From Candidatus Dojkabacteria bacterium (lineage in GTDB: Bacteria > Patescibacteriota > Dojkabacteria > J137), in assembly GCA_030950485.1 (NCBI GenBank), contig JAUZRK010000001.1:1-39997 (forward strand): DNA of 39,997 nucleotides, given 5' to 3'. Shown here in pieces: positions 1 through 39,997 of the stretch (within the stretch, counting starts at the first letter, position 1; the number at the start of each line of letters is the position of its first letter). Under the pieces are notes generated by a model. That model saw only the letters and a program-made list of their open reading frames with translations. It made no database searches and was not told where the DNA came from. The position numbers were made by a program, and so were the translations under genes.

Positions 1-285
1 AGGAATAACCCTCCCCTGTACTTCTAGCGTACTTCCTTTATCCGGATCATAGATACCTGCTATAAGTTTTAACAATGTACTTTTACCACTACCATTACGT
101 CCAATTACTCCTAAAAAGTCTCCTTGTTTAATTTCTGCTTCAACATTTGTTAAAGCTTTAAATTCTTCTACCTTTCCTTGATTAAAAAGACTTGTAAACA
201 GTTGTCTAAAAGATTCTTTCTGGTCAGAATGAATCTTAAATGTCTTATTTAAATTTTTAATTGTAATTACTTTATCTTTATTCAT
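1..285 (-). CDS. ABC transporter ATP-binding protein, polysaccharide export (Wzt/TagH-like), C-terminal part outside window
   Basis: Minus-strand translation from ATG at 285 reads MNKDKVITIKNLNKTFKIH...FLGVIGRNGSGKSTLLKLIAGIYDPDKG: Walker A GRNGSGKST. Start overlaps the stop of the downstream permease ORF boundary (TAATG). Confidence 0.85.
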   Translation of the reverse strand, partial: MNKDKVITIKNLNKTFKIHSDQKESFRQLFTSLFNQGKVEEFKALTNVEAEIKQGDFLGVIGRNGSGKSTLLKLIAGIYDPDKGSTLEVQGRVIP

Positions 286-1097
286 TAGAAATATTCAGCT
301 ATTTTCTTTACCTTTATATTAAAGTATTTCCATCCTGTAATTAATAGGATGATTGTTAGCAATGTAAATCCTAAGAAAATCCATATATCAATCTCACCAT
401 ATACATTCATTGATGCTCTAAATTGATTTATCATTATTCCTAGTGGGTTTAGCTTTATCATTTTAGAGATCTTGTCACCTCCTATACCTTCATCTACAGA
501 ATAAAATATAGGTGTAGCCCAGTAGAATATTGCAAAACCAAGTTCACTTATATTTTTAAGATCTCTATATTTTATTGTTAATATTGAAGTAAATAGAGAT
601 ATTCCTAAAGAAAGGAAAAAAGTTAGAAATATAACTGCGAACATGTAGACTATGCCTAACGGCTCAAGACTTATACTTGCCTCTCCTGCTTCTCTTCCTG
701 GATTATAGATAAAAATTATTATAAAAATCAGTACTAAGTTTATAAATAGGTTGATAAGAGCTCCTATTGAGGCTGACAGAACTGCTATTTGTCTTGAGAA
801 GTTTACTTTTAAGATTATATTTGCCCTTTCTAAAAGGGACATTTGACCTACTATTATTAATTCTTGAACGTATGAATAAAATATTAGCCCCGATAGTAAG
901 TAAATACCGAAATAGTCAACACTTGCTGTTTTAAAGTTAGAAATCACTACATACATAACCGCAAACATTGCGTACGGTTTTATCAATACCCATAGGAATC
1001 CTAATACTGAGTTTTGATATCTCATTCTAAAGCTAGTTTTTACAAGCTCTAATAAAAGATCTATTCTATTCTGGTTTTTATTATTTAATTTAAACAT
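285..1097 (-). CDS. ABC-2 type polysaccharide export permease (Wzm/TagG-like)
   Basis: 270 aa, FRMRYQNSVLGFLWVLIKPYAMFAVMYVV motif typical of ABC-2 polysaccharide exporters, about six hydrophobic segments, adjacent ATPase. Confidence 0.88.
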   Translation of the reverse strand: MFKLNNKNQNRIDLLLELVKTSFRMRYQNSVLGFLWVLIKPYAMFAVMYVVISNFKTASVDYFGIYLLSGLIFYSYVQELIIVGQMSLLERANIILKVNFSRQIAVLSASIGALINLFINLVLIFIIIFIYNPGREAGEASISLEPLGIVYMFAVIFLTFFLSLGISLFTSILTIKYRDLKNISELGFAIFYWATPIFYSVDEGIGGDKISKMIKLNPLGIMINQFRASMNVYGEIDIWIFLGFTLLTIILLITGWKYFNIKVKKIAEYF

Positions 1098-1176
1098 ACG
1101 GAATTATTATACTACTTTTATCTAAATTTGTCGGGTTTGTTTAGCATCTTACTTCATAACTTGGCGTACAAGTCTC

Positions 1177-1231
1177 AGTGCAGTCTCGAGTGATTTACGG
1201 CCGATAGGGAGTAAATTGTATCGAGAGATGG
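1177..1231 (+). repeat. Solo right end of the GIY-YIG-associated element
   Basis: cagtgcagtctcgagtgatttacggccgatagggagtaaattgtatcgagagatgg is near-identical to the right ends at ~1478-1533 and ~2175-2229. Confidence 0.8.
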
Positions 1232-1258
1232 AGGCGCGTTCACCTTCCTCGGCTCGTT

Positions 1259-1533
1259 CCATGTCTCGATACATTCTACTTCGCTCCGCTTCGTAGAACA
1301 CTCGGCACTCCACTTTGTTTGTAATTTAATACACTCCACTCTCTTCAGCTGGTGCAAGGTTGTACCTTGCTGCGAAACATTCCAAGAAAAGCTATTACCG
1401 TTTAGGGAGTACCCTCAGTTTGTTACCCCTTCCGGCTTAGCTTCGCTAAGCCACCTTCCCAAAAGGAAGATTGCCACCCAGTGCAGTCTCGAGTGATTTA
1501 CGACCGAAGGGAGTAAATTGTATCGAGAGATGG
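1259..1533 (+). repeat. MITE/REP-like element, copy 1 (imperfect terminal inverted repeats)
   Basis: Starts ccatgtctcgatacattctacttcgctccgcttcgtagaacactcg and ends cactcgagac-type sequence in inverted orientation (...gtatcgagagatgg). Nearly identical to 1951-2229. Internal hairpins gcaaggt/accttgc and ggcttagc/gctaagcc. Confidence 0.85.
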
Positions 1534-1622
1534 AGAGGCGGCCCCTTAAAAACTCTTTCATAATTCTTACTATCAAGATTTTTCATTAACTAGACTCACT
1601 AAAACAAAGATTATAATTCCTT

Positions 1623-1922
1623 ATGAAGCAACATAACTACTATGTCTACATCTTATTATGCTCTGATAACAGTCTATACGTAGGAATGACTAATGATTTA
1701 GATCGAAGGTTCTCAGAACATAATAATGGTTACTATGAAAACTCATATACATATTCTCGAAGGCCAGTAAAACTTATTTACTCGTCTCAGTTTAGTTATG
1801 TTCATGATGCAAAGAGTTATGAGAGTCAGATTAAGAAGTGGTCTAGAAATAAAAAACTAGCTTTAGTAATGAGAGATTGGGATACATTAGAGAGCTCTAG
1901 TAGAAAGAAATTTAAGAAATGA
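1623..1922 (+). CDS. Stand-alone GIY-YIG nuclease domain protein (UPF0213/YhbQ-like)
   Basis: 99 aa; YYVYILLCSDNSLYVGMTNDLDRRFSEHNNG matches the GIY-YIG pattern (YVY...YVG...R). TATAAT-like box at 1612-1617 directly upstream. Confidence 0.88.
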   Translation: MKQHNYYVYILLCSDNSLYVGMTNDLDRRFSEHNNGYYENSYTYSRRPVKLIYSSQFSYVHDAKSYESQIKKWSRNKKLALVMRDWDTLESSSRKKFKK

Positions 1923-1950
1923 TTTTGACTGAATCTTGCGAGACACATGC

Positions 1951-2229
1951 CCATGTCTCGATACATTCTACTTCGCTCCGCTTCGTAGAACACTCGACAC
2001 TCCACTTTGTTTGTAATTTAATACACTCCACTCTCTTCAGCTGGTGCAAGGTTGTACCTTGCTGCGAAACATTCCAAGAAAAGCTATTACCGTTTAGGGA
2101 GTGCCCCCAGTCTGTTACCCATTACGGCTTAGCTTCGCTAAGCCACCTTCCCAAAAGGAAGATTAACCCACTCCCAGTGCAGTCTCGAGTGGTTTACGAC
2201 CGAAGGGAGTAAATTGTATCGAGAGATGG
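1951..2229 (+). repeat. MITE/REP-like element, copy 2
   Basis: Direct repeat of 1259-1533 with a few substitutions and a 4-bp length difference, same ends. Confidence 0.85.
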
Positions 2230-2273
2230 AGAGATCGGGAGGCAATCACTTCGCTTACTTATATAAGAAAGTG

Positions 2274-2299
2274 AACTCCCCCGCTTTCGCGGGGGAGTT
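2274..2299 (-). terminator. Hairpin terminator downstream of the 943-aa gene
   Basis: AACTCCCCCGC-tttc-GCGGGGGAGTT, perfect 11-bp GC-rich stem; located just past the stop of the minus-strand gene at 2341. Confidence 0.75.
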
Positions 2300-2340
2300 T
2301 GAATCGAACTTAGTAATTCGAGTTAGTTAACTCAAAAGAA

Positions 2341-5076
2341 TTACACAGCTGGCATTGCGTAGAATGCAGTTGTTTCTTCTTTGAATGCTCCTTCCCAAAT
2401 TCCTCCTGATTTGATTCTATCTCTTAGAATTGTTGCGTCAGCATCTCCTAATATATAGAAGTGTGTTTGACCAGTTCTTAGATTTAAGAATCTGTATACA
2501 GGATCAGCTCCATTTACAGCGTCATTGTAAGCACAGAATGCAACTGTTTCGTACTTGAATGGCCAACCTGCGTCAGCAATCTTAGTATCTAAAGCAGCTT
2601 TTTCTGTAGCTCCCTTAACGTAGAAGTGAATAGAACCATAAGTTGTATTTAGGTATCTGTAAACTTGCTCTGTATCTGTAGGACAAGTGTTATTTTCATA
2701 AACACCAGCTACAAATGCAACTGTTTCGTACTTGAATGGCCAGTTATCACTAGCGATTTTAGCGTCTAGTGCGTCTTTACCAGCTTCTCCTTGTACGTAG
2801 AAGTGTACGTCTCCTTGGTTTGTTTCTAAGTATCTGAAAACAGCTCCTGCTGGGTAATCAGTTCCTTGTACTACAAATTCTGGAGTAACAGCTAAATCAG
2901 ATCCTGATCCGTCATATTCAGTAACTGTGAATTTACAATCAGTTACATTTAATCCAGATGGTAAAGGATTAAGTTGTACAATATTTGCTCCCTCTACAGC
3001 CATGTAAGATGTAGCAGAACAATATGAATCAGCTTCAAAAGAAATAACACCAGCCTCAGTAGAAGTAAATCTTAATTCTAGAGAGAATGGATCAACTGAA
3101 GCACCAGTTACACTAGGATCAAAATCATCCTTAATTGTAAAGTTAGCTACAGCGATTCCGTTGCTAGTTGCGTTATCATCATTGCTGAAGTAATCATATG
3201 CTTCAAATGTACAATCGTATGTTCCTGCAGTTAAAGGATCAATGTAGAACATTGATGTTCCTGAAGGGAAATCAAATGTCTGAGCTCCTCCAACCTCACA
3301 AGAACCTACACTAACATTGAAATAACCAGCTTCGTTAGCAGTTACTGTAACCTTAATTGGGTTTGTAACTGTTCCTGAAGTAAAGTTAAAGTCAACTTCT
3401 GGACCGTAGTTGTCTACTTCCATTGTTGGTAATGATAAGAATGCTCCAGTATTACCTTGATTATCAACAGCAGCTACAGAACAATTAGAGAAAATGTCAT
3501 CAACATTTCCAGCTCCTTTTCCTGTATCAGCAGCACTGAAATCAATAGTTAATATTTGAGTTGGATCAAATGCAGTTAGTGATGATCCTCCAACGGTTGC
3601 AGTAACTCCAGCTACGTTACAAGAACCAGCTAGTTTTAATGTTGTTGGGAATACTACTGAACCTACATCATCGTTTGAATCAATTACTACAACAATAGTT
3701 TCATCAGTAACGTCATCTTGTTCAGGAGCCTCAACCATTGTTAGCATTGGTCCTACTGTGTCTTTTACTGAGAAATCAGAGAATAGAATTGAGTTACTTA
3801 CCTGTCCATCAGCATCTGTGATCTCTAATGAACAATTTTTGAAAGTAGCTCCATCAACTAAGTTTCTTAGAGTAACTTCATTTTGTCCATTGAAAGCTTG
3901 AGTTGGGTATGTAGTTAACACACCTGCTCCAGTTCCTCCAGTACACTCGAAGTTGATTAATCCAGATTCATTCGCTGTGAATGAGAATGCTGGGTTTGTA
4001 TCATTTTTAAAAGAAGAGAAATCACCTCCATTTACATGTGGAATATTTCCGTTACCATCAATAATTCTAGTAGCAGAAGCTGTAAGATCTACAGATCCTG
4101 TATAACCGAATTTATCTGTTACTGTTAATGTACAAGAGTTAACTGCATCATAAGTACCTGTAATTAGATTCTCAACTTCAACAGTTCTAACATAAGTCAT
4201 TGTTCCTGAGTTATAGTCAGCAGCTGTAAAGTAAGTATCTCTAATTGCACAAGTTCCTGTACCTAATCCTGCAACTGTTAGTTCTCCCATTGAAGTAGAA
4301 GAAACTGTAGCTGTAAGATCAACATCACCTACTGCAGGAGATGGGTTTGATAAACTTGTAACAGAAAGTACTGGTGATGTATCAGCAACAGTGAATTCAG
4401 AAATCTCAACTGTTGTTTCGTTCTCAGCTTGATCCTTGAATGTTACTGTACAATCTGAATAAATACCAGGTGTTAATGTATCGAATGCTACATCAACATC
4501 TAAGATTGTAGTTCCACCAGGAGCAGCTAAACTTGAAGTAGAAGGTGTATTCATATCACAAGCTCCTCCGAATGTAGCTGTTAAGCCAGCATTGAAAGAT
4601 CCTAGTAAAGAACCTTCTTCAACAATTTTAAGACCAACTATTGGTGAATTGTTATCAGTAATAGAATCGATAGGATTTACTTCTGTAACAATAGGTGCAG
4701 TTGTATCAACTTCGAAGTCAGTTAAGTCCAATAAAGAACTAAAAAGACCCTCAGAGTCAACAACAGCGATACTACAAGCAGTCATTGTTCCAGTTTCGTA
4801 CTCATCATCAGCTAAAGCATCAAATGTTACTACATTAGAACCAGCCACTGCATAGTCTAAATCTGAATCTAGACATGGACCGTGAAATACAACTAATCCT
4901 GCTTTATTACTACTGAATGTGAATTCAGGAGTACTATCTTTAGTTACGTTACCGTTAGATTCTCCAACAGTTGTAACCTCAGAGATTAGAGGTGCAGCTG
5001 CATTAACAGTTGTTAGTACCATCATTGGTGTTACTAACAATGCGAATGCTGCAACGAAAGAAAAAATCTTTCTCAT
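2341..5076 (-). CDS. Secreted multi-domain surface protein: about seven Ig-like repeats plus three C-terminal DUF5648-like repeats
   Basis: ORF 2341-5172; likely start at internal Met (5076 or 5082) giving signal peptide MRKIFSFVAAFALLVTPMMVLTTVNAAAP. C-terminus has VFRYLETNQGDVHFYV, VYRYLNTTYGSIHFYV, VYRFLNLRTGQTHFYI. Confidence 0.8.
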   Translation of the reverse strand: MRKIFSFVAAFALLVTPMMVLTTVNAAAPLISEVTTVGESNGNVTKDSTPEFTFSSNKAGLVVFHGPCLDSDLDYAVAGSNVVTFDALADDEYETGTMTACSIAVVDSEGLFSSLLDLTDFEVDTTAPIVTEVNPIDSITDNNSPIVGLKIVEEGSLLGSFNAGLTATFGGACDMNTPSTSSLAAPGGTTILDVDVAFDTLTPGIYSDCTVTFKDQAENETTVEISEFTVADTSPVLSVTSLSNPSPAVGDVDLTATVSSTSMGELTVAGLGTGTCAIRDTYFTAADYNSGTMTYVRTVEVENLITGTYDAVNSCTLTVTDKFGYTGSVDLTASATRIIDGNGNIPHVNGGDFSSFKNDTNPAFSFTANESGLINFECTGGTGAGVLTTYPTQAFNGQNEVTLRNLVDGATFKNCSLEITDADGQVSNSILFSDFSVKDTVGPMLTMVEAPEQDDVTDETIVVVIDSNDDVGSVVFPTTLKLAGSCNVAGVTATVGGSSLTAFDPTQILTIDFSAADTGKGAGNVDDIFSNCSVAAVDNQGNTGAFLSLPTMEVDNYGPEVDFNFTSGTVTNPIKVTVTANEAGYFNVSVGSCEVGGAQTFDFPSGTSMFYIDPLTAGTYDCTFEAYDYFSNDDNATSNGIAVANFTIKDDFDPSVTGASVDPFSLELRFTSTEAGVISFEADSYCSATSYMAVEGANIVQLNPLPSGLNVTDCKFTVTEYDGSGSDLAVTPEFVVQGTDYPAGAVFRYLETNQGDVHFYVQGEAGKDALDAKIASDNWPFKYETVAFVAGVYENNTCPTDTEQVYRYLNTTYGSIHFYVKGATEKAALDTKIADAGWPFKYETVAFCAYNDAVNGADPVYRFLNLRTGQTHFYILGDADATILRDRIKSGGIWEGAFKEETTAFYAMPAV

Positions 5077-5278
5077 ATGCATATTAAATAATATATAAAA
5101 TAAAAAAAATAAAAGGCATGTTGGAAGTATAAATACCAATTTAAATCCTAGATCTAAATTAGAAAGATACACTTACATGCAATTACAGATTATTAATTCA
5201 AAAATATGAATTAAATAACCTGCCCTTACGGCAAAATAAAAAAAACATTAAAGAACATTAAAACAACTAATAACTCTA

Positions 5279-5533
5279 CTATTCAGCTTTGTTATTTTCT
5301 TTTGCAGAATTTGCTGCATTTAGTTGTTTAACAAAATCATCAACCTCTTCAGGATCTCCTAAGTAAGGTAATGGTTCATCGTCAGTTGAATCCTGTAAGT
5401 TTTCTTCAGATGTTATATCTGAATCGTTCTTACTAGACTCTTCGTCAGAGCTTGTTACTTCTAAAACTATAAATGTGATTATTCCAACAAGTACAAGACC
5501 TAAAATTAATAACAGAAGTTGTTTTTTTTCCAT
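5279..5533 (-). CDS. Small single-TM protein with acidic extracytoplasmic segment
   Basis: MEKKQLLLLILGLVLVGIITFIVLEV then Asp/Glu/Ser-rich tail; likely start at the second Met of the listed ORF. Confidence 0.6.
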   Translation of the reverse strand: MEKKQLLLLILGLVLVGIITFIVLEVTSSDEESSKNDSDITSEENLQDSTDDEPLPYLGDPEEVDDFVKQLNAANSAKENNKAE

Positions 5534-5670
5534 AATCATTACTATATGAGCTTTTTAATCTCGAATTATTTTAACACTTTTTAAGTTTAATTTAAAATAC
5601 AGTAAACAATATTACTAAATTACCCTTCACTAGTTAAAACGAAAAAACTAGACAAATATTACACTTTTTT

Positions 5671-7911
5671 TCATTTTTTTCTATAAAAATTCATCATTTT
5701 TACAGAACCTTTTTCATAGCTATTTATGTCTATGAATTTTTTCATCTCAGTCTTTAATTCTTCAAGCTTTTTAGCGTCACTAAGTATAGCTTTTATTTCA
5801 TTCGAAACCAATACTGGTTCTAATTTTTTCAATTTAATTACCTGATCTTTAAATTCACTAAACTGCTTTATATCTGTAACTATAGTAGGCGTAATTGAAC
5901 AAATAGCCTTTCTAACAGCATCGCTCGAAGTCTCCCCAACCTCTATATATATAAGCATAACAAGATCACTAACCTGCATTAAAATCTCGATTTGAGCTAC
6001 ACTTAAAAAATCTGGGACCACAGAAACACTCTTTTCTAATCTAAGCCTCTTCATATTTTCAACCGTTTTCTTATTTTCTGAGCTTGATGCTAAATTATTT
6101 GTACTAACAGCATTAGCTAGAATAAGATAAGCTTTAGGATACTCTTTTTTAATCTCAGAAAAAATCTCAACAAGTGTTGGAATATTTTTATTATGGTTCA
6201 TTAATCCATGGGATATTATTATTGGAAATTTATCTTCTAGATTAAGCTCATCTTTTAACTTATTTCTATCTCTATTTTTAAAATTCAATATAGGTATAGT
6301 AAATAAAACTACATTATCTAGAGTTTTAGCTGCATGATTAAAGTCTGCCTCGTTATGTATAATGACTTTATCTGCTAGATTTAGAGCTTTTGACTCTTTT
6401 ATAAAATCAAAACTATCAGACTTAACTGCGTGTAGCGTTACCACTACTTCTATATTTAGAGCTTTAAGATTTGTTATAAACTCATCTAGAGCTTGGATTG
6501 AAAAGTTGAAGCCTGAATGATATTGAATATGAACAATATCTAGTGATTTTTCTTTAACGAACTTCAGAGTTTCTGTAAAATTTTTCTCTCCAGTATTCCA
6601 ATTTCTTATTACGTTATTAGCATCATCTCTTACTCTATCATCAATATCTTTATTAGCAATATAATAGAAATTCTTAAAACTATTTTCAATATTGTTATAT
6701 AAGTAACTTGTGTATTCTGATAAGCCATCCTCGCTATTTATTCTCCCAACTACCCCTATATTTTCCGTCTTCAAGTGTGCAACATTTTCAACTTCATTTA
6801 TAAGCCCAGCTACACTAATAGCACTATTTTTCCAGGTCAGTTGAGTAGCACGATTATAAGCCTTATCTAATAATTCACCAATTGACGATTGACTGTTGAC
6901 TATTGTATATAATTTTCTCATAACCTCTCTTAGCTCCTCCGAATCAGCTTCCGCCCATTTAGCCCCGACATTTACTAGTTCAGAATCTAGCGCATCAGTA
7001 AGTTTATAATCTATAAGGAAACCAGAATTATCGTCTATAAAATCTAGATAAGCACTATACCTTGTAGCTATTACTGGAGTTCTATGAAACATAGCCTCTG
7101 CTATTGGAATTCCAAAGCCTTCTGCCCTAGTTGGATATACTGCGCAATCACAGCTAGCAGTTAGATTAGCAAGTTCCTGATCAGTTAGTTCAGAATTAAA
7201 TATATGCTCTACTTCTGGAGAATTTTCAGTTTGTAGTTCATTTAACAGTTCATTTACAAGATTATCAGGACCAGGGAAGCTTTTAATTACTAAGCAAACA
7301 TCATCTTCTTTATTAAATTCTTTGAAATAAGCTTTTATTAAAATATCTATCCCTTTTCTTTTTCTAGCAGAACTTACATTTAAAAATTTGAAGGATTTCT
7401 TAGTTTTTAAAGGATACTTACCAGTTGCTTCTACTAAAACATTTTTATCTATACCATTTAAAGCAACTGCGATTGGAACTTTTACTCCAGCATCTCGTAG
7501 AACATTTCTTACAAAACTAGAAGCTACTAACATTCCATGAAGATTTTCGTTTATTTCATCAACCCACATTTCAGGATAAACACTCTCTTCCCAGGCTAAA
7601 TACATCAGTTTAATCTCACCTGGTAAATCTTTCAGTCCATGCTTTGTATAACCAGCCTTTGGAAAGTCGTTATAAATAATAATATTAGAGTTTTCTATTT
7701 CATTAAATTCTCTTGCCCAAAGCTCATTAATTTCAGGATGTTCTTTTAAATCATTATCTGAAGGCCACCGATCTATTTTATCCTTTTCTCTATAGAGTTT
7801 AACCTCGTATTCTCCTTTTAGTAAATCAGATAAGGCTAAAGCTAGCCCTCTATTGACTCTTGCAAGACTATAGTTCGAGATAAATGATCCAATTATTGTA
7901 AGTTTTTTCAT
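5671..7911 (-). CDS. Tandem two-domain GT4-family glycosyltransferase
   Basis: 746 aa. Domain 1 has KFLNVSSARKRKGIDILIKAY...YPTRAEGFGIPIAEAMFHRTPVIATRYS; domain 2 has FPIIISHGLMNHNKNIPTLVEIFSEI and a GT-B-like fold pattern. Confidence 0.85.
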   Translation of the reverse strand: MKKLTIIGSFISNYSLARVNRGLALALSDLLKGEYEVKLYREKDKIDRWPSDNDLKEHPEINELWAREFNEIENSNIIIYNDFPKAGYTKHGLKDLPGEIKLMYLAWEESVYPEMWVDEINENLHGMLVASSFVRNVLRDAGVKVPIAVALNGIDKNVLVEATGKYPLKTKKSFKFLNVSSARKRKGIDILIKAYFKEFNKEDDVCLVIKSFPGPDNLVNELLNELQTENSPEVEHIFNSELTDQELANLTASCDCAVYPTRAEGFGIPIAEAMFHRTPVIATRYSAYLDFIDDNSGFLIDYKLTDALDSELVNVGAKWAEADSEELREVMRKLYTIVNSQSSIGELLDKAYNRATQLTWKNSAISVAGLINEVENVAHLKTENIGVVGRINSEDGLSEYTSYLYNNIENSFKNFYYIANKDIDDRVRDDANNVIRNWNTGEKNFTETLKFVKEKSLDIVHIQYHSGFNFSIQALDEFITNLKALNIEVVVTLHAVKSDSFDFIKESKALNLADKVIIHNEADFNHAAKTLDNVVLFTIPILNFKNRDRNKLKDELNLEDKFPIIISHGLMNHNKNIPTLVEIFSEIKKEYPKAYLILANAVSTNNLASSSENKKTVENMKRLRLEKSVSVVPDFLSVAQIEILMQVSDLVMLIYIEVGETSSDAVRKAICSITPTIVTDIKQFSEFKDQVIKLKKLEPVLVSNEIKAILSDAKKLEELKTEMKKFIDINSYEKGSVKMMNFYRKK

Positions 7912-7960
7912 TTGGTTTTCTAAGTAGATAATATTACCCTAACTTTAGAATATTATGAAG

Positions 7961-8569
7961 TTATTTCTGTATAGCCCTTATCTCATCACTAACTAACTCA
8001 TTCTTCATCCCTTCAACATATTCAGTATATTTATTAACTATTTTCTGCCTTAAGTCTCTATCTTCAACCTCTTTGCTTATACTTGCATCTAACGCTTCTA
8101 TATCACTATTTATTAATTTTCTAACTATCTCTCTAACTTTTAAACCCTTTAGATCAAGTGATCTATTTAAATAGTCTGTAATTATAAATTCAAGTTGATA
8201 TTTCGAACTCAGCCCACTAATTATTCTACCTCCAATTATCATTCCAACCCATATAATCATTGAAGCAAGCCAAATTTCTATATCTAATATAAAGAACATA
8301 ATATAAAAGACAAAACTGCATAAAGCTAAAAGCATTGCCAGTCCACTCCCATAGATATTAGTTCGTTGCGATTGATAATAATGAATTTCTGGGATATCTA
8401 AATTTTTCTTTGCAACCTCTTCTCTTGTAAAAACGAGCATAAGTGAGCTTAGTATAAACAAAGCAGTAATTATTCCTTTTAATATTTCAAGATCAAATAT
8501 TATCAGTAGAACTGATAATATAAGACTTAAAATAAAAATAATAGTGTAATTTTCTAATCTTTTATTCAT
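7961..8569 (-). CDS. Membrane protein of unknown function
   Basis: 202 aa, four hydrophobic segments, charged C-terminal cytoplasmic-like tail. Confidence 0.6.
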   Translation of the reverse strand: MNKRLENYTIIFILSLILSVLLIIFDLEILKGIITALFILSSLMLVFTREEVAKKNLDIPEIHYYQSQRTNIYGSGLAMLLALCSFVFYIMFFILDIEIWLASMIIWVGMIIGGRIISGLSSKYQLEFIITDYLNRSLDLKGLKVREIVRKLINSDIEALDASISKEVEDRDLRQKIVNKYTEYVEGMKNELVSDEIRAIQK

Positions 8570-8588
8570 GATACTAGATTATTTAGTT

Positions 8589-9614
8589 TTAGAATTTTAA
8601 AACTAAAGTTACATATCCTCCCTTTACTCCAACTCCTATTTCAGAATAATCACCAAGTAAATTTTCGTTATGTGCTGGACTTTGAGACCAAGCAGTAACT
8701 ATACTTGCCGCATCTGGATTTGGGAAATTTGCAATATTTTCAGCACTACAAACATCTCCCTCAGCAATACATCTATCTGATGGATAGCTTCCTCCTTCGC
8801 CAATGTGATTTAAAGTATTATTATTTGACATCCAAACTGAGTGTTTACAAGAGGCTGTGTTTAATGATTCATTTAAAATTACTTGAGTTTTACCGTTTTG
8901 AGCTCGGTATTGATTTACCTCCTGTAGCATTTTTGATGGATAGTTTAGTAAACAACCAAACTCATTAACTGGTTCTTCGAAAGTTGCTTCTGGATCAATT
9001 GCGTAAAAAGTGGTTGTTTCATAAACAAATACTCCATCCCAAACTGCTCCTGGCTTAGATTTATTTATTACGTTTTGTTTATTATTCTCACCTACAACGT
9101 AAAAGTGCACTGATCCTCCTAGCAACTCATTTCTAAACCTTGCAACTTCTACCGTAAATGCGTTTGGAGCTTCATAAACACAAAAAGCTTCCGTCTCGTA
9201 AGTAAATGCTCCTTCCCATGATCCACCGGGAGCTGACTTATCAATTACTACTTGTTTATTAGTAGTACCTACTACATAAAAATGGATTGAGCCAAATTGA
9301 TTATTTAGAAATCTATAGACTGGAACTGTACCTGATGGGCAAGATCCATTAAATTCATATGCTTTAAATGCTACAGTTTCATACTCAAATGCTCCATCCC
9401 AAGCTCCTCCGGGTTGAGATTTCTTTTCAACTTTAGCTTTATTATTATCCCCAATTACATAGAAATGCGCAGATCCTAATTGCTTATTTAGGAATCTATA
9501 GACATTTTCTGCTGTTGTTGGATCAGTAACTGCAGAGACTTGCTCTTTCATACCTATAGTAAGTAATAAAGCAATTATTGGTAGTGTTAATAAAATTGAT
9601 GTGATTTTTTTCAT
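8589..9614 (-). CDS. Secreted protein with three DUF5648-like repeats and a C-terminal CAP/SCP domain
   Basis: Signal peptide MKKITSILLTLPIIALLLTIGMKEQVSA; three YRFLN/HFYV repeats; C-terminus LQEVNQYRAQNGK...HSVWMSNNNTLNHIGEGG...AENIANF...AWSQSPAHNENLLGDYSEIGVGV is CAP-like. Confidence 0.85.
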   Translation of the reverse strand: MKKITSILLTLPIIALLLTIGMKEQVSAVTDPTTAENVYRFLNKQLGSAHFYVIGDNNKAKVEKKSQPGGAWDGAFEYETVAFKAYEFNGSCPSGTVPVYRFLNNQFGSIHFYVVGTTNKQVVIDKSAPGGSWEGAFTYETEAFCVYEAPNAFTVEVARFRNELLGGSVHFYVVGENNKQNVINKSKPGAVWDGVFVYETTTFYAIDPEATFEEPVNEFGCLLNYPSKMLQEVNQYRAQNGKTQVILNESLNTASCKHSVWMSNNNTLNHIGEGGSYPSDRCIAEGDVCSAENIANFPNPDAASIVTAWSQSPAHNENLLGDYSEIGVGVKGGYVTLVLKF

Positions 9615-9673
9615 TTAAACAGAGTATTATTTTATATAGTTATAATACGGTATTTCGATAAAAGATAAAAATC

Positions 9674-9702
9674 AAAAGAGAGTAGAAAATCTACTCTCTT
9701 TT
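9674..9702 (-). terminator. Terminator hairpin
   Basis: AAAAGAGAGTAG-aaaat-CTACTCTCTTTT, perfect 12-bp stem with U-tract, after the stop at 9725. Confidence 0.75.
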
Positions 9703-9724
9703 ATATTTACTGTTAAATTTTGAA

Positions 9725-10847
9725 TTAGTTCAAATCAATTTCTAGTGATTGAACTAAATTTAGAATTAGCTCTTCATTCTCCAGCATCTCTTCGTATGGA
9801 TCAAAAACACCATCAACAGCCTCTTGAGTAGTATTCCATCTTATTTTGAATACTTTATAGTAATCAAAATTATAACTAGAGTCGCTTCCATGAAAAGACT
9901 CGTCAATATTTATCAATTGGTTATAATCTACGCCTATATAATAAAAGTCAGGATTTTCAAGTTGATATACTTCGATTGTAAGGTCTACTCCATTTTTACT
10001 CTGGATATCTGTAGTATTTATTATATTTTTATTTAAATTTTCTGATTCAAGCTGTTTTATACAATCTTCAACAGAAATTGTTATATCCCTTAATTTTACA
10101 TATTCATTCCAACCTCCAACAATAATAGTATAAGCACCATTACTACAATCTTCAGAAGCAGCTATTTCATTAGACATAGCTGTCACTACATGATCGTAAT
10201 CAAAGGTAAAGTTAACATTATGCCTTACAAATGAATAAGGTCTATTTGAATAAATTGCATAAAAACCTATTCCCTCGTATACAAATACTCCATCCCATAC
10301 TCCCCCTGGTGCTGATCTTTCTACTACTATATCTTTGTTATTATCTCCAGTTACATAAAAAAAAGTGTACTGTTCCTCCTAAAGACTCATTTCTAAATCT
10401 ATGAACTGATGTCCTCATTACGTTGTCTCCTTCAGTATAAGCGCAAAATGATACACCTTCAAAAGTAAATGTGCCATCCCATGCTCCTCCAGGAGCTGAG
10501 TTATTTATAACAATATTTTTATTATCATCTCCTACTACGTAGAAATGAGCTGATCCATAAATATTATTAAGAAATCGATATACAGATATTGTTTCTCCCG
10601 GACAAATACCTTCTTCACTTCTATAAGCTTTAAATGCAACGCCTTCATTTACAAATTTACCTTCCCATTTTCCACCTACAGAAATAAATTCATCCATTTG
10701 TTTTCTTTCCTCATAACCCATTACATAGAAGTGCGCAGACTCTAGATCTACATTTCTATAACGATATACATTTTCAGAAAGTAATGGAGCTAAGTTGTAT
10801 GCACTAACATTACTTGTAACAAATAAAGGGATGCTTAAAATAAGCAT
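9725..10847 (-). pseudogene. DUF5648-like triple-repeat secreted protein, frameshifted (ORFs 10341-10847 and 9725-10186)
   Basis: Third repeat is interrupted at A8 (10357-10364): reading with one fewer base continues ...VHFFYVTGDNNKDIVVERSAPGGVWDGVFVYEG... into the second ORF frame. Confidence 0.75.
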
Positions 10848-10890
10848 AAAAACGGTGATTTTTTCTCTGCTTCTTTTTTCAAAATATAAG

Positions 10891-10917
10891 AAAAGGCGAC
10901 CTTACGGTCGCCTTTTT
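10891..10917 (-). terminator. Bidirectional-looking terminator hairpin
   Basis: AAAAGGCGACC-ttac-GGTCGCCTTTTT between 10935 stop and the 10847 gene start. Confidence 0.8.
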
Positions 10918-10934
10918 AAAATTCAAGATATTAA

Positions 10935-12950
10935 TTACACTAAATCTAAATTCATTGATTCAACTATGTCTTTTATCATAGCTTTTCCATCTGCTAGTTC
11001 AAAAGCATTAATTGTACTCCAATGAATGTTAAAAGTTGTGTAATAAGAATAAGTACTATTATCAAATAACTTTTCTTCTAAAAAAGGAGTTGATGAAATT
11101 ATCTTTGTATCTGGGTTTGATTCAAAATACATAACTTGGAAATCTAGAAGTTTTCCATTTTTAGTTGTAAGTTGAAAACTTTCTTCTATAACAGGAACTT
11201 CACCTCCTCCTCCTGAACCGAATCCAAAAATACAATCAAAGATAGTAAGAGCCATAGTACTAGTATTACTAGTTTTTAGCTGAACTTCCTCGTAGAAAGT
11301 ATCAAAAGTGTCACCATTATCAAAATTCTCACATGTTACTGGCATATTCTCTACATACTCGATAGACATATCTTTAGCGTAATCAAAACCAAGATTAAAG
11401 ACTGCACTATTATATGTGTTTAATGTATCAGAGGCTGGTTGTACATCTGCAGGTAATGCATTAAATGCTATTGTCTCATATACGAAAACTCCGTCCCATA
11501 CTCCTCCTGGTGCTGATTTACTAACCACGATATTTTTATTATCAGTTCCTACTACGTAAAAGTGTACTGATCCTCCTAATGCATCATTTCTAAATCTATA
11601 TACTGGTACTATCTCACTTGTTGAGTTCTCATATACACAGAATGCTTCTGTCTCGTAACTAAATGCTCCAGCCCATTTTCCTCCTGCTTTTGAATTATTT
11701 ACCACTATATCCTTATTTGCTGCTCCTAGTACATAAAAGTGAATAGAGCCAAACTGGTTATTTAAGAATCTATATACAGGTACTGTTCCTTCTGGACAAA
11801 CCCCATTAAATTCATAGGCTTTAAATGCTACAGTTTCATACTTAAATGCTCCTGCCCATGCTCCTCCGGCCTTTGAATTATTCTCAACTGTTGTTTTATT
11901 ACTATCTCCCATTACATAGAAATGTGCTGATCCTAAAGCGTTATTTAAAAATCTATATACATTCTGTGGTGTTGTATTTGGCTCAATTACATTTATAGTT
12001 ACCGCAAAATCAGATGTGTTTAGACCGTCTGAAACAGTAAGTATTACATCATATGAACCAGCTTGAACAAAGTTAAAAGATGGGTTTTGAACATCACTAT
12101 CTTCAATACCATCCTCATCAAAGTCCCAACTCCAAGTTGAAACATCACCAATTGATTTATCAGTAAAAGTTAACTGCTCGCCAACTCTTATAAATGGGCT
12201 ACTAGCAATAAATTCTGCAACCAATTCATTTAAACCAATACAAGATTGAGAGTAATTATCAAAGCTTGTAGTCATTGTCGTTGACACAGAAGTATTTGAG
12301 TCCATAATTGTTGAACCAATTCCTAGAACTGAATCATAAGAACCTGTTGACGTAATCTCTGAAAACACTAAATATTCAGATCTAGAAGCATCTTTAAATG
12401 ACATCTCGACAATATTTCCTGTTCTTTGAATTTTTAAATCTACTGGAAATGGTGTTGCACCTAGTCTAAATTTAGGTGTTGGACTAGGAATATTATTTTC
12501 CCAAATATATCCAATTATATAATTTCCATCCTTATCTTCGCCAACTGCAATATCAAACATAGAATTAGCTGTTGTTCCATTAGGATTTGTATCTTCCTCT
12601 AAAGTCAGGTACGTAAAACCTTCGTTTGATAAATCAGTATTAGAAAATTCTAGTGTCTCTACTGTAACCTCTGCTTTAAAATCACCAGAGACAGGAGTAT
12701 TACTAAAAATAAAATCTCCTTCATAACCATTGTTGGTTAAATTAGTTTCTAACTTACCATTAGACTGAGTGAAGTTAAAATCTGGCCATAATGATTCCCA
12801 ATTGTTCAAATCTAAGCTGGCTCCGTTAAAATTATCAGAAAATATATCGCAAGTAGCTGCTTCTACAGTACTTTTATTAGCTCCTATGAAGCTTAATGAT
12901 ATACCTACTAGCAATATTGCTACTAATGATAAGGTAAATTTGTTTAACAT
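10935..12950 (-). CDS. Secreted surface protein: LamG-like N-terminal region, PKD domain, three DUF5648-like repeats, conserved C-terminal domain
   Basis: Signal peptide MLNKFTLSLVAILLVGISLSFIGANKSTVEA; PKD motif LTFTDKSIGDVSTWSWDFDEDG...YDVILTVSDG; three YRFLN/HFYV repeats; C-terminus similar to the proteins at 9725 and 33202. Confidence 0.85.
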   Translation of the reverse strand: MLNKFTLSLVAILLVGISLSFIGANKSTVEAATCDIFSDNFNGASLDLNNWESLWPDFNFTQSNGKLETNLTNNGYEGDFIFSNTPVSGDFKAEVTVETLEFSNTDLSNEGFTYLTLEEDTNPNGTTANSMFDIAVGEDKDGNYIIGYIWENNIPSPTPKFRLGATPFPVDLKIQRTGNIVEMSFKDASRSEYLVFSEITSTGSYDSVLGIGSTIMDSNTSVSTTMTTSFDNYSQSCIGLNELVAEFIASSPFIRVGEQLTFTDKSIGDVSTWSWDFDEDGIEDSDVQNPSFNFVQAGSYDVILTVSDGLNTSDFAVTINVIEPNTTPQNVYRFLNNALGSAHFYVMGDSNKTTVENNSKAGGAWAGAFKYETVAFKAYEFNGVCPEGTVPVYRFLNNQFGSIHFYVLGAANKDIVVNNSKAGGKWAGAFSYETEAFCVYENSTSEIVPVYRFRNDALGGSVHFYVVGTDNKNIVVSKSAPGGVWDGVFVYETIAFNALPADVQPASDTLNTYNSAVFNLGFDYAKDMSIEYVENMPVTCENFDNGDTFDTFYEEVQLKTSNTSTMALTIFDCIFGFGSGGGGEVPVIEESFQLTTKNGKLLDFQVMYFESNPDTKIISSTPFLEEKLFDNSTYSYYTTFNIHWSTINAFELADGKAMIKDIVESMNLDLV

Positions 12951-13020
12951 AATAATTAAATAACAAATAAATATGTTCCATTGTCATTATATCATGATGA
13001 CATATTAAATACATAAAAAA

Positions 13021-13047
13021 AATAGAGAGAACCAAGTCTCTCTATTT
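13021..13047 (-). terminator. Terminator downstream of rpsG
   Basis: AATAGAGAGA-accaag-TCTCTCTATT stem with a T-rich tract on the minus strand (TTTTTTTT). Confidence 0.8.
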
Positions 13048-13066
13048 CTATCTTTCACCTTGAATA

Positions 13067-13534
13067 TTAAGCAAATTGAGCAAATGCTTTATTAGCATCA
13101 GCCATTTTCTTAACATCTTCTTTCTTCTTCATAGCATTACCTTCTTTATTGAAAGCAGCTACAATTTCTCTTGCTAATACCTCATAGAATTCTTTACTTC
13201 CTCTACTATTTCTAGCTGAATCAATAATCCATCTAAGAGCTAGTGTTAATTGTCTATGTTCACTAACAGGAGTTGGAACTTGATAGTTTGAACCTCCTAC
13301 TCTTCTTGATCGAACTTCAATTCTTGGTTTTACATTTTCAATTGCTTGCTCTAAACCTTCAATACCTTTAGTTTTAGTCTGTTTAGCAATTTCTTCGATA
13401 GCTTTATAAACTATTTTTCTTGCTGTAACTTTCTTACCATCCATCATTATGTAGTTTATTAGTTTAGCCACTAACTCACTATTGTACTTTTGATCTGGAG
13501 CTACTTTTCTTCTTGGAATTTGCTTACCTCTCAT
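13067..13534 (-). CDS. rpsG: 30S ribosomal protein S7
   Basis: MRGKQIPRRKVAPDQKYNSELVAKLINYIMMDGKKVTARKIVY...GGSNYQVPTPVSEHRQLTLALRWI. Confidence 0.98.
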   Translation of the reverse strand: MRGKQIPRRKVAPDQKYNSELVAKLINYIMMDGKKVTARKIVYKAIEEIAKQTKTKGIEGLEQAIENVKPRIEVRSRRVGGSNYQVPTPVSEHRQLTLALRWIIDSARNSRGSKEFYEVLAREIVAAFNKEGNAMKKKEDVKKMADANKAFAQFA

Positions 13535-13556
13535 TTTTTTTAATTAATAAATATAA

Positions 13557-13584
13557 TAAAACTCTCCCGTAAGGGAGAGTTTTT
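13557..13584 (-). terminator. Hairpin between rpsL and rpsG (attenuator, terminator or processing site)
   Basis: AAACTCTCCC-gtaa-GGGAGAGTTTTT palindrome located inside the presumed operon. Confidence 0.65.
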
Positions 13585-13651
13585 ATTTCTAACCTTACTG
13601 AATACTTTTGTTCTCCAGTAATGAACTATGATATTTTAAAACTTTAAAATT

Positions 13652-14098
13652 CTATTTCTTTTCTCTTTTTGCTCCGTACTTACTTCTAGCTTGTTTTCTT
13701 CCTTCAACTGGAGCTGTATCAAATACACCTCTTACTACAGTATATCTAACACCTGGTAGATCGGGTTTCTTACCTGCTCTTACAAGAACAACAGAGTGCT
13801 CTTGAAGGTTATGACCTTCACCAGGAATATAAGCTGTAATAACTTGTTTATTAGAAAGTCTTACTCTTGCAATTTTTCGAAGAGCTGAGTTTGGCTTCCT
13901 AGGTGTCATAGTTCTAACAGAAATACAAACTCCTCTTTTAAAAGGATTAGATTTCTGAAAGTAATTATCTGTTACTCCATTGTAATTGAACCTTAGTGCC
14001 TTATACTTAGTTTTTTGAGGAATAAGTAATCCTTTAAACCTTACAACCTTGTTCTTGGCCTTTCTTGGTTTTCTTATGATTTGTGATATTCTTGCCAT
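13652..14098 (-). CDS. rpsL: 30S ribosomal protein S12
   Basis: [74 protein letters not shown]. Confidence 0.98.
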
Positions 14099-14180
14099 AT
14101 TAAATTAGTTTTTATTTTCTATTTTTAGAAAAACATTAAACATATAAATTAAATACATAACAAACTTAAACTATAAGTTG

Positions 14181-17100
14181 CTATTTATTTTCTGCATCCT
14201 CTGTTAAAATCTCTACTCTTGCCTCTGCTTCCTCTACCTCTTCTCTATTTTGTTCAATTAAAACCTTACCTAATGGTACTGGCCTTCCGATTATAACATT
14301 CTCTTTCAATCCTCTCAAGTTATCCACTTTTCCAATTAAAGCTGCATCAGTTAATACTCTTACCTGTTGCTCGAATGAAGCTGCAGATAAGAAACTCTCA
14401 GTTCTAATTGAAGAATTAGTAATGCCAAGCAAGATACTATCATACTTAATAGTCTTTTTACCAGCTTTTTCCAATTGAATGTTTTCTTCTTTAATATCTA
14501 AAACATCAACATAATCTCCTGGAAGAACTTCTTCGCTTTCACCACTATCACTTACCAGTCCGTATCTACCCATCTGTCTTGAAATTATTTCTAAATGTCT
14601 ATCATCAACCTCTAATCCTTGAATTCCGTATACATCTTGAACTCCCTTAACTATATACATTTGTGCTGCTCTAATTCCTTTTAATCTAGCTAATTCTTTA
14701 GGATCAATAGAACCGTGAGTTATTTGATCTCCTCTTTCTACTATTGCTCCATCTTCAACTAAAATATCAGCTAATGATGCTACTGTTGTTTCGTCCTCCT
14801 TAGCAGTTCCAGCTTCAACAGTTAGTGTTCCTTGTTTCTCGCTGATTTTTACTTTTCCACTAAATGGAGATCTAGCTTCAGTTTTATCTTTTCTAACAAT
14901 TAGAGTATCTTTTGCTTTTACGTTACCTCCTTTTTTAACAATAACTTCATCTCCTTCTTCTATATCAAAAGTCTCTATTGCTAATTCTTCAGCTGTTACT
15001 CTCACTATGTATCCCTTTTTATCTTCAATAATTTTAACCTCACCAGCAATTTCAGATAACTTAGAAAGTGCCTTAGGAGTCCTAGCTTCTAATAATTCTT
15101 CAACTCTAGGTAAACCTTGAGTTACGTCTGACTTACTAGCTCTCGCGTCTGATTTGCTCTTTAGTGTTAACTGAGTTGTTGGTTCTCCAAGTGCTTGCGC
15201 TGCAATAATTCCTACTGCTTGACCTATCTCAACTAGTACACCTGTACCATTGTCAAATCCATAACATTTCTTACAAACTCCGTGTGATACATTACATGTT
15301 AACGGACTTCTTAATTCTACTGACTCAATTGCTTTATTTTCATCTATTTCAGTAGCATCATCATAGCCTATTGGATCTCCCATCTTAACTATAACTTTTC
15401 CTGATTTAGGATCTTTAATATCATGAGTTGGGTATCTACCTTTAATTCTATCTACAAACTCTAGTTGTCTTTTATCTAACCTATCTACAATTAGTCCTTC
15501 TTCAGTTTCACAATCATCAATTTTAGTAATTAAATCTTGACTTACATCTACTAATCTTCTTGTTAAATATCCTGATTCTGATGTCTTCAAACCAGAGTCA
15601 GTAAATGATTTTCTTACAGCCTTACTAGCTACAAAATATTCAAAGTTACTTAGACCCTTTTCAAAGTTTCCAGAGATAGGTAAGTTAACAATTTCACCAC
15701 TCATATCTGTAATGAATCCTCTTACACCAGAAATCTGTTTTAACCAAGCACTTACTGGAGTTGCTCCAGAAGCATCTAAGTCTAAAAGGTTCTCTGTCTC
15801 TGGTCTTGTCTTAGCAAGTTCCCATACTGCGTTCTGAATTTCTTCAGATTGATCAACCCATTCTTCTTTCTGTAATCTTACAAGTTCATTATCAGTTAAT
15901 AATCCATCTTCATAATCTGCTACTAATTCATCCTCTTTTTGAGAGTACTCTTCTAATTTCTTTTCTAGAAGATCTTCTGCACCAAATCTGAATTCTCCCA
16001 TTGAAACTGAGAATCCTAATTGAGTAGAAAATCTAAATCCAATGTCTTTAATTTTATCAAGAACATCTACAGCTATTACATTTCCGAACTTTCTAAAGAT
16101 CTTAGTTGTGATCTTAGAAACATCTTTTGTTGATAGTTCTTGATTAAAGAAATCAAAAGTATCCTCAGGTAATATACTATTAAATATATATCTACCGGCT
16201 GTCGTTACAAGATAATCTCCTTTATATAACAATCCTATAGGTTCAAAGAAAGTAATATTTGCTAATTCAAATGCGCTTAGCATTTCTCTATCATTTGCAA
16301 AGAAATGCTTTGGTTTTTTAGGATCTCCTTTCATCATTGTTGCAAAGAAAACTCCCATAGCCATATCTTTTGCTACATTTAGAATTGGTGAACCATCTCT
16401 CATATGAAGCATGTTATCTTTTGCAAACATCCTTTCTTTAGCTTCAATTACCGCTTCTTCTGAAAGTGGTAAATGAACTGCCATTTGGTCTCCGTCAAAG
16501 TCGGCATTGTATCCTTTACAAACCATTGGGTGTAATCTAATTGCGTTACCCTCAATAAGTTGTGGGAAGAATGCTAACATTGAATACTTATGTAACGAAG
16601 GTGCTCTATTTAATAGAACTGGTCTATCTTGAATCACTTCTTCTAATAAGTCCCATACGATAGATTCCTTGCTTTCAAACATTATCTTTGCTCTGTTTGG
16701 GTTTGCAGCATATCCTCTAGAGATTAGTTCTCTAATAATAAATGGTTTGAATAGCTCTAATGCTATATTTTTTGGTAAACCACACTGATCAAATCTAAGA
16801 TTTGGACCAGCTACAATTACTGCTCTTCCTGAATAATCAACTCGCTTACCAAGTAAGTTCTGCCTAAATCTACCTTGCTTTCCTCTTAACATATCTGAAA
16901 GGGATTTAAATGGCATTTGTCTACCATTTAAAGCAGGTGCTCCCGGCTTATGATTATTATCGATTAATGAATCAACAGCTTCTTGAAGCATTCTTTTCTC
17001 ATTTCTTAAAATGATTTCAGGTGCTCCTAGGGCGATTAATCTTTTTAGTCTATTATTTCTATTTATTACTCTTCTATATAAATCATTTAGATCGTAAGTA

Positions 17101-18125
17101 GCAAATCTACCTCCTGCGATCATAATGATTGGTCTAAGATCTGGTGGAATTACTGGTAGTAAGTCTAGTACTAGCCACGCTGGACTCATTCCAGACTTCT
17201 TAATTCCTTTTAGAACTCTAAGTCTTTGAATAACTTTAGATACTTTTAGTGCTGACTTTGAAGTTTTAATAATTTTCTCAATCTTAACGATTTCCTCATC
17301 AATATCTAGCTTTTCTAGAAGTTCTTTAATAGCCTCTGCTCCCATTCCAGCATCAAAGAAATATAGATCATATTCTTCTAAAAGCTGATAATCATCCTCT
17401 GACATTGTAAATCCTTGTTTTACTTCATTTACTAATGACTTAAGACTTTTGAATTTATCATCTAATGCGTCTTCTTTTTGCTTAAATGCAGATTTAATTC
17501 TAGCAACTTCAACTTTTTCGTTGTTATGTAACCTATCTATCTGAAGTGCTAATTTACTTTTGTCTTTAATTTCTTTTTTTGTATCTTCTCTTTTTTCGTC
17601 AAACTCTGCAGCTAACTCTTCAAGCTTTTCTTTTAATTCTTCACCTAACTCTTCTAATTCTTCTGTTTTAAACTCTTTTAGACTTTCTATTGCAGCTTTT
17701 TGTTCTTCCTCATTAATACCTGTTACAACATATCTTGCATAATATATTACTGTTTCAAGTTTTTTTTGTGGAATATCTAAAATAGACGCCATCTTATTTG
17801 GAATTCCATTAGAAAACCAAACGTGTGTTACTGGAGAAGCCAATTTTATATGACCCATTCTCTCTCTTCTTACTCTTTTATGAGTAACCTCTACTCCACA
17901 TCTATCACAAATAATCCCTTTATATCTAATTTTCTTATATTTACCACAGTAACACTCAAAATCTTTAGTTGGTCCAAAAATCTCTTCAGCCATTAAACCA
18001 CCTGGCTCTGACTTAAATGTTCTATAGTTGATTGTTTCTGCTTTGGTAACTTCTCCATGAGACCAGTTCATAATGTCTTGAGGAGATGCTACTGTAATTT
18101 TTACTGCATTAAAGTCTTTTAGCAT
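14181..18125 (-). CDS. rpoC: DNA-directed RNA polymerase subunit beta'
   Basis: 1314 aa, NADFDGDQMAVHLPLS catalytic motif, N-terminal zinc cluster CYCGKYKKIRYKGIICDRCGVEVT. Confidence 0.99.
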   Translation of the reverse strand: MLKDFNAVKITVASPQDIMNWSHGEVTKAETINYRTFKSEPGGLMAEEIFGPTKDFECYCGKYKKIRYKGIICDRCGVEVTHKRVRRERMGHIKLASPVTHVWFSNGIPNKMASILDIPQKKLETVIYYARYVVTGINEEEQKAAIESLKEFKTEELEELGEELKEKLEELAAEFDEKREDTKKEIKDKSKLALQIDRLHNNEKVEVARIKSAFKQKEDALDDKFKSLKSLVNEVKQGFTMSEDDYQLLEEYDLYFFDAGMGAEAIKELLEKLDIDEEIVKIEKIIKTSKSALKVSKVIQRLRVLKGIKKSGMSPAWLVLDLLPVIPPDLRPIIMIAGGRFATYDLNDLYRRVINRNNRLKRLIALGAPEIILRNEKRMLQEAVDSLIDNNHKPGAPALNGRQMPFKSLSDMLRGKQGRFRQNLLGKRVDYSGRAVIVAGPNLRFDQCGLPKNIALELFKPFIIRELISRGYAANPNRAKIMFESKESIVWDLLEEVIQDRPVLLNRAPSLHKYSMLAFFPQLIEGNAIRLHPMVCKGYNADFDGDQMAVHLPLSEEAVIEAKERMFAKDNMLHMRDGSPILNVAKDMAMGVFFATMMKGDPKKPKHFFANDREMLSAFELANITFFEPIGLLYKGDYLVTTAGRYIFNSILPEDTFDFFNQELSTKDVSKITTKIFRKFGNVIAVDVLDKIKDIGFRFSTQLGFSVSMGEFRFGAEDLLEKKLEEYSQKEDELVADYEDGLLTDNELVRLQKEEWVDQSEEIQNAVWELAKTRPETENLLDLDASGATPVSAWLKQISGVRGFITDMSGEIVNLPISGNFEKGLSNFEYFVASKAVRKSFTDSGLKTSESGYLTRRLVDVSQDLITKIDDCETEEGLIVDRLDKRQLEFVDRIKGRYPTHDIKDPKSGKVIVKMGDPIGYDDATEIDENKAIESVELRSPLTCNVSHGVCKKCYGFDNGTGVLVEIGQAVGIIAAQALGEPTTQLTLKSKSDARASKSDVTQGLPRVEELLEARTPKALSKLSEIAGEVKIIEDKKGYIVRVTAEELAIETFDIEEGDEVIVKKGGNVKAKDTLIVRKDKTEARSPFSGKVKISEKQGTLTVEAGTAKEDETTVASLADILVEDGAIVERGDQITHGSIDPKELARLKGIRAAQMYIVKGVQDVYGIQGLEVDDRHLEIISRQMGRYGLVSDSGESEEVLPGDYVDVLDIKEENIQLEKAGKKTIKYDSILLGITNSSIRTESFLSAASFEQQVRVLTDAALIGKVDNLRGLKENVIIGRPVPLGKVLIEQNREEVEEAEARVEILTEDAENK

Positions 18126-18214
18126 TTTAGAAAATTAACAGACAAATTATTTTTAATTATTAGTTTGTTTTTACTATTTATCGGTGCAAACTAACCCACC
18201 TTTATTTATATTTG

Positions 18215-18250
18215 CCAACTTGCCATCTTGAATTCAAGATAACAAGTTGG
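18215..18250 (-). promoter_or_regulatory. 36-nt intercistronic palindrome between rpoB and rpoC
   Basis: CCAACTTG-cc-ATCTTGAATTCAAGAT-aa-CAAGTTGG: two nested perfect stems (8+8 bp) separated by a 2-nt bulge pair. Confidence 0.7.
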
Positions 18251-18261
18251 TTTAATTCCCT

Positions 18262-21200
18262 TTATTCTGCAGCCTCGTCGACTTCCGTTGCTGCTGCTTC
18301 TCTTTCTTGCTCAGTATTACCTACAGAATCAACAATTTCTTCAAGCGCCATTTCATCTCTCTCATAATCATATGTAGCTTCAATCTTATCCAATTTAATA
18401 GCAAGACCTGCCAACTCTTTATCTAATACATTAAATGATTCAGGTACATTTGGTTTACTAATCTTTTGATTAGAAATTATAGCTTTATACGCTGCAGCTC
18501 TACCAACTACGTCATCTGACTTAATAGTCAACATTTCGTGTAGTAAATGAGGCACTGCATGTGCTTGTAATGCCCAAACTTCCATTTCTCCTAATCTCTG
18601 TCCTCCCATTTGAGCCTTACCTCTTAATGGTTGTTGAGTTACAAGAGTGTATGGTCCTGTTGATCTTGCATGTACTTTCTTATCTGCCAAGTGGTCTAAT
18701 TTCAATACATATTTAGTACCAACAGTTACCTTTTGATCATATCTTCTACCTGTTCTACCGTCATATAAGTCAACTTTCTCTTCATATTTAATTCCATTCT
18801 TTGCTGCTAATTCAATCAGTGGATCTGCTGAATATGCAGAGAATGGTTGAACTTCAGCTTTAACTCCTAGTTTTTGTGCTAATTCACCAAGGTGAGTTTC
18901 TATTAACTGTCCTACATTCATTCTACGAATCATAGATGCAGGTCCTAAGATTAACTCAACTGGTTTTCCATCTGCTGTATAAGGCATATCTTCTTCAGGT
19001 AGAACCTTTGCAATAACTCCCTTTTCTCCGTGGTATCCAGTTAACTTATCTCCGATTCCAATTTTATGTGTCTTTGCAACCCAAACTTTAACTTGTTTTA
19101 GTACTCCAGGGTTTAATTTCGCCCCCTTTGCCTTCTCAAGTACTTGTACGTCTATAATTACACCTTTTTCTCCGTATGGCAGTCTTAAAGAGTTATCTCT
19201 TACATCTCTAGCGTATTCACCAAAGATTGCTCTCAATAGTTTTTCTTCAGCTGTAAGTTCACTTTCTCCCTTTGGAGCAATGATTCCTACTAAAATATCA
19301 TTTGCATCTACGTTAGCACCAACTCTAATAACTCCGTCTTCATCTAAGTTTCTAAGAGCTCTTTCTCCAACCCCAGGTATGTCTCTTGTAATCAGTTCGT
19401 TACCTAATTTTGTTTCTCTAATTTCTTGTGTATATTCTTGAATGTGCACTGATGATAATCTGTCATCTCTAATCAATTTTTCTGAAACAATAAGACCATC
19501 TTCATAATTAAATCCATCCCATACCATATAAGCAGTTCTTAGGTTAACCCCAAGAGCTAATTCTCCATTAACAGTACAAGGACCGTCAATAAGAATGTCT
19601 CCCTTTTTAACTTTCTCTCCTGCTGCTACTACAGTATTTTGAGTAAATGCAGTATTTTGATTTGTTCTTATGAATTTTTCTACTTCGTATTCTGTATTAT
19701 TTTTATATTCTTTATATTTAACTATAACTTTATTAGAGTCAGAAGAAATTACTTCTCCATCTTCCTCAGCATAAACTGTTCTTCCACTAGCTTTTGCTGC
19801 TAATTTTTCAAAACCTGTACCAAGATTTGGTGACTCAGGTAAGATAAGCGGAATTGCTTGATTTACTGTTTTAGCTCCATAGAAAGTTCTTGCTGGATCA
19901 TCATTTCCAGAGAAAGGAATCATAGATAGTCCTAATCCTGCGATTTGTGATGGAGCAATATCAATAAAATCAACATCTCCCATACTTACACTAATATAGT
20001 CTTTTCCATATCTTACGTATGTCTTTCTATCTAGGATATTTCCTTTATCATCAAAATTCACAGCTGCAGAAGCAATTTTATGCTTTTGCTCTTCATCAAA
20101 ATTTATATATTCAATTTCATCTGTTACAACAAATGGTTTGATTCTTATAGATTCAATACCAGCTTTATTAGCAGCATCAACTATTTTTGATGTAATTTCA
20201 TCACCTGCTTTCGCTATTTTTGTTTTTCCTGAAGTTACATCTGCTGAAACTAATCTCCCTTTAAAATCTGTAATTTTGCTTTCCTTTACTACAAACTTAT
20301 TAACAACTTTATAGTAAGGAGCCTCTAAGAAACCAAACCTATTTATTTTTGAGAAAACAGCTAACTGATTTACCATACCGACAGATGGCCCTTCTGGAGT
20401 TGTTACAGGACAAAGTCTAGAGTAATGAGAATTATGTACATCTCTAACTGAGAATGTAGCCCTTTCTTTAGTCAAACCTCTAGGTCCTCCCGCAGTTACT
20501 TTTCTTTTAGCTTCTAATTCTGAAAGAATATTTTCCTGATCCATGTATCTAAGTAACGCACTGCTTCCAAAGAATTGGTTAATTGCAGCGATTACAGGTC
20601 TTGTGTTAACCAACATTGCTGGTGTTACTTTCTCATCAGTAGCATAAGTACTCATTCTATCTCTAACATTCTTCTCCATGATCAACATTCCCACCCTAAT
20701 TTTTTCAGCTACAATTTCATTAATACCTCTAATTCTTCTATTACTTAAACTGTCTACATCATCTGGAGCCTTTGTCCCGTTATTAAGTTGAATTACAGAT
20801 TTAATAACTTCTACTACATCTCTTTTCTTTAGTAAGTGATCTTGAATAGTTATATCCTCATCAATACCTAATTTTTGATTTAATTTATATCTACCAACTC
20901 TTCCAAGGTAGAATCTTCTCTTATTGAAGAATATATTTTCTAAAAAGTTTCTAGCATTATCAATTGTCATTGAATCTTCAGGTCTTAGTTTCCTATAGAT
21001 ATCAATTAATGCTTCTTCTGTATTTTTTGTAACATCCTTTTTCAAAGTTGCCTCAACAAATTTAAATTCTCCTGTGTCTACTGGATCTAATACTTTTTTA
21101 ATTTCTTCATTACTACTGTATCCAAGAGCTCTTAATAATGTTGTTAATAAAATCCTTGGCTTTTTTTCAAGTAATTTCACACTCATTACTCCATATTTAT

Positions 21201-21708
21201 TTACTTCAAATTCATACCATTTTCCTCTGTGTGGCATTAATTTTACCGAATACAAAGGTTTTGATGAAGTTTTTGAGGCTTTTGATTCAGAGAATAAAAC
21301 TCCCTCTGATCTAAGTATTTGAAATACAACTACTCTTTCGTTTCCATTTACCATAAATGAAGCTCTTTCACTCATTATTGGCATATCGCACAAGAAAATT
21401 TTCTGTTTTTTTAGTTCTGAAGTTCTTTTATTTACTAGCTTTACTGTTACATATACTGGAGCATCATGAGATTGACCTAATCTTTGTGCTTCTCTAAATC
21501 CTAATTTCGGAGATCCCCACTCTACATCTTCAAACGATAATTCCCAGCTTGACCCTGTATAGTCTTCGATTGGATTTATTTCGTCAAACAAGTCTTCGAA
21601 ACCTGTTTCCATGAAATAAGTAAAAAATTGTTTTTGAGATTCGAGCAAGTCGAAATCTGGCAATTTCACTGGGTTCTTTGTTAGAATTAGTCTTTCTTGT
21701 GGGGTCAT
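18262..21708 (-). CDS. rpoB: DNA-directed RNA polymerase subunit beta
   Basis: 1148 aa, [37 protein letters not shown] and [17 protein letters not shown] motifs. Confidence 0.99.
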   Translation of the reverse strand: [1148 protein letters not shown]

Positions 21709-21854
21709 AAGCTAGTATTTAATAATATATCTTATTTACAACAGAAACTGGCATTTTCATATACTTCTATTTTGAAAACGCCTGTTATACTTAAATATTT
21801 AAATTGTGTTGTTTTTTTTCGAGAAAAAATTTTACGCGCATTAACGTAGGGAGA

Positions 21855-21883
21855 ATTTTAGCATAACTCCAACATCATGTAAA
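21855..21883 (-). promoter_or_regulatory. Sigma70-type promoter for rpoB
   Basis: Minus strand TTTACA-17 nt-TAAAAT with TG extension (TGCTAAAAT), about 140 nt upstream of the rpoB start. Confidence 0.65.
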
Positions 21884-21916
21884 CCACTTTTGTTAAAATT
21901 GCAAGCTATTTTTTAT

Positions 21917-22673
21917 TTATTTCAAAACACATTCAAAAAACATAGTTGGAGTAATAAGTTTAGCCCTCACCTTTGAATAATATTTATTTGGATCATTAGA
22001 TTTAGGCTGATAGCTAAACTTTTCAGCTTCTAATTCTTTAAATCTCCTAACAGTAAAACCTGCATTTGTTAGAGCGTTAACCCATGTAGATATTTTTCTA
22101 TGTTGAATATAAACTCCATCAGTACCTACCCAACTTGATTCAAACCTCTCTCCATCATAATTGTATGATTTAGTTATAGCCATTACATTATTCTGGTATT
22201 CAAATCTGGAATACATTGGGTGCTCCCAACTAAATATAAATTTACCGTTTGGCTTCAAATACGATTTAATGTTTTTAAGAGTTTTTTCCAAATCAAAGCT
22301 CCATCCTAATGCGTATATCGAGAAAACTATATCTACCTTTTCATAAATGCTCAGCCTTTCTTCCATCGAAAGAACGCTCAATTCAATCCTTCTATCTTCT
22401 AAAGCTTCCGCATTTAAACTCTCAGCTAGTTTTTTTCTGTTCGTCAGAAATATCTATTCCATAAACTTTCTTAGCACCTCTTTCTACTAAGTATTTAATT
22501 GAGTGCCCACTCCCATAGCCAATTTCCAAAAAAGCTTCCCCTTTAATATCGCCAAATATATTTTCATTTTCTAACTCCCCAAATGGACCCCATGCCGGAA
22601 GGCAAGTACCACCAGCAAATTTCTCAGCGGCTTGATCCCAAGCCTTTTTGTTTTTATTCAATTTTTCGTTCAT
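21917..22673 (-). pseudogene. Class I SAM-dependent methyltransferase, frameshifted (ORFs 22422-22673 and 21917-22381)
   Basis: N-terminal part FLEIGYGSGHSIKYLVERGAKKVYGIDISDEQKK (SAM motif). Removing one base from the 7-nt tract at 22430-22436 continues LAESLNAEALEDRRIELSVLSMEERL...VDIVFSIYALGW. Confidence 0.8.
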
Positions 22674-22785
22674 TATTATCTAGATATCATTCAAGAATCA
22701 CTTAGTTACCTAGTTACTATTAACTAGATAACTGAATCTATAATTCAAATCTTCTTATTTCCTACGCTGCCCAATCTATATCTCC

Positions 22786-24165
22786 CTAGTATCTATAATG
22801 ATCCTCTTTATACGGTCCACTCGTAGGTACTCCAAGATAATCAGCTTGTTTTTGGTTTAAAGTTTCAAGCTTTGCTCCTACATGATCTAAATGTAATCTA
22901 GCTACTTCTTCATCAAGATGCTTAGGAAGTCTATAAACTCCTACTTTGTATTCGTCTTTTTTAGTAAAAAGCTCAATTTGAGCCAAAACTTGATTAGAGA
23001 AGCTGTTAGACATTACAAAACTAGGATGCCCCATAGCATTTCCTAGATTAAATAATCTTCCTTCAGAAAGAACAATTATCCTATTTCCATTTGGCATATG
23101 AACAATATCAACCTGTGGTTTCAGATTCTCCCATATATATTTTCTCATTGCTGCTATTTCAATTTCAGAATCAAAATGACCAATGTTTCCAACTATTGCA
23201 GTATCCTTCATCTGAAGCATATGTTTCTCTGTTATTACATCAACACAACCAGTTGTTGTAATAAATATATCACCAATTTTACAAGCATCATCCATCTGCA
23301 TAACTTGATATCCTTCCATTGCAGCCTGAAGAGCACATATCGGATCTATCTCTGTAACTATAATTCTCGCTCCCTGACCTTTAAATGCCTGAACAGTTCC
23401 CTTACCTACATCTCCATAACCCGCAACAACAACCTTACCTGCAATCATTACATCAGTTGCCCTCATAACTCCATCAACAGCAGAATGTCTGCATCCATAT
23501 AGATTATCGATTTTTGATTTTGTAACAGAATCATTAACATTTATAGCTGGGAATTTTAATTCACCCTTTTTAAACATATTGTAAAGCCTATGTACTCCAG
23601 ATGTTGTTTCTTCACTAACTCCCATAACTAGTCCCATTCTATCTGAAAAGAAACTTGGATTTTTATCTAGAGTTTTTGCTATTTGGGCAAATAATATTTT
23701 CTCTTCTTCTGATTCGAATTCAGACTTATTTAAAAAGTTTCTATCATTTTCTGCTTTTAGACCTAAGTGTAGAAATAGTGTTGGATCACCTCCATCATCT
23801 AGAATTAAATTTGGACCAATATCAGTTCCCCAATCTAAAGTTCTTTCAATATATGACCAATACTCTTCAAGAGATTCACCCTTAATAGCAAACACTGGAA
23901 CTCCAGTTTTAGCAATCGCAGCTGCAGCATGATCCTGTGTTGAGTAAATATTACAAGTTGCCACCTAACTTCAGCACCCAGATCAATAAGTACAGCAGTC
24001 TCTATAGTCATGTGTAAAGAGCCTGTAATTCTTGCTCCTTTAAGAGGCTTATACATACCGTATTTTTTTTCGAAGCGACATTAGCCCTGGCATTTCCTTT
24101 TCTGAAAGAGTTATATCCTTTCTACCGAACTCTGCTAAGTTAATATCTTTTATTACGTAGTCCAT
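22786..24165 (-). pseudogene. ahcY: Adenosylhomocysteinase, interrupted by two frameshifts
   Basis: Frame pieces [34 protein letters not shown] / [34 protein letters not shown] / [30 protein letters not shown]...; NAD-binding [10 protein letters not shown]. Breaks at A8 (24063-24070) and ~23961. Confidence 0.9.
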
Positions 24166-24243
24166 AAATCTAGATTAAAATTAAACAATCAAAAGTAAAA
24201 AGTAAAAAAAACACTCATTAATTTTACTTTTTAATCTTGGCTT

Positions 24244-24939
24244 CTATGCTAGTCCATAACCTCCATCTATTCTTATGATTTGCCCATTAATATGATCAGA
24301 TTCTGTAATGAATAAAAATGCTTTTGCTATATCGTAAGGATTTGCAATTCTATCAGATAATGATTTTGAAATTGATTTCTCTTCAGTTCCTTTACTCCAA
24401 TGTTTCTTAGAAAATTCAGTCAATGTATGTCCTGGTGCTACTGCGTTTACTCTAATATCGGGTGCTAGTCTCTTTGCTAAAGAAACTGTAAATGAATTCA
24501 TAGCCGCTTTATGCATTGAATATACCATACTGCCTGAAGAAGCATCTCTGAAATCTCCTCTTATAGAAGTTGTATTTATAATACATCCTGGTTTATTCAT
24601 ATACGGTAAGATTTCTTTAACAATATTTACATGACCTAGAACATTTAATTTATAGTCCTCTATAATATCTTTATCTTCCAATTCAACCAAATCCTTTTTT
24701 GCTAAACTACCTCCAGCATTATTTATCAAGATGTCAACTCCCTTGTTTTTAATTATCTCGTTTTTGTTTATTGCTATCTTAATTTCCTCAGTACTCATCA
24801 AATCAAAACTAATCTGATTAGATCCTGCCAAAAGATTTATTCTATCGTGATAAATTACTTCATATCCTTTCTTAGAAAATAGATTTGCAACTTCTGCCCC
24901 TATTCCAGAAAATGCCCCTGTTATTAGTACTGTCTTCAT
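24244..24939 (-). CDS. SDR-family oxidoreductase
   Basis: VLITGAFSGIGAEVANLF cofactor motif, NNAGGS, YSMHKAA catalytic motif. Confidence 0.9.
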   Translation of the reverse strand: MKTVLITGAFSGIGAEVANLFSKKGYEVIYHDRINLLAGSNQISFDLMSTEEIKIAINKNEIIKNKGVDILINNAGGSLAKKDLVELEDKDIIEDYKLNVLGHVNIVKEILPYMNKPGCIINTTSIRGDFRDASSGSMVYSMHKAAMNSFTVSLAKRLAPDIRVNAVAPGHTLTEFSKKHWSKGTEEKSISKSLSDRIANPYDIAKAFLFITESDHINGQIIRIDGGYGLA

Positions 24940-24980
24940 AATTTAAAGAATACCTTTTATTAAGATAATGAATCAAATGA

Positions 24981-25910
24981 TTAAAGCTTATAATTCTGTC
25001 CTCCAAGAGCCTCTACATTTTTCGCACCCATAAGACTACCAACCTTACAAGCATCTTCAATTTTCATATCAGACAATAGACCTTTTATTAATCCAGCTCT
25101 AAAGGCGTCTCCTGCGCCTGTTTGCTCTGCAAAAGTTTTAGGACTGGTAGATGGAATAAATTTTTCGCCATCATGAGTATGGGTAATAGCACCGTCTTTT
25201 CCCTTTGTTTCAATTATATATTTTAAACCAAAATTTAAAATATTCTTTAAATCAGTATTTAGTAATTTCTTTAGCTGATCAATTTCAGTTTCATTACCTA
25301 TAAATATATCTGAAAGTTCAATGCATTCCATTGTAAGTTTTTCATCAAAGAAAATTGATAATACCTGGCTTGGGTCGAATATGACTAATGACTCCACACC
25401 TGATTTTTCTCTAAGCTCTTCCATATGATTTCTAATACTCTCGCCTGTACCTGGTGAAAAAATTGCAATTTTTATTTTTTCAAAATCTTCATTAATAAGC
25501 ATTTCTGATAAATTAGTAGACCCCATATAATCTCCATGAGTATTTGGTTGGAAAATACCTATTTGATCTTTTTCAACATCTGAAATTGCATAGAAACTTG
25601 CAGTATGTTCACCTTGAAAAACTTTTGCCTTTATATTTACTCCATTACTTTCCAAATGTGCTCTATAGTCATTATTTAAATCATCACCAACTACAGAAAA
25701 CATCAAAGGCGATGTTCCTTGTATACCAAGTCCGTATGCAATATTACCAGCCGTACCGCCAAAAAAGACTTGTTTATTTTCAGCTGTAAGCATCATAGAT
25801 AAATCTTTAACCTTACCTTCTTCAACTATTACTTCTTCTTTAAAATTATTATGTACTGAAAATACTACGTCATATGCTACAGAACCTACAACCAATGCTT
25901 TATTTCTCAT
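24981..25910 (-). CDS. PfkB-family carbohydrate/nucleoside kinase (adenosine kinase-like)
   Basis: FFGGTAGNIAYGLG, QTGAGDAFRAGLIKGLL (anion-hole/catalytic GAGD motif). Confidence 0.85.
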   Translation of the reverse strand: MRNKALVVGSVAYDVVFSVHNNFKEEVIVEEGKVKDLSMMLTAENKQVFFGGTAGNIAYGLGIQGTSPLMFSVVGDDLNNDYRAHLESNGVNIKAKVFQGEHTASFYAISDVEKDQIGIFQPNTHGDYMGSTNLSEMLINEDFEKIKIAIFSPGTGESIRNHMEELREKSGVESLVIFDPSQVLSIFFDEKLTMECIELSDIFIGNETEIDQLKKLLNTDLKNILNFGLKYIIETKGKDGAITHTHDGEKFIPSTSPKTFAEQTGAGDAFRAGLIKGLLSDMKIEDACKVGSLMGAKNVEALGGQNYKL

Positions 25911-26433
25911 TTTCTATATATATTAATTTATTTAATTTTTGCTTATTCGCTTTCTTCTGAAGATATAATGATGAATTTAAAACTTCTTTAAACATTATTA
26001 TCTTCTTTATATATACTAAAGTAAATGGATCATCATTTGAATACCTAAAACTACAACTCAAATTCTGAATCATATCAATAGACTTAACCACTCTTACTTC
26101 AAAATACTTACTATTTAATAACTGAGTTAAATATTTCTCATCTCTTTGTTTTTTCTTAACCGCAGTTGTTTCGCCAGAAAAGTCTTCATAATCCTCTTTT
26201 GTTAAATCTTGAATAATCTCTAAAATTCTTCTACCAAAAATTTTGCTTATAATTTTAGATAAACTCCTATCAATGTCTTCTAAAATGTCATGAAGTAATA
26301 TTACTATTATGGTGTCTTCTATATTATGTAATTGAGAAGAATAGGTATTTATAAATTCACTTAAAATGGGTAGTATATGATCCTCATAATGATTCCCTTG
26401 ATGCTTTCTAGGTTGGGAAAGATGATTAAGCAT
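25900..26433 (-). CDS. HD-domain protein resembling RelA/SpoT hydrolase domain (small alarmone hydrolase-like); true start probably upstream
   Basis: HYEDHILPIL...DTIIVILLHDILEDI...FGRRILEIIQDLTKE...EKYLTQLL...VRVVKSIDMIQNL matches the H/HDxxED/K-x-x-D-x-x-x-N pattern. Frame stays open upstream to ~26570 (...RSILEKNNVPYTKKIRQASKLAMLNHL). Confidence 0.7.
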   Translation of the reverse strand: MLNHLSQPRKHQGNHYEDHILPILSEFINTYSSQLHNIEDTIIVILLHDILEDIDRSLSKIISKIFGRRILEIIQDLTKEDYEDFSGETTAVKKKQRDEKYLTQLLNSKYFEVRVVKSIDMIQNLSCSFRYSNDDPFTLVYIKKIIMFKEVLNSSLYLQKKANKQKLNKLIYIENEK

Positions 26434-26619
26434 TGCAAGCTTACTTGCCTGTCTTATCTTTTTAGTATAGGGAACATTATTCTTTTCCAGAATCGATCGA
26501 AGCTCATTTCTTTTGACTGAAAGCTTTTTTATTAATATATTTTGATTGACAAAATAGTCTGTAATAATCGCTCGTTAGGTAGGAGAATATTAGCAGATAT
26601 ACTATCTATTTAAAAGCAT

Positions 26620-27743
26620 TTACTCTTCTCTGAATTTAAATACTTTTGAAGCAATAGCAAACGTAAGAAGAGTCCAAATCATTATTAAAAATAACTCACT
26701 CTTCAAATCAGTAATTCCTGCACCTTTAAGTGATATTGCTCTTAACGAATCAATCAATGGAGAAAGTGGAAGAATCTCAGCAAATTTTCTTACGCCATCT
26801 GGTAAGTCTTCCCTAGAAAAAAATACGCCAGAAAGAAACATCATAGGTGTTGTCATTCCACTAGCAAGGCTTTGTGCTGATTGAGAAGTTTTAGAAATAG
26901 CAGCAATAATGAATCCAATATTTAAAAATACAAAATTCCCTATAAAACCAACTAGTATTAAAAAAGGTAGACTCCCATATACATTACCGCCAAACATGAC
27001 TAATCCAATGAATAAAACTAGTAGTATCTGTATAATTGTAGATACTAGATGGGCTAATACTTCTGCCAGTAAAAATTTCCATATTGGTAATGGCGTTGCA
27101 GATAATCTCTTAAGAATCCTCTTTTCTTTTAAAGTAGATATTGTTGCTGCTATGCCTATCATTCCTGATTGCATGATACTCATTCCTAAAATACCAGGTA
27201 AAAATATTCAATTTGATTTGCTGAAACACCTTTCCTTTCTACTTCAAATGGGTTTTCCACTCCCGATATAGAGGCAGTTACATCATCAATGATTCCAGAA
27301 ATTATGAAGCTAGGTGATAGCTGGCTCTCGCTCGCTTGGTCATAATAGATATCGGCTTTTTTATCGGCACCCGAGTAATCCTTTGGAAAGTAAAGTACTA
27401 TAGTTGCTGACCTCTTATCATTAAAATAAGTAATTTCGTCACTTTCCAGCTTTGCAATTTCAAACTGAACCTCTTCTGATTCTTCTAAATATTTTTTAGC
27501 CTGCTCCAAATCAGTATATTCAGTATTAATTCCTATTCCATCAATATCTGAAAGTGCCTTTATAACCACACTTGATTCGAAGCTATTAGATTCATTAATT
27601 ACTATAATATTTGCATTGATGCTTCCTCCAAAATTGAAAAGTCTAAATAATAGTAAAAAAATCACAGGAAATAGAATTGTCCAAAAGACTGCTTCTTTAT
27701 CTCTGAAATATTGTTTTAATGATGCAATAAGTAATTTATACAT
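26620..27743 (-). pseudogene. ABC-2 type transporter permease, frameshifted (ORFs 27186-27743 and 26620-27183)
   Basis: Adding one base to the 5-nt tract at 27200-27204 gives ...SANQIEYFLPGILGMSIMQSGMIGIAATISTLKEKRILKRLSATPL, a continuous ABC-2 permease. Confidence 0.85.
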
Positions 27744-27744
27744 T

Positions 27745-28716
27745 TTATTTTATTAATGATTCTGAATTACCGTGATTGACTCCTTTTCTTAAAGAATTCC
27801 CTGTTAAAGTTATAAATACATCTTCAAGATTAGGAGGTATTATTTCTAGATTCTTAAATTCTATTCCGATATCTTCAATGTCTTTCAAGATGTCATTAAT
27901 AAGCTTTGAATCTTCAATTCTCAACACTATCTTCTCTTTCTCATTCCACAACTCAACAATTTCAGTCATATCTGATACTTTTTTTAATATTGCATCATTA
28001 AAAGCCTCCTCAGGAATAAATTTTATTGTAAATTTAAGATTCTGCTTAATAATTAGATTTTGAGGCGTATCCAAATCAATAAGACTACCTTCATACATTA
28101 TTGCAATTCGATCACATAATTCTTCAGCCTCTTCCATATAATGCGTAGTCAAAATTATAGTCTTCCCCTCTTTATTTATCTGTTTAATAAGTTCCCATAG
28201 TTCTCTCCTAATATTTGGATCGAGACCTGTAGTTGGTTCATCAAGAAATACAATATCTGGATCATTTATTAGTGCTGCGATTATAGAAAACCTTTGTGCT
28301 TGTCCACCTGAGAGATTCTTTACTAGTTCATTTCTTTTTTCGTATAACCCAACCATTTTAAGTAATTCTATTGGATCTTTTTTCTTTTTATACATAGATC
28401 CAAATAAGTCTAGGATTTCAACTAGCTTTAGTTTGTCGAAATATGCGCTTGACTGAAGTTGTACACCAATTATTTCTTGTAACGAAGCTCTATTATCTTT
28501 ATCATTTACATCTACATTATTTACAATTATTCCCCCAGAATCTATAGATCTAAGTCCTTCAATCATTTCTAGCATAGTAGTTTTACCTGCACCATTTGGA
28601 CCAAGAATTCCAAATATCTCACCCTTTATTACAGAGAAACTTGCATTTTTAACTGCTAGATTTTGTTTATAGCTTTTATTTAATGCGTTTACTTTTATTA
28701 TTTCCATTAAAATCAT
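27745..28716 (-). CDS. ABC transporter ATP-binding protein
   Basis: GILGPNGAGKTTMLEMIEGL Walker A, LSGGQAQRFSI signature, DPDIVFLDEPTTGLDP Walker B. Confidence 0.95.
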   Translation of the reverse strand: MILMEIIKVNALNKSYKQNLAVKNASFSVIKGEIFGILGPNGAGKTTMLEMIEGLRSIDSGGIIVNNVDVNDKDNRASLQEIIGVQLQSSAYFDKLKLVEILDLFGSMYKKKKDPIELLKMVGLYEKRNELVKNLSGGQAQRFSIIAALINDPDIVFLDEPTTGLDPNIRRELWELIKQINKEGKTIILTTHYMEEAEELCDRIAIMYEGSLIDLDTPQNLIIKQNLKFTIKFIPEEAFNDAILKKVSDMTEIVELWNEKEKIVLRIEDSKLINDILKDIEDIGIEFKNLEIIPPNLEDVFITLTGNSLRKGVNHGNSESLIK

Positions 28717-28811
28717 TATTATATATTACAAACATTAAGTCTATGGGTATGGTCATTGGTAGAATAAATGTTAAAATATTTATATATATCATTTTATAAT
28801 TCACAAGACAG

Positions 28812-29813
28812 ATGGCAAAAGCACTATTTAGACAAACAAAGTTAAATAATAACTTTGGTAAATTCGAAGAAGGAAAAGATTCGAATACAAAATACGAAGT
28901 GATTAGAATTGGACAATATACAAAAACTTTTGGTAAAGAAACAAAAGAAAGAAATTTTAAGTTTCAAATAAAAGGAGAAGATAAAACTGTTTCTTTTGGA
29001 GAGAAAATAATGAAAGCTTTTGTTAAAAATAAAGTAACTGCAGAAGAGGTTTTTGAAAATGCTGTAAAAGAGCATAGAGGTAAAATAAAAATAAGTTTAG
29101 AAAGTCAATGGAACATTTTGAAAAAGATAGTTGCTGTAGTTGCTCTAATCATGGTTGTAATGGTTGGAGTAGTTTATGTAATGATGACTACAGATAAAAA
29201 CTTTAATGATGAAATAGTAACATTAGAAGACATCACTGATGGAAGTGAAGGTGATTTTATAGCAGTAGATATGTTTATGATGGATGCTAATTATGTAGAG
29301 ATTACTGAAACTAATGAAACATATGGTGTTGAAACTAGTAGTAATACAAAAGAAGGAAACACCTATGTTTTAGGAACATTTTTAACTGGAGAATCAAATG
29401 ATACTTTCATTTATAGATTTAATCCTCAAAGTAAAATGGCAGATAAGTTCAATATAAACTTTAGTATTTTAGGAACAACAGCAGAAGAATATGAAATAGA
29501 AGGCGTTGAAGGAGAGATAAAAAAGCTAAGTGAAATTGAAGATTTAGATGGAAGTTTTCAATTCATGGATTACTTCAATGAATCTATAGATTTATATAAT
29601 GAAGACGGTTATGAATTTAATAGCCCTAAATATCTAATTGATGGAAACGTAACTCAAGGTAAGTTTTCTAATGTAATAATGGGAACAGGAGTTACTGCAT
29701 TTATAGCATTAGCAACAATTGCTTTGACAATAGTGGCGTTTAAAAAAGATGCTAGCTCAATCTCAGATTTAGTTTCAAGTACTAAGGGCAGGTCACCAAT
29801 ACAGAAAGCTTAA
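28812..29813 (+). CDS. Two-TM membrane protein of unknown function
   Basis: 333 aa with TM segments near residues 105-130 and the C-terminus, flanking a predicted extracytoplasmic acidic domain. TATAAT at 28795-28800. Confidence 0.65.
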   Translation: MAKALFRQTKLNNNFGKFEEGKDSNTKYEVIRIGQYTKTFGKETKERNFKFQIKGEDKTVSFGEKIMKAFVKNKVTAEEVFENAVKEHRGKIKISLESQWNILKKIVAVVALIMVVMVGVVYVMMTTDKNFNDEIVTLEDITDGSEGDFIAVDMFMMDANYVEITETNETYGVETSSNTKEGNTYVLGTFLTGESNDTFIYRFNPQSKMADKFNINFSILGTTAEEYEIEGVEGEIKKLSEIEDLDGSFQFMDYFNESIDLYNEDGYEFNSPKYLIDGNVTQGKFSNVIMGTGVTAFIALATIALTIVAFKKDASSISDLVSSTKGRSPIQKA

Positions 29814-29827
29814 ACTCGAACTACAAA

Positions 29828-29866
29828 TTAAAGAAAAAGAGGTAGTTAATATCTCTTTTTCTTTAA
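29828..29866. terminator. Bidirectional terminator between convergent genes
   Basis: TTAAAGAAAAAGAG-gtagttaatat-CTCTTTTTCTTTAA, perfect 14-bp stem, lies between the plus gene ending 29813 and the minus ORF ending 29863. Confidence 0.8.
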
Positions 29867-31940
29867 GATTCTTTAATTTGATCCTCTAAAGTATAACTTC
29901 CCTTTTCTCCACGAACTCTCAAAACCTTTCCCCTTATTTGTTTTAAATTAGAAATTGCATCTTGAATATAAACAGTTCTACCTTTAAAAGTTATTTCATT
30001 GATACCTTGTAGTTCTAGTTGCTCAAGTTGATTTATTTGTTTTTCAATAGCGGCTTTTATCCCGCTATTATCTAGATTTACAGTAACTTCTAGGATTTCA
30101 TCATACTCAGCTTTTCTTCCGCCTTCCCAGCCCAGAATACCAAACTGAGAGTCATCAGATACTGATCCTCTCCATTCTGAGTTTGGTGATTGAGTCCAAG
30201 TATTTGCCTCTTCTACCGTCATTATCAAATATCCACCATTAAGAAATTCTAGTATATTCAATTGGATATTTAGTTCTTGTATCGGCGAGTTAGAGCCTGT
30301 CGGTAGTCCTATTTCGGTAAATCGAATGTTTGGTAGTTGGGCAAGATCTATACCTCCTGTTACTGCAGCATTTATATACATATGATTGATTCTCAATACA
30401 GTCTCTACTAGTCCCTCATTATCCTTAAACCAACCATTAATAAATGTTTCTGATTCTTGCTCGATTTCAGCTCGCCTATTAATAACTGTTGGAAATAAAA
30501 AGCCTGATCGATCAATACCTATCTCATGAGAACAATAACGTTGTATAGCTACAAAGTCTTCTGGAAAATAGCCCAGTTCTGTGGCTCTTTTTAGCATATA
30601 CCTTATTGGTGTATAGACAAACCAGTCATATATTCGTGAAAATTCATCCCCAATACGATTGAATATTCCTAAACCGCCAAAGTCTCTCACTCTCTTACCT
30701 CCCGACATAATCGATGGTGAACCTATACCTATACCATTTAGATGCGCTCGATCCTTTAACCGTATATAACCTTCTACATTTGCTTCTAGCATTCTTTTAC
30801 AATCTTAGGAAACCCAAATTGATGTTTAGTATTTGGAGCCCATGAGTCATCTCCAGCTAATAAAAAGTGTGCAGCAGATACATAGGTAATTGTTTCATTT
30901 AAGAGTAATAAATCTATTTTAGATAAATCAAGACCATACTCAGTTTTCTTATCTATAATGTAATCTAGAACAATATCAATGTATCTCAAGAATTCATCAC
31001 TCATCCTTTCTTCAGCCCATCCTTTAGGAATCCATTCAGGAAAGTTCATATGGCCTAAGCATAAATCTACATTTATTCCATACAGTTGAGCCTCTTTTGT
31101 CAGGTCTAATATCCAATCTAATATTCGTGTATCAATCTCGCTTTCTTCATTTATTAATACTTGGGCCATATCGATGCTAAAGCGTACGCTATTAGCGCCT
31201 AATTCTGCAGCTTGATAGATATAATTTTCATAATATGCTCTACCTTTAGGCTCTATTGGGATCACCTTAAAACCTTGTTTCTCCTCCTCAGTTAACTCAG
31301 TTACTATTAGATTTTCTAATTGGTTTGCACAATGTCGTACTCTGCTTATAGTATACTTATTTCTTATATTTTCACTATCAAATGGGTTTAAATGAAGATT
31401 GAGCTTAACATTATTCATCCTACATTTTTCCAATGCTTGTCTTACTACAGGAATAAAAAGTTCCATGCACTCGTCGTCTAACTCTAAAATTGTAAAGTCT
31501 ATTGGAATATTTACTGAAACATCCTTTTCTAAACCATCTGGAATTGTAAGCCATGAGGTTTCAAGTTGGACTCCCTCAACACCTAGTTTGTGACCCTCTG
31601 GAAGTCTCCTTATAACTCGATCAACTCTTTCTAATACTATACTTTCTATTTGCTGCTTATCTTTGCATCTTAAAGCTTCAGTTAGTTTTTGATGTATTCC
31701 GTCTCTGTGAAATTGACCAAAATGAGATCTCTTATCGATCGAAACTACTAACTCCGGATTTTCAGCTAAATCTATTGAGTGTATAGATTTACCTTCATCA
31801 TCTACAAACCTGAACGAAATACTGGGGTCTTCTTGTAAAAATGCAGTAGCAGTCCCAACTTTTAGCAATTCTTCTTGTTCTGAGTTATCTTCTCTAGCAT
31901 AATTTAGGCTAGTGTCAGCTGATAATAATACTCCGCTCAT
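29863..31940 (-). pseudogene. Divergent GH1-like (beta-glucosidase-like) TIM-barrel protein split into two ORFs (30786-31940 and 29863-30792)
   Basis: First ORF: GANSVRFSIDMAQV ... LGHMNFPEWIPKGWAEERMSDEFLRYIDIV ... LLLNETITYV resembles GH1 barrel strands and the NE acid/base. Adding one A at ~30792 gives ...FGFPKIVKEMLEANVEGYIRLK; second ORF has RFTEIGLPTG and ...SEWRGSVSDDSQFGILGW...GRKAEY, GH1 C-half-like. Confidence 0.55.
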
Positions 31941-32033
31941 TCTATATAATTTACTTTTCTATGATGTATTTATCTAAAAACGTTACATATGATACCATCT
32001 TTCAGAAACTGTTAAAGAATTCAAAGTGTAACA

Positions 32034-32072
32034 TCCAGGTGCCTTAAGGTTTTATCCATTAAAGCACCTGGA
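32034..32072 (-). terminator. GC-rich hairpin downstream of GNAT gene
   Basis: TCCAGGTGC ... GCACCTGGA 9-bp stem just after the GNAT stop; U-tract is weak. Confidence 0.45.
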
Positions 32073-32085
32073 CGCTGTGTGTTAG

Positions 32086-32739
32086 CTAGACTCGTTCAAT
32101 TCTCTCACTAACCCAATTTAAAATTTGTATTGTTATTTCAACTCCTTCTTTTAGCTCTTCAGGCAAGCGATTTACATCTACAAACTTGGGATTATGACAC
32201 TCTAAGTGCATACAATCAATCCATTTACCATCAAAGTGATACTTTTGTTGAGAATAACCTACATTCCGATATCTAGATTTATAGAGAGCTTTGTAAGATC
32301 CCCAATTCTGAATTTTCAAATTATTATCCCAGAGCACTGTCGACTCGAGACAAAAAATTGGCATGGGAACTTGCGTAAACAAATACCATGTTCTAAACAT
32401 ATGGGCTAAAGAGCCGATACCTTTACCGCGAACTTCTTTGTTTCCAAGCATAGAGCCTGTTCCCCAACGGGCATAGTGCTCTTCGTGTGCACCCCAGGTA
32501 CCAACTAGATTTCCTTCGGATTCTACTCCGATCATAATACTATCTGTTGATTTATATTTTTTTTGAATCCATTCAACTTCAGATTCTTGGCTTTGACAGA
32601 ATGCACCCTGTCCTAAGAACTGGGTTCCTTCTGTACTACGCATCCAACTAGCTAAAATTGGAGCTTCCTCAATTCGGATATCACGAAAAGTTACTTCTAA
32701 ACCTGCTTCATTAGTGAGTTGATATGTTTTCGTCTGCAT
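32086..32739 (-). CDS. GNAT-family N-acetyltransferase
   Basis: VTFRDIRIEEAPILASWM...GVESEGNLVGTWGAHE...GNKEVRGKGIGSLAHMFRTWYLF (acetyl-CoA binding V-x-x-x-x-R/K-G-x-G). Confidence 0.75.
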   Translation of the reverse strand: MQTKTYQLTNEAGLEVTFRDIRIEEAPILASWMRSTEGTQFLGQGAFCQSQESEVEWIQKKYKSTDSIMIGVESEGNLVGTWGAHEEHYARWGTGSMLGNKEVRGKGIGSLAHMFRTWYLFTQVPMPIFCLESTVLWDNNLKIQNWGSYKALYKSRYRNVGYSQQKYHFDGKWIDCMHLECHNPKFVDVNRLPEELKEGVEITIQILNWVSERIERV

Positions 32740-33146
32740 TTTGACTTTTTCCTTTTTACTTTTGAATTAGTGATTGAATTGTTAAAGAATTTACTAACAC
32801 AGTGTACCTTTGCGGGTAAGGATGTTTTGGCCATATACACCTTCCTTTCTATCCTTAAGATAAGCATTAGCACAGTAAAATCCGCTTTGGGGAAGTTTTT
32901 GATTAGAAAATACAGAAAAGAACCCACAAAGTGGACTTATCTGTATAAATGTTTATAAATGGAGAATTTTGAAAATAAATACCTACAGACAGTCCTAGTT
33001 GAACCCCACAATTGCTTGTGACATTAGCTTAGAAAATTTCTTTTTGTCTGTATGTGTATTATTCATGATGATTTGATTATATAACAAAGATATTGGTCGA
33101 GCAAACAGAAAAATCGCTGATAGGTAAGTGTACCCTTGGAAAAGCA

Positions 33147-33194
33147 AAAGTAATACGGTAGCTAATAAATTTTTAGAAGCTATCGTATTACTTT
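33147..33194 (-). terminator. Terminator downstream of DUF5648-like gene
   Basis: AAAGTAATACGGTAGCT ... AGCTATCGTATTACTTT, 17-bp stem with a single G/T wobble, followed by A/T-rich sequence. Confidence 0.7.
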
Positions 33195-33201
33195 AAAAAA
33201 T

Positions 33202-34355
33202 CTACTGAACTATAGGAGGTCTTTGCGAAAAATCTACTGTCATTGATTCTACAATGTTTTTCACTGCAACTTCACCCTCTTCTAGACTCATATCTATACC
33301 AGACCAAGATACAAGTACAAAGTCATAATAAGTTTCATTTGAAGTAGTATCAACACTGCTAGTATAGTAATAACTTAAAACCCCTGTCCTTCCTTCAAAA
33401 AATGTATCAGATGAGGCAACTAATGAGCTAAATTTATCACCACTATTAGAGAAAGTATCGTAGTTCTCTTTAATATCTGAATTTATAGTTGATAAAAGCG
33501 TAAGCATATCTTTTTTTGAGACACAATTTACTTCAGCTACTACTACACCTTTCTCTAGAAAGAAAATCTCTTGATAAGAAAGACCTGACTTGATTTTATT
33601 TTTACATAAAAATGAATTATCAGATGAGTTTTTTATACCTAAGCTAGTCTCAAAGCTAGTACCTAAATTTTTAAAATCTAGTTTACTTTTTAAGTCTGCG
33701 TCTGGTGTATAGAATGCAACTGTTTCATATGTAAAAACCCCTTCCCACTTCCCTCCTTCCTGAGAATTAGTAATAACTCTCTGCTTATTAGTATCTCCTA
33801 CTACATAAAAATGAACTGAACCGCCTAAAGCATTATGTCTAAATCTGTAAACTGCAGTTGAGTCTTCATTGGTGCTTTCGTAAACACAAAATGCTACTGT
33901 CTCATATGTAAAAGCATTATCCCAAATCCCACCTTCTCTAGAATTCATAATTACACTCATCATATTTTCTTCACCTGTGACATAAAAGTGAATTGTTCCG
34001 TACTTATTATTCAAGAATCTATAAACTGGCACTGTACCAGGGTTACACTCCCCGTCCTTAAACTCATACGCTTTAAAAGCTTCACCCTCATATACATAGG
34101 CTCCATCCCATACACCTCCTCTAGCTATTTTTAAATCAAGCTCATCCTTACTACACTACTCTCTCCTAAAACGTAAAAATGTGCAGAATCTAATGTATTA
34201 TTTCTATACCTATAAACAGTTGAAGGAATATTGACAATACTTTCTTCTACAGGTTGCTCATAATAGCCTACGTAAGCACTAGCAAGCTGAGTAATCATGC
34301 TCATAGAGAAAATAATCAGCGCACCTATAATGGACAATTTATATTGTAATTTCAT
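33202..34355 (-). pseudogene. DUF5648-like triple-repeat secreted protein with conserved C-terminal domain, frameshifted (ORFs 34131-34355 and 33202-34032)
   Basis: Signal peptide MKLQYKLSIIGALIIFSMSMITQLASA. Removing one unit of the 5-bp tandem ACTAC/ACTAC (34150-34159) yields HFYVLGESSKDELDLKIARGGVWDGAYVYEGEAFKAYEFKDGECNPGTVPVYRFLNNKYGTIHFYV. Confidence 0.82.
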
Positions 34356-34460
34356 AATTCAAGTAATAATTAAATAATTACTCAATTATAAATCTTAAAT
34401 TGGGATCTAGAGTTTGATTTTGTAAAGTTTGAAAGCATCTTGAAAGAATTGAGATATAAA

Positions 34461-35236
34461 CTAGAATTTACTTAAAATTGTGCTTAAACCTAATTTATAA
34501 TTATGTAATCTAACCTGATTCCTAAGTTCGCTCATATTTTGATGTGACGTAGAATTTACTGTCTCTTTTTCTATCAGATTATCGCTTATATAAAGCAATG
34601 CAGTTGAAGGAATATCAAAATATCTAGAAACTGCAAAGAAAGTAGCTGTTTCCATTTCAACTCCAACATATCCATGCTTAGACCAGCTCATTATATCCTC
34701 CCAACTCTCTCCTAACGTTGCCTGACAAGTAATTAACGATCCTCTTTTCTTATTGAATTCTTTGCTTATATTTTTATATACCTCTTCAGAAAGCTCCTCA
34801 TCTGGATAATGACAATCATCAATTGCTCCCCTATTGTATAGCTTTGTTGAACTCTCCTCTCCATAACTGTAAGTTGGTACAATAATGTCTCCTGAACTAG
34901 AGCCTTTCTGAAGTTCTCCAACACTACCAAGAAACATATTAACCTTAGATCCAAGCATAGAACCTATATGCATAAGTTCAGACATATGAGCTCCCCCATA
35001 AACCACGTCAAACCATATCTTCTTATCTTCAATATTTAAAACCTTAACTCTTTCGAAGAAATCATTTCCGATTGATTCAAAAGAAAAGTCTATTTTCATT
35101 TCTTTTAAAGCTAGCTCTAAAGCTTCCTCTTGTTTTTTCTATTACCGCTACCAGTAATCAAAATACCATCAACAGTATAATCTGGGGCTAAATTCAATGC
35201 TTCTTTCCATTGGTCAGTTGTAGTTTCTGTATACAT
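34461..35236 (-). pseudogene. Purine/uridine nucleoside phosphorylase-like protein, frameshifted near N-terminus
   Basis: ORF 34461-35099 has VVYGGAHMSELMHIGSMLG, GYVGVEMETATFFAVSRYF. Upstream frame MYTETTTDQWKEALNLAPDYTVDGILITGSGNRKK joins QEEALELALKEMKIDF if one base is added to the 6-nt tract at 35133-35138. Confidence 0.75.
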
Positions 35237-35241
35237 ATTTT

Positions 35242-36525
35242 TTATTCAACTAATTTTAAAATCATTTCTTCATAGTCTGGAAAAGTACTATCCCAGCTAA
35301 ATTCTTTTGCAAAATCAATGTTGTGTTTAATGATCTTTTGTCTAAGATTAAAGTCTTCTAAAAGCTTTCTTAGTATCCTTGCAAGTTTTTCATAATCGGC
35401 AAATTCAAAAACATACCCACTTTCCCCCTCCTTAATTAAAATATCATGCGCTTCATTTTGATATGTTGTAATAATAACATTTCCCTTAGCCATAGCCTCT
35501 ATTAATACTATACCGGTAGCTTCCCATTTACTTGGTAAAATATTAATCTGAGATGCCAGATACTTTTCATCTCTTTCTTGATCAGTAGGTGTATATATAA
35601 ATTCAACTTGATCATTTATCTCAAACTCATCAATCATTCTCTTAAGAGTTTTAGTATATTCACTTGCTTTACCCATTATTAAGAACTCGAATTTAGGCAG
35701 TGGCTTATGTTTTAAATCTTTTCTGCTTTCTCTATATCTTTCTTCCCTATTTAGTTTATTTATTGCTTCGAGTACAGTCTGAATACCTTTATACCAATTC
35801 ATTCTATTTAGATATGTAATGACAACTTTATCTCCTTTTTTATATTTAGGTACAACCTCCTCAACATATTCAGCATCAATTCCATTTGGTATAACAGCGA
35901 TACTTTCCTCCCTTATTTTATACAGAGATGTCATCCACTCCTTTTGCCTTGGTACTACCGCTATTACTTTTTCATACAATCTTGGAATGAGAATAGATAG
36001 GTATTTTGTATAAATACTTCTGGAAATTCTTCTGATTCGACCTTCTTTTTTACTAGCAGAAAATGCCATGAACGGACCGTGTGGAGTATTAACAAATTTC
36101 GTTTTATAACCTTTAAAATTTTCTTGTTTTTTAATTTTCTTAAAAAACCATCTTCGAAATTTATTATTTATTTTTTTAATTGTAAGAGCAAATTCAAACA
36201 ATATAAATCCAAAACCAGAAACATGAATTACATCTGCATCATTTTTTAAAATGCGCCAGAAAATCGAAGGAGAAAAGAATAAGTATGAAGGATTCTGAAT
36301 AAATGATTTATGTCTATGAATTTTTATACCTTTGTATTCTTCATATTTTGAAAGGTCAGTATCTCTAAACTTAAAATCACTAGTTAGTACAGTCACATCA
36401 TTCCCAGCAAGCACCATCCGCTCGGCCATAGTCTCTATATTCATCTCTGCTCCTGCTTTAAATGGATAAAACTTTGGAACTATATATGTGATTTTAATTT
36501 TTGCGTTTTCATTTGAATTATCCAT
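35242..36525 (-). CDS. GT4-family glycosyltransferase
   Basis: YIVPKFYPFKAGAEMNIETMAERM..., VIPNGIDAEYV, NILPSKWEATGIVLIEAMAKGNVIITT. Confidence 0.9.
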   Translation of the reverse strand: MDNSNENAKIKITYIVPKFYPFKAGAEMNIETMAERMVLAGNDVTVLTSDFKFRDTDLSKYEEYKGIKIHRHKSFIQNPSYLFFSPSIFWRILKNDADVIHVSGFGFILFEFALTIKKINNKFRRWFFKKIKKQENFKGYKTKFVNTPHGPFMAFSASKKEGRIRRISRSIYTKYLSILIPRLYEKVIAVVPRQKEWMTSLYKIREESIAVIPNGIDAEYVEEVVPKYKKGDKVVITYLNRMNWYKGIQTVLEAINKLNREERYRESRKDLKHKPLPKFEFLIMGKASEYTKTLKRMIDEFEINDQVEFIYTPTDQERDEKYLASQINILPSKWEATGIVLIEAMAKGNVIITTYQNEAHDILIKEGESGYVFEFADYEKLARILRKLLEDFNLRQKIIKHNIDFAKEFSWDSTFPDYEEMILKLVE

Positions 36526-36598
36526 TATCTAATTATAGCTTAATATAAAACTGATCTACATAGTACAGTTATATTTATTTCTACCTAAGATTTACTTG

Positions 36599-37462
36599 TT
36601 AGTCATTAATTAATGAAGCTATAAATTGTTCAAAGATGCTACTTACATTTGCTGGTTCATTTCTTGTTCCTCTTTTTGGGTGTGGAGTTAAAAATGGACT
36701 ATCTGTTTCAAAAAATATTCCTTTCTCATAAAAATCAGAAGGTGATACATCATAGCTAATCTTACCTAATATTTTTCTATACATTTTTCTAACATCCTCA
36801 GCATTTTTGAAGGTTACTATGCCATTTACTCCTAGCCCCCATCCGTTATCCAAAATTCTTTTAGCAATTTCATAATCCCCTCCATACGAATGAAAAATAC
36901 CGACAGCATCTTTACTTTTTACAATTTCTAGACATAAATCCTCAGCATTTCTAGAATGAATAGTTAAAGGTAATACAAACTCCTTAGCTATATCTAAATG
37001 TAATTCAAATAATTCTCTTTGTAAACGAATAGATTCATTGTATTCGAATTCATTTATTTGACCGTCCGCCAAAGCTTTTTCTATCCAGTAAAGATCAATA
37101 CCGGTTTCACCAACACCTATTACATTCTCTATATTATTCTCAATTAATTTAGAAAGTTTAAATCTTGTAATGTTAAACCAGTCAATTTTGAAATGAAGTC
37201 CTTCAAATAATTCAGAAGTAGGAATTAAGACATCAGGATCAATACCAATGAAAGATTTTACAAATTCATTTTCTTTGGAAATTAGAATAGATTTTTCGCA
37301 AGATATTTTATTTACAGAAACATCAAAAATCTCCTTAACATTATTATCTTGTGCATTTTGAATTATTTTTTTAAGGTCTTCGTCATAGGACTCGTCATTT
37401 ATATGTGCATGAGAGTCAAAAAGATATTCAGGTTTACCAAAAAGTTCGAATAATGATTTCAT
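36599..37462 (-). CDS. TatD-family metal-dependent hydrolase
   Basis: LFDSHAHINDESYDEDL, GVGETGIDLYW, PLTIHSRNA, GIFHSYGG, FFETDSPFLTP. Confidence 0.93.
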   Translation of the reverse strand: MKSLFELFGKPEYLFDSHAHINDESYDEDLKKIIQNAQDNNVKEIFDVSVNKISCEKSILISKENEFVKSFIGIDPDVLIPTSELFEGLHFKIDWFNITRFKLSKLIENNIENVIGVGETGIDLYWIEKALADGQINEFEYNESIRLQRELFELHLDIAKEFVLPLTIHSRNAEDLCLEIVKSKDAVGIFHSYGGDYEIAKRILDNGWGLGVNGIVTFKNAEDVRKMYRKILGKISYDVSPSDFYEKGIFFETDSPFLTPHPKRGTRNEPANVSSIFEQFIASLIND

Positions 37463-37549
37463 TAATGATTAAAGATTTAAAATTCAAATAAATTTTAACA
37501 TTATGAAGAGTATAATACCTACCCTGTCACTATTGTTAATAATTCTCTA

Positions 37550-37578
37550 TTGCTTCGTTTACTTCTTTCTGCTAAAAT
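37550..37578 (+). promoter_or_regulatory. Sigma70-type promoter for rpsT
   Basis: TTGCTT-17 nt-TAAAAT with TGC extension, same -10 context (TGCTAAAAT) as the rpoB promoter. Confidence 0.65.
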
Positions 37579-37609
37579 CTCTGTGATCTTAAAATAACAT
37601 TGAATACAC

Positions 37610-37870
37610 ATGGCAAATACAAAGTCTGCACAAAAAGCAATTAGGTCTTCAGCAAGAAAGACACTAATTAATCTAAAAATTAGAAGAGCTTACAAGGCTG
37701 CTAGAAAAGCTGTCTTAGATGCTGTTTCAAATAAAGATAAAAAGTCAGCAGAGACTCTAATACCAAAAGCTTACAAAGAAATTGATAAAGCTGCAAAAAA
37801 GAATGTTCTTCACAAGAATACAGCAGCACGATACAAATCAAATCTTAGTTCAATAATTAAGAGTATCTAA
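37610..37870 (+). CDS. rpsT: 30S ribosomal protein S20
   Basis: MANTKSAQKAIRSSARKTLINLKIRRAYKAARKAV...KAAKKNVLHKNTAARYKSNLSSIIKS. Confidence 0.97.
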   Translation: MANTKSAQKAIRSSARKTLINLKIRRAYKAARKAVLDAVSNKDKKSAETLIPKAYKEIDKAAKKNVLHKNTAARYKSNLSSIIKSI

Positions 37871-37914
37871 ATTATAACCTCTTGCCATCGGCTTAGATAA
37901 ATAATACACTAGTA

Positions 37915-38472
37915 ATGTATTACTTATTTTCGATGAATAAATCCTTAATAAAAGTTCTGGGACATACTATAGTTCCCGCCTTTGTCCTAGTTGTCTCTAA
38001 ATTAATTGGAGTTATATTTTCGGCAGAAGTTCTTTCAAGCAATATAAAATTTAAAGATATTAGTGATAGTATTTTAAAATCTGGTACATTTGTAAATGGA
38101 TCCGATTTATTAGAAATTAATTCATACTCTGATTTAATAATGTATGTAGCTATTGCAAGCTATTTTTCACTTATATTAATAAGGTCTGTTTATCTCCATA
38201 ATACTCATGTTAATCCTATTCATGTAAGAAGGCTCCATAAATTAAATCTTACTGCATTAATAAAAGATACTTACGATATTTACCATGAAGCAACTGTGGG
38301 TATGTTTTTTTTATGGATTACAAATACTATTATTCTTATTAACACTTTTTTAGAAAGAACATATTTATGGGTAAGTATATTAACCCTTCTAAGTTCTCTA
38401 TTACTAAGTATTATTTTAATTCACGATGTAAATCGAGAAATAAAAGAATTTAATACAAAAAGAGTTATTTAG
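37915..38472 (+). CDS. Multi-pass membrane protein of unknown function
   Basis: 185 aa, about four hydrophobic segments; alternative start at MNKSLIKVLG (37933). Confidence 0.6.
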   Translation: MYYLFSMNKSLIKVLGHTIVPAFVLVVSKLIGVIFSAEVLSSNIKFKDISDSILKSGTFVNGSDLLEINSYSDLIMYVAIASYFSLILIRSVYLHNTHVNPIHVRRLHKLNLTALIKDTYDIYHEATVGMFFLWITNTIILINTFLERTYLWVSILTLLSSLLLSIILIHDVNREIKEFNTKRVI

Positions 38473-38500
38473 TATATAATAATTTGTTTATAATAAATGC

Positions 38501-39010
38501 ATGTCGTCAAAACCCCTAGTCCAAATAGTAAATGAAGATGATGGATATCTTGGTGTTACTGACAGAGAGAAAGTAATCAATAATCCTAATATGATTCACA
38601 GAACTGTGGAGCTAATGATTATTAACGAAAAAAAACAACTTTTGCTTTCGCAAAGGAGTCAAAGTAAAGTTTTTGAGCCAGGTCAATATAAAATTGCTAT
38701 TTCAACTTTCATTGAAGAAGGAGAAGAGCCAATTGAATCCTGTGCAAGGGTAATGGAAAAAGAGCTTGGAGTTAAACCAATTCCAGTCCAATTCCTACTA
38801 AAGCTATACGATAAAAATGATCACGAAGTGAAATACATACACTACTACTTTTGTCATTACTTCTTAGATGACTTTAAACCAAATCACGAAGAAATCGAGC
38901 ATATAGCATGGGTAGATATTTCAGAAGCCGAGGACTTTATAAAAAAGCATAAAGATAATATGAGTAGAACGGATAAACTTATAGTAGATCACTTACAAAC
39001 AATAATGTAA
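38501..39010 (+). CDS. Nudix-fold protein resembling isopentenyl-diphosphate isomerase-type/NUDIX hydrolases
   Basis: MIINEKKQLLLSQRS...FEEGEEPIESCARVMEKELGVKP; Nudix box region degenerate (RVMEKE vs REUXEE). Confidence 0.75.
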   Translation: MSSKPLVQIVNEDDGYLGVTDREKVINNPNMIHRTVELMIINEKKQLLLSQRSQSKVFEPGQYKIAISTFIEEGEEPIESCARVMEKELGVKPIPVQFLLKLYDKNDHEVKYIHYYFCHYFLDDFKPNHEEIEHIAWVDISEAEDFIKKHKDNMSRTDKLIVDHLQTIM

Positions 39011-39079
39011 TCTTTCATAATTCTTTCATTTATAAATTTATTTTCCATTTGATCTATTTACTCTGAGTTATTCTTAGTT

Positions 39080-39436
39080 ATGAGTAATTTTTCAAAAGGA
39101 AAATATGCCGAGCATATTGCTACAAAATATTTAACTGATCTAGGTTATATAATATTAGAAAACAATTTCTATACAACTGAAGGAGAGCTTGATATTATAG
39201 CCAGATATAAAGAGTTTATAGTTTTTATTGAAGTAAAAAGCTTAAGTTATTACTCTAAGTTCTCAATCTACTCTACACTTATAAAGACCAAACGCTTACG
39301 GATTAAAAAATCTATTTATACTTGGCTTAGAAAATATAATTTACAATCTGAAATCTGGAGATTAGACTTTATCGGTATTATTTTGGGAGGTAAGACAGAG
39401 TACTCTATTGAACATTTTAAATTCGTTGAAATTTAA
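39080..39436 (+). CDS. YraN/UPF0102-family endonuclease-like protein
   Basis: GKYAEHIATKYLTDLGYIILENNFYTTEGELDIIARYKEFIVFIEVKS, typical GE-x-DIIA...FVEVK pattern. Confidence 0.93.
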   Translation: MSNFSKGKYAEHIATKYLTDLGYIILENNFYTTEGELDIIARYKEFIVFIEVKSLSYYSKFSIYSTLIKTKRLRIKKSIYTWLRKYNLQSEIWRLDFIGIILGGKTEYSIEHFKFVEI

Positions 39437-39541
39437 GATTTTTAGTAGTAATAATTATTCTATTAATTATTGTTGCATAAATCCGAATGTTAAGATAAGA
39501 TTTAGTATAGGTAGAATGCGTTAGCAGAAACATATCAAAAG

Positions 39542-39557
39542 TGCTAAAATATTTATT
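39542..39557 (+). promoter_or_regulatory. -10 element positioned for a leaderless transcript of the 39558 gene
   Basis: TGCTAAAAT (39542-39550) ends 7 nt before the ATG at 39558. Confidence 0.45.
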
Positions 39558-39935
39558 ATGAAAAACAAGATAAAACATAGTAACCTACCAATCGATTTAT
39601 TAAAGCAAACACCTGAAGTATTGCCTAAATACTGTGATAGGTGTGGTAATCACTACTCTGAGACAGATTTAGAACAGATTAAATCTGAATCTACAAAAGC
39701 ATCTTTTAGACTAGGATGTAAATCATGTGGTAATAGCTATATCTTTCATATAAATACACCTATGAACGGAATTCTTTCAGCAAGAAGATTCCCTTTTAAA
39801 CCTGCAATTACTACTAAAGAATTAAAAAAATTCTCTAAAAGTACTACTATAGATACAGATGAAGTTATAGATTTATATAGCTCTCTAAAAAAGGTAGATA
39901 CTATTGAGGACTTTAATAAGCTTTTTCATAAGTAA
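39558..39935 (+). CDS. Small zinc-ribbon-like protein of unknown function
   Basis: 125 aa with CDRCG...CKSCG. Confidence 0.6.
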   Translation: MKNKIKHSNLPIDLLKQTPEVLPKYCDRCGNHYSETDLEQIKSESTKASFRLGCKSCGNSYIFHINTPMNGILSARRFPFKPAITTKELKKFSKSTTIDTDEVIDLYSSLKKVDTIEDFNKLFHK

Positions 39936-39937
39936 CA

Positions 39938-39997
39938 CTAGAATTCAATTTTCTTACTATTTGCTATTAATATCTCAGGCATTTCTCTAATGTCTGC
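39938..39997 (-). CDS. C-terminal end of an ORF continuing beyond the window
   Basis: Minus strand reads ADIREMPEILIANSKKIEF* with stop at 39938-39940; too short to assign. Confidence 0.3.
   Translation of the reverse strand, partial: ADIREMPEILIANSKKIEF

Follow-up and report, generated by a model that had tools for sequence, protein, structure and literature searches.

The gene for a GIY-YIG nuclease near the start of the window, i.e., the whole 39,997-nt stretch of Candidatus Dojkabacteria DNA that was analysed, lies between two copies of a 277-bp repeat, and this arrangement raises the question of whether the enzyme and the repeats belong together and what the repeated unit is. A preliminary description of the locus had reported two direct copies of ~277 bp with imperfect inverted-repeat ends, a third, solo right end, a stand-alone GIY-YIG ORF of 99 aa, and no transposase, and each of these features was recovered (Table 1). 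The two copies share 97% identity over a block of 214 nt (1259-1472 and 1951-2164) and 98% identity over a block of 61 nt (1477-1537 and 2173-2233) in the repeat comparison within the window, with an overall identity of 96% by BLAST, and the ends of the units are mutually inverted (repeats I4, I5, and I10; 22-23 nt, 86-87% identity). No transposase adjoins the GIY-YIG gene.

Table 1. Features of the GIY-YIG locus and its repeats (positions in the window).
Feature	Position	Strand	Description and basis
Solo REP hairpin R0	1173-1233	+	Head to tail AGTGCAGTCTCGAGTG...TGTATCGAGAGATGG; 93% identity to the right end of the unit (BLAST); matches CTCGATACN{10,40}ACTCGA; DNA fold -8.2 kcal/mol, z -2.9
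REP hairpin L1, left end of first 277-bp unit	1258-1314	-	Tail to head, stem TTCTAC/GTAGAA; inverted repeat of right end (I4); DNA fold shows the stem, with stability no greater than shuffles
First head-to-head REP dimer spacer	1315-1476		97% identity to 2007-2172; without long ORF
REP hairpin R1	1477-1537	+	Tail toward GIY-YIG gene; proposed left border of the cassette; repeat D3; genome pattern match; DNA fold -8.1 kcal/mol, z -2.8
GIY-YIG nuclease, 99 aa	1623-1922	+	PF01541, 2.6e-18
REP hairpin L2	1950-2006	-	Tail toward GIY-YIG gene; proposed right border of the cassette; stop codon + 28 nt; repeat comparison; genome pattern match
Second head-to-head REP dimer spacer	2007-2172		Repeat comparison
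REP hairpin R2, right end of second 277-bp unit	2173-2233	+	Repeat D3, 98% identity to R1; genome pattern match

Each end of the unit is itself an imperfect palindrome, TCTCGA-TACA-[ATTTAC]...[GTAAAT]-CAC-TCGAGA, so the repeated unit is a hairpin of ~50 nt, and the 277-bp unit is a dimer of two REP-like hairpins facing head-to-head across a spacer of ~165 nt. These hairpins have the form TCTCGATACA-stem-loop-stem'-CACTCGA, with stems ATTTAC/GTAAAT at the right ends and TTCTAC/GTAGAA at the left ends, and two of them (R1 and L2) bracket the GIY-YIG gene in inverted orientation. The single-strand DNA fold energies of the left-end hairpins are unimpressive (z about 0), and the co-variation of the stems is therefore the better evidence. 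The only Rfam match at the locus, BSnc120 (2196-2319, over the right REP), scored 26 bits against a gathering threshold of 114 and is probably due to chance, so a structured RNA was rejected. Further along the window (2341-5172, minus strand) lies a gene whose 943-aa product looks secreted and contains numerous Ig-like repeats, with three further repeats, of the VYR(Y/F)LN..T.HFY type, at its C-terminus.

The genome of the window (1.41 Mb in 30 contigs) was searched for the hairpin by pattern and by BLAST. The pattern CTCGATACN{10,40}ACTCGA gave 18 matches, corresponding to 17 hairpins and one doubtful short match, whereas the reversed pattern gave a single match; the hairpin is thus over-represented elsewhere in the genome, as the repeats of REP/RAYT systems are. 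The complete 277-bp unit, in contrast, has just two copies genome-wide, both at the window locus, and the dispersed element is the hairpin, mostly solo and with differing spacers. Other stems found in this genome include TTTTTC/GAAAAA, CCATAC/GTATGG, and ATCC/GGAT, which indicates compensated changes of the stem between conserved outer arms. The hairpins with the stem TTTTTC/GAAAAA form a subfamily (C2:27626, C6:55269, C6:61245, C10:21987, and C27:58856), none of which adjoins a GIY-YIG gene, and the second GIY-YIG gene of the genome (C18:56401, YhbQ-like) has no such repeats around it. No target-site duplication was identified.

These results bear on the proposal, made in the preliminary description, of a MITE-like family. 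It is hardly conceivable that an ordinary MITE, with terminal inverted repeats of ~56 bp and a lost transposase, accounts for the 277-bp units, despite the two near-identical copies with imperfect inverted ends, as the full unit occurs at the window locus only, hairpins recur elsewhere with different spacers, and related nucleases in other phyla are flanked by the same hairpin type without the 277-bp spacer. A plain MITE of a DDE transposon was rejected as well, since only the hairpins and not the whole unit are dispersed and no target-site duplication was seen. The part of the proposal that stands is that of non-autonomous repeats partnered with a GIY-YIG gene; the part that falls is the 277-bp MITE with long terminal inverted repeats, the two copies being a local duplication of the hairpin dimer. 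The locus is probably a REP-nuclease cassette in which the GIY-YIG protein acts as the dedicated partner of the flanking REPs, cutting them so that repair spreads them.

The window protein belongs to the GIY-YIG superfamily, having the PF01541 domain together with the tyrosines of GIY and YIG, the glycine, and the active-site arginine and glutamate, and its catalytic-type residues Y9, Y19, G21, R29, H33, and E67 are conserved across 48 homologues. The AlphaFold2 model (pLDDT 90) predicts a bare GIY-YIG domain, with a fold closest to the UPF0213 proteins and then to SLX1 (TM about 0.6). No match to PF01797, the Y1 HUH tyrosine transposase, was found on this protein. A group I intron endonuclease (NCBIfam match far under the cut-off) and a defence-system protein (no PADLOC match) were considered and rejected. 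In the REP-linked nuclease clades, the protein is extended at its C-terminus and has motifs there that are specific to each clade, namely KKFK, ECRNATHS, FSKNY, and NPNWxDL. Some GIY-YIG proteins end in translated REP sequence, such as STSSD, ASTGSA, or GLDSARPD (L057, L061, L087, L088, L107, L108, L111, L116, L122, and L124), and public annotations therefore include repeat-derived tails.

A scan of 85,462 species genomes yielded 80 close homologues, mostly from Bacteroidota but also from Dojkabacteria, Peribacteria, Falkowbacteria, Spirochaetales, Nitrospirae, and UBP2. The pairing of nuclease and repeat recurs in at least five bacterial phyla. The window genome shares its family with two Ca. 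Dojkabacteria records (G004/L046 and G001/L121), and no congener was present among the 96 relatives listed. Palindromic repeats flank nearly all 80 homologues on both sides, with sequences that differ between homologues. When the best local match between the 250-nt left and right flanks was scored (threshold of at least 30), 85% of the 80 GIY-YIG genes had matching repeats on both sides, compared with 2.4% of a control set of 253 further ORFs in those loci, and the inverted flank scores of the two sets differed strongly (Mann-Whitney p = 1e-26). Some of the failures have the repeat within the coding end, giving the translated tails GLDSARPD and STSSD. The nearest REPs face their tails inward (41 of 52 upstream and 39 of 53 downstream), so the gene is flanked by two inverted palindromic repeats as in REP/RAYT loci, and, again as in those systems, some solo copies are remote from any GIY-YIG gene. 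Within the window protein's own class of GIY-YIG genes, the association is present in the window-like and NPNWxDL-type members, and none was found in about 20 members of the housekeeping, YhbQ-like subfamily.

The type of repeat follows the clade of the nuclease. Repeats were typed by motif as A (CTCGATACA..CACTCGA), B (CTTCGACNNGCTCAG), C (TCTCGACTNCGCTCGA), and D (TTCGGC..GCTCACC), with fewer repeats of types E, F, G, H, and I. On a protein tree of 98 columns, from which repeat-derived tails had been removed, repeat type, assigned by eye in some cases, required 14 changes, compared with a mean of 45.8 and a minimum of 39 in 300 shuffles that ignore the shared ancestry of neighbouring loci. 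For the Flavobacteriia subset, 4 changes were needed against a shuffle minimum of 17. The place of the window protein was not fixed by this tree, and type A accompanies KKFK-tailed proteins in both Bacteroidota and Dojkabacteria, the window included. Two nuclease clades, each with its corresponding repeat type, occur in Winogradskyella, Maribacter, Mucilaginibacter, Eudoraea, and Allomuricauda. In addition, among 82 unique type-A REPs, 5-6 of the outer 6 stem pairs are kept in 94%, compared with 26% for mismatched halves. The protein and its repeat thus co-evolve while stem pairing is maintained, as described for REP/RAYT.

The number of type-A REPs was also higher in genomes with the type-A nuclease, with a median of 14 against 0 in genomes without it (50 genomes; p = 1.7e-6), and the difference held within Flavobacteriia only (p = 4e-4). 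Genomes with this nuclease carried 4-53 type-A repeats, the single zero being G106, which uses the variant CTCGATACG; counts of up to 53 per genome in Bacteroidota are far below those of RAYT REPs, which typically reach hundreds. In four genomes (G117, G121, G124, and G130), 9-22 type-A REPs were present although no complete type-A nuclease was, and G124 has a truncated type-A nuclease gene at a contig edge, beside type-A repeats. Another exception, a Maribacter MAG (G118), holds a decayed type-A GIY-YIG gene with stop codons between two intact type-A REPs (L203:1376-1710). For type C, the difference in copy number was modest (median 4.5 against 1.5, p = 0.0015), in a comparison whose control genomes may hold other type-C nucleases. 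Mobilisation of the REPs by a RAYT or another Y1/HUH transposase encoded elsewhere, with an incidental GIY-YIG linkage, is highly improbable. Y1_Tnp matches do occur in 36 of 51 genomes, and the window genome has three, but these three are weak and lie 27 kb or more from the nearest type-A REP, and there is no Y1_Tnp match in the REP-A-rich genomes G096 (30 REPs), G097, G120, G121, G128-G130, and G132. As several repeat-rich genomes have no Y1_Tnp gene, the repeats do not need RAYT enzymes.

Copies of the cassette at non-orthologous positions share the REP-GIY-REP segment and nothing outside it. For one pair of loci (L047 and L050), the identity ends exactly at TGTCA and TGACA, and the units of Eudoraea (L122) and Maribacter (L124) are 90% identical in unrelated surroundings. 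An intergenic site of Chryseobacterium contains the GIY-YIG gene with 9-12 REPs in 4 species and neither of them in 12 species, and a further Chryseobacterium species has an 87%-identical protein with 4 repeats at another site. The preliminary description had tied its proposal to association with GIY-YIG genes and to presence/absence polymorphism, and both were found. Two Sinorhizobium loci have flanks that are 94% identical, and in the one whose GIY-YIG gene is not intact, a single composite palindrome is kept that has heads at both ends. Such an allele might predate insertion or be the scar of a deletion; since it holds REP remnants, it cannot be taken for a clean pre-insertion site. The evidence on movement is confined to presence/absence and non-orthologous positions.

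Other arrangements were observed around these genes. Chryseobacterium takakiae (L106:3780-4850) has a ~145-bp tandem array in which head-to-head and tail-to-tail REPs alternate around the GIY-YIG gene, and similar arrays are present in L194-L196. S. meliloti Ak57 (L218:900-1100) carries the truncated 3' end of a second GIY-YIG gene between REPs, just upstream of the intact gene, which suggests repeated insertion or duplication at one site.

The same loci could also be read as the traces of a homing-type parasite, in which case the REPs would spread by other means and the GIY-YIG gene would repeatedly enter the spacer of tail-to-tail dimers, cutting there. GIY-YIG domains are common in homing endonucleases, gene-less tail-to-tail REP pairs exist (window 1173-1314; C2:41171-41333), and the composite REP of the GIY-less Sinorhizobium allele would fit. 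Homing parasitism is nevertheless unlikely, as REP number is higher where the matching nuclease is present, the Chryseobacterium site without the gene is always without REPs, no single REP is split by the gene, and the protein has no separate DNA-binding domain of the kind usual in homing GIY-YIG enzymes.

A domesticated or autoregulatory pair is another possibility, in which the protein would bind REP hairpins in DNA or mRNA, e.g., those acting as terminator or operator of its own gene, and the pair would serve regulation or the clearance of hairpins and not mobility. REPs are known to influence transcripts (PMC3733652), they often abut or overlap the stop codon, as in the tails STSSD and GLDSARPD, and specific binding would account for the co-variation too. 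However, the upstream REPs are no less regular than the downstream ones, the complete REP-bounded unit reappears in other genera and at sites that are not orthologous, among them the suf operon, and decayed nuclease copies persist between REPs (L203), so that a purely regulatory pairing is quite unlikely.

The REP-nuclease cassette extends to a sister subfamily of GIY-YIG proteins with the motif NPNWxDL, which was searched for on plasmids and chromids. CGTC REPs were defined by Di Nocera, De Gregorio & Rocco (2013; PMC3733652), who found no tyrosine transposase flanked by them, a result that also speaks against mobilisation by RAYT, and who concluded that they have no dedicated transposase. 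NPNWxDL genes were found in genera named in that study, and matching CGTC REPs lie on both sides at 14 of 17 loci, compared with 4 of 127 neighbouring genes (Fisher p = 2e-13; some of the loci are close relatives and not all are independent). Such repeats surround NPNWxDL genes in Rhizobium, Sinorhizobium, Azospirillum, Neisseria, and Sphingobium, as in the cassette CGTCATCCTCGGGCTTGACCCGAGGATCCA-gene-TGGATCCTCGGGTCAAGCCCGAGGATGACG, and by inspection they have the head (CGTC, TGTC, or CCTC), stem of 8-9 bp, loop of 4-5 nt, and CCA-type tail of CGTC REPs. The window REPs differ, with the head AGTGCAGT, an inner stem of 6-7 bp, and a longer loop. In two alphaproteobacterial orders, represented by Azospirillum lipoferum (L231:14863-15481) and Shinella sp. 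(L225), sufB and sufC are separated by a REP-GIY-REP cassette. Among the PLSDB records searched, several 'plasmids' are chromosome-sized (2.2-4.9 Mb; NZ_CP119140.1, NZ_AP026896.1, NZ_CP069303.1, and CP090106.1), and CP090106.1, named 'pSymB', carries gltA, lpx, and rpsB and looks like a chromosome.

The association between nuclease and REPs is well supported: they are linked on both sides and in inverted orientation, repeat type co-varies with nuclease clade, REP number depends on the nuclease, and both are jointly present or absent at an orthologous site. We infer from this that the REPs are bound and cut by the nuclease and spread as a result. The proposed cassette has the order [head-REP-tail] - GIY-YIG gene - [tail-REP-head], and the protein would recognise the conserved arms around the variable stem, which in the window family are CTCGATACA ... 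CACTCGA. Most likely, it would nick or cut REPs extruded as hairpins or cruciforms, and repair would then copy or move the REP-bounded segment to new sites; insertion would depend on repair by the host, since GIY-YIG enzymes are not known for end joining. The cassette would represent the autonomous form, and solo REPs and REP dimers its non-autonomous progeny. There is a real chance that the pair is a new kind of mobile element, and the chances are about even for the wider claim that single-domain GIY-YIG nucleases, acting on extruded hairpins, spread REPs and thereby define a phylum-spanning class of mobile elements that had gone unrecognised.

REPs are among the commonest repeats of bacterial genomes, and the pairing suggests that a large repeat class without a known mobilising enzyme has an enzyme partner that had so far escaped notice. 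In the open-access literature, a search that left preprints and most subscription journals aside, no paper linking GIY-YIG genes to REPs was found. If the cassette works as proposed, it would supply the missing enzyme of the CGTC REP superfamily (Neisseria dRS3-type, rickettsial, and rhizobial palindromes), add a nuclease not known for transposition to the mobility enzymes, and imply DNA transposition chemistry without DDE, HUH, or serine/tyrosine recombinase catalysis. The long-standing question of the origin of REPs would become directly testable, and thousands of genes annotated as 'GIY-YIG nuclease family' would gain a function if their product is that enzyme. Even if the protein only binds and maintains REPs, the repeat type would be predictable from the protein sequence, and the pairing is easily testable in cultured Flavobacteriia and rhizobia.

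Several known systems resemble the cassette in part. GIY-YIG homing endonucleases of the I-TevI type share the catalytic domain and the logic of a selfish gene, but the genes described here are not set in introns or inteins, their product lacks a separate DNA-binding domain, and intact repeats, not a split target, stand on both sides. SLX1, a eukaryotic structure-specific endonuclease of branched DNA that has a RING-type domain and SLX4 as its partner, resembles the window protein in predicted fold only, although its action on branched DNA concerns the type of structure that an extruded REP would offer. The nearest solved relatives in sequence and fold are the UPF0213/YhbQ-like proteins (PDB 1zg2 and 1ywl), with a single GIY-YIG domain of ~95 aa; the YhbQ-like members of the same class are not REP-associated, however, and the C-terminal extension is a feature of the REP-linked clades. 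With regard to CGTC REPs (PMC3733652), the NPNWxDL genes lie between textbook CGTC-stem-loop-stem-CCA repeats and the Bacteroidota repeats begin with (C/T)GTC, whereas the window REPs, with their diverged head and longer loop, are related in layout and not by definition. The closest parallel is provided by REP/RAYT, REPtrons, and REPINs (PMC2817692, PMC3116915), which likewise have a small gene between inverted palindromic repeats dispersed in the genome, co-variation of repeat and protein, compensatory stem changes, head-to-head and tail-to-tail dimers, and clusters around the gene; the REP/RAYT-like layout guessed at in the preliminary description is strongly supported by the association, co-variation, copy-number, and presence/absence tests. 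The repeats described here nevertheless do not carry the GTAG tag, their tags being by inspection CGTC/TGTC or diverged, and the enzyme is a GIY-YIG nuclease (PF01541), whereas RAYT is a Y1 HUH transposase (PF01797). Because this defining transposase is absent, the pair works like REP/RAYT but is not one, and a REP/RAYT-like partnership with a GIY-YIG nuclease in place of the HUH transposase is the best reading of the locus.
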